From Cladocopium goreaui (lineage: Eukaryota > Sar > Dinophyceae > Suessiales > Symbiodiniaceae): a stretch of DNA of 64,000 nt. Below are positions 1-64,000 of this stretch, piece by piece. The DNA lies in contig CAMXCT020001651.1 of NCBI GenBank assembly GCA_947184155.2, positions 1-64,000 of the forward strand, written 5' to 3'. The notes under the pieces were generated by a model. That model saw only the letters and a list, made by a program, of their open reading frames with translations. It did not search any database and was not told the DNA's origin. Each line of letters opens with the position of its first letter. Positions within the stretch are counted from its first letter, which is position 1. A program made the position numbers and the translations under genes.

Positions 1-404
1 ATAGCGCCCATAATCCCATATTGATAGGCAAAAGCTATATCCCAGCGTGTGCTTCCAGGAATTTAGTGAACGATGTTGTTTTCCCCCAAACGTGTTCGAT
101 GCCTGGGGTTTGCAATGTCTCTGGAAAATAAATCATGATCTGAGTCCTCAAGCATCGTGGAGCGCAAACAGCGCCGAGCTCTTCCTCAGATTTCCATGGC
201 ATATGGCGACCTTGGGGTTGGTCTTAGCTATGGGTTGGGATGTTTGTAAAATGGTCAGTGAAAATCATTTAACATATGTAAACATGGGGAAGATATGGGA
301 AGATAATATGTTTATATAACTTTAAACTTTAAATTGTCAAATTCATGGGAAAAATTCGGGAGCACAAGGTTTTTGATTGGTTGACCATGATAGGTCATGA
401 TGAG
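1..404. other. AT-rich non-coding stretch
   Basis: No convincing coding frame, repeat or element is visible here. The stretch lies just 3' of the minus-strand stop codon at 405-407, so part of it may be the 3' UTR of the kinase-like gene. The direct repeat of the phrase ATGGGGAAGAT is too short to interpret. Confidence 0.4.
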
Positions 405-1392
405 TCACGGTCTGGACCTCCACTCTGGTCCACGCAACAGACTCCTCGGCGCCCTGATCTTGGAGGGGCCTTCTGTACAACCCTGTCGCATGTTTACAAG
501 GCACAAGTCCTTAAACCGAGCCGCCAAGGTCGCCCCTGTCCTGAGCGCCACCGTGCTGGCGGCAAGCTGTCCAGCATCCCAACCACTCCAGAAGACCGCG
601 CCCCAATAGTCGCGGAGCCTTCCCGGCTTCGGAAACACGGGGTCATCAGACCTCTGCCTGGCGATCTCGGCCGGGCTGGCGTCCAAAATGGCCTTGTCGA
701 AGTCGATGACATAAAGACGCGCGGGCCCATGGCCAACCGAGCCCCAGATCATCTCCGAGTCGTGCAGAAAAACGCCGAAGGTTTCGAGGTATCCATGCAA
801 CAACAGATACATTTTTTCCATCAACAAGGGCGCTGGGACCCTCGATGATCGAGCCGGCACTGGCTGACAAATCAGGTTGACCCAGCTGAACTGACAGCAG
901 CATCCCATCCTCCTTGGGCATCGCCGGCAGCGCGGGGTCCGGACGCAGCAGCTCCATGATGACGTAGCCCCGGGATTTCTCCCGTTCGCCCTGCAGGAAA
1001 CCGGTCTCAAAGCACTTCAGCAACTGCGCCATGCGTGGCACCTGTGTTCCCAGTGCTGCCAGCAGCTGTGAGGCAAGCTTGTAGATTACCATCTCCATGA
1101 TTTCTTTTTCGCACTCGCCCTTCGATGATGAAGCATCCATACCCTCGATAGAGACTTTCATGGCGTGCACACCATCCGTAAAGATGACTCCGAAGGTGCC
1201 AGAGTTCGTGACATGCCAATGTAGCAGGTTGGCTGGCAGCAGCCTTCGCCTGTCAGATTCCTCTTGTTCGCGCTGACGCCTCTCCAGAGTCTCCTTGGAA
1301 GGAGGTTTTAGTCGACAGGGGCGCTCTCGCAGCGACTGCATTGGATCGAAAGGTTGGCGTTTCTGCGTAAGGAATTGGGTTGGCTCGAGCTG
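405..1392 (-). CDS. Kinase-fold-like protein, terminal exons (about 882-1392 and 405-832)
   Basis: GC-rich minus-strand coding block. The upstream frame is open from a possible acceptor (GACAG at about 1392) and has an ATG at 1341. Seen motifs are a glycine-loop-like GTFGVIF, then HAMKVS (possible beta-3 lysine), a hinge-like YVIMELL, and in the downstream frame LYVIDFDKA, which resembles a DFG/DFD metal-binding segment. The usual HRD loop is not recognisable (LHDSEMIW lies there). The two halves are in different frames. Removing a 49-nt GT...AG segment (881 down to 833, starting GTCAAC and ending CCCAG) joins them in frame, so I prefer a mini-intron to a frameshift. The stop is TGA at 405-407. 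It could be the last exon of the minus-strand exon chain to its right. A kinase or phosphotransferase fold is inference from motif order only. Confidence 0.55.
833..881 (-). other. Putative 49-nt mini-intron in kinase-like gene
   Basis: On the minus strand the segment begins GTCAACC and ends TCCCAG. Its length is not a multiple of three, and its removal links the two frames that carry the kinase-like motifs. The alternative is a one-base indel or sequencing error near the A-run at about 815. Confidence 0.4.
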
Positions 1393-1441
1393 TCAACAGC
1401 TCTGTGGGACATGTCCTTGACTGTGATCTACGCTGAACCAC

Positions 1442-3631
1442 TGGCCAAGCTCATATGAGTTGGTGGTCCGGGATCTCCCATGATTTCCTATGGATTGTGA
1501 TCATTCCCAATATATTGGGTGGGTGGTAGAGCCCCCCATTTCACAACCAATCAAGAATGGTATTGTGAATGGTTCATATCTTGGACAAGCACCAGCACAG
1601 CAGTGATCAGGGTCCAAGCAGATAGCGTGGCAGGGTGGAAAGCTTCAAGGAACTCCAAAGCACCTGCAGTGAAGGCCCGCATAGGAGGTCCTGGCATCTT
1701 AATAACACAGGAGGTTTCATGGATATACAGCCTAGATTTGGTTCATGGTTTCATATATTTACGGTTTGAAAATATCGTGTTTCATGTATGTATGTATATT
1801 TAATAACTATATATATATATATACAGTATATATGACTCATGTGACTGTGTGTGTGTGTGTACATTAGCCAAAAAATCATTCTAAACGAGCCTCAGTCTGA
1901 CTCACGTATACTCAATGGCGAAACCACTGATTTTGGAGGACATCAATCCGAAATCAAACGATGTGGAAACCTGGGGAAACCTGGGGGAAACCGGCAACCT
2001 GGGGAAACCTCGGGAAACTTGGGGGAAACCACAGAATTTCTTCAGAACCACTTAGCACTGCACGGCTCTCAAGCCCCGCCACCACAAGGGAGGCCACCAC
2101 CTAAAACGACTTGGTGCGCCGTTGGTTTCACAAGGTTTGCACCAACAAAGATGGGTCATTGAGCCAATAAACACAGGGGGGTAATACTCGTAATACTGGT
2201 TAACCCACAAACATGGGAATGTTCTATGGGAACATCGTGGAATACACTGGGGATATCTCAACAGATGGATATAATGAGGGTTGATTTAATGGTTCTGTAC
2301 CCTGTCATCAAACATGGCTGGAACATCCTATATCAACGGGTCTTAAAAAGTGAAAATCATCGAATTTTGGATAGGCATCTTCCACCATGCGTCCACCACA
2401 TCACCAAGTTCCCGGCGTAGGGAAAAAACCAAGGCCCGAGCCAGTAGGGTCGAAGGTGCGTTTGGAAAGTGCGAAGGCGGCCCCTGGTGACCCAGTCCGA
2501 GTTTTTTTGGAATCTGGGAAGATCTGGGAAGATCTGGGAAGCATCAACTGCATCAACCACCCTGGGAGTAGTAACTCCCTCCGACCTCGATCCCTGTGTG
2601 GTCGCACCAGGCGGGATGGCCTTAAACGCTGCTGGAGAGACCAGGTCGTGACTTTGGGTCGAAAACGAGATAGGAAAAAATTGTAAAAAAAAATGGTTAT
2701 GGTCCCCAATAGATAGCCATCTTTATTGCCATATTTCCGAAAATGAGCATTTAAGTCATCTAATTTTTCGAAAATGGAGAACTCGACCATCAGAATAGAT
2801 AAATGGAAAAATTAGAAGTTTCAATGGGCATTTATTTTGGGATTTTACTGATTTAAGCGACACTGGGCCACTGGGCTTTACAGCACCAAAAATTGGGAAT
2901 TCAGAATGGGGATCATGTGGGGAAACATTATTGGAATGACTGTCATGTGATGATGCAACAAATAGGTCATTCATACAATGTGGGGCCCCCGTTCGATAGC
3001 GTTCAGTTGGTGCGTTTATAACTCCAATAACTATTATGGTTTATGGTACGCAAATAACGAACTATATAGTATTCATGGGGTTTATTTCAGCCAACTTACA
3101 ACTGAAATATCTGAAGACCGAAGTCCTGGAACAACTCATCATCCATACCCCCACGGTGCAGGACTATCCTGCCAGTCAAAATGAGCCAACGACATACGAA
3201 CAATTCAGTGACTGGAATGTGTGAAGATTTAGACTCCCTGCGTTTTTAAGTGCAAGACATGCCCAGCTGTTGTAATTGTTGTAATTGACGGAGCTGTTCA
3301 ACAGGCCCAGGTAATTGAGGCATTCAAAATACTCATTTTTCCCATCTCATGAAATACTCGTTCAGGGAAAGCGGCTTCCAATTTCAATCAATTTCATATG
3401 GCTTACCACTTAACTCAGGTAGTAAAACTTAGTATAACTCTCTATACTTCATAACCAATCAACAAAGCTATAACTTTTTCATGGCTCGATCAGGATCTGG
3501 GGCTTGCGTGCGACACTCAGGCGGGTCACATCCACACTCCTGGCAATGAGGCAGTTCCCACAAGAAACAACCGGGGATATTCACCATATTCCTGGGATGC
3601 ACCTGGGTTGCATGAATTTCTGCATGACTAT
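1442..3631. other. Non-coding stretch, no resolved feature
   Basis: AT-rich sequence with a short AT microsatellite near 1808-1835 and a purine-rich GGGGAAACC repeat at 1965-2032. A moderately GC-rich patch at 2440-2640 could hold an exon, but no frame with clear splice sites stood out. Confidence 0.3.
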
Positions 3632-3744
3632 TAGCCTCTGGTAATGACTAACATAGCTATAGAAAATCACCATGCTATTAATAGGTAAACCATCTATTTC
3701 GATTAGGGCCATTTTCCATGGCTATGTTAGTTTACCAGAGGGTA
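3632..3744. mobile_element. IR-A inverted-repeat element (MITE-like), left end degraded
   Basis: Right end is TTTACCAGAGGGTA; the left end reads TTAGCCTCTGGTAA. The subterminal arms AACATAGCTAT and GGCTATGTTAG pair, with the AAATCACCAT core typical of the family. Confidence 0.8.
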
Positions 3745-3811
3745 CCACTTCTAAACTTCTAAATGTTCTAAGATATTCCAGATTCGTAGCTTTCGAAGAC
3801 GATAACCTTAC

Positions 3812-3957
3812 CATCACCAGCGATTTTTAGCCCAGCCCTCCACCAGGCGTCCGAACGGCTCCCTTGGATCCCTTGGCGTCCGCACGTCACGAGGATGGCC
3901 TGCGAGATGGGAGAGAAGAAGAAGCCGCTGACCAACAGGGCGACATAGGGCCGCCAC
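3812..3957 (-). CDS. Candidate exon, hydrophobic segment
   Basis: Minus-strand coding island bounded by acceptor GCCAG at 3957/3958 and a consensus donor GTAAGG after 3812. The best frame reads WRPYVALLVSGFFFSPISQA and continues Arg/Gly/Trp-rich, so it could carry one membrane helix. The arrangement faintly recalls Mpv17/PMP22-type membrane proteins, but this is too weak to assign. It lies in the same orientation as all other exons in the window. Confidence 0.45.
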
Positions 3958-4455
3958 CTGGCGGAGGGTGATGTAGTGATGTCAATGTGGAACAAGCTGC
4001 GAAAATATCTGGCATTCAGCCGGTTTTTGCACGACATTGTCTGTTCCCTGTCTCCGCAAAATGAGACGATTTCTGGCAAAGAGCCCAGGCTTTTTAGGCT
4101 ACATTGGAAATCTTGGAGATTTCTGGCTTGGATTGCTGCTAAATCTGCCAAAAGAAGGTGATCTTCATCAAGGGCAAATCAGCAACTTTGCAGGACTTAA
4201 ACGCAAACAATTCGTCAATGGGATGGTAAAATTTGTAAAAGTGAAAATCTACAGGAATTGCAGGTTTTTGTTGACGATTTTCACTTGAACCAATCGAATT
4301 TTCATTCAGCCACCCTCCAGGAACCGAGCTCTCTCCAAGCCGGTTCTGGCTCTAAGGCATGCAAGACTGCCTGGAATGGGCTGGAAAAAGATCGTCAAAA
4401 CATTGCTGCGGACCTGCTCATGACTGGTCCATGTTCAGGAACTGGTCATTACCTG

Positions 4456-4512
4456 TTGTTAAAGGGGTTTCTTCAAACCCATCTATTAATCAACCAACCA
4501 ATGGGAATTTGG
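4456..4512. repeat. Dispersed repeat, copy 1 of 2
   Basis: GTTAAAGGGGTTTCTTC...CTATTAATCAACCAACCAATGGGAA recurs with few changes at 19236-19292. No terminal repeats could be defined. Confidence 0.6.
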
Positions 4513-4900
4513 GACATCTATGGAACCATCGTGAACTATCCCAGCTTTGGTCTACCCGAGTCTAGCGGCTGGCCATCTTGACCCATCCCCCACTGTGCGT
4601 CACGAATGCTGCTGTGACCATCCCCCAATAGGTTTCTTTAAATCGCTGTCATTCAACCTTTTGACCGTGGCAAAAAACTAGCTTCGAGTTGTCCAGAAAC
4701 GAGAAATACCCTTTTAGCCACCGGTACATCGGTGAATCCGAACATAGTCCCATCAGACAATGTGGGACCAACCACCGATTTCAGACACCCAGAGGCCCAT
4801 TTTGGGCCCATGTTTTCCCACCTTCAAACGGGTGGTTGAAACCAAAAAATGGGCGACGACTTGGTGGACCATCTGGTACCCATTTTGACCCATACCTCTA

Positions 4901-5009
4901 CTGGTTGGTGGTTTCAACCTACCCCTCTGAAAAAAGATGACTTCGTCAGTTGGGATGATTATTCCCAATACATGGAAAAATAATCCAAATGTTCCAAACT
5001 ACCAACCAG
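4901..5009. mobile_element. IR-B inverted-repeat element
   Basis: Ends CTGGTTGGTGGTTT...AAACTACCAACCAG are inverted repeats. The internal CTACCCCTCTGAAAAA...TTCGTCAGTTGGGA...TTATTCCCAA is shared with copies at 17420, 25610 and 55129. Confidence 0.8.
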
Positions 5010-5367
5010 TTATTTGTTTATCCATTTAGATGCATTTGGCTCTGGATCAAAAACAAGAAACATCTTTGGCGATGGACATCCGAGCGCCAAAATTTGATGT
5101 GAACTACATCGGATTCAATGGGCGAAACGGCCCATCCCCATTTGAGTAGAGGAATATCCTATTCAATCAATGGCCATTTCAGGGACCTAAAGTGTAGTTA
5201 CCTACCATATACTATAGGCCTAAATTTCAGGGCCAATAATTTCAATATCCCCGCAAAATCTAGTCGAAAATATGGGACACTACCTGCTACCTCCATTCTA
5301 GGGTCCTGAAATTCCCAATGATTCAATGGGAATTTTCCATTTCCACATCTAGCCCCACATCCAGCAC

Positions 5368-5427
5368 CTTCTGTGCACAGATCCGCGCCACCGCTTTGCG
5401 CCAGCGCTTTGAGGGTGAAGGGCAGCC
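5368..5427 (-). CDS. Candidate exon, basic segment
   Basis: Sixty-nucleotide minus-strand island between acceptor ACTCAG|G and donor AAG|GTGCTG. It reads 20 codons in phase 0-0, basic (KRWRKAVARICAQK). Family not recognised. It probably belongs to the same minus-strand exon chain. Confidence 0.4.
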
Positions 5428-5903
5428 CTGAGTGGCGGCAAATTCTGGGTCCGCGGATGGCAACGGGTACAAAATGGCGCTAGCAATGGACCTGCAGAAT
5501 TTGTTTTCTTTTTACAGTTAAGCCATCCATTTTTGAGACCAGTTCTTTTGATCTATCACCAATACATGCCGTGGACTGACTGTTCAGAAATATCCCAACT
5601 ATAGGGCTTCAAAGTTAGAAAATGCGTAAAACTGTAGGGTGACTGGATTTACGTTCGATATTATTGTTTATTCTTAAAAATCATATGATATCAAATCCTT
5701 GTCCTTGAAGAGCATCAATCAAACCTGCATACCAAACAAAACGTGGGGTTGTCTGGGAATGGGCTACGGCATATCCGAAAATGGCCATGTGAATGGGAGA
5801 GATGGTGATTAACCACCGAATTTGAGGTTTTGCACCAAAAACAAATCCATGTATAAATATATAGACCGTGAGGTATCCTATATTTTTTTATGTATTTATT
5901 AAT

Positions 5904-6004
5904 TTATCTATCTGTCTATCTAGCAATCTATCTATGTATCTGTCTATCTAGCAATCTATCTATCTATCTATCTATCGTTCTTTCTTTCTTTCTTTCTTTC
6001 CTTT
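5904..6004. repeat. ATCT and TTTC microsatellite
   Basis: Runs of ATCT, interrupted by GTCT and AGCA, pass into TTTC repeats. Confidence 0.9.
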
Positions 6005-6219
6005 TGTATATTTACAGTTTACAGTATTTGTTTGCACTGGATTATAACCCTGGTTAATGCCAACCCCGAATCAATATATAACATCATATAACCCCCCAGC
6101 TCACCAATTAAATTAGGAGGTTCCCAATATCAGCATATATAAACCACTCTTAGGATTGAAACCCTCCAGGAATAACGCAGGAATGTATTTATCCTGGGTT
6201 GACATGATGATACCCTCAC

Positions 6220-6340
6220 CAGCCCCTTCACTGCGCACCCCTGGAGATACTGGAGAGCTTGCGTCCATCAACCCCACATCGGACGGCCGTGGTGACCCAT
6301 CGAGGGGGTTGGGGCGGGCTAAGCAGCTAAGGGTATGCTG
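6220..6340 (-). CDS. GC-rich island, possible exon
   Basis: GC content is well above the flanks and frames are open on both strands. The minus strand has AG acceptor candidates (CTTAG) and a Pro/Ser-rich frame. Neither frame nor splice sites can be settled. Confidence 0.2.
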
Positions 6341-6579
6341 GACCGGGGCCAAAAGAAATGCTTGGGAGGATCATGTTCTTGAGTTTTTTGGCATGTGTTT
6401 GAGATTTTTAGGCATGTTCTTGGTTTAAAAGTTTACAAAAACTACAAGAACTCGTGTGATCTTTCCAGTTTAAGAATGGGGCGGACGAAAAAAACAAAAG
6501 GCGTATTCAGCAACATCTTTTGGGAGGAACCTAGACCTCTGCACAGTTTTTGGGGCTTTCCAGTGGTGATGTTTGTCAT

Positions 6580-6690
6580 TTGCCCAGGGTGTGTCACTGG
6601 TCGTTCCATGAAGGCTTGCTCGCATGTGTGGCTTCAGGTCTGAGGCGGAGCAGGGTGTTTCCATGGCCGGCGGCAAGATGCTTTGATCAA
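6580..6690 (-). CDS. GC-rich island, possible exon
   Basis: The minus-strand frame reads MPPAMETPCSASDLKPHMRA and continues open through the island. It resembles the other exons in composition, but the splice sites are not clear. Function unknown. Confidence 0.25.
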
Positions 6691-6729
6691 CTTCTAAGAT
6701 ATCATTCGGGGTTCCTTATGATGGGTATA

Positions 6730-6846
6730 TACCCTCTGGTAATTCTACAAAAAGCTATTCAAAATGGCCATAGAAATAGTGTTTTTTTCCATTAAACATG
6801 GTGGATCTTTCCAGTTCGTTTTTTTGTTAACGTTTACCAGGGGGTA
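6730..6846. mobile_element. IR-A element
   Basis: Ends TACCCTCTGGTAA and CGTTTACCAGGGGGTA. The interior keeps the AAAATGGCCATAGAAATAG and GGTGGATCTTTCC arms. Confidence 0.85.
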
Positions 6847-7000
6847 AACCCCTCAATGGATTGGTCTAAGACCATACCCCCAATACTTATCCGACTCAGT
6901 AAGTCTGAGACTCGGAAACCAGTCACTTACCCTGGGGTAAACATACGGAAAGCTGTGGAAATTCTATGGTTTCTTTTGGAAATTGATTCATAAATGGATA

Positions 7001-7106
7001 TACCCTCTGGTAAGCTAACATAACTATAGAAAATCACCATGTTTAATGGGAAAACTCACTATAAATGACCATTTTCAATAGCTTTTTGTATGTTTACCAG
7101 AGGGTA
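7001..7106. mobile_element. IR-A element
   Basis: Ends TACCCTCTGGTAAGC and TGTTTACCAGAGGGTA, arms intact. A degraded partial copy (TACCCTGGGGTAAAC at about 6930) lies just to its left, so insertions cluster here. Confidence 0.9.
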
Positions 7107-7429
7107 AATGGTGGGTTTTTCACATCCCGATGTTCTTCTTTCGAAAGGTTTCTGGAGTCAGTGACCAGATACAGAAAAAGCACATGTTGTTAGGGGCGTC
7201 GGGTGGCTTTTCTCATAACTGCCTCGATTGCTGTCGAGTCCTTTTGATGAGATCAAAAAGGCCTCCATTCTGGTCAAATTAGCATCAATATATGTCACTT
7301 TGAGTTTAAAATCAGGGGGTTCGTGGTTTCCAGTTGCCAAATGTTGCCAAGCTCCCCCAGAAGTACCACCTTAAGCAGATAAGCAGATCAGAATTTGACC
7401 AGGCAGGTGCTTCATGTGCTCAACACCAT

Positions 7430-7540
7430 GAAACACCGTACAAACGATCGCGCATGAGGCCAGTCTCAGTGTGCTGTTGGACGCCAAGACGGCCATGTCG
7501 CCAAGGCGCGCGGTCGGGTGACACGTCATTCATCAGCCGT
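7430..7540. CDS. GC-rich island, possible exon of uncertain strand
   Basis: A plus frame reads TIAHEASLSVLLDAKTAMSP and ends at a GTGACA donor-like site. A minus frame is also open. The strand cannot be decided from sequence alone. Confidence 0.2.
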
Positions 7541-8253
7541 GGTCGGTTCGTCCAGTGGGTCTCCGGTGGGTCTGGATCCCAAACCCCAAAGGGTGTTGGT
7601 CTCCGACCAAAACTGCTTGGCTTCTCCAGTTGCCAAGTTAGTCAAGTTAGTCAAGTTAGATGGGATGGGGAAAAGATGGTCATCCATTGCTGCATTGCTA
7701 TGGGAATGAAAACGTTTAACGGGTGTTTTAAGCCATGAAAACTGATGGCAGATCAGTTTTTTCTCACTGGACCAAACTCGGGCACGCCGGGCACGGTGAT
7801 GAAACAGGCTGGGCTCCCAGGCTCCCAGGGCCCCTGCGATGTTCAAAATTCACTGCCCTTCCAGGGGCTTCATCGTATCGTGGCCTTGAAATGATCAAAC
7901 ATGTTGCGAATGTCAGTTGGGATCGTCATTCCGTTCTGGGCTTGAAATTAAATGCACATGAAAATTAATTGAAACCAGCGGAGCATGAACCAAAAAAGGG
8001 GATGAATTGGGTTATCTATTGGAGAAATCATTGGATAATTTACGGTATTGGATAAACATCCATATTTGATATTATATCCCCCTAATATTAAACCTAATAT
8101 TAAACACTCTAGTATTAGATTGTTCAATATCCCCTCATGTCATATTCATTTGGGTGTAAGTGTTTCACACTGGATTATATAAACATGATTAAACTCCTGG
8201 TGAACACCCCTAAACACCAATATTAAATAACCCCACCCCGTGGGATATTGAAC

Positions 8254-8372
8254 TACCCTCTGGTAATTTAACATAGCTATTGAAAATGGCAATAGAAATA
8301 GTTGATTTACCCATTCTAGCCAATTATAGCTACGGTGATTTTCTACAGCTATGTAAACGTTTACCAGAGGTA
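8254..8372. mobile_element. IR-A element
   Basis: Left end TACCCTCTGGTAATTTAACATAGCT; right end AACGTTTACCAGAGGTA (one G lost). TA is present at both termini. Confidence 0.85.
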
Positions 8373-8399
8373 AAAAAAAAGTCTTGATCATCATTATTG

Positions 8400-8870
8400 G
8401 GATTAGAATGATTAATATGTCAGCATAGTTATAGATGAGTTCTAGATCTCTATCTTAATTCTCTATCAGTTGACCTGTGAAAAAAATCTCAATATCCATC
8501 AATATCCCATCTCCCCATGGTGACTCGCGGGACTCTGGAATGGGGGGAATGGGAGTAGGTACCATCATATCAGTTATAATATCATATTATATACATAATG
8601 TATATGAATGTGTATAATTATATATTATTGTATACTGATGTATACTGTATATTTATATATTCGCCCCATCATCATACTTTCCACAATTGGTGGTTTTTAT
8701 ATCATTATCCCATAGGATCATTGAACTGTTGGGGGATAGAGTTTTTGTTGAGAACATTGAACAATTGAAAATAATTCATTGTTTCCTTCAAGAAAATGAC
8801 CCGTAAATGCTGGGCGTTCCACATCTTTTCAAATTCCCCACCTGCCAGGTGAGGGTTGTTAGATTTTATC
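8400..8870. other. AT-rich non-coding stretch
   Basis: Mostly AT-rich, with an imperfect TATAT tract at 8575-8665. No coding frame or element is visible. Confidence 0.4.
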
Positions 8871-8877
8871 TAAGTTG

Positions 8878-8995
8878 CCTTCTCCTCCTCCTCCTCTCTT
8901 CCTCCTCTCCTCCTCCTCTCGTCGTCCTCCTCCTCTCGTTGTCCTCCTCCTCTCGTTGTCCTCCTCGTCTCGTTGTCCTCCTCGTCCTCCTGCTC
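8878..8995. repeat. Pyrimidine tract (CTC/CTT/GTC repeats)
   Basis: The plus strand is almost pure C/T with interspersed GTCGTCC units. It runs straight into the 40-bp repeat array. Confidence 0.85.
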
Positions 8996-9002
8996 AACTG
9001 CG

Positions 9003-9277
9003 ACTCGCGATCCACAGTGTTCGCTGCCGGACCTCAACCACGACCATCCACGCCCAGTGTTCCCTGCCGGACCTCAACCACGACCATCCACGCCCAGTGT
9101 TCCCTGCCGGACCTCAACCACGGCCATCCACGCCCAGTGGTCCCTGCCGGACCTCAACCACGGCCATCCACGCCCAGTGTTCCCTGCCGGACCTCAACCG
9201 CGAGTATCCATGCCAAGTGTTCCCTGCCGGACCTCAACCGCGAGTATCCACGCCAAGTGTTCCCTGCCGGACCTCAT
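9003..9277. repeat. 40-bp tandem repeat, about 7 units
   Basis: Unit TTCCCTGCCGGACCTCAACC plus 20 further bases repeats with exact 40-bp spacing from about 9021 to 9261 (starts at 9021, 9061, 9101, 9141, 9181, 9221, 9261). It is open in all three plus frames. As 40 is not a multiple of three, the peptide cycles through the frames, so coding is unlikely. Confidence 0.9.
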
Positions 9278-9285
9278 GTAGGAAG

Positions 9286-9690
9286 ATAAAATGTCAGATA
9301 GAGTGCCAGAAGATTTGCCAGGTAGAATGCCAGAAAATATGCCAGAAGATATGCCAGATAGATATGCCAGAAGATATTCCAGAAGATATGCCAGATAGAA
9401 TGCCAGATAGAATGCCAGATAGAATGCCAGAAGATATGTCAGATATGCCAGATAGAATGCCAGATAGAATGCCAGAAGATATGTCAGAATATATGCCAGA
9501 AGATATGCCAGATAGAATGCCAGATAGAATGCCAGAAGATATGTCAGATAGAATGCCAGAAGATATGCCAGATAGAATGCCAGAAGATTTGCCAGATAGA
9601 ATGCCAGAAGATATGCCAGAAGATATGCCAGATAGAATGCCAAATAGAATGTCAGAAGATATGTCAGATAGAATGCCAGAAGATGTGCCA
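9286..9690. repeat. 12-bp alternating tandem repeat (CCAGATAGAATG / CCAGAAGATATG)
   Basis: Two 12-mers, CCAGATAGAATG and CCAGAAGATATG, alternate irregularly for about 400 bp. As 12 is divisible by three, the plus frame encodes a clean MPDRMPEDM-type repeat and the minus frame a Leu/Tyr/Ala-rich hydrophobic repeat. No start, splice or flanking coding context was found. Confidence 0.9.
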
Positions 9691-9882
9691 GTAAGAACAT
9701 GTATAAATGTCATGGTGGGGATCACACGAAGTAAAGTAATTTGGTTTTGTTTTTTTCTTTCGTAGGTAAATCCTGCAGTGAGATCGGGTTTGCTGCGATC
9801 TATTTGGTTCGCCTGAAATCTGCAATGTCACGTCGAAGTCCTAAGACGTCCTAAGATCACCGGACCTTAAGATGAGGACCTA

Positions 9883-10008
9883 CTGTGGATGGAAGAAATC
9901 CTGCACCAGTTGGGAACTATTAGGTACCTATGAAACACTGTAAATAATGGGATTATAATGGGAAAACCCATTTACCAACTGGTGCAGGATTTCGGAACCA
10001 TCCACAGT
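9883..10008. mobile_element. IR-D inverted-repeat element
   Basis: Left arm CTGTGGATGG...GAAATCCTGCACCAGTTGG; right arm CCAACTGGTGCAGGATTTCGG then CCATCCACAG. A shorter copy is at 62610-62694. Confidence 0.85.
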
Positions 10009-12120
10009 ATGAAAAACCGGCATCTTGTGGATCTCAAGAAACAAACGGAGTATCACGGACCAACGGCTGGTCAATGTCATCCACCCCATAGTCATCCCAT
10101 GTTCCGCCATTGCGAATGCGGTGAGAAGACGTGAAGCTTTTGGGAAAATAAGCATGGCATGTCACTCGTGGTGAGAAGACTCTCATAGATTCATAGATGT
10201 TCTGTTGTATCCTGCAGGGGCGCGCCGGAGTTCCCTGAGCTGAAAATGCCTCTGAAACACCTGCCGCTGCAGAGGATTCATTTCCGTGGCAGCTTATGAA
10301 TTTTGAAAAGTTGTATTGTACCTTTTGAGCTATCTGGGTTTGAACTTTGTATCAAGGCTGCAGAAGAGATATGCTCTCTTTAGCATGAAAACGGGAATGA
10401 TGATAGTCTATGACACAGCAAGAATCTCAAAAGTTCATGTGTCAAGGCACATGGTAAAACATCTCCTGCTAGAAAATCCATTCCAGAAAGGGTGTGACTT
10501 GTCCCGTCCCGCAATGGGCTGCTGTTTGCAGCTTCTGGCACTGGATATCCCTCCGGAAACGAATCCTCTAGTTGCGTCCCTGGCTGCTTCCTGGCGTCAA
10601 ATAAAAGGCCCCGCCCCAAGCATCATGAGCGACGTTGCAATAGTCAGACTGCATAGATCATCATAGATCTTGTGCGCGGGCGCCGTCAAGTAGCAAATTA
10701 GTGAGCCTTCACACAGAAAACTTCAGAAAACGTCATGATCGCAATGGATCTTAGAGTGGATCACTGAGCAAAGCTGGGACGCGTTTAAAGGGTCGCTGGT
10801 CCCACTTCACAAAACATATCACATTTGACTCACTGCTGGAAACATCGAAAGGCAATGGCCTTCTTGTTCCACGGCTTTCGTGCTCAGTCTCGAAAACCGA
10901 GAGATGAACACTCACCCATTTCAGACCCCCACCAGGGCCACTGCACAAAGGGGACACCTGTTTTCGTGCAGATCACACCGGCGCCACACGACACAAAGAC
11001 GTGCTATCGGTGTCATCGGCAGATCCCCCTGTGACGCACAGCAGCCAGGGAAGGCGATGCGAAATATGCGAAAATGTCAACGGCCAAGCCTTAAGCCTCG
11101 GCCGCAGTTTTGGGCTCTGATTCTTGGGGGATCATCAATCTAGATATCTCAGCTTGATGTCCTTCTCCTGTGGTATTGTGGTACGGTGTCCCTAATTCAG
11201 AAGAATTCCGAAGATCCAGCTTCACAACACTTCAATGACATTTCAGACATGGGGCCCCAAAACAAAGGCACAAAACGGCGATGATCGTTGACCATCCCCT
11301 TGAACAAGCAGCACCATGTAACTCGACCAAGCAGCTGAGCAAGTGCTGACACCCCGCAGGAAAATGAATCACGAGAAGATTCGCCTGAGCAAAAGGTTGC
11401 CTGGACCAAAAAAATAGACCCTGGTTGATCAATAGGGTCACCCCCAAAAAAGCCATGGATATGGTCAAAAGCCATGGAATCCCCTAACACCAACAGCTAA
11501 AATGTTTATAGGGCTTCATCCCCTCAAAGTATGGTATTGTAGATTTTGATGCATGCCCAAGTATCAAGAAGTGATACATGGCTATTCTTAAATGGTGCCC
11601 AATGATCAACAGCCCCGTGGTCAATGGGTTCGGAAGTTCAGATTTCGCCATGATGAATGAGGGATACGGACTAAGTCCCTAAGTCCCTAACCACGGCACC
11701 AATCTTAGGTGAAGACCTACTGCCAGCTGGTTTCAACCGGTGTCAACGATTGCCATCCCAAGAAATTTTCGACGCTCACGGCCCGGATCTGATCCCTCCA
11801 AGCGACGTTTTGAGTCAACTCACGCACGCCCGTTCAGAGCCCAGGAATGAGTCGGTTTGAAGCCTCGGTTCTGGATGAAAAAAAGCCAGCCAGGTGTCAG
11901 GCTTCGCCTCACATGCATCCAGCAGGATCAACTGAAAAAAAAAAACAGTGACTTTCTCAAGTAATCAACCGATACTATCATAATATAATATCTATCTACA
12001 AACATCTGAGTTCTATCCCAAACACACTCCAAATGTTTGGCAGTCCACGGCATGCTGGCCCCAGACTTCAAGATGTGTCTCTTTAATCGAACGCCAATGT
12101 AGTGTATGATCAATTTCCAA
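10009..12120. other. Stretch with weak coding potential only
   Basis: Moderately GC-rich at 10450-11100. A minus frame at 10380-10619 (starts MGRGLLFDARKQPG) and another at 10751-10957 are open, but no splice sites or family support them. The remainder is AT-rich with no recognised element. Confidence 0.25.
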
Positions 12121-12237
12121 GTAAACTAGCGTTATTAACATAGCTATGGAAAATCGTTATTTGTTACAAGTAAATCATCAGAAATATTCTTTAAACAGGC
12201 CATGGCTTCCATAACTATGTTAGATAACCAGAGGGTA
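12121..12237. mobile_element. IR-A element, degraded
   Basis: TTAACATAGCTATGGAAAATC pairs with CCATAACTATGTTAGATAACCAGAGGGTA. The outer left terminus is lost. Confidence 0.6.
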
Positions 12238-12442
12238 AATCCCAAATACTTCCCATGATTATCTCATTGTACATATATATATATTATATAATTCCATTAT
12301 ATAGCCATTATATCCAAGACTATCAAAAAAAACAGATGTCTTTGTTTGAAGGCCAGTGTAGTGCATCAGTGTATCATCAATTTTCCCGTTGTTAACCATT
12401 CTTAATCATGATTATTCATTATCAACCATTGTTAACCATCAT

Positions 12443-12546
12443 TACCCTCTGGTAATTTAACATAGCTATTGAAAATCACCATTTTTAATGGGAAAATCCA
12501 CTATAAATGGTCATTTTCAATAGCTATGTTAGTTTACCAGAGGGTA
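12443..12546. mobile_element. IR-A element, near-consensus
   Basis: Near-perfect palindromic element of 104 bp: TACCCTCTGGTAATTTAACA to TAGTTTACCAGAGGGTA, with core AAATCACCATTTTTAATGGG. A good reference copy for the family. Confidence 0.92.
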
Positions 12547-12701
12547 ACCATTATAAACCAGAGGTTCATGATATTCAGGGGACCAAGAAGCTGATGGAGT
12601 TGCTCACGGACCAATCCATCATGGATCCGCCTTTCTTAAGCGTTTTCGGCGAGTCCGGAAGTGGCGATGTTTTCCCCAATGGGATGGAAATGATGCGTCA
12701 A

Positions 12702-12807
12702 CTGGTTGGTGGTGACTTAACCATCTTGAAAAATATGACAGTCAATGGGAAGGACGACATCCCATATGTTATGGAAAATGAAATTCATGTTTGAAACCAC
12801 CAACCAG
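12702..12807. mobile_element. IR-B element
   Basis: Ends CTGGTTGGTGGTGAC and GAAACCACCAACCAG. The interior diverges from the 4901 copy but keeps TCAATGGGAAGGACGACATCCCA, also found in the 55129 copy. Confidence 0.75.
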
Positions 12808-13795
12808 ATCAAGAATGGAGTTCTTACCTTCAAAAAATGGATGTCCAAAAATGGCTGGCACTCCAATGTGGCAATTGGACCATGAAAATTATGATAAACC
12901 ATGAACCACAGGACGAAATGGTATTGTTACGTCAGACAACCCCAGATGTTGGCGAAATTTCTTACCATCCTGTGGATTCTCAAAAAAAAAAACTTTCAGA
13001 GGCTCCCTTGCCATGGTACCCTTTTGCAGGGATGGGAGGCTGTGGAGGTTGAACTTCTCCTGCAAGTGCTGCAAGGTGATTCTGGACTTGGCTTGGAACA
13101 TGACCGCTTCAACCAAGAAATATGAAGGTTCAAGCAACGAAAGTTTGGGTTGTTGACCAATGCAAATGAAATTCGTCAGTCGGTAGGCTAACCCAACGAT
13201 TGACCATCGCAGTAACCAACCACGAAAGATCATCCCGCTTGTTAGAGTAGAACCAATTTCATAAACTCGAACTGGGGATGGTTTATGGCATTGGGTTACC
13301 ACATAGCAAGTAGGCTACACTCAATTATAGGTAGGGTAAGTACAGGGTTGGTCCACTGATCTCTGGGTTATAAGCCACTTACTCATTGGATCTCACTCGG
13401 GAGAACCGGGACATCGGGACGGCACTTTTTTGGAAAGCCCAGAAAATATTGGACTGTCGTATCCTTGACAGCTGTCCCAGCGAACCTATCAAGTCCCAAG
13501 TTCTTTTTCAAGTTTTCAGGTGTCCGCCCATGCTCTACCTGAGATACTCTGCCCCAAAACAAGCAAAACAATTGAATGTGTAGCTGGGTGATATGTGTCC
13601 CTAAAAATATGGCGGAAAAAAAAACTCCAAAACGAAAGCAGGAAACTAAGCCTAGCTGGAACACCAAATGTCGGACCGGTTGATCGAAACCCCATTGGTT
13701 TGTACAGATATATCTATCACAAACCCTTGTTTACCTGGTTATAAGCCCATATAATCCGTATAAGCCGTATATCAAGAACCAGTTGCTGTGCCAGT

Positions 13796-13915
13796 CTTAC
13801 TGAGACCTTGACAGCGTCCCTGGCCTTGCGCAGCGATCCCATGGAGGAACATCGGCTGCCCATCGCCGAACTTCCAGGCCGACGCTCCTGGGTGGAGACG
13901 TCAGATGCACTGGAG
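13796..13915 (-). CDS. Candidate exon, frame unresolved
   Basis: GC-rich island. On the minus strand a consensus donor GTAAGA follows TCTCA at about 13797, and a CCCAG|G acceptor lies inside. All three minus frames are open. One reads WKFGDGQPMFLHGIAAQGQG, another is Ser/Arg-rich. Strand is favoured by the donor and by neighbours. Confidence 0.35.
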
Positions 13916-13973
13916 CAAAGGGATTCTCTCTGGATCCAGAGATTGCCGGGATGAAAACACTGGTAGTTTTATA

Positions 13974-14070
13974 AATGGCTTATAAATGGCTTATAAATGG
14001 CTTATAAACACCTAGTTTACATCCAGTTTATAAACACTGGTAGCTTTACACAGTTTACCAAGTGGCTTAT
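13974..14070. repeat. Short tandem TATAAATGGCT repeat
   Basis: GGCTTATAAAT recurs four or more times at 13977-14075 with drift. Confidence 0.6.
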
Positions 14071-14153
14071 AAATGTGCGTTCATGGGACCATGAAGCACA
14101 GCTGAAGTTCACCCGGTTTTTGTTGACTTCTAAAAAGTGGTGGTTGCCGCTTT

Positions 14154-14255
14154 CTTACTGGTGCTAAACGTAGGGAATGACCCAATCCATGAAGTAGAAA
14201 CCATATTTAACAATCATCCCATTCCCCCATTCCCTATTACAGTAAGCACCAGTAA
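14154..14255. mobile_element. IR-F inverted-repeat element
   Basis: Ends CTTACTGGTGCTAAACG and GCACCAGTAAG are inverted repeats; GTAGGGAATGA pairs with TCCCTATTAC. A second copy is at 54369-54485. Read on either strand the terminus is CAGTAAG, a near-consensus 5' splice motif. Confidence 0.75.
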
Positions 14256-14604
14256 GGTTTTCACATTCCATCGGCACCATCTGATTCTGGTGGAACACTG
14301 GGCTCCTTCATGCCTAGATCCAGACCCAAATCCAATGCCATTGCGGAAGCCGATGCAGTACCTGGCGCAGCGTGCTTGATGATGGTGGGAAATCGGAAGG
14401 CCAACCCATGTAATTTGCATGCCAATCACTCCCAATGCAAAAATGATGAATTGGATATAAAATAATAATAACCATCAAATTCATATTCTATCAGAAATAA
14501 ATACGTGGATGCATATATTTGTGTCATGGTGTTTATATCAAGCCACCATTGGTTGCCATGGAATTCAGCGACCCTGTACCATCTTCAGCCAAAAATACAC
14601 TGGG

Positions 14605-14705
14605 CTCACCCCGTGACTGTGAGCCTTTCGCGCGCAGGCCCTTGCTGGATGGCAGCGCGGAACCCAAAGGCTCCAAAGCCTCCTTGGCTCTCGTCCCAGT
14701 CGACA
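14605..14705 (-). CDS. Candidate exon
   Basis: Minus-strand island ending at the strong donor G|GTGAGC (about 14622) with acceptor CCAAG|GAGG upstream. Two frames are open: one Ser/Lys-rich (LGSALPSSKGLRAKG), one reading GGFGAFGFRAAIQQGPARE. The phase relation to neighbours does not decide. Confidence 0.4.
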
Positions 14706-14729
14706 CGTGGGGCCAGATTCAACGTAAAA

Positions 14730-14832
14730 TCCATGGGAATGAGAAATCCACTATAAATGGAGATCTTAATGGGAAAATCATCTACAAATGGTGGATTTTC
14801 TATGGCTATGTTAGTTTACTGGAAGGGTATAT
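14730..14832. mobile_element. IR-A element, partial
   Basis: Core ATCCACTATAAATGGAGATC and right arm GGCTATGTTAGTTTACTGGAAGGGTA are present. The left terminus is missing. Confidence 0.65.
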
Positions 14833-15349
14833 TCAATAGAAAAATCATGGAAAGCATCGGGAATCACTCCCAAATGCACCGAACTGATTTCCTTTCAGAA
14901 AATCTGGATGAAGGCTGTCCCTTTCTCTTTCCCACTTGGATGTGCATCCCAGAATCCTAAGTTGCTACTAAAAGTTACTAATAACCACATGACACAATTT
15001 CCAACAAAAAAGTTAGATCAAAATGAAATATACATCATATCATGTGGTTAAAACAATGCCATAAACTACCCTATGACGAATGGATTATACCACCTATGGT
15101 GATGACTGGGGGATGGTTTATGACATGGTTTTACCCACATTACACCAGTTTTATGACAGGCTTTTTTTCTCACCTCTGGGTCATCCGGACATCCTCAGGT
15201 AAAAATATCCCACTGAGCCCATGGCCTCATCGTGATCCATGCGAATCAGCTCAGCAGAGCCCATGGCCTAAGTCCACAAGGCCGGGCCGACCAGCGAATC
15301 CAAGGGGATCCGTGGAAGAAAATGACATAAGGCAGGCGATGCAACTGCT

Positions 15350-15505
15350 ATATCATATGGCTATATATATAATATATACTGTACATATATATATATATAG
15401 TGTTGTATATATATAGTATATATATATTATAGTACATATATATTATGTATATAGTACATATAAATATATATATATACGTGTATATATATATATTACATAT
15501 ATAGG
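15350..15505. repeat. TA-rich microsatellite
   Basis: Imperfect (TA)n with GTACATA interruptions. Confidence 0.9.
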
Positions 15506-16140
15506 CTTTAAACCAGCAGAAATGGGAGTGTATACTATGAGCAGTGTTCAAAAACCCTTTTGGTTGACTATTATATGGAGTTATACTATCCAATATGTCA
15601 GGGATTGTCGCAATCCAGTCACTAGAAAATCCGTTCTTGATCACCTCGAAACCGTGCGCAGCAAGGGACAACAGATGGTTTTAAACACTGAGTTTACATG
15701 GTATGTGCCCCAGAAATAAATGGGTAATTGACATTCTAATCACTTACCAACTTGGATTGTTTACTACTATGGTGATAGACTCTGATAGACCAAACAATAT
15801 TTGTATCAGGTGTCACAACCATATTGTGACTGGGTCTTCCCACTTAATCAATCTCTAAGTCTTGATGTGGATAATAAATTGACAATAACCCATTCTGTAA
15901 CCCAGTCAGATTAGTGGTATATATCCCAGTTGTATTAATGAGTTATGATACGATTCCTGGGATGCACCAGGGAGATTGTCCTACAAGTATCATCCAACAA
16001 ATGATAACAGGCTCCAACAAAGGCCCTTTCGTCACAACAAAACCAGGTCGGGGTCAACCATGGGTGTGTCCATAAAAATGGGCAAAATTTGCAGCCAATT
16101 CTGGATTTTACACAGTTCATGGGGAAAAAAAATAAGGCTT

Positions 16141-16245
16141 TACCATCTGGTTATTTAATATAGCCATGGAAAATGGCCCATTTATAGATGGTTTACCTAT
16201 TAAAAATTGTGATTTTCCATGGCTATGTTAAATAACCAGATGGTA
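16141..16245. mobile_element. IR-A element, CCATCTGG subtype
   Basis: Ends TACCATCTGGTTATTTAATATAGCC and GGCTATGTTAAATAACCAGATGGTA. The matched change (CCATCTGG/CCAGATGG) at both ends shows coordinated variation within one copy. Confidence 0.9.
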
Positions 16246-16495
16246 ACATCTTTTACCCAACTGGATTTTAGGTGGCTTACACCCCCCCATTGAAAAATCA
16301 GGTGATCTCAACACTTTTCGCACTTCGCACAGTGTTGGGTATTTCTTTCCAAGTTGCAGCACAAGTAGCTAATTACCATAGAAATATGCAAACATAAAAT
16401 GCGTGGTTTAATAAGTTTAATATACCCAACAAATCCCAACAACCATTTGGTGAAATCCCCCCAAGATCTTCCCCGAAAGTTTCCAGCACGGACAC

Positions 16496-16546
16496 CTCGA
16501 ACATGGCCGTAATGCTACTCTTTCGGGCCAGGCCGGGGCGCTTCTC
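16496..16546 (-). CDS. Candidate exon
   Basis: Fifty-one nucleotides on the minus strand between ATCGAG|GAG and donor GAG|GTGTCC. It reads EKRPGLARKSSITAMFE in phase 0-0, compatible with the phase of the exon chain upstream. The frame stays open on both sides, so the exon may be longer (to about 16470-16565). Confidence 0.45.
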
Positions 16547-17419
16547 CTCGATGGCCCGTAAAGGTTCGATGGTAAATAACTTATAAGGGAAATTCCCATT
16601 AAAAAAAAAACGTATATTGTCTAGTGGATTTTCCCATTAGAACCTCCATTTCTAGGGGATCTTCCCATTAAAAACCACCATATTGTTAAATGACCACAGG
16701 TAGTATTTCACCAGGTTGGGATGGGCGCAGAGGCTAGAAATTACTGTTTGGATAGGGAGATCATCAACATTCAACATGTATGGTGCTGTTTGTGCTGCCC
16801 TCCAAATTTATGGGAGTTGACTAGATTCAATACGATATCAACCACAAAAAAGGGGATTCAACCTATCTTTGATGATGACCCCCAGGGGATTTTCACATAT
16901 GAAAAATACATCGTGAATGTAGATCATGTCCCAACGGGAAACCATGATTGTTTACCATATCTATATTCATATATTATGGGATCTAACCGGGGAATCTGAC
17001 TAGATTGGGATACTGTATGATTCTGAAAGATGTTCCCAAACATTGATTGATTGAAATCACCCCATTTCGTTGACCAAAATGAAATGTGAAATCTTGTGAA
17101 ATCACCGTTGTGGTTGCTTTTAATACGCGGTTTTTCAGAGGGAAATGATGAATGGTTGGGAAACAGCGTCTTCCTCTCTTGGGAGAAGAGAAGAGTGCAA
17201 CTTCACAACTTCGAAGAAGACTGGAGAATCCAGCTGTGTCCAAAAATTTCGGACCATGGCATGCCCCAACCAGTTGCCCCAACCCAAAAAGCTGGAGCGT
17301 TTTGGATCAAACGATACCGCAGCTCCTCAACTTGGTCGTCTTCCGCCATGTTGAACGTCATGACCTCAACTGGGGTCGAGATAACATGATTGATTGGTGA
17401 TCTCCATCTCTTAATTCAT

Positions 17420-17526
17420 CTGGTTGGGGGTATACCTACCCCTCTGAAAAATATGAGTTCGTCAGTTGGGATTATTATTCCCAACTGAATGGAAAAATAA
17501 AATTCATGTTCCAAACCACCAACCAG
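17420..17526. mobile_element. IR-B element
   Basis: CTGGTTGGGGGTATACCTACCCCTCTGAAAAAT... to ...CCAAACCACCAACCAG, with the shared GTCAGTTGGGATTATTATTCCCAACT palindrome. Confidence 0.85.
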
Positions 17527-17984
17527 TCATGGTATATCATTATATCTACAGATAATAACATGGTGATATCAATGATGATATCTCTATTGATCATAGTTAT
17601 GTCATGTCATATCACTATATCTCCGCCATTGCTACAGAGTAATGGTTATAAGTTATAAGTTCTATCCGCATGTTTCATGAAGTTATCAATGAATACATGG
17701 TTTCTTTCAAGAAAAAACGCACCAAATTGACCCTTCGTTTCGGGTGTAAATTCCACATGAACAAAATATCAACCTGCAAATGAAGATCTGAAGAAACTTA
17801 CCAAATGTTCAGTGAGCCAAGAATGCCGAACATCTCATGTTGACCATGCCAGGTCTAGTTCAAACATCAATGGACTAAGTTCAATCTACAGAAAATCATG
17901 GATTGTTCACCATCACCCATCATCCTGCAAACCTTCCCCTTTACAACAAAAACTTGGTTCATTGGTTCCCTTAGTTTTACCGTT

Positions 17985-18140
17985 TAACCCTTGTCCCGTT
18001 GCGAAACGTCCCAGCGCCTCCTTCTGCGAACGCAAGCCATTCGCCACCGAGCCGGCCAAGAACCAATTGATCCCCGCCCGGCTTCCGCTGGGTGGGGCCG
18101 GATCCACGGGCAACGATTCCGCCGGAGCACGAGCAACGGC
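17985..18140 (-). CDS. Candidate exon
   Basis: GC-rich minus-strand island. From acceptor CACGAG|GCC (18140) a phase-0 frame begins AVARAPAESLPVDPAPPSGS, continues SRAGINWFLAGSVANGLRSQ and is open to about 17980. Downstream donors (GC or GT) are ambiguous. The frame also stays open back to 18172, where the IR-A element at 18174 would supply a TAG acceptor. That longer start would not match the phase of the 19349-19438 exon. Confidence 0.45.
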
Positions 18141-18173
18141 CTCGTGTGGTGCCGAGCCGTTTTTTGAAACGGC

Positions 18174-18279
18174 TACCCTCTGGTTATGTCAAAATAGCTA
18201 TTGAAAATGGTGATTTATAGTGGATTTTCCCATTGAAAATGGTGATTTTCCATAGTTATGTTAAATTACCAGAGGGTAA
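18174..18279. mobile_element. IR-A element abutting a coding island
   Basis: Ends TACCCTCTGGTTATGTC and GTTAAATTACCAGAGGGTA. Its left end directly meets the GC-rich island to the left. On the minus strand it ends GGGTA followed by G, giving a TAG acceptor. Confidence 0.88.
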
Positions 18280-18400
18280 CGATCGTTGGTTGATAGGTTG
18301 CCCTATGGGTTGAAGTGAAATCCCAATTTTGTTTGGTGGTATAAGTCACTTGTTTAAAACCAAATTTAAGCAATTAGCCAGGGTATTGTTCATAGCCTTT

Positions 18401-18510
18401 GCCCCTCTGGTAAACTAACAGTTTGCTATGGAAAGTCACCATCATTAATAGGTCAATCATCGAACAAAATGGTGCATGGCTTCCATTGCTATCTTAGTTT
18501 ACTGGAGGGA
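18401..18510. mobile_element. IR-A element, degraded
   Basis: GCCCCTCTGGTAAACTAACAG pairs with CTTAGTTTACTGGAGGGAC; both TA termini are mutated. Confidence 0.65.
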
Positions 18511-18512
18511 CA

Positions 18513-19235
18513 AATGAGAGATGATCAATGGAATCAAAGCAACCTATACACTATTGCGATATCTTAACCAACAAGATAATATTGGAGTCCAGAATTAGGT
18601 GTCTACCCCAGACTTCGTGCAATCGTCATCTGGAAAATGATAGACCATTGGATGGAATGGGGTGCACTTGACAAATCGATCTTCTTGTGGACATCAACGG
18701 CGAAAATGCACCAAATCGCCATTTCTGTTCAGCTTGTCCACGTGAAATTCTGAAATCTGTTTCGCACCAATTCGGCTTCTCCAGTTCCACAGTCTGAAAA
18801 TTGGGTATCCAAGAATCCAAAGGTTTGAAGTTTATATCTCAAATGTTCCCCATCAAACTCAAGCAAAATATACTCAAATGACAATATGTTGTGAGCACAT
18901 GGGCCGGCTGAATGGCTTGGGTTGATGGCCGCTTTTCATGGTTCAATGATCATTAATAAAATGTTGGTTAAATCAAGTTAAATCATTGTCTTCCCATAGT
19001 CAAGTTGCTATTTTACCCGGATGTTTATGATGCTGGAACTTCCCCATTTTTCAATGCCAACGTCCGTCAGGTTTTATGTTGGTCCCCTGAAACGAAACAG
19101 TGATTGATTTTCATCATCCTTAAGTTTCATGGTGCCCCAAGGTACCCAAGAGAAAATTCAGGCTGAAATCAATAATGTCCTTTTGACAAAAATAGAGAGG
19201 CCGGGAGCTGGTATACCATCTATCATCATTTAGCT
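18513..19235. other. Non-coding stretch
   Basis: AT-rich; no element, repeat or supported exon recognised. Confidence 0.4.
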
Positions 19236-19292
19236 GTTGTTAAAGGGGGTTCTGAAGAAACCCCTCTATTAATCAACCAACCAATGGGAAAA
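19236..19292. repeat. Dispersed repeat, copy 2 of 2
   Basis: Shares GTTAAAGGGGG...AACCC with TCTATTAATCAACCAACCAATGGGAA of the copy at 4456. Confidence 0.6.
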
Positions 19293-19348
19293 GGACATCT
19301 ATGGCTGAAACTGCCCATCCCCCATGGGTGGCGACAAGGGACCGGCAC

Positions 19349-19438
19349 CGTGGCACCGATGATGCGACGCTTCATCTTGGTGACGCTGCTGCTCTTCCGC
19401 ATCGCCGAAGAACTCTCCACGCTTGGCGCTGGCGGTGC
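19349..19438 (-). CDS. Unknown gene, exon (basic Ser-rich)
   Basis: Acceptor CCCAG|GCACC and donor ACG|GTGCCG flank 30 codons in phase 0-0, beginning APPAPSVESSSAMRKSSSVT and then KMKRRIIGAT. An alternative donor lies six bases earlier. Confidence 0.55.
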
Positions 19439-22400
19439 CTGGGTGTTGCGTGGCTCACGGGTTGAGATAGGGGCTCCAACGTGATAGGGTTCCCTATGGT
19501 TGAAAGAGAACGTTGAAATTATGATTGAATCATTCCAAATCCTTCCTATGATAGTTGTTTTTTCCATCTCTAATGATTATCATGGGGATATACCAATCGG
19601 AATAAACTAGGAATATAATGGCTAGAGAATGTTAAAAGACAACCTCTGTGCATTTTTCTCATACGTTTTTTCAAGATTCTGGGTTTTCAAGTGATGAAGC
19701 AGAAACATGAGGGATGATCCATGGCCATTTCACGGGGTATCAAATGTGTCCATCAGGGCATATTCGAACACCAAAAACCTGGACCGCTTTCTCTCGATGC
19801 GATTTCTGGCGATTTTTGGGCCAAATTCAGCCCAAAATCGCTGGGAAATTATGGATGTTCATCCCCAGCCATCTGGGATTTCGATGGATTTCATGGGTGC
19901 CCAAGTTGCTGCGACCAACTAGCCCCAACTACCCAAGCCCAACTGATTCCATGGTGCCACCGACCATCTCATCTATCACGTCAAGTTTTTCAAGTGGACA
20001 TATTCGCCCCATATCCTACTATTGGTTCTGTACGAAGGTTTAATAAGATTTTGTCTGAAATTTTATGGGGCTCTCTCAAAATAAATGGCTCTGCTAAAAA
20101 CATCTAAAAACCTCAATTTCTCGAAGAAATTGTCAAAATTGCATGTTTTCATACTTTTGCTCATCAAATCACCCATTTTCAGACAAGCCCATATCAATTC
20201 TGCACCAGGATATGCTGAGGCGCAACTGGCACTGGAGTGACTGGTGCACGGAAGGATGGCACCATCCAGGTACCCACGGACGGCAACATGTGGAATTTTG
20301 GAGGACCTCAGAATGTGCATCCAGCATCATCCAACTATCCAACAACTTGCCAGTCAAAACCACAGGAAACTCAAATTTCAAACGGCAACGTTTCCTGTAG
20401 TTGCTAAGTGAGCCTTTTTACCTGCGTCTGAATCATGCACTCAACTTATGCTCGATGTGTCTGGCAGTCTATCCTATTCATCTCTTTTGCACAGAACTCT
20501 GCAGACATAAGTCATCATAAATCAACAAATAAACTCACAATAGTAACAATAGTTCACATTTTTCGATTCACCAAGAGGTTTGGTTGCAAATCAGTTGCTC
20601 GTGGCCACTGACTCTTTGACTGGTGCTGCTTCGGGTGCCTTGGAAGAAAAGACCAGAGCCCTGATGTCAAAAGTGTCACGGTTCTTGCCTTTGACATCCT
20701 TTAACTGAGATGCTCTAAGCGCCTACTTAACGCTGCAAGATGGCCTACGTTCCGAACATATCCAACACACTCCTAAATAAACTCCTGCATCCAACTCTCG
20801 TGTTACAAGTATGTGTCCATGCGAAAAATGCAGGGCAGGGGTAACCAAAAAAAGGTGTAACAGCATCGCACAAAGTCATCGCAAGGTAAGCACAAGATAA
20901 GCGAGAGTCTTAATTAAGCAACTTGATCCTCGACAAATTGTTCGAACAATCTTGCTTCCGTGCCGGAGATAAAACGAGGCTACACAATGGATAGAAAGCA
21001 TGAACGAAAATTGTTTCCAATCTGTGCAGAGAAAGTCCAGAACATGTGCAAGGATCACCTGACACCATGTAATGCTGGCAAGATACCGCTGGGACTGGAG
21101 TGACTGGTGCACGGAAGGATGGCACCATCCAGGTACCCACGGACGGCAACATGTGGAATTTTGGAGGACCTCAGAATGTGCATCCAGCATCATCCAACTA
21201 TCCAACAACTTGCCAGTCAAAACCACAGGAAACTCAAATTTCAAACGGCAACGTTTCCTGTAGTTGCTAAGTGAGCCTTTTTACCTGCGTCTGAATCATG
21301 CACTCAACTTATGCTCGATGTGTCTGGCAGTCTATCCTATTCATCTCTTTTGCACAGAACTCTGCAGACATAAGTCATCATAAATCAACAAATAAACTCA
21401 CAATAGTAACAATAGTTCACATTTTTCGATTCACCAAAGAGGTTTGGTTGCAAATCAGTTGCTTGTGGCCACCGACTCTTTGACTGGCGCTGCTTCGGGT
21501 GCCTTGGAAGAAAAGACCAGAGCCCTGCTGTCAAAAGTGTCACGGTTCTTGCCTTTGACATCCTTTAACTGAGATGCTCTAAGCGCCTACTTAACGCTGC
21601 AAGATGGCCTACGTTCCGAACATATCCAACACACTCCTAAATAAACTCCTGCATCCAACTCTCGTGTTACAAGTATGTGTCCATGCGAAAAATGCAGGGC
21701 AGGGGTAACCAAAAAAAGGTGTAACAGCATCGCACAAAGTCATCGCAAGGTAAGCACAAGATAAGCGAGAGTCTTAATTAAGCAACTTGATCCTCGACAA
21801 ATTGTTCGAACAATCTTGCTTCCGTGCCGGAGATAAAACGAGGCTACACAATGGATAGAAAGCATGAACGAAAATTGTTTCCAATCTGTGCAGAGAAAGT
21901 CCAGAACATGTGCAAGGATCACCTGACACCATGTAATGCTGGCAAGATACCGCTGGGACTGGAGTCACTGGTGCACGGAAGGATGGCACCATCCAGGTAC
22001 CCACGGACGGCAACATGTGGAATTTTGGAGGACCTCAGAATGTGCATCCAGCATCATCCAACTATCCAACAACTTGCCAGTCAAAACCACAGGAAACTCA
22101 AATTTCAAACGGCAACGTTTCCTGTAGTTGCTAAGTGAGCCTTTTTACCTGCGTCTGAATCATGCACTCAACTTATGCTCGATGTGTCTGGCAGTCTATC
22201 CTATTCATCTCTTTTGCACAGAACTCTGCAGACATAAGTCATCATAAATCAACAAATAAACTCACAATAGTAACAATAGTCACAATAGTTCACATTTTTC
22301 GATTCACCAAGAGGTTTGGTTGCAAATCAGTTGCTCGTGGCCACCGACTCTTTGACTGGTGCTGCTTCGGGTGCCTTGGAAGAAAAGACCAGAGCCCTGA

Positions 22401-25400
22401 TGTCAAAAGTGTCACGGTTCTTGCCTTTGACATCCTTTAACTGAGATGCTCTAAGCGCCTACTTAACGCTGCAAGATGGCCTACGTTCCGAACATATCCA
22501 ACACACTTCTAAATAAACTCCGGCATCCAACTCTCGTGTTACAAGCATGTGTCCATGCGAAAAATGCAGCAAAGTTATTGCTCCAGGGCAGGGGGAACCA
22601 AAGAAAAAGTGTTAGAAAGCATGAACGAAAATTGTTTCCAATCTGTGCAGAGAAAGTCCAGAACATGTGCAAGGATCATCTGACACCATGCAATGCTGGC
22701 AAGATACCGCTGGGACTGGAGTCACTGGTGCACGGAAGGATGGCACCATCCAGGTACCCACGGACGGCAACATGTGGAATTTTGGAGGACCTCAGAATGT
22801 GCATCCAGCATCATCCAACTATCCAACAACTTGCCAGTCAAAACCACAGGAAACTCAAATTTCAAACGGCAACGTTTCCTGTAGTTGCAAAGTGAGCCTT
22901 TTTACCTCGAGAAGAGATGCGTCTGAATCATACACTCAACTTATGCTCGATGTGTCTGGCAGTTTATCCCATTCATCTCTTTTTCACGGAACTCTGCAGA
23001 CATAAATCAACAAATGGAATCACAATAGTTCACATTTTTCGATTCACCAAAGAAGTTTGGTTGCAAATCAGTTGCTCGTGGCCACCGACTCTTTGACTGG
23101 CGCTGCTTCGGGTGCCTTGGAAGAAAAGACTAGAGCCCTGATGTCAAAAGTGTCACGGTTCTTGCCTTTAACATCCTTTAACTGAGATGCTCTAAGCGCC
23201 TACTTAACGCTGCAAGATGGCCTACGTTCCGAACATATCCAACACACTCCTAAATAAACTCCTGCATCCAACTTCCATGTTATGTTTCCATGCAACAAAT
23301 GCAGCCAAGTTATTGCACCAGCCAGATGTCTTTTCTGGTATTCAATCGCACGGAATTCGGGGATGTGGCTTACATACATCAGCACTCTGCTCACCCCAGC
23401 TTTTACTTCAACAAACATAGACTTGGCTTTTGCTCCTAAAAAACATTCTCCACGATCTTCGCAAAAAAAGGGGGAAACCGCACCTTAAACAGACAGGCTG
23501 GGTGGATGTTGTCTAAGCCCCTCTAAGCCTGGTGCAATATCAGTCTGCGGCACAGCGTCCCCTTCAGAATCGACTTCCTGCACCGGACCCCTGCAGAAAA
23601 CCCATATGGAATTTTTCCCCAACTCAAGTGACAACAGCTCGGAAAATCATAGAAAATCATAGAAATACCCAACTTTTCACAGTAGTTCTCACTCACCCCT
23701 TTAACAAAAATACGACAAAATGGGGGTACCCCAAATCATCCAGTCGTCATGGATGACCATGACGACTGGTATTGAAACCTATGGTGACTTGGGAATCCCC
23801 CATGACTTAAGAAACCCCAATATCATCCTAAAACGGTTTATTAATGTTTATTAATCTTAATCATATCCCAATATATCCCATTATATTCCATACTATATAT
23901 ATATTATATATATATTATATATATATCCCTATAAAATGCTGGTTTCTCGTGTTGATTTTCGATGCCTTTTCCCCCATTTGTTCCTATGGCCCACCCGTTG
24001 CGCACCTCATCGCTGAGGTCCACGACCTCGCAAAAGCCATCCGTCGAATCCGCCGTTGAGGCATCCCTTGAGGCATCCTGTGGGGCGTGAGGCCAGGGAT
24101 GGGGATCTCATGGTGGGACATGGGACATGGGGAGAGAATTCACCTAGGTGAATTTCAGGGAAAAAATAAGTTGAACATTTAAAAAAAAAACACCCAAAAA
24201 AAATCTATGCCTGACATTTGCCATTGCTTTAAAAAGTGACAAGTAATGTAAGTATCATGAAGCATCCCGCATCCCCAAACCCATGGATTCTGGAAAACAA
24301 CCAGATTTGCCGTTCATTCAAATGCCATTCATGCCTATTGTGAATTAACTCGCTTTTTGTTGAATCACCATTTAAAATTTGGTAGATCATCCATCAATCT
24401 GCTATTGCTTCCATAGCTATGTTAAATTACCCTCTGGCAAACTAACATAACTGTGGAAAATCACCATTTATAGTGGATTTTCCCATTAAAAATGGTGGAT
24501 CTTTCCATAGTTATGTAAACGTTTACCAGAGGGTACCAGATGGCAAAAATGGTCAGCGATTCTTCCCACGATGGATCCGCTTCTGACCTCAACGGCCTTG
24601 CCAAAGTCAATACCATGGAAGTCATCCTGCGTCCGCGACAGAGGCGGCTTTGGATCAATAGAGTTCTGTCCCGAAAAAACCTGGGGAGGTGCAAAGACCC
24701 AGGCATAATTGGTAAATGACTATATTTTACAAACCTGAAATAAGGCCATTTTGGGATGATTTCCCTTATTAACCATGATTCCAGTGAGGTCGCAGTGAGG
24801 TCGTTATAATTTACCCGGATCAGTGATCATACCCGGCCTGGTAAACGTTTACATAGCTATGAAAAATCACCATGTTTAATGGGTAAATCCACTATAAATA
24901 TCTATAAATGGCCATTTTCAATAGCTATCTTAGTTTACCAGAGGGTAACTCATATACTATATGTAGCCAGGATATGGCTATAATCTGAATGAGGGGTCCG
25001 AAAAAAATCGGGGACCCGGAAAATTGCCACTTGGAGTTCGGGTCCATTGAAATGGAAACTCTCAGTGGCTTCTTGGACTTGTTTAAAAAGTGTCTTGTAG
25101 TACCGTCTGGTTATTTAACATAGCCATGGAAAATCCCTTATAAATGGAGGTTTATAGCTGGGAAAATCATCTATTTCTATGGGCCATCTATACCATGGCT
25201 ATGTTAAATAACCAGAGGGTATCTGTTTCATGTGTGTTTGAAGTTGAATGTGCATCCCAGTCAGTAAGTGGAAAATATAACTATACAGTATAACCCATAT
25301 ATATATATATACACACACATGGAGGTGTCCTAAAATGGGGATACCCCCAAATCATCTCAAATTGAACCGTTTTGGTATTGAAACCTATGGTTTTGGGCAT

Positions 25401-28400
25401 CCCCATTTTAGGAAACCCCCATATTATTTATTTACATATATATATATATACATACAATTACATACATACATACTGTATACCCCAGATTTCTGTGGACTGT
25501 GACGTGCTTACTAAAGGAGATGCACAGAGGGAATCGCCATGATCCAGGCCTGGATTCCAGCTACGGAGCCATTTGGATGGAACTTGGTCATCTTGAATAA
25601 CTAGTGATCTGCTTGGTGGTTGAGTCCTACCCCTCTGAAAAACATGAGTTCGTCAGTTGAGAGTATTATTCCCAATATATGGAAAGTCATAAAATTCCAT
25701 GGTTCCAAACCACCAACCAGATAATTAGTGACAATTAGTGCCACGTATTAGTACCAAACGTTGAATTAGTAGCAATAGAGTTTTTTTCAAGGCATCTTGG
25801 GGTTCTAACGCTTGGATTTGCTTGTTTGGAATTCCCAGTCGTAGCGGATTTCTCATTGTCAAAATGATGTCAAATGCCAAAAATCCTCAACAACATCGCA
25901 AATCCAGGCTACCCTCTGGTAATTTAACATAGCTATTGAAAATCACCATTTTTAATGGGAAAATCCACTATAAATTGTCATTTTCAATAGCTATGTTAAA
26001 TTACCAGAGGCTAATTATTCAACCATCATATCCTCATCATATCTCCACGATATCCCCATAGTATCATTATAAAATGCGTGCGCAATGAAGCCCCCTGGTG
26101 TATCCACTCAGCTCCAATTCGCTTCCTGCATGGCTCCCTTCACAGCACGCTTGGTGACCTGGAGTTGCATCGGGTATGGGGGACTTCCCCATTGGATGAT
26201 CTTTTCTATCCCCAATATATCATGACGGTCATGTTTTGTAATAGGTTCAGAATCTATCCCCAAGAAAAATATTCCTCGTGTCTATCCCCAATATATATAT
26301 ATATATATGTTTTTTCTAATATTTATATATGAACAAATCATCAACCAACAAATGATCTTTTCTATCCCCAACAATATTCAATCCCTCTGTTGGTATAATC
26401 CCCGAACAAATCATCAACCAACAGAGGTTTAGCGGCCACTGCTCAAGTCACCATAGGTGAAATACCGTGAAAACTGACGTTTTCCATAACGATTGGATCA
26501 TGGATGGTACCCCCCATGACAAAACGGAAACCTCGTCATTTTTGTAATGGGATAGAAGGGGGATATAACTAATTATATGTAGTGTATATACCTGACATAA
26601 ACAAAAAGATGATTGAATTTGTCTGAAGATGGAGAATCTTCCCGCCAACACATGAAAAAATTGGATCAAAAGATTGAACATGATCTGTGAAGCGTCGGTG
26701 TTACTGAACTGCCGACAGCTTGGAGAAGTCCTACTGAAAAATGCATGAAATCAAACCAAAAAAGGTGATTCTTTCCGATCTGCGTGTGTCTAAAACATGT
26801 TTTCCTAGTCAAAATGACCAATAGCTTGGATGCTTTTGGGTCCCCACTCTAAGAAACCTCCATTGCACTATGAGCAGTGTTCAAAACCGGCATTCGATGG
26901 CACAGTGTGCGGTTTAGAACAAGATTCCCATGAATGATGAGCTTCCCTAATAGCAGTATAACAAGAAAAAACCACCATCATCTCTCAATTACACCATATT
27001 ATATTCCCATATGTTTGACGGTTAAAAGCCTCTAGATATTCCTTGAATCCCCCGTCAGCAACTGGGTTATCCCATTGACAACTGGGGTTTTCACTACAAA
27101 CCAGCCCGTTGAGGGTGTTCGCGCCTGGCACACCAAATTAAAATTCTCAAGCTCCTCCTCATCGGAATCGCTTTGACCTGCAGAGTCTGGAAAGCGGTCA
27201 CAAGACATTGGAGCACTGATGGTGAAAATAGATCAAGGGCGATAGATCAAGCAATAGAACAATATAGATCAACCAAAGAATGGAAACTTCAATCAGCAAA
27301 AAGTACTGATCGATCAGCGTTGGTGGCTGATGTCTCGCAAGTTCAGCATCTTTCTGCCTACGGGAGATGCATAGGTGGAGGATGTGCAGTTGTTGCCTGA
27401 TACATCACCCATCGTTGGTTGATATCGTCTGTCATTGGTTTGAACATGGGCTACTCTCAATTCCAAGAGAGATCCTCATCGTTCCCACTATGAATGGCAA
27501 TAAAATCATGGTGAAACCCCATTTTTGGACAAACCGATATCACATTGTTGCTCATACCAAATCCCATAAAATGCATCAATAAAATGTGTGGTTTAACAAA
27601 CCCGTGTTTGATGAATAGTTGGATGGTCAATGGGTTTTAGACCTTCACTTACGTATGTATATTATATATATATATGTGTTTTTCTTTAATATGTATATAC
27701 CATTTTGGACATTCACTTACGTATGTATTATATATATATACCATCAAGTTGCTTTCCCCCTTTATTGCTGGTCTGTGAAAAAATCCCCAGCTTTTAAGGT
27801 TCGTTACTGGGGATTCCCATCGTTGATGATACCCTCCGGTGTCATCAAACGTGGGGAAATCCCGGGACATTTATAGCTGGGAAAATCATCTCCACATGTG
27901 GGATGTTCTGCCATGCTTGATTACCGGATGGTACCCTTTGGTAATAGGAAATTCATAGGAAAACCATAGGAAAATGGGCATTTCATGGGATTTATAGCTG
28001 ATTTAACATAGCTATTGAAAATTGCCCATAGAAATAGTTGAGATTTACCGATTAAAAATGGTGGATCTTTCCATAGTTTTTTGTTAACGTTTACCGGATG
28101 GTCATCCCCAATTTTTTTGCTGTAGTCCAAACCCAATCATCAACCGACGGGATTTCTGACTCTTCATCTCGGGCCATGGTCAAAATTGGGCACCAGCCTG
28201 GGAGCTTAAAATTGATCTTTTTTACCATCCGGTAAACGTTTACAGAACTATGGAAAGATCCACCATTTTTAATAGGTAAATCAACTATTTCAATAGCTAT
28301 GTTAAATTACCAGAGGGTAGTGTCAAAATTCACTGGTGAAAAATAATATGTCAGCCCATGGATCCATGTCCAATCCTTCTCACCCATGAAAAAATCCCCC

Positions 28401-31400
28401 TTCCATCTGAGCCATGGTCATGATCCATGGTCATTATGGGGTTTTTTGTCCAATCATGTTGGTAAATTCCATCTAACCATGCACTACCCAATAATAGTGC
28501 AAAAAATAAGTGGATATGGGTCCTTATTCACTGGTGAATCAAAATTAATTGGTTCAGAATCTTGACTACCAATAATTGCCGATCATTACAGAGTGGTGCC
28601 CCACTAATTCTAAGTTGGTCTGCAAACCACAGAAACTAGCTCGATATATCTACCATAAATCCAAGCATTATTGGAGCTATGTTCAGTAACTTAGCCATTC
28701 CGCACTGGGGCACCACCTTGTACCAATCATTTACCAACAGCTTGGAGCAACTGGAACAGCCCCGAGAAATTTCACCCAACCTATCAACCACCAAAGGGTG
28801 TGTGTGTATATATATATATCGGTATATAATCCCCATTAACAAATCATCATGATGCTTGATATATAATGATATATCTCCTCATTATGGCCCATGACATCCC
28901 ACATCCCCATTCTATTTCTATATTCTATGATGTTTGATATATCCTATTGATTATCCCATATTTCGATGGTTGATATCTCCCATTATATATAATATAACTA
29001 TATTCCCAGGATATTCCCATGTCCCATATCTTTGCTTAACCAACCGCACCTGCCAGGCTCACCACGTCGTCTTCATCGTAGTCGTCGTACTTCTCCACCA
29101 GCTCCGGGAACTCATCCTGCCGTCGTCGGATGGACGAAGTTCTTAAACAGTTCACCATGGCAAAATCTGGTGCTTTTACCCTCTGGTTATGACATTCACA
29201 GTTTGCCATGGTATAGATTTCCCATAGAAATAGATGGTTTACCTGGGTTTACCTAATAGCATGGTGGTTTTCCATGGCAAACCGTTAAATAACCAGATGG
29301 TATGTGCTTTCAAGTATCAAGGAACGGAGAGTTCAGCATGAAAAATCCAGGTGCCCGCAAAAATGCTGGTTTAACCCTGGTTTAATGGGGTTGAACATGG
29401 CATATTCATACTGAAATGGGGATATATGTGTACTGTATATGTAATTAAATATGTTGCATTGACGAATTGGGCTGGTTCCCCCCAAAAAAATAATATCATA
29501 CTTAAATGGAAAGACCCCAATGCTCAACAGCCGAGGTGAACAAAAAACACAAGGGTTGACATTACCATTATGGCATTGTGGTAATGATAAGGATTAAACT
29601 GGTTGTCATAATATGGGAATAGGACTTGTCTGTATGACTATATTGTAAGAGAAGAGCATAAGAATTGCATAAACATGTTGATATAATCCTGATACTGATA
29701 ATACATATTGTAATGATATGGTTGTGGGTTATACTAACTAACTATATAGCCACATGATATGATGTCATATACGTAGTGGGGGTGATAGTACAATAAAGAT
29801 CTATGTTTATGGACAATGGATTATACTTGCTAACCGCTATAGTAATTTTGTTGGAAGAAGCTACATCATGGTTATGAATAATGTAGATCAGATCTGTTTA
29901 TGGCACATAAACTGAGATCTTCACACATCTGATAGACAAGTTCCAGGATGCAACGGTCAACAGCAAATTGAAGTTCTGAAACACTGTGGAGAAAACATGA
30001 GAAAACACACGTAGATACTGCAGGTCAAAATCAAAAAGTTGGAGCTTCACCGTCTTTGATTTCAAGACATTAAAAAAGGCTAATTCATTCATGGTGTTTA
30101 CTCTCAAGACTTCGTTTTTTTATAGGGTAATTTATATGGTTTTTTTGATAGGCTACATAATCCAATCAGTTCATCCAAAAGAATCCAATGTGGTGCAGTC
30201 TTAGACGACGAGAAGTCGTTCGCCACGAATCTGGGTGATGTGTTGAATAACATACTGTTGAAGAATCCAAAATCATATTGGAAGATATTGGAAGAAGATT
30301 GGAATATTGAAATATTGGAAGATTTTTGAAGATTTGAAGATTCTTCGACGCCCAGGAAGTGGACAGTTAAACATCGGGCAACAGTTGTGGCCCCTCTGCA
30401 ACAATCGGTCAGAAAACGTGCCTGTCACTTTTTCTTTGGATCGTTGGATTCCAAACGACCTACTGGTTGCAACCTAGTTGCACAAATACTAATTGGTGGT
30501 TTTATCATCCCAACTATTGGGGAAAATTTCAAAAATGTATAAAAATGTTACAAATCACCAACCAGAATCTGTCTAAATCTTTGGTGCTTTGCAGAGCTCC
30601 AAGTCCATCGCTTTGTCCTCGTTGCTATCCCCAGTCGTCTATTTCAAAGATCCTATCGTGAAATGTTTACCCGGCCTGGTAAACGTTTACATAACTATGG
30701 AAAATCACCATTGTTCCTGGGAAAATTCACGAAAGAAATGGTGATGTTCCATAGTTATGTAAACGTTTACCAGAGGGTATTGTGTGTTTACCCATTTTGA
30801 CCAATTCTTTTTAAGTTTGAATCCCATCTTTGGATGGTTGAATCCCAAAAATTGGTCAAATCACCATTTCATATCCTATGTCCCATATCAATATCCCATG
30901 TCCCATGCGTTTTTTTAATGAACTCCCACCTGAAATCAACCTCCCAATCCAACCCAATCCACCAATCCAAAAAAGTCACCCGCGCCACGGGCGCCACGCC
31001 GTCCTCATCAAAGAAGAGATCCTCTGCCGCATTCCGCGCATCGTCCTTCAGCGCTCCCTGGATAAGATCATCCACCACCACACGTGCGCAGAACTCCTCC
31101 AGATTCACCACCTGCACCGGGTTCTGATAACGGTCGAGCTATCAATGATGTTCTTTGGGAATCTACAATGCTATCAATGATGCATATATAATGTATGTAT
31201 GTATGTATGTATGTATGTATGTATGTATGTATGTATGTATGTATGTATGTATGTATGTATGTATGTATGTATGTATGTATGTATGTATGTATGTATGTAT
31301 GTATGTATATATAATGTATGTATGTATGTATGTATGTATGTATGTATGTATGTATGTATGTATGTATGTATGTATGTATGTATGTATGTATGTATGTATG

Positions 31401-31901
31401 TATGTATGTATGTATGTATGTATGTATGTATGTATGTATGTATGTATGTATGTATGTTGTATGTATGTATGTATGTATGTATGTATGTATGTATGTATGT
31501 ATGTATGTATGTATGTATGTATGTATGTATGTATGTATGTATGTATGTATGTATGTATGTATGTATGTATGTATGTATGTATGTAGTATGTATGTATGTA
31601 TGTATGTATGTATGTATGTATGTATGTATGTATGTATGTATGTATGTATGTATGTATGTATGTATGTATGTATGTATGTATGTATGTATGTGATGTATGT
31701 GATGTATGTGATGTGATGTGATGTGATGTGATGTGATGTGATGTGATGTGATGTAATGTATGTATGTATGTATATGTATATATATATATACATACATATA
31801 TACATCAATACATATTATACATATTGTAGCATCATGATCATGATTATTATTATTATGATAATGATGATTATAATGATGATGGTGATGATGATGATGATGA
31901 C

Positions 31902-31939
<38 letters not shown>

Positions 31940-32631
31940 TGATGATGATGATGATGAAGATGATGATGATGATGATGATGATGGTGATGGTGAACATCTA
32001 CAGGAAATCATGCAGCTTACCCTTCAAACATGGCTGGAAGATCACCCCTTGCCACGTTGATTACGGGAGGTTACATCTAAGTTCCTGCTCCTACGCATCA
32101 ACAATGGGGAGTTGAGGTAAGATTTGAGAATTGGGATGGAAAACCTAAGCCTAAGATGATCAAAATGGATTGTTGACCCAAAAATAGGTTGACAACGACC
32201 GCCAACTAATGGCCATCTAATTAAAGGGGACAAACAATGAGAACTATTTCTGATTACTCTGGAATTGGGGATACCCCCAGCAGCCAAGACTTGCCCACAA
32301 GTACCGAGAAACTGACCGCAGTTTCTTTAGCAAGGACCTAGAAATCGAGATCGTCTACTGCTGATCTGAACATCGCAACATCTGCTGCTTGCATCGCTTC
32401 TACAGGCAAGTAATTTGCACATATTCACCAGTTATCATTCATATGGCAAATTCCCAAATGTTCACGATTAAACCCCTATCCATCATGAAATGAACATCCC
32501 ATAGCCACCTTGGAAGTCTTCGCGGTATCCCTCTTTCGTCCGAGCACAGGTCGCTTGGCTGTGCCCGAGGGTTTTGGGCTGCTGGGAGCTTTGCTCTTGG
32601 AAAGGTACTCCATGTCGAACATCATGACCTT
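19349..32631 (-). CDS. Multi-exon gene of unknown function (seven phase-matched exons)
   Basis: Exons on the minus strand, in order: 32631-32509, 31111-30980, 29116-29050, 27177-27125, 24665-24537, 24077-24006, 19438-19349. Phases fit throughout (0, 0, 1, 0, 0, 0), giving 566 nt of continuous frame. Acceptors are all AG; donors are GT except one GC (27124). The product starts basic and Ser/Pro/Lys-rich, then has an amphipathic helix (EFCARVVVDDLIQGALKDDA), a strongly acidic stretch (VEKYDDYDEDDV, DSDEEELENF), a mixed segment (TQDDFHGIDFGKAVEVRSGS), and a basic Ser-rich segment. I do not recognise the family; the composition suggests a largely disordered regulatory or scaffold protein. The gene probably continues both ways. 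The last intron holds the 864-bp tandem array. Confidence 0.6.
19439..20230. other. Intronic stretch
   Basis: No exon, element or repeat resolved before the tandem array begins. Confidence 0.35.
20231..23330. repeat. 864-bp tandem repeat, about 3.7 units
   Basis: Units start at the motif ACTGGAGTGACTGG (or GTCACTGG): 20231 (863 bp), 21094 (864 bp), 21958 (757 bp, internal loss of about 107 bp) and 22715 (partial, diverging after about 23275). Copies differ by only scattered bases, so the array is young. Each unit holds a plus-strand protein-like frame (DGTIQVPTDGNMWNFGGPQN and onward) and the block GCAAGATGGCCTACGTTCCG. No terminal repeats of a transposon were seen. Confidence 0.92.
23715..23819. 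mobile_element. IR-C inverted-repeat element
   Basis: Left arm AAAATGGGGGTACCCCAAATCATCC; right arm GGGAATCCCCCATGACTTAAG. The internal GGTATTGAAACCTATGG is shared with the 25321 copy. An inner palindrome CAGTCGTCATGG/CCATGACGACTG is private to this copy. Confidence 0.75.
24006..24077 (-). CDS. Unknown gene, exon (acidic)
   Basis: Acceptor CCACAG|GATGCC and donor GATGAG|GTGCGC. It encodes 24 codons in phase 0-0: DASRDASTADSTDGF then CEVVDLSDE. The intron to the previous exon (24078-24536) is only 459 bp. Confidence 0.65.
24340..24427. mobile_element. IR-A fragment fused to the next copy
   Basis: Right arm TGCTTCCATAGCTATGTTAAAT runs directly into the left end of the 24428 element, so the second element apparently inserted into, or shares its TA with, the first. 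Confidence 0.5.
24428..24535. mobile_element. IR-A element whose end forms a 5' splice site
   Basis: Ends TACCCTCTGGCAAACTAACA and GTAAACGTTTACCAGAGGGTA. On the minus strand the coding exon 24665-24537 reads up to CTG and is followed by GTACCC, in which T onward is the element. The element thus begins at base 2 of the intron. Confidence 0.88.
24537..24665 (-). CDS. Unknown gene, exon
   Basis: Acceptor GGACAG|AACTCT; 43 codons in phase 0-0, NSIDPKPPLSRTQDDFHGID followed by FGKAVEVRSGSIVGRIADHF and CHL; donor CTG|GTACCC formed with the IR-A end. An earlier in-frame GT donor (ATC|GTGGGA) exists and would shorten the exon. Confidence 0.65.
24748..24818. repeat. Dispersed repeat, copy 1 of 2
   Basis: TTTGGGATGATTTCCCTT...CCATGATTCCAGTGAGGTCGCAGTGAGGTCGTTATAATTTACCC also occurs at 61217-61292. 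Confidence 0.75.
24830..24947. mobile_element. IR-A element, CCCGGCCTGG subtype
   Basis: Left end TACCCGGCCTGGTAAACGTTTACATAGCTATG; right end TCTTAGTTTACCAGAGGGTA. The same left-end variant occurs at 30668. Confidence 0.85.
25101..25221. mobile_element. IR-A element
   Basis: Ends TACCGTCTGGTTATTTAACATAGCC and GGCTATGTTAAATAACCAGAGGGTA. Confidence 0.88.
25321..25421. mobile_element. IR-C element, near-consensus
   Basis: Left arm GGTGTCCTAAAATGGGGATACCC pairs with GGGCATCCCCATTTTAGGAAACCCC. About 100 bp, flanked by AT microsatellite. Confidence 0.85.
25610..25720. mobile_element. IR-B element
   Basis: Right end CCAAACCACCAACCAG; left end damaged (CTGCTTGGTGGTTGAG). The internal CTACCCCTCTGAAAAACATGAGTTCGTCAGTTG is family-typical. 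Confidence 0.75.
25910..26013. mobile_element. IR-A element
   Basis: TACCCTCTGGTAATTTAACATAGCTATTG to CAATAGCTATGTTAAATTACCAGAGGCTA; core nearly identical to the 12443 copy. Confidence 0.9.
26074..26175. CDS. GC-rich island, possible exon
   Basis: Between two phase-matched exons of the unknown gene. The minus strand offers CTCCAG|GTC with VTKRAVKGAMQ in phase 0. The plus strand is open too, with a GTATGG donor. Not resolved. Confidence 0.25.
26180..27124. other. Intronic stretch
   Basis: AT-rich. CTATCCCCAATATATC-like phrases and CAAATCATCAACCAACA recur twice (26333 and 26405). No element or exon is defined. Confidence 0.35.
27125..27177 (-). CDS. Unknown gene, exon (acidic)
   Basis: Acceptor CTGCAG|GT enters in phase 1; codons read QSDSDEEELENFNLVCQ; the donor is GC (CAG|GCGCGA). 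Joining to the 29050 exon makes a clean codon GGT (G plus GT). Confidence 0.6.
27930..28108. mobile_element. IR-A composite or rearranged element
   Basis: TACCGGATGGTACCCTTTGGTAATAGG at the left, GATTTAACATAGCTATTGAAAATTGCCC in the middle and AACGTTTACCGGATGGTCA at the right suggest one element inserted in or recombined with another. Confidence 0.6.
28223..28319. mobile_element. IR-A element
   Basis: TACCATCCGGTAAACGTTTACAGAACTATGG to CAATAGCTATGTTAAATTACCAGAGGGTA. The two arms come from different subtypes. Confidence 0.82.
28320..29049. other. Intronic stretch
   Basis: AT-rich with a short TA microsatellite at 28805-28830; no other feature seen. Confidence 0.35.
29050..29116 (-). CDS. Unknown gene, exon (acidic)
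   Basis: Acceptor GGCAG|GATGAG; reads DEFPELVEKYDDYDEDDVVS then LA plus one base; donor GCAG|GTGCGG. Phase 0 in, phase 1 out, matching the 27125 exon. An internal GTGAGC donor is an alternative. Confidence 0.6.
29177..29302. mobile_element. IR-A element
   Basis: TACCCTCTGGTTATGACATTCACAGTTTGCCATGG to CCATGGCAAACCGTTAAATAACCAGATGGTA. Carries the GTTTGCCATGG arm subtype. Confidence 0.87.
29330..30450. other. Intronic stretch
   Basis: AT-rich; no element or supported exon. A GGAAGATATTGGAAGA purine repeat lies at 30275-30345. Confidence 0.35.
30491..30565. mobile_element. IR-B element, internally short
   Basis: ATTGGTGGTTTTATCATCCCAACT to ACAAATCACCAACCAG; smaller than other copies. Confidence 0.55.
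30668..30779. mobile_element. IR-A element, CCCGGCCTGG subtype
   Basis: TACCCGGCCTGGTAAACGTTTACATAACTATGG to CCATAGTTATGTAAACGTTTACCAGAGGGTA. Confidence 0.9.
30980..31111 (-). CDS. Unknown gene, exon with amphipathic helix
   Basis: Acceptor GTGCAG|GTGGTG, donor CGG|GTGACT, 44 codons in phase 0-0. It begins VVNLEEFCARVVVDDLIQGA and goes on acidic (DLFFDEDG). The spacing ARVVVDDLIQGA fits the hydrophobic periodicity of PKA-anchoring helices; this is only a pattern match. An alternative acceptor is ATAG at 31139. Confidence 0.65.
31190..31760. repeat. (ATGT)n microsatellite passing into (GATGT)n
   Basis: About 500 bp of nearly pure ATGT with four phase slips (near 31310, 31457, 31585), then GATGT/GTGAT repeats at 31690-31755. 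It lies just outside the acceptor of the 30980 exon. Confidence 0.97.
31836..31993. repeat. (GAT/GAC)n trinucleotide repeat
   Basis: GATGAT, GACGAT and GATGGT repeats. Confidence 0.95.
32509..32631 (-). CDS. Unknown gene, exon (basic)
   Basis: Acceptor TTCTGCAG|AAG, donor CCAAG|GTGGCT, 41 codons in phase 0-0: KVMMFDMEYLSKSKAPSSPK and then Lys/Arg-rich. The other open frame would put the next exon into a stop. Confidence 0.6.
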
Positions 32632-32763
32632 CTGCAGCCAAAAGTCATGAAATATCATTTATAGCAACACCCAAAAGGGTAAAGTAAAATCCGATTCTAA
32701 AATAGTGATACCAGTGATACTCGTTGAATTTGTCTTTCTATCTTTTCCGCGGGGTTGTTATAC

Positions 32764-32876
32764 AGGAGGTTTAATAAAATGGGGTGGTACCCCAAATCAT
32801 CCAAAAGTATACCATTTTCGTATTGAAACAACTGTGGTGACTTGGGGATCCCCCATGATTCGTTAAGAAACCCCCG
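32764..32876. mobile_element. IR-C element
   Basis: GGAGGTTTAATAAAATGGGGTGGTACCCC to GGGGATCCCCCATGATTCGTTAAGAAACCCCC; internal CGTATTGAAAC as in sister copies. Confidence 0.75.
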
Positions 32877-33199
32877 TATATCAATGTCTCAGTCTGGTGA
32901 TCTCGCCCAAAGATAGACTTGGTCTGCCCTGCTACTGTACATCAAATGGCTGTGTCCAAGAATGGGGCTATGCCAAGCTATTACCGGATGGTATGGGAAA
33001 ATGATGATCAACCATCATCTTGTTTCATCATGATTTTCCGTCTTGGACCCCGGGTCCCCCATCCCGGCCACATGAACCACCAATCTCTTCAATCTTGGTA
33101 AAACTCTGGAAACTCCAATGGGGCCAGAGTATCTGCAAAACAACTTTCCTCAGCAATACTTAGGAATATCAAAGAAACCACATGGCCAATCTTAGATAC

Positions 33200-33266
33200 C
33201 CTGCTTTTTCTGCTTGGCGGTTTTCTCTAGCCCACTGGCACCAGGTGACTCTGAAGTGCCGATGGT
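33200..33266 (-). CDS. Candidate exon upstream of unknown gene
   Basis: Minus-strand frame TIGTSESPGASGLEKTAKQK ends at a GTATCT donor, but in phase 1, which does not fit the 32631 exon. Either an exon is missed between them or the boundary is wrong. Confidence 0.3.
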
Positions 33267-33466
33267 CTTGTGAAGGAGAGCGTGCGAAGGTGGTAACTAC
33301 TAACAGCTGCGGAAGTGCGAATGAATGAGTGCAACTGTGAATGGCAAAGTGTTTTCAGAAAAATTGGGGACATGATGGTTACTGCTATCATTCTTGATTC
33401 CTGGTACCCTTATTCTTGTGGCATCAAAATTCATCAAAGCCTGTATCTTTGTGGTACTCACCGTAG

Positions 33467-33571
33467 CTGGTTGGTTGTTTCAACCCATCCCAAAAATATC
33501 AGTCAATGTGTATCACAGTCGTAACTAGGGCGAAAGATTTTTTTTGTAAAATGTGTGAAACCACCAACCAG
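33467..33571. mobile_element. IR-B element
   Basis: CTGGTTGGTTGTTTCAACCC to GAAACCACCAACCAG; interior degraded. Confidence 0.75.
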
Positions 33572-33939
33572 ATCATTGGCAATGTATCCATGATATCCCC
33601 ATTATCTACTCATTTTAGATGGTTAATTAAATATCATGAAGTCATGAAGCCACCATTTTCATTATGAGTCGTTTATATATTCCATGATCCTAGTATAACC
33701 ATATGAAAACTTTCCGAGTGATATTCCCATTATACCTCCACAACCATTTATCCCATTGGTAATATACCCATTGTGCCCCCATGACTCTAGTGCTAAATCA
33801 TGATGAATCCTTTTATATTTCATCATCAAATGATACTCCCATTCTAATATAACACCATGATAAATCACAATTTTTAATGGGTAAATCACCATTTTTAATT
33901 GGTAAATCACTTCACATCCCATGTTGCCAAACATCAAAC

Positions 33940-34110
33940 TGGTTCCCTGAGCTTGGCAGCTGGAGGCTGTGCGCACCCGTCTGCTTTGGGGCTGCATCAC
34001 ACTCAAAACGGCCACTAAGAGCGCAGCAGTTCACACCCACCTGGCGTCGCTCAGCCCGGATGGGATGGGCCGGGACGAGGAGCTTGGCAGACTGGGGAAG
34101 TGCTTGGTGT
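33940..34110 (-). CDS. GC-rich island, possible exon
   Basis: The minus frame beginning LLVPAHPIRAERRQVGVNCC is open, with CAGG and GT boundaries unresolved. The plus strand is open as well. Confidence 0.2.
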
Positions 34111-34198
34111 TTACCCATAGAAATGGAGCTTTTACCACGAAGAAATGTGGATTTCACCCGCAGCTTTGCAAAAGAACCCAGATTTTTTCTTGTAGTGG

Positions 34199-34315
34199 TA
34201 CCCTCTGGTCAACTAACCTAGCTATGGCAAATGACCCCTTATATAACTGGGTAAATCATCACAAATCATCTATATCTTTCTATGGGCGCTTCCTATGCAA
34301 TTTTTTTTTGTTTCC
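34199..34315. mobile_element. IR-A element, right end lost
   Basis: TACCCTCTGGTCAACTAACCTAGCTATGG with the internal ATCATCTATATCTTTCTATGGG; the right terminus is not found. Confidence 0.65.
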
Positions 34316-34344
34316 TGGCTAAATCATCCTAAATCACCCTCAAA

Positions 34345-34525
34345 GATGTAGCTGTCGGAAGACCCTCGAGTTGAATGGAGGGATCCTATTGGGATCAAAT
34401 CCAACGGACACCTGCCACCAACCCCCGTGCCGTGCTGTGCCGCCCGGACAGCCCAGAAGTTCACTTCCTCCTTGGGCGCGGAGTGGCTGCTGATGGGCGC
34501 TGCGCAATACCTGGGCGATACCAAA
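34345..34525 (-). CDS. GC-rich island, possible exon
   Basis: The minus frame APISSHSAPKEEVNFWAVRA and onward is open over about 60 codons; the plus strand is open too. It lies next to an IR-A copy, as several islands do. Not identified. Confidence 0.25.
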
Positions 34526-34529
34526 GGGA

Positions 34530-35120
34530 GAAAGGGAGGTGTTGACCCTTGGTTTTTGTTAAGGGGATTTCTTTAGACTTTTATAGCGCTTCTATAGTTA
34601 TCTTACCTTTAGGTTTGTTTTTAGAATTTATGGTCATCTATAGTTAGACTTTTGTGGTTTTAAATCAATTTTTAACCGGGGGACCCAGATTGTGCTTTGT
34701 TTTAGGGATGTCAAATAAGACTGAAAAGCCAACTTGGATTGGAAAATGGTTGAGTAGATTCGATTCCACCAATAGAGTGGTCTGGATGATTGGGGATATC
34801 GTTACAAATTGGGATGGAAAGAAAAAACGAAATGTATATATACAACAGGAATTCATCGACATGTTGTCCACCACGGGTTTCAGATTAAGGCTGCGGCCCT
34901 AAATCTGAGGGTGGTATGAGAAGAGTGCGATAGCAAGAAATTGCAAAAAACAAAATGTGTTGCCCCAAAATGCTCTAAGTCAAAAAAACAACATTCAAAA
35001 AAAAAACTCATTGTCTGTGAATCCCACAAGTGTGAAAAACATTGCAAATAGCAGCACCGAATGCTAAAGGGTAGGTCTTGGCAGGAAAAGGTCGTGCCAT
35101 CTATATGTAGTTTTAAATCT
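34530..35120. other. Non-coding stretch
   Basis: AT-rich, A-runs at 34975-35010; nothing recognised. It may include the 5' region of the unknown minus-strand gene. Confidence 0.3.
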
Positions 35121-35149
35121 GAATATGTATGTATATATATATACATGTA

Positions 35150-35191
35150 TGTACGTATGTATGTATGTATGTACGTACGTATCTATCTATC

Positions 35192-35222
<31 letters not shown>
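35150..35222. repeat. ATGT/ATCT microsatellite
   Basis: GTATGTATGTACGT passing to ATCTATCT. Confidence 0.9.
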
Positions 35223-35362
35223 GGTTGGCAGGTCATCTGGTTGGCAGGTCATCTGCGCACACAAATCAGGGTCATCTGCGCACACGGAACCGGTTCATCT
35301 GCGCACGCATATCAGGTTCATCTGCGCACACGTTTCCGGTTCATCTGCGCACACATTTCCGC
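35223..35362. repeat. About 23-25 bp tandem repeat (TTCATCTGCGCACAC)
   Basis: Six imperfect units around GTTCATCTGCGCACACG. Confidence 0.85.
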
Positions 35363-35364
35363 AA

Positions 35365-35760
35365 GCAACAATGGTCTCCATTCTACTTCTTTATTTAAAC
35401 TTCCCCCCCCCTGCGTTCCACCCAACCATGGTCTCCATTCGGCTTCTTTATTTAAACTCCCCCCCCCTGTGTTCCACCAAACCATGGACTCCATTCTACT
35501 TCGCTATTTAAACTTTCCCCCCCTGCGTTCCACCAAACCATGGTCTCCACTCTACTTCTTTATTTCAACGTTCCTCCCCCTGCGTTCCACTAAACCATTG
35601 TCTCCATTCTACTTCTTTATTTAAACTTTACCCCCCCCTGCGTTCCACCAAACCATTGTCTCCATTCTACTTCTTTATTGAAACTTCCCCCCCTGCGTTC
35701 CACTAAACCATGGTCTCCATTCTACTTCTTTATTTAAACTTCCCCCCCTGCGTAGCAACC
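35365..35760. repeat. About 57-bp tandem repeat, seven units
   Basis: CTGCGTTCCACCAAACCATG followed by GTCTCCATTCTACTTCTTTA, ATTTAAACTT and a C-run. Unit lengths vary through the C-run, so reading frames change between units. Confidence 0.92.
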
Positions 35761-35769
35761 GGTCTCCAC

Positions 35770-37480
35770 TAAGAAAACATGACAGATAGACGTAGCCCAC
35801 TGTAAATGTTTCAATCGATGCCACAAAGGTTGCTACGTAACAAGCCAAAATAGAGGACACATTGAATGCCAGAAAGCAAGAATATAATGTTATAAGAATG
35901 CCACGATAGAATGTGGAAAAATATGTGCCATATATACTCCCAGATGAGCTGTCAGATACTATCACTGAATAATGTCACGGCGGGGGGCAAGCCAAGTAAA
36001 GTAATTCATACATTGCAGAACCTACGAACATCCGGGCTTCACCCCGCCTGGGTCGCTATGACTGGTGGCCACAAGGACATGACGCTGACGTGGCAACCTG
36101 CTTCTGGTGGGACTTCCGATGCAGCCAGGCTCATTCTTGACGACAACAATCTTCCAATTACTAATCCGTCCAAACCACTCGGGCCTCACCACGACCCATG
36201 CCATCGCACACCATTGCCTCTCGCTGCACTGACAGTCGAGATGGCTGCCAGACAGCAAAAGACCGTCTTTCATCAGCCATGCGACAGAAACTAACAGACT
36301 CCTGCAACGCGGCTACGCCAGCTGGACTGATAGGAGACAAACGCTGCCGAAAAGCCTCCAGAGCAATCAGAACCAATGTGACCCGACTCTTTCTCATGCT
36401 GTGTCTTACAGATTTGCAAATCCATGGAAAGCAACATCTACTTCAGGTCCATATGAAGATCTACACATGACACCTTGCGGCTCATATCCGCTCGACTGGC
36501 TGCACTTCGCTGGCCCTCCATGCTTGGCCTAGCCTCTTGACCAGTCAGCCAGCACCTTGACGGGCTCGACCGCGAAACCTGGCAATTCGAATCAGGCTGA
36601 CGAGGTCCGGACAAAGTGACGGTGATTCAACAACAGATTATCCACATATCCATGGAGATTTCACAGCCGTTCGCGGTCGGCAACTCTTACTGGCTTCGCC
36701 TCTGCACTTTGATGGCCAGCCGGTAAGAACCCTCCAAGGCCCTCTGACGCAGCCTGCAAAAACTGCTTTCTGCTGGACTTATGCATCCAACAATCACTAT
36801 CTCATCACCCGAATGCAAGACATCTTGCAACGAACCTCGGAACGTCTCTGGCCAGGAGATGAAGCAATTGGAGGGCTCCATGCGGCAACCTCTGTACCCA
36901 GAAATAACTTTTTGACATATGGCCATGGGTGATCTGCCCACCTCATCTGCACAAGTCAATGACTTCGCGACAGAGTCCGTGCGAACGTCAGCGTCTGACC
37001 CAGTGGCCTGAGCAGAATCTAGCTGTGGGAATGACGACTTCACGTCGCTTGCGGATGGTGACTTCATTATTACGCTCAAGATTCATATCACCTGGGAATG
37101 ATGACTTCAATGCTGGCGCCATCCCACCTCCATTCTCCTGAATTTGAATGGCTCTGGGGCGTACCACCTTTCTTCTCTTTGGTCCTGCGCAAGGTGACTG
37201 TGACAATTGTCATTGCTACATGAGTTGCGCGTAGCTCTCCTGCTTTTCCATGGTGCTGTCCGGCGTGCACCAAGGTTGGCCGAATTTGTACCAACCTTAA
37301 ACCAATTCAAGATGTCGGGTTGACGGGGGTGGGTTAGCCCCGCTTTCACCCGTTTTGTCTCGTCTGTTTGTCAAATGCAACGTGCACATGATCAAAAATG
37401 AGCGTCCCGCTGTGGAGAAATGGCCATTTTCACAGATGTCTGTGATGTGCAAAGATGTTGGCAATGAACATCGAAAGCAA
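35770..37480. other. GC-richer spacer with only weak ORFs
   Basis: Base composition is more GC-rich than the introns. A minus ORF at 36687-37079 (130 codons, starts MSVIMKSPSASDVKSSFPQL) and a plus ORF at 35911-36294 are open, but neither has recognisable motifs or splice context. Possibly decayed transposon or intergenic DNA. Confidence 0.3.
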
Positions 37481-37812
37481 GTGCACACGAACGTTAACAC
37501 AGCCCCACCCCCCACCCCCCCACCCCAACCCCAACCCCCAAGACTTCTTCGCGTAGCATCAACATCGAAAACAAGTGCACACGAACGTTACCACAGACGT
37601 TCTGATCGCAGCATCAACATTGAAAGCAAGTGCACACGAACGTTACCACAGACATTCTGACCGCAGCATCAACATCGAAGGCAAGTGCACACGAACGTTA
37701 ACACAGACCCCAGGCCCACCCCCCAACTCCAACCCCAAAGACGTTCTTCGCGTAGCTTCCACACCGAAAGCCAGTGCACACGAACGTTAACACAGACGTT
37801 CTGGGCGAAGCA
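37480..37812. repeat. Satellite S1 (CAAGTGCACACGAACGTTA)
   Basis: Five copies of AAGTGCACACGAACGTTA with GTAGCATCAACATCGAA and, in some units, a CCCCACCCC...CCCAACCCC block. Related to S2 at 38995. Confidence 0.85.
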
Positions 37813-38142
37813 TCAAGCATCTACCCAATATGTTGCATGATGCATGCGCGAAGGTGTTGCACAGCACCGCTTTCATTGATCCATGAATTGAACGACAAGG
37901 TGCGTTTGTAACCCTTGGTCCATGGGCTATCTCGATTTTGCAACGGGCTAGGGATTCACGTAGAGCATGGTCTGCATAGCCTTAGCAAGCAGCCGGAAAG
38001 TGGGTGACTGTCTTCAGACTTGATCAACTGCGACTTGACAGCGAGTTGACAATGGAACATGGATGCTAGTAGGCCCACATGCTACTGGGCCAGACCATAG
38101 ACCGCAATCCGTTAATCCGACAACACAGGAACTCGTAGTGAT

Positions 38143-38448
38143 CTAAAGACAATGAACGAGATATACCAAGCATCTTTGCAGCAATCGTGGGCTCCCAAAT
38201 TGCACGGTGGCAGATGAGCTACTCAGTGATACAGCTCCTGCGTGTACCGCCACCACCCTCTGCATTACTAATTGCCGCATGCCTATCTCCACTGTCGCCG
38301 AAGAGAAATCCTTTAGGAGCTCGGCCCGCAACTCATCCAGCGGCACGGCTGCAGCCACGGGCACTTTGGTTAGCAATGCTTTGCGCAAAGCTTCCACATC
38401 ACTAATCATGCTGAACGGAGCAAAAAAAGTGTTCATGCCACGACGCAT
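38143..38448 (-). CDS. Possible small ORF, unidentified
   Basis: 101 codons from ATG, with a helical-looking stretch (DVEALRKALLTKVPVAAAVP then LDELRAELLKD). No family recognised, no splice or neighbour support. It may be a relic of the broken ORFs nearby. Confidence 0.3.
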   Translation of the reverse strand: MRRGMNTFFAPFSMISDVEALRKALLTKVPVAAAVPLDELRAELLKDFSSATVEIGMRQLVMQRVVAVHAGAVSLSSSSATVQFGSPRLLQRCLVYLVHCL

Positions 38449-38865
38449 TTAGATCACGTGTCGAAGAGAGAGCTCCAGACCACATGTCGTTCTCAGATAG
38501 CAATGTCACGATTTATTTAAGTCTGGGCGAATGGACAATTCTTGAAAGATGGTAGTTTGATCTTTGAATTTGGTAGTTCAAAATTTTGACATACAAAGAG
38601 CTGACTCCCTGCAGGCAGCCACATGGAGAACAAAATGTTAAACATCCCGACGGATCTTTCACCGTCCCATGATTTCTCAAAAACATCGCTTTCGTGCCAG
38701 CCAAACGCACATTCTGGGTCCAAAAAAGTTTCTTAAAAAAAGTTCATCGCAAGATGCTTTCGTCAACCCTTCCAGCATTTTGTGGTCAAAAACGTTCCGA
38801 GTTCGGTTTTCCTTTTTTCAGCTCACAGTTTTTTTGCATAAAGACATGTCCACAGGGACGCCAAA

Positions 38866-38915
38866 AAACATATATATATATATATATACATATATATATT
38901 ATATATATAAACATA
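38866..38915. repeat. TA microsatellite
   Basis: (TA)n with ACATA interruptions. Confidence 0.85.
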
Positions 38916-38994
38916 TATGATACAACCATATTTATTTATGTGTATCATATCTATATATGTGTCCATCTGTATACATGAACATTCATATTACATA

Positions 38995-39470
38995 TAACGC
39001 AAGTGCAAGCGACCGTTAACATGCCCCAACCCACCCCACCCAACCCCAACCCCATGCGTGACGTAGCATCAACTTCATGACGCAAGTGCAAGCGACCGTT
39101 AACATGCCCCACCCCACCCCACCCAACCCCAACCCCATGCGTGACGTAGCATCAACTTCATGACGCAAGTGCAAGCGAACGTTAACATGCTCCACCCAAG
39201 CCCACCCAACCCCAACCCCATGCGTGACGTAGCATCAACTCCATGACGCAAGTGCGCAAGCGGACCGTTTAACATGCCCCCCCACCCCACCCAACCCCAA
39301 CGCCATGCGTAACGTAGCATCAACTTCATGACGCAAGTGCAAGCGAACGTTAACATGCCCCACCCCACCCCACCCAACCCCAACCCCATCCGTAACGTAG
39401 CATCAACTTCATGACGCAAGTGCAAGCGAACGTTAACATGCCCCACCCCACCCCACCCAACCCCCACCCC
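38995..39470. repeat. Satellite S2, about 82-bp units, six copies
   Basis: Unit CGCAAGTGCAAGCGAACGTT followed by AACATGCCCCACCCCACCCC, ACCCAACCCCAACCCC, ATGCGTGACGTAGCATCAAC and TTCATGA. Same order of sub-blocks as S1. Confidence 0.93.
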
Positions 39471-40135
39471 AAGAGGTTTAAGATGATATGTAAAAAAAAT
39501 GTCAAATTTGTGGGCCGGTAAAAGATCCGACTGCTTAAACATGTTCATCGTATCAGTCTCAGTGCTTTGCTAAAACTTACCAGGAGACATGTGCTGACAT
39601 TCGATCCAAGGATGGCCTTGCATAACTGGCTCGACTGTCGGATAGTGCGTTTGTTTTTGACTTGGAAACTTTCCATGCCCACACCAAAAATAATCCATGA
39701 GTGGATAACACCTTGGACATTTTAAAAGAGGGGCTTAGATTGCACAAGGGAAACACGCACACGTCAGACATTGACTCCTGTTTTGCACATATATTATTGT
39801 GTGTGTGTTACAGTTACGGGTACTTACTTACCATGAAACTTGCTGATTATGAATGTTGAGTGTAGCGTGCAACGACCATATGGGTCGGAAAACCATGGTA
39901 ATGTAATGACTTCGTACTCGTTGGGTTCCGAATTGCATTTTGCAGCAAGCATTGCCCCATGGCACCTGGCACGCCACTCACTGCAGTGAATGGCAGCCAT
40001 TGTACCAAGAGACCTGCCATACTGGGAAGTTCTGTGACTACGTGAATTTATGAATGCTGTGCATGGCAACAAGTTCTGTCGGTCATCTGGCCAACCAGCT
40101 CAACGCTTTTTCCACTCCCAGCCAAGTCTTGTCGT

Positions 40136-40652
40136 TCATGGAGCCGGTTCAGCAGCAGGGTCATCAGCCAAAGGCGCGGCAGCTGAAGAACAGTCTCTAG
40201 CTGTTCCAGACGGCTGCCTCGCGCTGGTTTTCTCTTGCTGTGCAGTCTTCGCCTGCTTCTTTTCTTCTTGTCTTCTCTTTTTCCTTCGTTTCTCTCTCGT
40301 GTTGTTTGCCCGCTGCATTTTGATCCATCGCTGGGTTCTCTTGTCAAACAGCTCTTGTGGAAGTGTCTCGGCGGCGGAGGTGGACTGGAGGTAATTTTCC
40401 AGGCTTGTCTTCAGAGCAGCAGCGAGACGAGGAAGCTTTGCCTGGAGAGACTTCAATGTTTTTCTCCAGGGGTGTTGCTCTTGGTTCTTTGGGATCTTCA
40501 AGTTCAACATCTGTCACATCGGATGCCACATCTTCTAAGTTGATTGCCGTTTCGGCATTGCTGCTGCTGCTGCGTGTCACGGTGACATTGTCCTCCTCAA
40601 GCTCAGGCGGTGTCAAAACAGCAGTAGCATCGCCATGGCTTGAATCAGCCAT
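40136..40652 (-). pseudogene. Broken low-complexity ORF (acidic N-half, basic C-half)
   Basis: The ATG at 40652 opens a frame rich in Glu/Asp/Ser (MADSSHGDATAVLTPPELEE). Near 40470 the natural reading passes into another frame, helical and then basic (RWIKMQRANNTREKRRKKRR), stopping at 40136. One indel in the AAAAAC run at about 40473 explains this. A charged protein of about 170 residues with no known domain. It may belong to the same degenerate unit as the KRPA ORF upstream. Confidence 0.45.
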
Positions 40653-41412
40653 TCTGGAGCTGAGTCAGGAGACAAGAGGTAAGCTTTAAAAAAATCCATG
40701 TCCTGAGTTGCATGATGTCCTTGGTATTTGCAAGGTTCAAGGCTCAAGGAATTTGATTTGATGGAACAGTAACATGTTTCTGGTCTTCTAAAGGAAATTG
40801 ACTTAACTGCCGCTGTTACGTGGCTGCAAAGAGTCAGAAAAATGTGGGCAAGATTAAAACTTCTGATGGCATGACAATGCACTGGCACAGCAACAAGTGT
40901 GGCAGCCAAGGCGGAATGCCTGGCACGCCAGGTCGTGGCCAGCTAGCGCAGGAGAAAGTTGGAATGAATTTTACCTCTCCCCAAATATCCAGAACCAGAA
41001 TACATCACACAATTGCAGGATTCCTGTCAAACAAGGCAGGAACCGCGAACATGGCTGGAGATGGAATGAACATGCACCGAGAAAAACATGGAACCTGCCA
41101 GGGAGAGAGCGGATGGATAAATGTCATGCCTGTGGTAAGCTGGCACGCCAATGCAGATGGCAGCCACTTGAAATGACAAGGGCACACCGTGCACTATCAA
41201 AAAGATAGACCGGCAGCCCGCGCCAAATCACTGGCTTGCCGCTGCCTAGCAGCCATGCCGTCACAGACATTGCTTGCAGCTGAAGCGAACAACACCCGGT
41301 CACACCAGTGCCAAGAAACACAACATCTGATGAAAATGTCACTCTCACAAGATTCCAGGTCATTTTTCTCCCTTGTCGCCTAGGCAGTCATCATAGTGTG
41401 CTGTGTCAAACA

Positions 41413-41895
41413 CTACTCAAGGTCCTCCAGGCGTGGCCAAGTCTTCATTGTCAGATGGAGGCCCTGGAATGACATCATCATACGACTGCAGATAGTAGTC
41501 GGTTGCGAAGATGTCTGCAGCAGGAAGGTTAAGGATGTCCAAGCCATACAAGAAAGTTTGCTCGCAATCTGCAAACAATCTTCCTGACAACTCTTGCAAT
41601 AGAACCTGTCATAGAAACCATGAGCTCCAGGTCGCTTGTTCGAAGTGAACGCCAGAGTGACTATCTTGTTTCCAAGTGTGCCACTGGCCCAACCCCTGAC
41701 CTTGTCCCGGAACTCTAGCAAGGAAAGGGGCTCGCCATCATGTGTGACTTCCATTGTCTGACCATACGCTTTAGACTCTGCAGCTGCAGGACGCTTCATA
41801 GCAGGACGCTTCATTGCAGGACGCTTCATAAAACCCAAACAACAAGAGCTCTTGATTCGTGAAGATTTGGCATAATGCTTTTCTTTCATGGGCAT
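41413..41895 (-). pseudogene. KRPA-repeat ORF with frameshift
   Basis: The frame from 41895 has three MKRPA repeats (MKRPAMKRPAMKRPAAA, residues about 24-40), then a globular part with FYCKSCQ, a possible zinc-binding turn. Near 41600 the coding signal passes to the next frame (LFADCEQTFLYGLDILNLPA, then acidic to TPGGP), stopping at 41417. KRPA repeats are, to my knowledge, common in dinoflagellate proteins of unknown role. The single frame change suggests decay or an assembly error. An intron is possible but no clear sites were seen. Confidence 0.45.
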
Positions 41896-42379
41896 CTGTC
41901 ACATTATGTCTCCAAAACGCATCAATGTTCTTGCCTGTTTTTTTAACGCTCATCAAAAACAATGGCCTGCCCTTCAGGCCACATTTGGGATTGCCAAATG
42001 GCTACAAACAATCTCATCACATCGACCCCCTGACCAAAAACATACAAAATGATATCTTGCAAAACAAGCAAAAAGTACATCCAAAAATCAACTGGCGTGT
42101 CCACGTTTGCAAACCCCAAGACAAAAAAGTAACCATCCAGAACCTGACCTTCAAATCATGATGTAGATGATGGAAGTCATGTTAAAAGTGATATGGGGGA
42201 TGTAGATGCTGGGAAAGGTGAAATGATAATATAGGTGATGTCTATGAAACTAGCTGTTGTATGTGTAGATGATGTAGAAAGATACTGTACTATTGTCAAA
42301 GGAAGTTTGACTTGGGAAAGTTCCGTTTTACAGAGATTTCAAATGTAATGCATTAGATTAGACAAGAAAAGTTCCAATG

Positions 42380-42785
42380 AAGATGAGATGAGAAGGACCA
42401 GATGAGGATGAGGTGAGATGAAAAGGATCGGATGAGGATCAGATGAGGATGAGAAGGATGGGATGAGGATCGGATGAGGATGAGAAGGATCGGATGAGGA
42501 TCAAAAAAGGCTGAGAAGGACCGGATGAGGATCAGATGAGGATGACAAGGGTCAGATGAGGAAGAGAAGATCAGATGAAGATGAGAAGGATCGGATGAGG
42601 ATCAGATAAGGATGAGAAGAATCAGATGAGGATGAGAAGGATCAGATCAGGATGAGCAGGACCAGATGAAGATGAGAAGGAGGATGAGATGAGAAGGATC
42701 AGATGAGGCTGCGATGTGGTGAGCTGAGATGAGGATGAGATGAGATGAGATGAGATGAGATGAGGATGAAAAGGGGGAGATAAGA
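42380..42785. repeat. GGATGAGAAGGATCAGAT-type purine repeat
   Basis: Irregular units of GATGAGGATGAGAAGGATC, ending in pure GAGAT repeats at 42738-42765. Confidence 0.9.
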
Positions 42786-43129
42786 AGGAGTGAGATGCCA
42801 TGAGATGTTAGCATGCCATGTTCAAGGCCCACAACCGTTTCCTATAGGCACTTGTCCTTTGAACATTTGCAACCCTATAGGTTTTTTATCTTGGAAACTT
42901 ACGCCCCCCGACTTCTTGGTTTGCTGCTTGTAAATGATGGATGATGCCGGTAATATCCTGCAGCTTGTGAATGATTTAAATGACATGGGTGATGCCAATA
43001 CATGTGGATGATGCTGTTCATGTGGAAAATAAAAAAGAAGAAGGTGATGTTGTAGAGGATAGACATGGAGAAGATAAAAGGTGATGTTGTAGAACATGAT
43101 GAACTTATATAGATGAATTGGATGACGAG

Positions 43130-43205
43130 GATCCTTTTCGCGCGTACAGACGAACCCTCCCTCGCGTGTACAGACGAACCCGTTTTCGCGTGTACAGACG
43201 ACCCC
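43130..43205. repeat. Short tandem TCGCGTGTACAGACGAACCC
   Basis: Three copies of about 27 bp ahead of the ATCT tract. Confidence 0.8.
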
Positions 43206-43210
43206 TCGAC

Positions 43211-43460
43211 CTCTATCTATCTATCTATCTATCTAATCTAATCTAATCTAGTCTAGTCTAGTCTAATCTAATCTAATCTAATCTATCTATATATCTATCT
43301 AATCTATCTAATCTATCTAATCTATCTAATCTATCTAATCGATCTTATCTATCTTATCTATCTTATCTATCTTATCTTTTCTATCTATCTATCTATCTAA
43401 TCTAATCTAATCTAATCTAATCTATCTATCTATCAGTCCAACTATCTATCTATCTATCTA

Positions 43461-43496
<36 letters not shown>

Positions 43497-43500
43497 TGTA
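43211..43500. repeat. ATCT / AATCT / TCTTATC microsatellites
   Basis: Several adjacent homogenised blocks (ATCT, TAATC, ATCTTATCT, GTCT). Confidence 0.95.
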
Positions 43501-43803
43501 TCTATGGATGTATCTATGCATGCATGTATGCATACATGCATGGCTGTATGGCTGTATGTATGTATGCATGCATGCATGCATGCATGCATGGCTGTATAGC
43601 GGTATGTATGTATGCATGCATGCATGTATGCATGGCTGTATGTATGTATGTATGTATGCATGCATGTATGCATGCATGCAGGCATGTATGGATGCATGCA
43701 TGCATGCATGCATGGCTGTATGTATGTATGGATGGATGGATGGATGGATGGATGGATGTATGGATGTATGTATGTATGTATGTATGTATGTATGTATGTA
43801 CAT
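43500..43803. repeat. ATGC/ATGT/ATGG microsatellite
   Basis: Tetranucleotide variants of ATGN in homogenised blocks. Confidence 0.95.
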
Positions 43804-44813
43804 ACGCACATCCTGCTATTTGGCTCCATTTAAGGCTCACCTGGAGCTTCCAAAGTTCTGGCCAGGTGGCAAATTGCCATCCTCTGCTGCAAAGCCAACG
43901 GAGCGTGCTTGATCCAGGTAGGCCTGAGACGCGAAGCGATGAGGTTGATTGAAAGTTTGAAAGTTTATTGCGGTGTTGTTCATTTTTCATGGGATTTAAA
44001 CAGAAACACTCATGGGATATGTATATATATATATATACATTTTATATATATATATATATTTATTTATTTATGTATCTTATTACATATGTATATATATATA
44101 CATACACATTTTGAGATATACGAAATGGATATGATGGGAGGTACACTGTCATCAAACTTGGCGCTTGGAAATCCCCAGACGAAATTCTGTGGGATTTACG
44201 AAATTCCCAACCTGAAAAAGGTGCGTGTTTCAAAAGGATGGGAAAACTATCAATTTCCAGGATATTATGGAATATAGTTGGAATATAGTTGAAATATAGT
44301 TGGAAAACCATCATAGTTGGATAATATGGTTTATATAGTTCAAAACACAATTTCCTGATTGGAAAACCTTAAAAAGGCCATGGGTTGTCATCATTCTTTC
44401 CAGGATATTATGGAATATAGTTGGATAAGCAACAACATTATGCCGGGATTTACATCTGATGGACATTTTCAGCAGGGCGATTTCAGACTAGGCTTACCTT
44501 GTTTTTGGACCAGGGTGAAGAAGGTTTTCTGCGGTCAACAAGTACTGGAAATATCAGTGGCAAACACAAATTCTTGATTTTTTAGGCGAAAAAAACACAT
44601 GTGTTGAACATCAAATGAATCATATGTAATTGTCTGAAGGTAGATGCATCAAAAAAAGGACTGAAAAGGCGCCATCTTCGAAAAAAACTCCAGGTGTCCA
44701 TCGGTGTCCATGGCCATTGAAAAGGTCGCCATGATTCGCCAACTCGTTGTACAAAAAACTCAACACCATCCCATGTTCTTGGAAAAATATCTATAAATAA
44801 GTCCAAAAAATTG

Positions 44814-44861
<48 letters not shown>

Positions 44862-44868
44862 CATATAT
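43804..44868. other. Spacer with AT microsatellites
   Basis: (TA)n at 44018-44100 and 44815-44868, and short direct repeats GGAATATAGTTG at 44270-44310. No gene seen. Confidence 0.4.
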
Positions 44869-44966
44869 ACCATCTGGTTATGACTAACGGTTTGCCATGG
44901 AAAGATCCACCATGCTATTAATAGGTAAACCATCTATTTCTATGGGCCATCTATTTCTATGGACCA
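44869..44966. mobile_element. IR-A element, left half split by retroelement
   Basis: TACCATCTGGTTATGACTAACGGTTTGCCATGG and CCATCTATTTCTATGGGCC match the left two thirds of the GTTTGCCATGG subtype. Homology stops where the retroelement begins. Confidence 0.75.
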
Positions 44967-47941
44967 CTTCATCTCCCCTCGAGATGGAAATCAAAGGCAA
45001 CGGACTTAGACCTGGTCTGTTGCAATCAGCTTCCACTCTGCAGCAATGTCACCAACTTGACGGAAGTCCTCAGCGATCACATAGCAAAATCGGTGACCAT
45101 CAGTCACCCATGGCAACTTGATTCTCACAGAGGCGTTCTCCAGAACAGAGGCTCTTGGAAACAGCCTCCCTCCATCTCCAGCACAACATGGACGGAATTG
45201 CTTGATTACACTTGGAAGCAAGGTAGCGAGGCCCAACGGGAGCTCTATCATTTATTGGACTCTCCCAACCCGGACGTCAACCTCGAATGGGAAACCTTCC
45301 TCAAAGCAGTGCACAACATGTTTGATGACACGGCCAAAACACTGGCTTTGGATCAAACTGCCAACAACTCTGTCGAATTTCTCAAATGGCTCCAAAGCTG
45401 CAGAATGGTCAAGGCCAGAAATACACCTCCCAAGCATGTGCGGGTGAGCCGCCGAAACACCAGACGCCTGGGATCCATGCAAGAACGAAAACGCCGCAAC
45501 CGTCTGGCCAAACTGGCTCGGTTGCATCAGCTCCTCACCGACAGACCAGGAGACAGAGAAATCCACTGTCTTCGCAGAAAGCTCCACTTGGATGCCACGG
45601 ATGCCTCCACCTCGGATCTCTTCCTCCAAGTCCAACAGGAGATTGGGAGACTCCGTACCCAAATCTGCCAAGAAGATCAGGAAACAAAGCGTGTTGCCAT
45701 CCAGAAATGGCGGCAAGACATGAGACACAATTTGACGGCAAGATATAAGTGGATCCGCAGAGGCCAGGAATGTCCACACCTACCTACTCTGGCATCCAAT
45801 GGTGAAACCTTCCTCGGCGATGAGAAATCCATTGCGGCCATTACAAACCACTGGCGATCAACTTGGAATGCGGCGAGACATCGAGCCCAACTCTCACTGC
45901 CTCAACAGCTCAACATGGCGCAGGAGCTTCTTCAACCACTGCACCACGATTATGCGGGCACGCGCCCTACAATGGCGGACCTGATCAAGGCGGTCAAACG
46001 CCTGCATGGTGCTCCAGGACCGGATCAGTGGACCTGTTTGGAAATCCGTGTTTTACCCCTAAACTGCCTTAAGACTTTCCATTTCATTACGGAAAGATGG
46101 GAAATCTACGGCCAAACGCCTCAGGCTATTCAGGACAGCAAGCAGGTCAATTTACCTAAGGCTAACAAAGTTTCTGAGGACAATTTCTTGGATCCCAAAA
46201 ACACCAGACCTATTAACATTTACTCTTGTTGGTATCGGCTTTTTGCCTCGATGTGGGCCCAATCCGACAACATGAAACAGTGGTACAAGGAAACCTTGCC
46301 CTCCTCAATTCTTGGAGGCCCAGAAACAAAAGGAGCTGACATGGTCACTTCGGAGCTTCATGATTTGTTGCACATCGAAGGTTTCTTTGCCACGTTGGGC
46401 CTCTCCCAAGCCTTTGACAACATTCAAGCGGAAGTTGCGACCACTTCCATGAGAACCTTGGGAGTCCCTCCCCGGCTCACCGGGGTCTTGCGTCACCAAT
46501 GGCTCCACCAACGAAGATGGATGACATGGAACAGATGCGTCTCTGAGACAGAGGTCAACACAGATAGGGATCCCACAGGGAGATCCCCTTTCACCTTTGG
46601 CCATGAACTGTGTTATGACTTTGGGGGTGAAAAGCGTTGAAAGGGACCTGTCTCCGGTTGTTCCCAGGCACTTCGTTTGGATGGATGACCGTAGTTTCAT
46701 CCTTAGAAACCCCCGGCACCTTGTTCAAACTTGTGACAGTTGGTTCAGGTTCTCTTCTAACTTTGGTTTCAGAGAGAACGAACAAAAGGCCCAGCTGGTG
46801 GCAGCCACCAGCCACCGGGAAAACAAACTGCGGGAATGCTTACTTGATCACGATCTGCTTCCTAGAATCCTTCCATATGCTGAGGTTCTCGGTAGCCATG
46901 TGGGAAAGTTGACAAGGTCACTCAGGCCTCTGGAATCCCAAAGAGTTTCCTTAGCAAAGCTGGTGGCTCAAAGAATTGCCTTGTTACCACTCCCTCGGGT
47001 GGCCAAACTTGAAACATGTCGGGCGACCGTCCTTAGCAGAGCTGCTTATGGATGGACAGGTAAGAGACCTACTAAGGAACTCAGCAAATCACTGGACCAG
47101 GCGGTCCACAAAGCCTGTGGAGGCTTTAAACAGTCACCTCCGGCACTGCGAAAGACTCCTTGAGGGGGGCACTACAGTGTACGACAGTTCATGTTGTGGC
47201 TTAGACGCATGGTGCGCCCTGAGGACACGGCCTGCCGGTCTGACAATTCCCACGCTGCTCGTTTGGCTAAAGAGTGGCTCAAATTCACAGGTTGGACTGA
47301 ATGTGTGCATGCCCGTTTGGGTAAGCGCTGGACTCATTCGAAACTTCCGAACCAAAGTATCCTCATGCCAGCCATTGGGGATGACATCGATGCTAAACAA
47401 ATTTGTCATTTGTCGAGGGAAGCATGGCGAATTGAACAGTGGAAGTTACTGCGTGCCAGCGGCCGCAGAGAGCTTCCGGACATTCCTATTCATTATCCGC
47501 CTGGGCGTGTCCAGGCCACGAGGGACTGGTTGAAAACGGCCACAGGCGCCAGTAGGACCATTCTGCTAGGTGCTGCGGTTTCACCTGCGACTCTGCATCG
47601 ACAAGCTCCGGGCAACCTTTGCACCTGGGGTTGTGGTCAGTTGGGTCATTGGAAACACATCATTTGGGAATGCCCATTAAGACCTATCAAACCTGAGCAT
47701 GTGCCAGTTGATGATTTACAAGCTCGTTGGCTCTGGCCTACTGAGGAACGATCCACTAAGGACTCCAAACTCTTGGATTTTGCTAAGGCTTTACTTGAGG
47801 CACTGTGGCAGCAACGCCACCACCCAGCGGCGGCAGCGGCAGCGGCGGCTTCTCAGGAGGCAGTCACGGCGCTGTAGCAGCTGGCACATCTTCACTGCTG
47901 CATCTGGCTTTACCGCGGTTTGCAGCCCTCAACCGAATCGA
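44967..47941 (+). pseudogene. 5'-truncated LINE-like retroelement with reverse transcriptase, inactivated
   Basis: Opens inside the end of an APE-type endonuclease (LVCCNQLPLC...EVLSDH at about 45014-45075), so the 5' part is missing. A long linker follows, then reverse-transcriptase blocks: VNLPK...RPINIYSCWYRLFA (about 46147-46250), motif A LGLSQAFDNI (about 46397-46426), motif B GIPQGDPLSPLA (about 46568-46603, in the next frame), motif C FVWMDD (about 46674-46691). C-terminal part to 47877 with a CTWGCG...H...C zinc-knuckle-like segment and an Ala run. Damage: a frameshift at about 46560, TGA at 47161-47163, and Gly where motif A normally has its first catalytic Asp. Plus strand, opposite to all genes here. 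No poly-A tail is evident. Confidence 0.85.
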
Positions 47942-47966
47942 CTGTGAATGTCATAACAGGAGGGTA
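47942..47966. mobile_element. IR-A element, right terminus after retroelement
   Basis: CTGTGAATGTCATAACAGGAGGGTA corresponds to the CTGTTAGTCATAACCAGAGGGTA end of the family. With 44869-44966 it brackets the retroelement. Confidence 0.65.
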
Positions 47967-48027
47967 TATATCGTTGTGACCCACTTACATAGTCAAAACA
48001 AAACACCAAAAATCTCCTCAGAAGCCA

Positions 48028-48121
48028 TCAGCCATCCGTTGGCGCCTCCTTGGCAAAGCTCATCCTGGCGGCGTCCGCTACCATTCCTGGATCCTCGGAC
48101 GGAACCACGTTCTCGTAGGTC
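48028..48121 (-). CDS. chlI: chlI terminal coding exon
   Basis: Acceptor GGCTCAG|GACC; reads [20 protein letters not shown] and ends APTDG then TGA (48030-48028). Part of a C-terminal extension absent from typical ChlI. Phase 2 entry matches the previous exon. Confidence 0.75.
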
Positions 48122-51100
48122 CTGAGCCACGGAGCCACAGAGCCATTAGTTGAGATTCTGTGATTCATTGGGTTGGTTTAAGGGAAAATCTACACCGGAA
48201 ACCCATGGGTTTTTACCATCAAATTGGTTGGGCTTTCCGGTTAAAATTTTCCCATCATCCAATTCTATGAGTGATTTATTTGCATGAACTCATGTGTGGT
48301 ATGAAAATGTATGAAACCCATGTGATGATTTTAGAAATTTATGACCCCATCATTAACCAACTTGAGTTTTCGAAACTGCGAAACAATGGGTCCCAAAAAA
48401 CCTTTTGGAAAATGTATCGTGGGACAAAAAATTGGTTGTCACGGCTACGTTTTTCCAGGCCGCAGCAAATCCCGGGCACCAAATTGGCCCACAGCTTGCG
48501 CAGCTCGGGTGAAAAAATTGACAACATCGTCAAACGTTGCGCACACCAAGTGGGCAGTGTTGTTGAAAGATATATATATATATATACATATATATGAATA
48601 TGAACATCTTGATGAATGGAACTCAGTATTATGGATTTAGATATGCGAATATGTGTATATATATAACATAATATATATATATGTGTATATGTATATGTAT
48701 GTATGGACTATGGACAGTACATGTAAATGATGTGTGATATCCCTTCAGATCCTACAGCAGACACATGGTCGAACTCGTCTGTCTGCAGTGTTCAGAAACT
48801 GTTTAAGGCTGCGAGAGATGTCATACAGGTCAGGTTGCTTGGAAGGCAGGAGAAATGCCCCTGTGTCTTTGCAGTTCATTGGTCACAAGGGGGTGATCAG
48901 CATATTTAATATGAGTTGCGACTAAGTACTGATACAGTCATCTGCGACTAAGTATTTAATATGGTTCATGTTCATCCACCACAAGTCAGAATGTGTGTGG
49001 TGTAACTTTACCCCTCTGTGTTAGATTGTTTAGGTCATCTGCGAAGCTTCTCACCAGTGGGATATTCACATGTGACTAGCAGTACTGTTTATCCAGTATC
49101 ATTAACCCACTAACACTGTATTACATAATGTATCATGAAAAATTAACTTTGATCAACAATCATCACTAATCATCAATTGATCATCATTGGTGCTGTATAT
49201 TTGTTCTAATCGTTTATCCCCATTCTTGATGGTTACATTCCCATGCTTCTTAGCTATGTTGCAGCTACATTACCACATGTTCTGACTAAGCCCTGCTCCA
49301 ACTGATCATCCCAGTAAAAACTGGTCACAAACAAGTCCAACGTTCAACACCGCCCAACTCGATGTTGACCCTCAGGCAGCTACTGGCCTCAGGACGTGGA
49401 CGTGTCGCAGCCCCAAAAGGTGGCCCCCCGAACGGCCCGAACGGTGTCGCTAAGTCGGTTTATCACTAGGTTAAGTATGGTTTATGAATTTTTATTGCAG
49501 ATATATGTCTAGTTAATTCTAGTTAGATGGCTTTATAAGTCAAGTATTGTCAACTTATAGCTGGCTACCACCGCCAATATTGTGTATACTGGCAAAAGTC
49601 TTGGCCTTTCATAATTGAGTCATTTCGAAAACGTTCATGGATGTCCATCTACCGCTAATTGCCAAACTCCAAGTTTAAACACCATTCAATCCATTCACAT
49701 CGCCATTCATCATTAATCATATGATTTACCCTCCAGTAAATTAACATAGCCATGGAAAATGGCCCATCGAAATAGATGGTTTACCTATTAAAAATGGTGG
49801 ATCTTTCCATGGCAAACCGTTAAATAACCAGAGGGTAATGGTTTTTGACACAGTCTCCAAACTTTGCCTAAGACTTCGTCCTTTGTCCCCTTTGTCCCTG
49901 AAACATCACTTATTATATATGACAGTTCCGAATGTGGACATTGAGGACTAAGTGACTAAGTGGGAAACATCGAAAAAAGATCCTTAAACATAATACCAGA
50001 GGGATCCAGAGGGTATCAATATTGTTGGTGATATATTCTATTCCAATGATATTCCCATTACATTACCATAGTTATTACCAAAGTTATACCCAATAGCAAA
50101 CGGTTAAATTACCAGAGGATAAGTTATTATCGCATTCCAAGACCAACTTGCCCAGTCGCTCCAGAAATCTCATCACAGGTCGCACCGGCGGAGGTCCTTT
50201 GCCAAACTCCTGGAGGAGCACCTGGCCACGGCGTCTTCCGAAAATGGGGTATCCGTAGACATGTTTACATCAAAATTCCCATGTTTTTCTGTGGCTTTTC
50301 GGTTTGGATCAAACACTTGGGTATGGGTCAAAATTCATTGACAGCATGGATGGTTTGATACTTTTTTCGGGTGGGATACTCAAAAAAAAGGTGGCGTTGT
50401 CCAAAAATGCTGGATACACGGATACAAGATCCAAGATCCGCAATTCCAATTGGAACAACGAGAAACCAATGCTATGTTTCGTACTGTTTCCGACCCCTAT
50501 TTCTCCGTGCCGCGGTGAAAACCACCGGTGGCTTTCATCACCAAGGCCCCTGGTCATCCCATGCAATTTTTCGAGGGGATGAGCCAATGAGCCCTGTGTG
50601 AAACTCAAATCATTCATATCATTCATAATTATACCCATTATTATTCATTATGATAATATATGATAATATCATCCCCAAATCATTATATGAGCCCATTATA
50701 ACAATTATTATACATATACCCATTATACCCTCTGGTAAACGTTTACAAAAAGCTATTGAAAATGGCCCAGTCGAAATAGTTGATTTAACCATGAAAAATG
50801 GTGGATTTTTCACTAGTTATGCAAACATTTACCAGAGGGTAATATCATTCATATCATTTGAGTATAATTATCATTGTTCATATATGTTCATACGGGGATG
50901 AAACTCATATCATAAAATATACCAGATATGAACATCCCCAAAATTTTCACGTCCCCATCGGATCCCATTGGGGGATCTAAAGTATCGCCAGTTCAGGCCT
51001 CATCCACAATTTTCAGACAGACCCAAATGATTGTTTCACAGATTTATCAGACTGTTGATAAGTATCATCACTCAGATTGTGAAACACAATTATCATGATA

Positions 51101-54100
51101 TTTGGATAATATCAGACTGTTGATTTAAAACGATCCTATTTCACATACCCGTGAAATCCCATGAAAGCCCTATGTGTTGATGGTTACCCTAGGGTAAACA
51201 TGCAAAATGATGCGGAAAACCCATATGGCTTCCAAAATGATCTGTAGCTTTCTGGTGAGTAAACTCCACTCCACGTCTATGTAAACGTACGTTTTCCACC
51301 ATTTATAGTTGATTTTCCATGAGTTAAAACCTCCATTTATTGATGATTTGCCTATGGTTTTTAGATAGTAAGGAGCCCCTTCATGCTGTCCATGCTTTGC
51401 CGCCGTAGCCTTGACCACCAGGGCGGTGTTGTCCAAGGTATCCGAGACCACGTCCTGCAAAAAATCCGCCGCACTTCAGCAATGCTGGAGATGACTGACT
51501 TTTTTGAAGAAAAATCCATGAATCATTGGATTGGTTTAAGGGAAAATCTACAGGAAACCCATGGGTTTTTACCATCAAATTGGTTGGGCTTTCCGGTTAA
51601 AATTTTCCCATCATCCAATTCTATGAATGAAGAATCCTGAAAATCATCCATGAATCCCTAATCATCCTGAAGATAATCCATGAATTCTTGGGGGATTCAA
51701 GGGGAGATCCTGGTGGTTGTGTAGACCTCATGAGATTGGAAAACCGCAACGGAGAACATGTGAACTTGGGGCTTGGGAAGCAAGCAGAGTCAGGATGTAC
51801 ATGGTTTATCCTATTGTTTTACGGGTGTTTTAGACCATGGGTGTACCTGGTATACCTCCTACTTCGTTGTGTTCTCCCATTCTCGCCATCCCTAGGTTCA
51901 TTTCTATGATCTTGTTTGCCAGTGTTGCCGAAAATGATGTATAGCCCAAAATTAACATCAAAATCAATCAAGAATGATGATATCGTTTTCCCATCGAATC
52001 TTCACCTGCCATCAAGATATTCCGTGGTATTCCCATGACTCCATGAAATCACGATAAAAACCCTTCGATTTTCTGGTGGTTCCTTCTAGTTTTCTCTTCA
52101 ACATGTTCCAGTTGATATTACCATGGATAGTTCCATGGATGCTTCCATGATATTTCTCCAACATCTTCAAGTCTCGACTCAGACCGCACCAGCCTTTCTC
52201 AGTCGATGCTGCAAGCAGAGGACAGTGACACGCCGCACATCCTGTGGCCCCCCCACCTGGGGTATCCATGACCCGATGTCGCATCCAAAAACCTCAAAAA
52301 GAGCAAAATCACCACAATGTTTGTAATCGAAATTGTGTTTTTTTCTGATCTTTTTGGGGGTGCTACTATATTATATCTCCGGTTTTATGTGGTTTTATGT
52401 GGGGTTTTATGTGGTTTCATCATTCTATCTCCGGTGGCTTCTATGTCCATATCTGTTCCTTTCATCCTCCCACATTTGAAGAATCCAAATCATGTGGAGT
52501 GCCTGCGGAATGTTGACATCTTTCCAAAGGCGTAAGAGATCACCGAAGATGGGTCCACCACTATTTCCAGATGGGGGGAATCGATTTTGACATCTCCAAG
52601 ACGTTCAAAAGCTCGCGAGCCTCCATGTCTTGTTGGCCCAAAGAATGGGCTTGCTTGAAGCCCCATCTTTTTTGATTACATAATTGGATCCCATTCAACA
52701 TGCTTCATGCCCCTATATTTTGTTGAGAAAATGGGGATATGATTCGGATATGATCCCATTCAAGAAAATATTACATCATATCGGAAGCAAAATATTAAAC
52801 CAAGCAATTATCCCATAGTTCAATGGATTGGTTTGTTAGAGAAAATCTTCACTGGAAACCATCGATTTTCCCATTTTACAACTGGGGTTGTCGTGTAAAT
52901 TCTCCCTTAAACTAATCCATGGCCGCCATGGATAGCGCCTCTTCATCCACTTCCGTTCGCCGCTCCAGCGCCGCCAGCGCTCGCCTGGTTGAGGACAGCT
53001 ATGATAGAAATGGTGATGTGATACTTGTCATGATCAGTTATCATCACTATTAGTTATGATTACTAATGATCACATAAGGACTATCATACTAAATCATACT
53101 AACAATAATGATTATTATACTAAGGACTATCATACTTCTGATTAGTTATGATTAGTTATTGTGATAGTCATCATTATCCTTTAGAAATTGTAGTTATCAT
53201 AGAAGAAGTATAAGATATATTTTTCTCGTGATTATATATATATATATCGTGTTAATGATTCTATCTAATAGTTATGATTTATAGTTCAAATCTAAAGCAC
53301 ATTGAACCCCTTCAATGAGCTTGGAAAACACCACTGACATCCACTGACTGAATTACTTGAACAATATTCGCAGTCCCGATTTCCAAAATAGACATGGAGT
53401 CGGTTCTTTTAAGGCAACCAGTTGCTTCAGCCTATCCTTTCAAGGTCTCACTAGGAAGTGCACTCCACAACTATCTGTGACAATGGGGTGGGCCCTGGTG
53501 AACCGCCCAACATGGCAAACACCGTTGAACCATGTGATTTCTCAACCGAATCACCCATGGGATTGGTGTGGAAATTGACAGGAAACCCCCCCCCCATCTG
53601 TTAAAATGCGAAAATCCCATGGGTTTCAATGGTGAAACCCAGTGAAAGCCCTATATTTTATGGGGAAAACACGGGAAAATCCCATGGTTTCCTATTGATT
53701 TCCCAGGGATTTTCCGGTCACGGGTAACCCATGGGTTTCCGCGCGCGGCTCGGTTGGTCACAATGTCACCTCTCAGTCCATCGACATTCAGCCTAAGCAA
53801 AGTGGTGTCCCGGTGTTCCATGTTGTTAGCTGATTTAGATTGATTTAGTTTAGTAGATAAAGTATGGTTAAGTATGTTAAAGTATGGCTAAGTAGGGTTA
53901 AGTATGGTTGAGCATGGTTAAGTACAGTATGCTGAAGTATGTTTTATTGTGGTTAAGTGGAATGCATTGTGGATATCTCATAATATCTATATATATATAC
54001 GAGTACATACTGTATTATCATTATGTATCTACTTGGATGGGTGAACAGAACAACCTATAATATCTACAATTCCGGGGGGGAACCACTTTGTATCGTGGTG

Positions 54101-57100
54101 ATCTTCCATTCCATGATCATCTGGAAGGGTGAGCAGAGTGGATGGTCCTGATAACTTGAATATGTCTATATAAATGGAACTGAAAATGGACTACACCCTC
54201 CCAGAATGGCTCCCAGAAATATCAATCAGGATGTCCCGGTTGAAATGGGTTCTACCCCATGTCCAGAAACGAATGCAGCAAAATAGCTGCTCCCAGGTGG
54301 TGTACTCACCATCTTCAGAAAGAACTAGTCAGGAAGTGACAAGGTGGATTTGGACATGTTCTGATCATCTTACTGGTGCTAAACGCAGGGAATTTTCGGG
54401 AATGATCCATTTCATCACTAGTAATGTCATCATCCCAGCAACCCCCAGCAACCCATCCATTTCCTACGTAAAACGCACCAGTAAGTCATATCCTCTCAAA
54501 AAAAAGTGCCACCTCCAAAAGTATGAAAAGCCTGGGATCCCAGGCTTAGAACAGACCTTGGAGATCTTCAGAGCCAACTCTCTGGGCATCTTCACATCCT
54601 TCCTTGGACATGGTAAAAATGGAGCCCGGGGTTGAAGATGGGAATATAGCATCAATCTCTGACATAACTAACTCGAGATACCTGAAATACCTGAAATACC
54701 TCACATTTTTTAAAAAAAGTTGGAACCTGAAATACCTCACTTCATATGCAAAGAATGGCCCTTGAAGCAGCCAAGTGGCAACCTCTCCCGAGCGTCCACC
54801 ACCAGATCCTTGAAGGCCTCGTCCTGGCCATGTTTGAATTCTTCAGCACCGGGACCAGCGAATTCATGATGGGAAAATCTAGGATGGACCAGCTACACAA
54901 ATGGTGTTTTATTGGGCTTCAATGGGATTTGAACCTACCATGGGGGTTTCCCCTAGTTTTTTGATGTTTTTTGTACCTCAGGGTACCATCCCAATTCCCG
55001 CTCCGTGGAGGCCCACTGCGCTTCAATCTTCTCGGGGCTCTGGGACCATTCGTAGGCCCGGGACAAGACCTGACAGGCGCTCGCCCCCTCCATGGGAATC
55101 CCAACATCGGGAGATTCAAATCCCTAATCTGGTTGGTGGTATTAATGTATCTGGTTGGATAAGATGGTATTATTGGGGTTTAAAAATACCATACTTGGGG
55201 GTGGTTGACCTACCCCTCTGAAAAAACCGAAAGTCAATGGGAAGGATGACATCCCAATATCCCATATATGACATGGAAAATAAAAGCCATGTTCCAAACC
55301 ACCAACCAGTAATGGATTGATTAGTGCCCAATGCTTGAAACATGTTGAAACCATCTGAAAAAACATCTCAAAATCCCCGATTTTCCCACATGTTTGGGAT
55401 CCAAAACATCTCCAAAAATGATCAAAATGCGTCAACATCTCCAAAAATTGTCAAAATGTGTCAACATCTCCAAAAATTGTCAAAATGTGTCAACATCTCC
55501 AAAAATGATCAAAATGTGTCAACATCTCCAAAAATGGTCAAAATGTGTCAGCATCTCCAAAAATGGTCAAAATGTGTCAACATTTTGAAAAAAATTGTCA
55601 AAATGTGTCAACATCTCCAAAAATGGTCAAAATGTGTCAACATCTCCAAAAATGGTCAAAATGTGTCAACATCTCCAAAAATGGTCAAAATGTGTCAACA
55701 TCTCCAAAAATGGTCAAAATGTGTCAACATCTCCAAAAATGGTCAAAATGTGTCAACATCTCCAAAAATGGTCAAAATGTGTCAACATCTCCAAAAATGG
55801 TCAAAATGTGTCAACATCTCCAAAAATTGTCAAAATGTGTCAACATCTCCAAAAATGGTCAAAATGTGTCAACATCTCCAAAAATGATCAAAATGTGTCA
55901 ACATCTCCAAAAATTGTCAAAATGTGTCAACATCTCCAAAAATGTCAAAATGTGTCAACATCTCCAAAAATGATCAAAATGTGTCAACATCTCCAAAAAT
56001 GGTCAAAATGTGTCAACATCTCCAAAAATGGTCAAAATGTGTCAACATCTCCAAAAATGGTCAAAATGTGTCAACATCTCCAAAAATGGTCAAAATGTGT
56101 CAACATCTCCAAAAATGGTCAAAATGTGTCAACATCTCCAAAAATGGTCAAAATGTGTCAACATCTCCAAAAATGGTCAAAATGTGTCAACATCTCCAAA
56201 AATGGTCAAAATGTGTCAACATCTCCAAAAATGGTCAAAATGTGTCAACATCTCCAAAAATGGTCAAAATGTGTCAACATCTCCAAAAATTGTCAAAATG
56301 TGCCAACATCTCCCAAAAATGGTCAAAAGTGTCAACATCTGCCAAAAATGATCAAAAGGGTCAACATCTCCAAAATTGTCAAAATGTGTCAACATCTCCA
56401 AAATGGTTCCAAANNNNNNNNNNNNNNNNNNNNNNNNNNNNNNNNNNNNNNNNNNNNNNNNNNNNNNNNNNNNNNNNNNNNNNNNNNNNNNNNNNNNNNN
56501 NNNNNNNNNNNNNTTTCCCTTCCAAGAAGGTTTTTCCCTGTGACGGTGGTTTTGTTGGCTATTCCTCTTTTCCGTTGGTGCAGTCCGCCTCCAAATTGGA
56601 AGCCTGGGCTACGCACCTGGGGAAGCTATACAGTGACATCACCTACTGATATTCAACCTATTTTGATTTCAAATGGTCAAAATGTGTCAACATCTCCAAA
56701 AATGGTCAAAATGTGTCAACATCTCCAAAAATGGTCAAAATGTGTCAACATCTCTCCAAAAATGATCAAAATGTGTCAACATCTCCAAAAATTGTCAAAA
56801 TGTGTCAACATCTCCAAAAATGGTCAAAATGTGTCAACATCTCCAAAAATGGTCAAAATGTGTCAACATCTCCAAAAATTGTCAAAATGTGTCAACATCT
56901 CCAAAAATGGTCAAAATGTGTCAACATCTCCAAAAATGGTCAAAATGTGTCAACATCTCCAAAAATGGTCAAAATGTGTCAACATCTCCAAAAATGGTCA
57001 AAATGTGTCAACATCTCCAAAAATTGTCAAAATGTGTCAACATCTCCAAAAATGGTCAAAATGTGTCAACATCTCCAAAAATGATCAAAATGTGTCAACA

Positions 57101-60100
57101 TCTCCAAAAATTGTCAAAATGTGTCAACATCTCCAAAAATTGTCAAAATGTGTCAACATCTCCAAAAATGGTCAAAATGTGTCAACATCTCCAAAAATGG
57201 TCAAAATGTGTCAACATCTCCAAAAATGGTCAAAATGTGTCAACATCTCCAAAAATGATCAAAATGTGTCAACATCTCCAAAAATGTTTTTTTTTTGAGA
57301 TTAGCCATCCTTTATTTTGCATGTTTCGGATGGCTTTCGTCCTCCACGGCTGACGCGGCCTATCCTTTTTTGCTGGGGGGCATGGATTCGTCGGCATACG
57401 TCCGTCCTCCCTTGTTTCGGCGCAGGGTTTTTCCCCTTCCAAGAAGGTTTTTCCCTGTGACGGTGGTTTTGTTGGCTATTCCTCTTTTCCGTTGGTGCAG
57501 TCCGCCTCCAAATTGGAAGCCTGGGCTACGCACCTGGGGAAGCTATACAGTGACATCACCTACTGATATTCAACCTATTTTGATTTCAAATGGTCAAAAT
57601 GTGTCAACATCTCCAAAAATGGTCAAAATGTGTCAACATCTCCAAAAATGGTCAAAATGTGTCAACATCTCCAAAAATGTCAAAATGTGTCAACATCTCC
57701 AAAAATTGTCAAAATGTGTCAACATCTCCAAAAATGTCAAAATGTGTCAACATCTCCAAAAATGGTCAAAATGTGTCAACATCTCCAAAAATGTCAAAAT
57801 GTGTCAACATCTCCAAAAATGGTCAAAATGTGTCAACATCTCCAAAAATGGTCAAAATGTGTCAACATCTCCAAAAATGGTCAAAATGTGTCAACATCTC
57901 CAAAAATGGTCAAAATGTGTCAACATCTCCAAAAATGGTCAAAATGTGTCAACATCTCCAAAAATGATCAAAATGTGTCAACATCTCCAAAAATGGTCAA
58001 AATGTGTCAACATCTCCAAAAATGGTCAAAATGTGCCAACATCTCCAAAAATTGTCAAAATGTGTCAACATCTCCAAAAATGGTCAAATGTGTCAACATC
58101 TCCAAAAATGTCAAAATGTGTCAACATCTCCAAAAATGGTCAAAATGTGTCAACATCTCCAAAAATGGTCAAAATGTGTCAACATCTCCAAAAATGACAA
58201 TTTGTTGGGATCCAAAATTTACCATCTCAAAACATCTCCATCCAAATTGTGCCATCCAAAATGACTCCAGTGGCTCCAACTCCAACCCTTTCCGCTGGCC
58301 GGGCCTCCATTCGCTTCTCCGCCGCCAGGGCCGTGCGAATGCTGCAGGTCAAGCCGAAGCGATCCAAGAGTTGCGGCCTGGCGGCGCCGAGGCTTCACCA
58401 TTACCACTTTGGGGGAGATCTTTTTTCGGGTTTTTTTTGGTGATTCCAATAGCAACTTATATCTTATTAGATATCTTATTAGATATCTTATTAGATATAT
58501 TATTAGATATATATATATATACACATATATATGGGGATATTCTGAACCACTAATAATATCTAAGATTTCATCATCGTGAGATGACTTGGGGGTATCAAAT
58601 CAACCATGATGAAGATAATATGTGTTTGTTTTTTTCAATAGCCATAGCCCACTTCGGTTGGGATAGGGAGCCGGCCCCAACAAAACCCCAGAAGGATGGC
58701 CCTTTGTGTCATCTGGAGGTTTCCTGAAATGGGGGTACTAGGGGTACCCCAGGCATCATCCATTAGAAAAACCATCCATTTTTGGGTACCTGCATTTTAG
58801 GAAACCCCCAAGCAGTTATGTTACTACGAGGCCAACGTTGGATCCAAAATTTGGTCAGATGGCTCTCGATCCAACGAAATGGGTTGATGCCAATCCGATG
58901 GGATCCGCCTTAGATCGCCCTCATCAGGATGAGAAGTGCCAATCAACACGAAGCGCGCAGGATGTCTCACGCCTCAAAGGGCCGGCGTTGCTTTTTTTTT
59001 GGCTCCAGCCATCCAGTTATGGTCAGTTGTGCAGCTTTGAAAAAGAAAAACGGCCAGGATTGGAATGGGTTTCTTGTGCTGCATCTGCATTTAAAGGCCA
59101 AATTGGCGAATCAAAAATTCCACATTTCAAGGCTCAACTCTACCAAAATCGGCGGGCACCACGTCTTAAACCTTGACCCATCGGAAAAAAGATTGCAATT
59201 TATTAGCCACGTTTAATCTTAATAGGGAAAGCAAGTGGTTTGGACGCACCACTATTTTTGACAAACACCAACATTTTGAAAGAAACAAATTAAAAGCAAT
59301 AGTCTACAGTAGACAGCCCACTTATATCTGTTTGTTGACCCCTTATCAAGTTTTAAATACTATGGTACAGTATATGGTGGTAACCCCGTTGTACATGTGA
59401 TTTCATATCATTTCCAGGTGTCCAATGTTTTAGCATCTATGACTGGGGGTTGCTACAAAGTCAAGCCGGCTATAATGTTGGTTTACAAATCCATTAACTA
59501 TAGGTATATCAGTGTTTGTCCTCTATAAACCATAGAATTCAGCAAGCTATGTGCGTCAACTTAAAATCTATCTGACTGGCAGTTTCGGCATCACCATCTA
59601 CAAAGCCTGACCTTTGTTGGACCCTGGGACCCCGGGGCCCCAACTGACACCCTCGCGCTCCACGGTGTTGACACCCCCAGCTGCACTGTCCAACAAGACA
59701 TCCACCAGTTGGTCGTCCAAGAGGTTGCACTGGCGGCTGGATCAATGTGGCTGGCAGCTGGTTGTTCCAGCAGGGGATTCACCATGAAAAAAATGGAGCT
59801 TTTGCCGTGAAAATCATGGAATATGATGGAGGTTGAAAAAAGTGAAATATTGGGTGCAAAGGGATGTGAATGATAGTTTGAGGGAACTATTCACCAATTC
59901 TAAAATGGGGATTTAATTTAAGCATCAACACTAGGAAATTAGGCAATGAATATATAATTGTCATGGTCTGTCTGAAAATGGGTTGGCTAAAACCGCCAAG
60001 TTTGGCATGTTTGGAGGACTTTATTTTCACGCAAAGCCAGTACAGCTCAAGGGAACACATTGTGCCTGTGAAGTGCTGACATGTTTCAAAGCTGTATTGG

Positions 60101-63100
60101 GATGCCGATGAGATTTTTCAAAGTTGGCCCTGTGAGTGCCAGATTACCCCACGAAATTCAGAGTTCTTCAGCCCAGAGGGGGCTCCTTTTTCAACTCAGT
60201 CGACCAGACTAGACCTCCCCAGAGAGTCACGGGACCTCATCGTGACAGTCCTGGCCTCATCAATGTAGAGGATCCCCCGATTCACCCGAGCTAAAATTCC
60301 AGGCTCAAACGCCTCAAAGAGCGCAAAGGGCGGTGGGGTGGTTGCGATCCAGGAATCCTAAGTAGCCAATAAGCATACTTGTTGAGAATGGTTAATGATT
60401 AATCAATGGTTAATGTTTAAGATTCAATATGAACCAAAACGTTTATGGGGTTGGCCAGGGGTGATTGGTAGAATCATGGGATGCTCACCACCATAAGTCA
60501 GGATATGTAACCATGGTTATATAACCACGTATAACTGGAACTGCAGCTCAAGTATGATCTGAAATACCTAGTTCGATTCTTAGGATACGCCCCCTTTTAC
60601 AATTTCATAAATATGATGGTGATCACCACTTACGATTCCTTGGTCCCACGAATGGGTTCTATGAGAGATTTCATGGGCATGGACATGGACTATACAGCAA
60701 GAGTGTAATTTGTTTTGGCATCAGCCAACATATCTTCTTCTAGTCAAGTCGCAGAAATGGCAATTCGTGGTTTGGTTCACCACATTTGCCGGTTAAGTCT
60801 CTTCATACAATAATGAACCCCTAGCCCGTAACCCCAAGCCTTGTGTCCGCTACAGAGTAGCTATATCTGGTGTGAATTGGTGCGTTGCGTTTACCCCTAT
60901 TCCCTCCATTTACATCGATACACTTGATAAGTCCAATTCCTGCGCGATCCTTTAGAATTTACATCCATCACAGTTTTATAAGCCATGAGTTCAGTTACAA
61001 TTTGCGTATCAAACTTGGGGTACCCTAATTTTTTTCGGGGTTTTAAGATCCGAGCAATGGACGAAAACTGTGGAAACTGTGGAAACTGGGTAATGGCTTG
61101 GCCAAACCCATTCTTGGATGGGTCAAGCCTCAGAAATTCTGGTCCGTTTCACCGTTTCAAGGACCAAGAAACAATGAATTGAAGTTTTTATCCCCATGAA
61201 TTTCATGCAATTTTCTGGGTAATTGGGGATGATTTCCCTTACTAACTAACCATGATTCCAGTGAGGTCACAGTGAGGTCGTTATAATTTACCCAGAATTT
61301 TATGATTTAATCAGATTGATCCGACTCACATTGAAGGACACTCCCCAATTTTGACGCTTGAAGCTCCAATTCTGATGGTTACCATCTGGTTATGACTGAC
61401 ATAGCCATGGAAAATCACCATTTTTAATAGGTAAACCATCTATTTCTATGGGCCATGTTCCATGGCAAACTGTTAGTCATAACCAGGTTGGGTAAATCTG
61501 GTGAAATTCCCGGATCATGGTGGAAAAATCCACCGACATCTGATGGTTTCTTCCACAACTTGGATGTCCCCCATTGACAGCGTGGGCGACCATCATCCCA
61601 AAAATGGCGTCCATCCCTTGTACATCCCATGCTTTTTTTAAAGGACCCCTGGAGTATACCCGCTGGTTATGACTAACATAGCCATGGTATAGATGGCCCT
61701 AATCGAAATAGATGATTTACCCAGCGAACTAAACCTCCATTTATGCTTGGGATTTTCCGTGGCGAACTGTTCGTCACAACCGGTAAGGAAGTCCCCATTT
61801 CATGGGCTTAAATGGATTGTAACCACCAAAATATCAGCACTTTATCCATGGGATGATCGATATAAATCCCATGAAAATCTATGTTTCTTGGTTCAATGGC
61901 CATTTTCCTATGATTTCAAAGGGTTAAATCACCGTTTTCCTATGATTTCCTACGGTTTCCTACGGTTCCCATAGAGTTTTCCTACGGGTTCCCCGGCACC
62001 TTGCCAGCTTCCTTCAGCGCCCGCTCGATGTCGATGGTGCCGGTGACCCGATCCTCCGTGGCGCCCAGAGGCAGCTCCACGAAGGGCGTGCGCCTTGGCT
62101 TTGGACGACGTGAAGAACTTTGGAGATCAGAACTACCCTCTGAAAAACCCTCTGGTAAACGTTTACATAACTATGGAGAATCACCATGTTCAATGGATAA
62201 ATCAACTATAAATGGGTAAACCAAGATAACTATGGAAAGATCCACCATTTTATAGCTGGGTAAATCCACTACATATTTCTATCACCATTTTCAATAGCTA
62301 TGTAAACGTGTACCAGAGGGTATGTGAATATCCGAGTAACTGTGTATAGATATTCATATCGTTAGTCAGTTCATATATCCACATACTTTGGAGAAAATGG
62401 AACACTGTGTAACTATATGACTGTATGACTATAATATCACTCTAATATCACTACAATATGACTATAATATTGCAATAATATTGCTATAATATGACTATAC
62501 TATGACTGGGTAACTATATAAATGTATCTATAAGACTGAACACTATGAGTCACTATGAAACTATATGGCTATAGATCTTCAGTTTGGATATAACAAAGAT
62601 ATGTTCCTGCTGTGGATGGTTCCGAAATCCTGCACCAGTTGATAGGGTTTCAACATGTTTCAACCATCCAAGGGGAAAGATTTCCATCCACAGTATGTAA
62701 GTCTTAATACACCTATATGTTTTTTTGTGACTTTTTGTGACTTTTTGATATGACTATATGAATGTAAAATTAACTGCATAAGTATATCACTATAAAAGTA
62801 TATATATATAGCTCTATTTATATAGCTATTATCACTATATAACCATATGACTATATGACTATGTGACTATATGACTATATATACCAAGTATTCCCAAGTT
62901 AACTATATAGCTTCTCTCGCTATTCGATAGAAAAAGATATTGGATATCATAGCCAGTTAAATGGATTACCTCCATGACTATTTATAGATGGATATAATGT
63001 ATTGATTGGATATAAGATCGATGAATATAGGTTCATGTTCAAAACTGAATCTGCTAACTATATAAGTATATATGCATTAGTGTTACAAAATAGTGGTATA

Positions 63101-63700
63101 TGTTTTATCTTGATCCATCTATAAAGCTGTACAGTATAATGCGCTATTATCCATAAACCCTGGTCGATCTGGTTACGTTCACCAACTTAACGAATGACCG
63201 GAGATGCTGAAATTGGGTGTTTCCCCCAATTTCCAGGGTGGTTTTTGTTATGTTTTTTCAAGGTGGCTTTCAAGTTAAACAAGTTAAACAAGTTAAACAA
63301 TGAACAGAAACCCAGGGAAGATAGGGAAGATTTCGGATAAGCATGCTGGCATCAAATCCATGGGAAAACCACAAAATGTGGATGGAGAATTTCACCAACA
63401 ATCCCAATGTGTATTTTAAAAAAATGAAGCGTACTAGTCAGTAGTTCATATATCTTCGATACAAATGAATTGTGATGTGGTTGGATGTGTAGCCAATAAG
63501 AAATCACCAAGCTTTCCAAATGTTTCTGTCACATATGTCACATGTTTACCACTTTGTCACGGAAAACCATCCCCCAAAAAAATGGCATCGCCATGGCTAA
63601 GTGGCGACTCGTGGCCATGGTCCATATGGTCCGAGTCCACTGTGGAACCCGACTTCTTGGTGGTTTTCAGCTTTTCTCCTTTCTCCAATCGTTCTTTCAC
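48028..63700 (-). CDS. chlI: Magnesium chelatase subunit I (ChlI), 3' portion, 16 exons
   Basis: AAA+ ATPase subunit that drives Mg2+ insertion into protoporphyrin IX, the first committed step to chlorophyll, in the plastid. Minus-strand exons: 63700-63641, 62098-62000, 60312-60256, 59729-59645, 58972-58909, 58377-58287, 55069-54998, 54823-54783, 54602-54546, 53792-53745, 52984-52927, 52241-52194, 51454-51410, 50221-50152, 48503-48449, 48121-48028. They total 1044 nt in one frame ending TGA. Diagnostic motifs: [32 protein letters not shown], Walker [32 protein letters not shown] (arginine finger), [26 protein letters not shown]. Sensor-1 is odd: the usual GNPEEG reads SHPDEG. The C-terminus runs about 60 residues past the family's usual end. 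P-loop and transit peptide must be upstream, beyond 64000. Donors: GT 6, GC 8, GA 1. Confidence 0.93.
48162..48274. mobile_element. IR-E inverted-repeat element in chlI intron 15
   Basis: GATTCATTGGGTTGGTTTAAGGGAAAATC pairs with GATTTTCCC...CCAATTCTATGAGTG; nearly identical to 51519-51630 throughout (AAACCCATGGGTTTTTACCATC). Confidence 0.85.
48449..48503 (-). CDS. chlI: chlI exon 15
   Basis: Acceptor TTCACCCGAG|CT; reads [17 protein letters not shown]; donor GTAGCC. Phase 1 in, 2 out. Extension region, so supported by phase and splice signals only. Confidence 0.7.
48510..49726. other. chlI intron 14, left part
   Basis: AT-rich with TA microsatellites at 48572-48597 and 48655-48705. A slightly GC-richer patch at 49370-49450 shows no supported exon. 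Confidence 0.35.
49727..49837. mobile_element. IR-A element in chlI intron 14
   Basis: TACCCTCCAGTAAATTAACATAGCCATGG to CCATGGCAAACCGTTAAATAACCAGAGGGTA. Confidence 0.85.
50000..50119. mobile_element. IR-A element, degraded
   Basis: Right end AGCAAACGGTTAAATTACCAGAGGATA; left end replaced by two CCAGAGGG remnants. It lies 33 bp from exon 14. Confidence 0.5.
50152..50221 (-). CDS. chlI: chlI exon 14
   Basis: Acceptor GTGGCCAG|GTG; reads [20 protein letters not shown] then ERL plus one base; donor GC (G|GCAAG). VLLQEF sits where ChlI proteins end; the rest is extension. Confidence 0.75.
50726..50841. mobile_element. IR-A element in chlI intron 13
   Basis: TACCCTCTGGTAAACGTTTACAAAAAGCTATTG to TTATGCAAACATTTACCAGAGGGTA. 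Confidence 0.88.
51410..51454 (-). CDS. chlI: chlI exon 13
   Basis: Acceptor [26 protein letters not shown]; donor GC (AAG|GCTACG). Follows HRLRK, as in the ChlI C-terminus. Confidence 0.85.
51519..51630. mobile_element. IR-E element in chlI intron 12
   Basis: GAATCATTGGATTGGTTTAAGGGAAAATC to CCCATCATCCAATTCTATGAATGA; reference copy of the family. Confidence 0.87.
52194..52241 (-). CDS. chlI: chlI exon 12
   Basis: Acceptor [27 protein letters not shown], the conserved HRLR segment; donor GC (AAG|GCTGGTG). Confidence 0.92.
52822..52918. mobile_element. IR-E element beside a chlI donor
   Basis: CAATGGATTGGTTTGTTAGAGAAAATC to GAATTTAC-type arm ending TAATCCATG on the other strand. Its end is 8 bp from the GC donor of exon 11. 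Confidence 0.65.
52927..52984 (-). CDS. chlI: chlI exon 11
   Basis: Acceptor [27 protein letters not shown]; donor GC (ATG|GCGGCC). Corresponds to ARALAAL of ChlI. Confidence 0.92.
53745..53792 (-). CDS. chlI: chlI exon 10
   Basis: Acceptor [23 protein letters not shown] plus two bases; donor GC (GCCGC|GCGCGG). Near-perfect ChlI signature. Confidence 0.96.
54369..54485. mobile_element. IR-F element in chlI intron 9
   Basis: CTTACTGGTGCTAAACGCAGGGAAT to ATTTCCTACGTAAAACGCACCAGTAAG. Confidence 0.78.
54546..54602 (-). CDS. chlI: chlI exon 9
   Basis: Acceptor [25 protein letters not shown] plus two bases; donor GC (TCTAA|GCCTGG). Matches the helical RELxxKIxxVC segment. Confidence 0.9.
   Translation of the reverse strand, partial: EGCEDAQRVGSEDLQGLF
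54783..54823 (-). CDS. chlI: chlI exon 8 (41 nt)
   Basis: Acceptor [24 protein letters not shown] plus two bases; donor GTTGCC. Matches the ILEARERL-type helix. Confidence 0.85.
54998..55069 (-). CDS. chlI: chlI exon 7, GA donor
   Basis: Acceptor [31 protein letters not shown] then STER. No GT or GC donor restores frame to exon 8; GA (CGG|GAATTG) does, with spacing closest to ChlI. Confidence 0.75.
55129..55309. mobile_element. IR-B element, long copy
   Basis: CTGGTTGGTGGTATTAATG... to ...CCAAACCACCAACCAG. It contains a second CTGGTTGGATAAG and CTACCCCTCTGAAAAAAC, suggesting an internal insertion. Confidence 0.75.
55407..56413. repeat. 29-bp satellite, block 1 (about 34 units)
   Basis: Unit AAAAATGGTCAAAATGTGTC followed by AACATCTCC, very uniform; variants GATC, TGTC and one-base deletions. 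Runs into the assembly gap. Open in all plus frames because 29 is not divisible by three and no unit carries a stop. Confidence 0.97.
56414..56513. other. Assembly gap (100 N)
   Basis: Exactly 100 N, the usual placeholder for a gap of unknown size. Confidence 0.99.
56514..56684. repeat. Satellite spacer, partial copy
   Basis: From TTTCCCTTCCAAGAAGG to TATTTTGATTTCAAATGG it matches the end of the 57290-57587 spacer base for base as far as read by eye. Confidence 0.9.
56685..57289. repeat. 29-bp satellite, block 2 (about 21 units)
   Basis: Same unit as block 1. Confidence 0.97.
57290..57587. repeat. Satellite spacer, complete copy (about 298 bp)
   Basis: Starts with a T-run, GC-rich middle (GGCATGGATTCGTCGGCATA), ends TATTTTGATTTCAAATGG. 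With the 29-mer block it forms a higher-order unit. Confidence 0.9.
57588..58195. repeat. 29-bp satellite, block 3 (about 21 units)
   Basis: Same unit with more 28-bp variants (AAAATGTC). Ends 91 bp from chlI exon 6. Confidence 0.97.
58287..58377 (-). CDS. chlI: chlI exon 6
   Basis: Acceptor [27 protein letters not shown] then [10 protein letters not shown]; donor GTTGGAG. Carries the arginine-finger helix. Confidence 0.95.
58488..58535. repeat. TA-rich short repeat
   Basis: Four TATCTTATTAGA repeats followed by (TA)n. Confidence 0.8.
58714..58810. mobile_element. IR-C element in chlI intron 5
   Basis: GGAGGTTTCCTGAAATGGGGGTAC to GGGTACCTGCATTTTAGGAAACCCCC. Confidence 0.8.
58909..58972 (-). 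CDS. chlI: chlI exon 5
   Basis: Acceptor [29 protein letters not shown]; donor GC (CTAAG|GCGGAT). The usual Asn of the sensor-1 motif (GNPEEG) is His here. Confidence 0.93.
59645..59729 (-). CDS. chlI: chlI exon 4
   Basis: Acceptor [30 protein letters not shown] then NTVEREGV; donor A|GTTGGGG. Confidence 0.96.
59730..60255. other. chlI intron 3
   Basis: AT-rich; no element found. The intron starts GCCAGG and ends GCCAG, a short direct repeat at its borders. Confidence 0.4.
60256..60312 (-). CDS. chlI: chlI exon 3, Walker B
   Basis: Acceptor [29 protein letters not shown], ending exactly at the catalytic Asp-Glu; donor GC (GAG|GCCAGG). Confidence 0.96.
60313..61216. other. chlI intron 2, left part
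   Basis: AT-rich; no element or extra exon recognised. Confidence 0.35.
61217..61292. repeat. Dispersed repeat, copy 2 of 2
   Basis: GGGGATGATTTCCCTTACTAACTAACC...CAGTGAGGTCGTTATAATTTACCC, as at 24748. Confidence 0.75.
61380..61494. mobile_element. IR-A element in chlI intron 2
   Basis: TACCATCTGGTTATGACTGACATAGCCATGG to CCATGGCAAACTGTTAGTCATAACCAGGTTGGGTA. Confidence 0.82.
61657..61785. mobile_element. IR-A element in chlI intron 2
   Basis: TACCCGCTGGTTATGACTAACATAGCCATGG to GGCGAACTGTTCGTCACAACCGGTA; right end diverged. Confidence 0.75.
62000..62098 (-). CDS. chlI: chlI exon 2
   Basis: [20 protein letters not shown] then [13 protein letters not shown]; donor GTGCCG. The frame stays open to 62132 next to an IR-A end (TAG acceptor), but only the CAAAG|CCA acceptor is phase-compatible with exon 1. 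Confidence 0.92.
62134..62322. mobile_element. IR-A element, long or nested, in chlI intron 1
   Basis: TACCCTCTGAAAAACCCTCTGGTAAACGTTTACATAACTATGG to TGTAAACGTGTACCAGAGGGTA, with two extra internal arms; probably one copy inside another. It touches the GC-rich side of exon 2. Confidence 0.8.
62323..63640. other. chlI intron 1, AT-rich part
   Basis: Drifted repeats of TATGACTATA (62425-62530, 62840-62885), TA runs, one IR-D element; no other exon. Confidence 0.4.
62610..62694. mobile_element. IR-D element
   Basis: CTGTGGATGGTTCCGAAATCCTGCACCAGTTG to GATTTCCATCCACAG. Its left arm is the longer one; in 9883 the right arm is. Confidence 0.75.
63641..63700 (-). CDS. chlI: chlI exon 1 of window
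   Basis: Acceptor [30 protein letters not shown], matching the VRxRxxxGExL segment before ELPLGATED; donor ACA|GTGGAC. The frame remains open to about 63590 (Asp/His/Ser-rich), so a longer exon is possible. Confidence 0.75.
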
Positions 63701-63781
63701 CTGCGCCAGGCCATAGGCTGTGGATGTTTTATGAGTGGTGGATGGTTTACTAACAATGTAATGACGAAATTGATGGTGTGT

Positions 63782-64000
63782 ATATATATATATATACAGT
63801 ATATATGTAATGTAATGTAATGGAATGTAATGTAATGTAATCTAGTCTAGTGTAGTGTAATGTAATGTAATGTAATGGAATGTAATGTAATGTAATGTAA
63901 TGTAGTGTAGTGTAGTGTAATGTAATGTAATGTAATGGAATGTAATGTAATGTAGTGTAGTGTAATGTAATGTAATGGAATGGAATGTAATGTAATGTAG
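63782..64000. repeat. (GTAAT)n microsatellite
   Basis: TA run then GTAAT, GTAGT and GGAAT pentamers to the window end. Confidence 0.97.

What the first reader, a model, noticed from the sequence alone, without database searches (positions are those of the whole stretch)
48028..63700. ChlI gene shattered into at least 16 micro-exons with mainly GC donors
Exons of 41-99 nt join without a frame break for 347 codons. Donors are GC in 8, GT in 6 and GA in 1 of 15 introns; acceptors are all AG. Non-GT donors are known in dinoflagellates, but a majority of GC in one gene is notable.
Basis: partly seen in the sequence, partly recalled or inferred. Interest (0 to 1): 0.8.

Follow-up and report, generated by a model that had tools for sequence, protein, structure and literature searches.

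The report
Ordinary dinoflagellate chlorophyll gene, many introns
This is a real nuclear gene for a chlorophyll-making enzyme subunit, cut into many tiny exons in the way that is usual for dinoflagellates, so the odd-looking GC splice sites are expected in these algae rather than a surprise.

Summary
The gene is real. It continues past the window, with Walker A, to about contig base 72142. Over 13 in-window introns I count GC 9, GT 3, GA 1, the last two chosen partly by eye; exons after 51410 rest on codon usage or on nothing. Over 19 introns: GC 12, GT 6, GA 1; AG|G at 18 of 19 acceptors. That is the published norm: GC is the commonest donor in five of seven dinoflagellate genomes tabulated (43.6-58%); Cladocopium, the likely source, has GC 43.6, GT 36.6, GA 19.8%. 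U1, U2, U5 and U6 copies looked at have ordinary functional boxes. The genome holds a second, more conserved ChlI gene (C4480), also spliced at GC, GT and GA; the window copy is the divergent one, with Asn-to-His at a site invariant in the references. Ordinary; low interest.

The parts
63654..63700 (-). ChlI exon ([16 protein letters not shown]), first one inside the window; donor GT (GAA|GTCGGG)
   Evidence: alignment; ban test drop 8.4
62000..62093 (-). ChlI exon ([16 protein letters not shown]...ALKEAGK); donor GT
   Evidence: whole-genome match E 2.6e-11
60256..60312 (-). ChlI exon with Walker B ([19 protein letters not shown]); donor GC
59645..59729 (-). ChlI exon ([28 protein letters not shown]); donor GT; its acceptor is the only one of 19 not followed by G
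58909..58972 (-). ChlI exon ([22 protein letters not shown]), carries the Asn-to-His change; donor GC
58305..58377 (-). ChlI exon ([25 protein letters not shown]); donor GC
54998..55069 (-). ChlI exon ([24 protein letters not shown]); donor GA at 54997 or 55003; an in-frame GT donor at 54976 is also possible
   Evidence: ban test drop 1.6; sequence
54780..54823 (-). ChlI exon ([15 protein letters not shown]); donor GC
   Evidence: ban test drop 5.4
54546..54602 (-). ChlI exon ([19 protein letters not shown]); donor GC
   Evidence: ban test drop 16.6
53745..53792 (-). ChlI exon ([16 protein letters not shown]); donor GC, with a GA alternative of equal score
   Evidence: ban test drop 0.0
52939..52984 (-). 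ChlI exon ([15 protein letters not shown]); donor GC
   Evidence: ban test drop 6.2
52194..52241 (-). ChlI exon ([16 protein letters not shown]); donor GC, not firm
   Evidence: ban test drop 3.0
51410..51454 (-). probable ChlI C-terminal exon ([15 protein letters not shown]); donor GC
   Evidence: by eye against RKDPLESIDSGSKVEKVF, not found by the aligner; codon score 17.6 bits in frame
50169..50221 (-). possible exon ([17 protein letters not shown]); its 3' end is not fixed
   Evidence: by eye; codon score 12.4 bits
48028..48121 (-). possible last exon ending in TGA; link to the gene not shown
   Evidence: open frame after AG|G; codon score 11.8 bits against 9.5 in another frame
55070..58304 (-). 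intron of 3235 bases, 2792 of them the stretch 55405-58196 reported as a 29-nt tandem repeat, with a 100-N gap at 56414-56513

Best explanation
A nuclear dinoflagellate gene (most probably Cladocopium, Symbiodiniaceae) for the I subunit of Mg-chelatase, in the usual architecture of that group: many short exons, and introns that start with GC, GT or GA and end AG|G. SHOWN by protein fit: the exon chain, its upstream continuation with Walker A, the donor tally, and a second ChlI gene spliced the same way. SHOWN by sequence: ordinary U1, U2, U5 and U6 functional boxes in the copies looked at. INFERRED: the introns are removed by the ordinary major spliceosome, with a relaxed second donor base, a weak residual U1 match (AG|G and G at +5) and the AG|G acceptor; the protein is plastid-targeted and hydrolyses ATP to drive Mg2+ insertion into protoporphyrin IX.
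For: Spliced alignment 706 against nulls of at most 137. TIGR02030 best family, 454 bits over positions 1-332 of 337; Pfam AAA_lid_2 60.3 and Mg_chelatase 26.4 bits, both over cut-off, for the in-window part. Donors GC 12, GT 6, GA 1 of 19 here and GT 7, GC 5, GA 1 of 13 in the paralogue; AG|G 18 of 19 and 11 of 13. Published norms (PMC10666404 and PMC9412976, passages). Genome 1,165,616,438 bases in 6202 contigs, window GC 43.2%, against C. proliferum 1.17 Gb, 6843 scaffolds, GC 44.4%. U1 carries ACTTACC at its 5' end in 10 of 10 loci looked at; U6 ACAGAG and U5 GCCTTTTAC in 2 of 2 each. The 32 donors match the U1 complement better than 3985 GT/GC/GA sites of the region (mean 4.06 against 3.09 of 9). 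Two chlI transcripts reported in Symbiodinium (PMC5328969, passages).
Against: No transcript was available, so every junction is inferred; AG acceptors and the three donors were imposed on the aligner. Five of 18 aligned junctions (65746, 64880, 55003, 53744, 52193) lose 3 units or less when banned. With all 16 donors allowed, 4 of 20 introns take other dinucleotides, at a gain of 12 units. The full protein scores 454.1 against TIGR02030's curated cut-off of 466.95. The species name rests on size and composition only; 6202 contigs is not 6843.
Confidence: 0.93

Rival explanations
1. The gene is exceptional for its genome: GC donors concentrated here by selection or by insertion of one introner family that brings GC ends.
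For: 12 of 19 GC is above the Cladocopium mean of 43.6% (P 0.069, one-sided; 8 of 12 by the aligner in the window, P 0.094); the paralogue has only 5 of 13.
Against: Not significant, and P for 12 of 19 is 0.21-0.42 against four other published genomes. Inverted repeats of 8 nt or more within 30 nt of both ends in 1 of 19 introns (mismatched-end control 1 of 342). The repeat family shared by introns 2, 3, 5, 7, 8 and 19 lies inside them, its nearest copy starting 63 nt from an end.
Confidence: 0.03
2. A decaying pseudogene of ChlI; the odd junctions are remnants.
For: Divergent from the paralogue (56.3% identity over 279 columns); 20 of 128 reference-invariant sites changed.
Against: Though stops and frameshifts were forbidden, the aligner found a nearly gapless path over reference positions 9-325 with Walker A (GERGTGKST) and Walker B kept; codon usage is exon-like in 17 of 18 exons.
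Confidence: 0.04
3. Not ChlI but another AAA+ of the ChlD or cobaltochelatase type.
For: TIGR02442 also scores 425 bits over its N-terminal 316 positions.
Against: TIGR02030 is best; ChlD 244 bits. Identity 59.3% to the ChlI of 6l8d, 45.7 and 43.8% to two more distant Chlorobaculum paralogues. In a 10-row tree it groups with the C4480 copy (83/82) and apart from those paralogues (92/95); support is modest.
Confidence: 0.03

Closest known systems
ChlI/BchI, Mg-chelatase ATPase subunit I (TIGR02030; PDB 6l8d, 8osf, 1g8p)
   Same: Collinear match over profile positions 1-332 of 337; Walker A, Walker B and the RPQLLDRFG stretch kept.
   Different: 13 bits under the curated cut-off; 20 of 128 sites invariant in six references are changed, among them GSGNPEEG to GTSHPDEG.
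Dinoflagellate GC/GT/GA-AG|G introns (Symbiodiniaceae, Polarella, Prorocentrum)
   Same: Donor set, donor shares, AG|G acceptors, many short exons, introns of about 1.1 kb mean here (19 introns) against 839 bp in C. proliferum.
   Different: Mean exon 53 nt (957 nt over 18 exons) against a published mean of 120 in C. proliferum; the paralogue's exons are as short (748 nt over 14).
Second ChlI gene at G000:C4480 (from about 394 kb down, minus)
   Same: Same family, same genome, same splice types; shares intron positions 129 phase 0 and 148 phase 0 of the reference.
   Different: 71.7% identical to 6l8d over 279 columns against 59.3% over 339 for the window copy; keeps GSGNPEEG; the other intron positions solved differ.

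Membership tests
ChlI/BchI (TIGR02030) | Whole-protein score over the curated cut-off of 466.95 bits | tested here: not met
   454.1 bits over 1-332 of 337, still the best family; residues before PFPF and the true C-terminus are not in the joined protein
ChlI/BchI (TIGR02030) | Better match to ChlI than to ChlD, with intact Walker A (motif recalled) | tested here: met
   454 against 244 bits; GERGTGKST across the exons at 70735-70687 and 66629-66604 of the contig
ChlI/BchI (TIGR02030) | Sensor-1 Asn (role recalled; GSGNPEEG in six of six references) | tested here: not met
   GTSHPDEG in the window copy; N also in the two distant Chlorobaculum paralogues and in the C4480 copy
ChlI/BchI (TIGR02030) | Mg-chelatase activity with ChlD and ChlH; plastid location | not testable with these tools
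   no biochemistry; presequence exons were not found
Dinoflagellate GC/GT/GA-AG|G introns | Donors drawn from GC, GT, GA in the published shares | tested here: met
   17 GC, 13 GT, 2 GA of 32 in two genes; chi-square P 0.15 against C. proliferum, 0.13 against Polarella, 0.18 against D. trenchii, but 0.036 against S. natans and 0.024 against P. cordatum. The donor set was imposed on the aligner; freed, 4 of 20 introns took others
Dinoflagellate GC/GT/GA-AG|G introns | G after the acceptor AG | tested here: met
   18 of 19 and 11 of 13, not imposed on the aligner; 96.1% published for C. proliferum
Dinoflagellate GC/GT/GA-AG|G introns | Junctions shown by cDNA | not testable with these tools
   no transcript data held
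Introners (TE-derived introns) | Inverted repeats of 8-20 nt within 30 nt of both intron ends (criterion as described in PMC10666404) | tested here: not met
   1 of 19 introns; mismatched-end control 1 of 342; the direct-repeat half of the criterion was not tested

The most novel reading that the evidence does not exclude
Peridinin dinoflagellates keep two nuclear ChlI genes: one conserved (C4480), and a second, divergent one (this window) whose sensor-1-like Asn has become His and which may serve as a slow or regulatory AAA+ subunit in the Mg-chelatase ring.
Probability: 0.2. Interest if true: 0.4.

Novelty: new member of a known kind. Interest (0 to 1): 0.15.

Why it matters
It removes a false lead: GC-majority introns in one dinoflagellate gene agree with the published genome norm and occur beside ordinary U1, U2, U5 and U6 boxes. 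It also shows that protein homology can recover exons of 25-94 nt spread over 24 kb if GC and GA donors are allowed (GT-only splicing loses 30% of the score), and points to an unequal pair of ChlI genes that could be assayed.

Tried and rejected
Considered chance: rejected, 706 against nulls of at most 137. Considered GT-only splicing with other exon ends: 496, rejected; a penalty on GC and GA donors of up to 10 score units still gives 10 GC of 16 introns; at 14 it gives 6 GC of 17. Considered introners as the source of the introns: inverted repeats not at the ends in 18 of 19. Looked for relatives of the joined in-window protein: viral contigs none, genome contigs one, in a record titled Chlorobaculum parvum, plasmids 43 records, all under 60% identity; the first two searches use exact degenerate patterns and find close relatives only, so they say little. 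Rfam on the window: nothing at gathering threshold. tRNA: none. Pfam on 10 of the 288 GC-rich stop-free segments of at least 35 residues in 1-48 kb: RVT_1 in two (one under cut-off), sub-threshold LapD_MoxY_N and DUF4807 in one each, nothing in six; 278 were not scanned. The 3' part of the C4480 gene after about reference position 258 is not solved; alignments there changed with the intron cost. The tree has 10 rows, two from cyanobacteria (recalled), one long branch, and does not resolve where the dinoflagellate pair attaches. A donor tabulation over the genome was not made; only two genes were counted. Rows dropped: the aligner's 6-nt terminal exon at 48093-48088 and the C4480 exons after 380588.
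Full report
Observation. One piece at 58379 (RPQLLDRFG...) matched PDB Mg-chelatase I subunits. From the minus-strand sequence I joined 14 exons without a frame break, and the joined 277-residue protein matched three Mg-chelatase chains at E 5e-91, 1e-87 and 3e-73.

Independent test. To reduce my own choice of junctions I wrote a spliced aligner (donors GT, GC or GA; acceptor AG; no stops; flat intron cost) and ran a profile of five references (6l8d, 8osf, L001 and two plasmid BchI) against contig bases 47001-114000, that is the last 17 kb of the window plus 50 kb of the same contig fetched from the genome. It returned the first 12 exons of my join, one end differing by 6 nt, then a 6-nt terminal exon at 48093-48088 that I drop, and six further exons upstream of the window, 72128-64881, reading [45 protein letters not shown] and on. 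By eye the first of these extends to 72142 (EFAKPFPF). Score 706 also on the shorter stretch used for controls; nulls: 60 shuffled profiles max 124, 60 block-shuffled DNAs max 137, opposite strand 100.

Donors. Score with GT only 496, GC only 592, GT+GC 700, GT+GC+GA 706, all sixteen 718 with GC 9, GT 6, GA 1 and one each of CT, AG, CC and TT; of these four, two shift a junction by a few bases and two lie in the poorly matched C-terminal tail. When each of the 18 donors is banned in turn, five junctions (65746, 64880, 55003, 53744, 52193) lose 3 units or less, so these are not firm; the other 13 lose 5.4-16.6. Counting the 18 aligned donors, with the GA donor put at 54997 and the last intron ended at 51455 by eye, plus the one at 51409: GC 12, GT 6, GA 1 of 19; in the window GC 9, GT 3, GA 1 of 13. 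G follows AG at 18 of 19 acceptors. The exons after 51410 rest on codon usage (50221-50169, 48121-48028) or have no support (49449); in the codon test one of the 18 aligned exons, the first, scored below zero.

Is it notable? No. PMC10666404 (passages) tabulates donors as GT/GC/GA %: P. cordatum 24.7/51.4/23.8, A. gibbosum 74.9/25.0/0.1, Polarella 28.8/52.7/18.5, S. natans 23.6/58/18.4, D. trenchii 30.3/52.3/17.4, C. proliferum 36.6/43.6/19.8, Amoebophrya 99.9/<0.1/0; AGG acceptors are 96-97% in four of the seven (Polarella, S. natans, D. trenchii, C. proliferum), 93.2, 79.7 and 56.5% in the others. PMC9412976 (passages) gives the same Cladocopium figures. PMC5177918 (passages) lists GC/GT/GA as the predominant donors in S. 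microadriaticum and mean exons of 102-110 bp with about 20-22 exons a gene in two of three species (256 bp and 4.1 in the third). PMC7789003 (passages) gives 73.95% GC or GA introns in a column that I take to be S. microadriaticum from its mean intron length, the header not being in view. PMC11453091 (passages) reviews this. The assembly (1,165,616,438 bases, 6202 contigs; window 43.2% GC) resembles the 1.17-Gb, 44.4% GC C. proliferum assembly; that is inference, not identification.

Mechanism. The same genome has 22 U1 matches, 14 over the family cut-off. Of five U1 loci scanned with Rfam, two (L028, L033) hold U2, U4, U5, U6 and SRP RNA as well, one holds U2, one SRP RNA, one U1 alone. The U1 match begins AAACUUACCUGG in L028-L037, ACTTACC being present in 10 of 10 (the search had missed L030 only through its position filter); U6 has ACAGAG and U5 GCCUUUUAC in both copies looked at, and U2 aligns through GUAGUA in the two alignments shown. 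The 32 donors of the two genes keep G at +1 in 32 (imposed), G at -1 in 24, A at -2 in 21 and G at +5 in 19, with C 17, T 13, A 2 at +2, and fit the U1 complement better than background sites (mean 4.06 against 3.09 of 9), though part of that excess may come from exon composition. So an ordinary spliceosome with a relaxed +2 and a strong AG|G is the simplest account; how +2 is tolerated is not shown.

Second copy. Searching the genome with the joined protein found exons at C1651 (this gene) and one at C4480; fetching C4480 gave a second ChlI, solved to about reference position 258. A search with it found the same two loci only (7 matches; such counts are lower bounds). It is 71.7% identical to 6l8d over 279 columns, the window copy 59.3% over 339, the two 56.3% to each other. 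Two intron positions (reference 129 and 148, phase 0) are shared. In a 10-row tree the two group with 83/82 support, apart from four BchI rows (93/96) and from two Chlorobaculum paralogues (92/95); their link to the two cyanobacterial rows is not resolved. The window copy differs at 20 of 128 columns invariant in six references, the C4480 copy at 8 of the 117 where it has a letter; the window copy has H where all six, and the two distant paralogues, have N. I call this site sensor 1 from recall. PMC5328969 (passages) reports two chlI transcripts in Symbiodinium. PMC6078071 (passages) takes ChlI as plastid-encoded in kareniaceans and Lepidodinium and shows no ChlI tree. In the listings of two searches I saw no title that describes a divergent ChlI pair in dinoflagellates; only those two papers of the listings were opened, by passages.

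Verdict. A real, ordinary dinoflagellate gene; the donor pattern is already known; the only mild surprise is the divergent paralogue.

Noticed in passing
window 55405-58196: A 29-nt tandem repeat, about 96 copies by Tandem Repeats Finder, takes up most of the 3235-base ChlI intron and holds a 100-N assembly gap at 56414-56513.
   Followed up: partly
window 44925-47160, + strand: Reverse transcriptase pieces (RVT_1: 30.2 bits at 46525-47160, and a sub-threshold 16.1 bits at 44925-46637) in two overlapping frames: an apparently frame-shifted retroelement just downstream of the ChlI gene, on the opposite strand.
   Followed up: partly
window 62147-62321 and 50726-50841; also introns at contig 71352-70736, 70686-66630, 65746-64938, 61999-60313: A palindromic element of about 65-120 nt, with ends like ACCCTCTGGTAAA in the two window copies, shared inside six introns of this gene in both orientations; MITE-like.
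   Followed up: partly
G000:C4480 from about 394000 down, minus: Second, more conserved ChlI gene with the same kinds of splice sites.
   Followed up: partly
G000:C4692 14-31 kb, C5084 2-23 kb, C4795 0-10 kb: Tandem runs of U1 copies, mostly 2.7-3.5 kb apart (one gap 4.8 kb); in L028 (C4692) and L033 (C12) U2, U4, U5, U6 and SRP RNA genes lie alongside U1.
   Followed up: partly
window 58909-58972: GSGNPEEG of ChlI reads GTSHPDEG: Asn to His at a site that is N in all references compared.
   Followed up: partly
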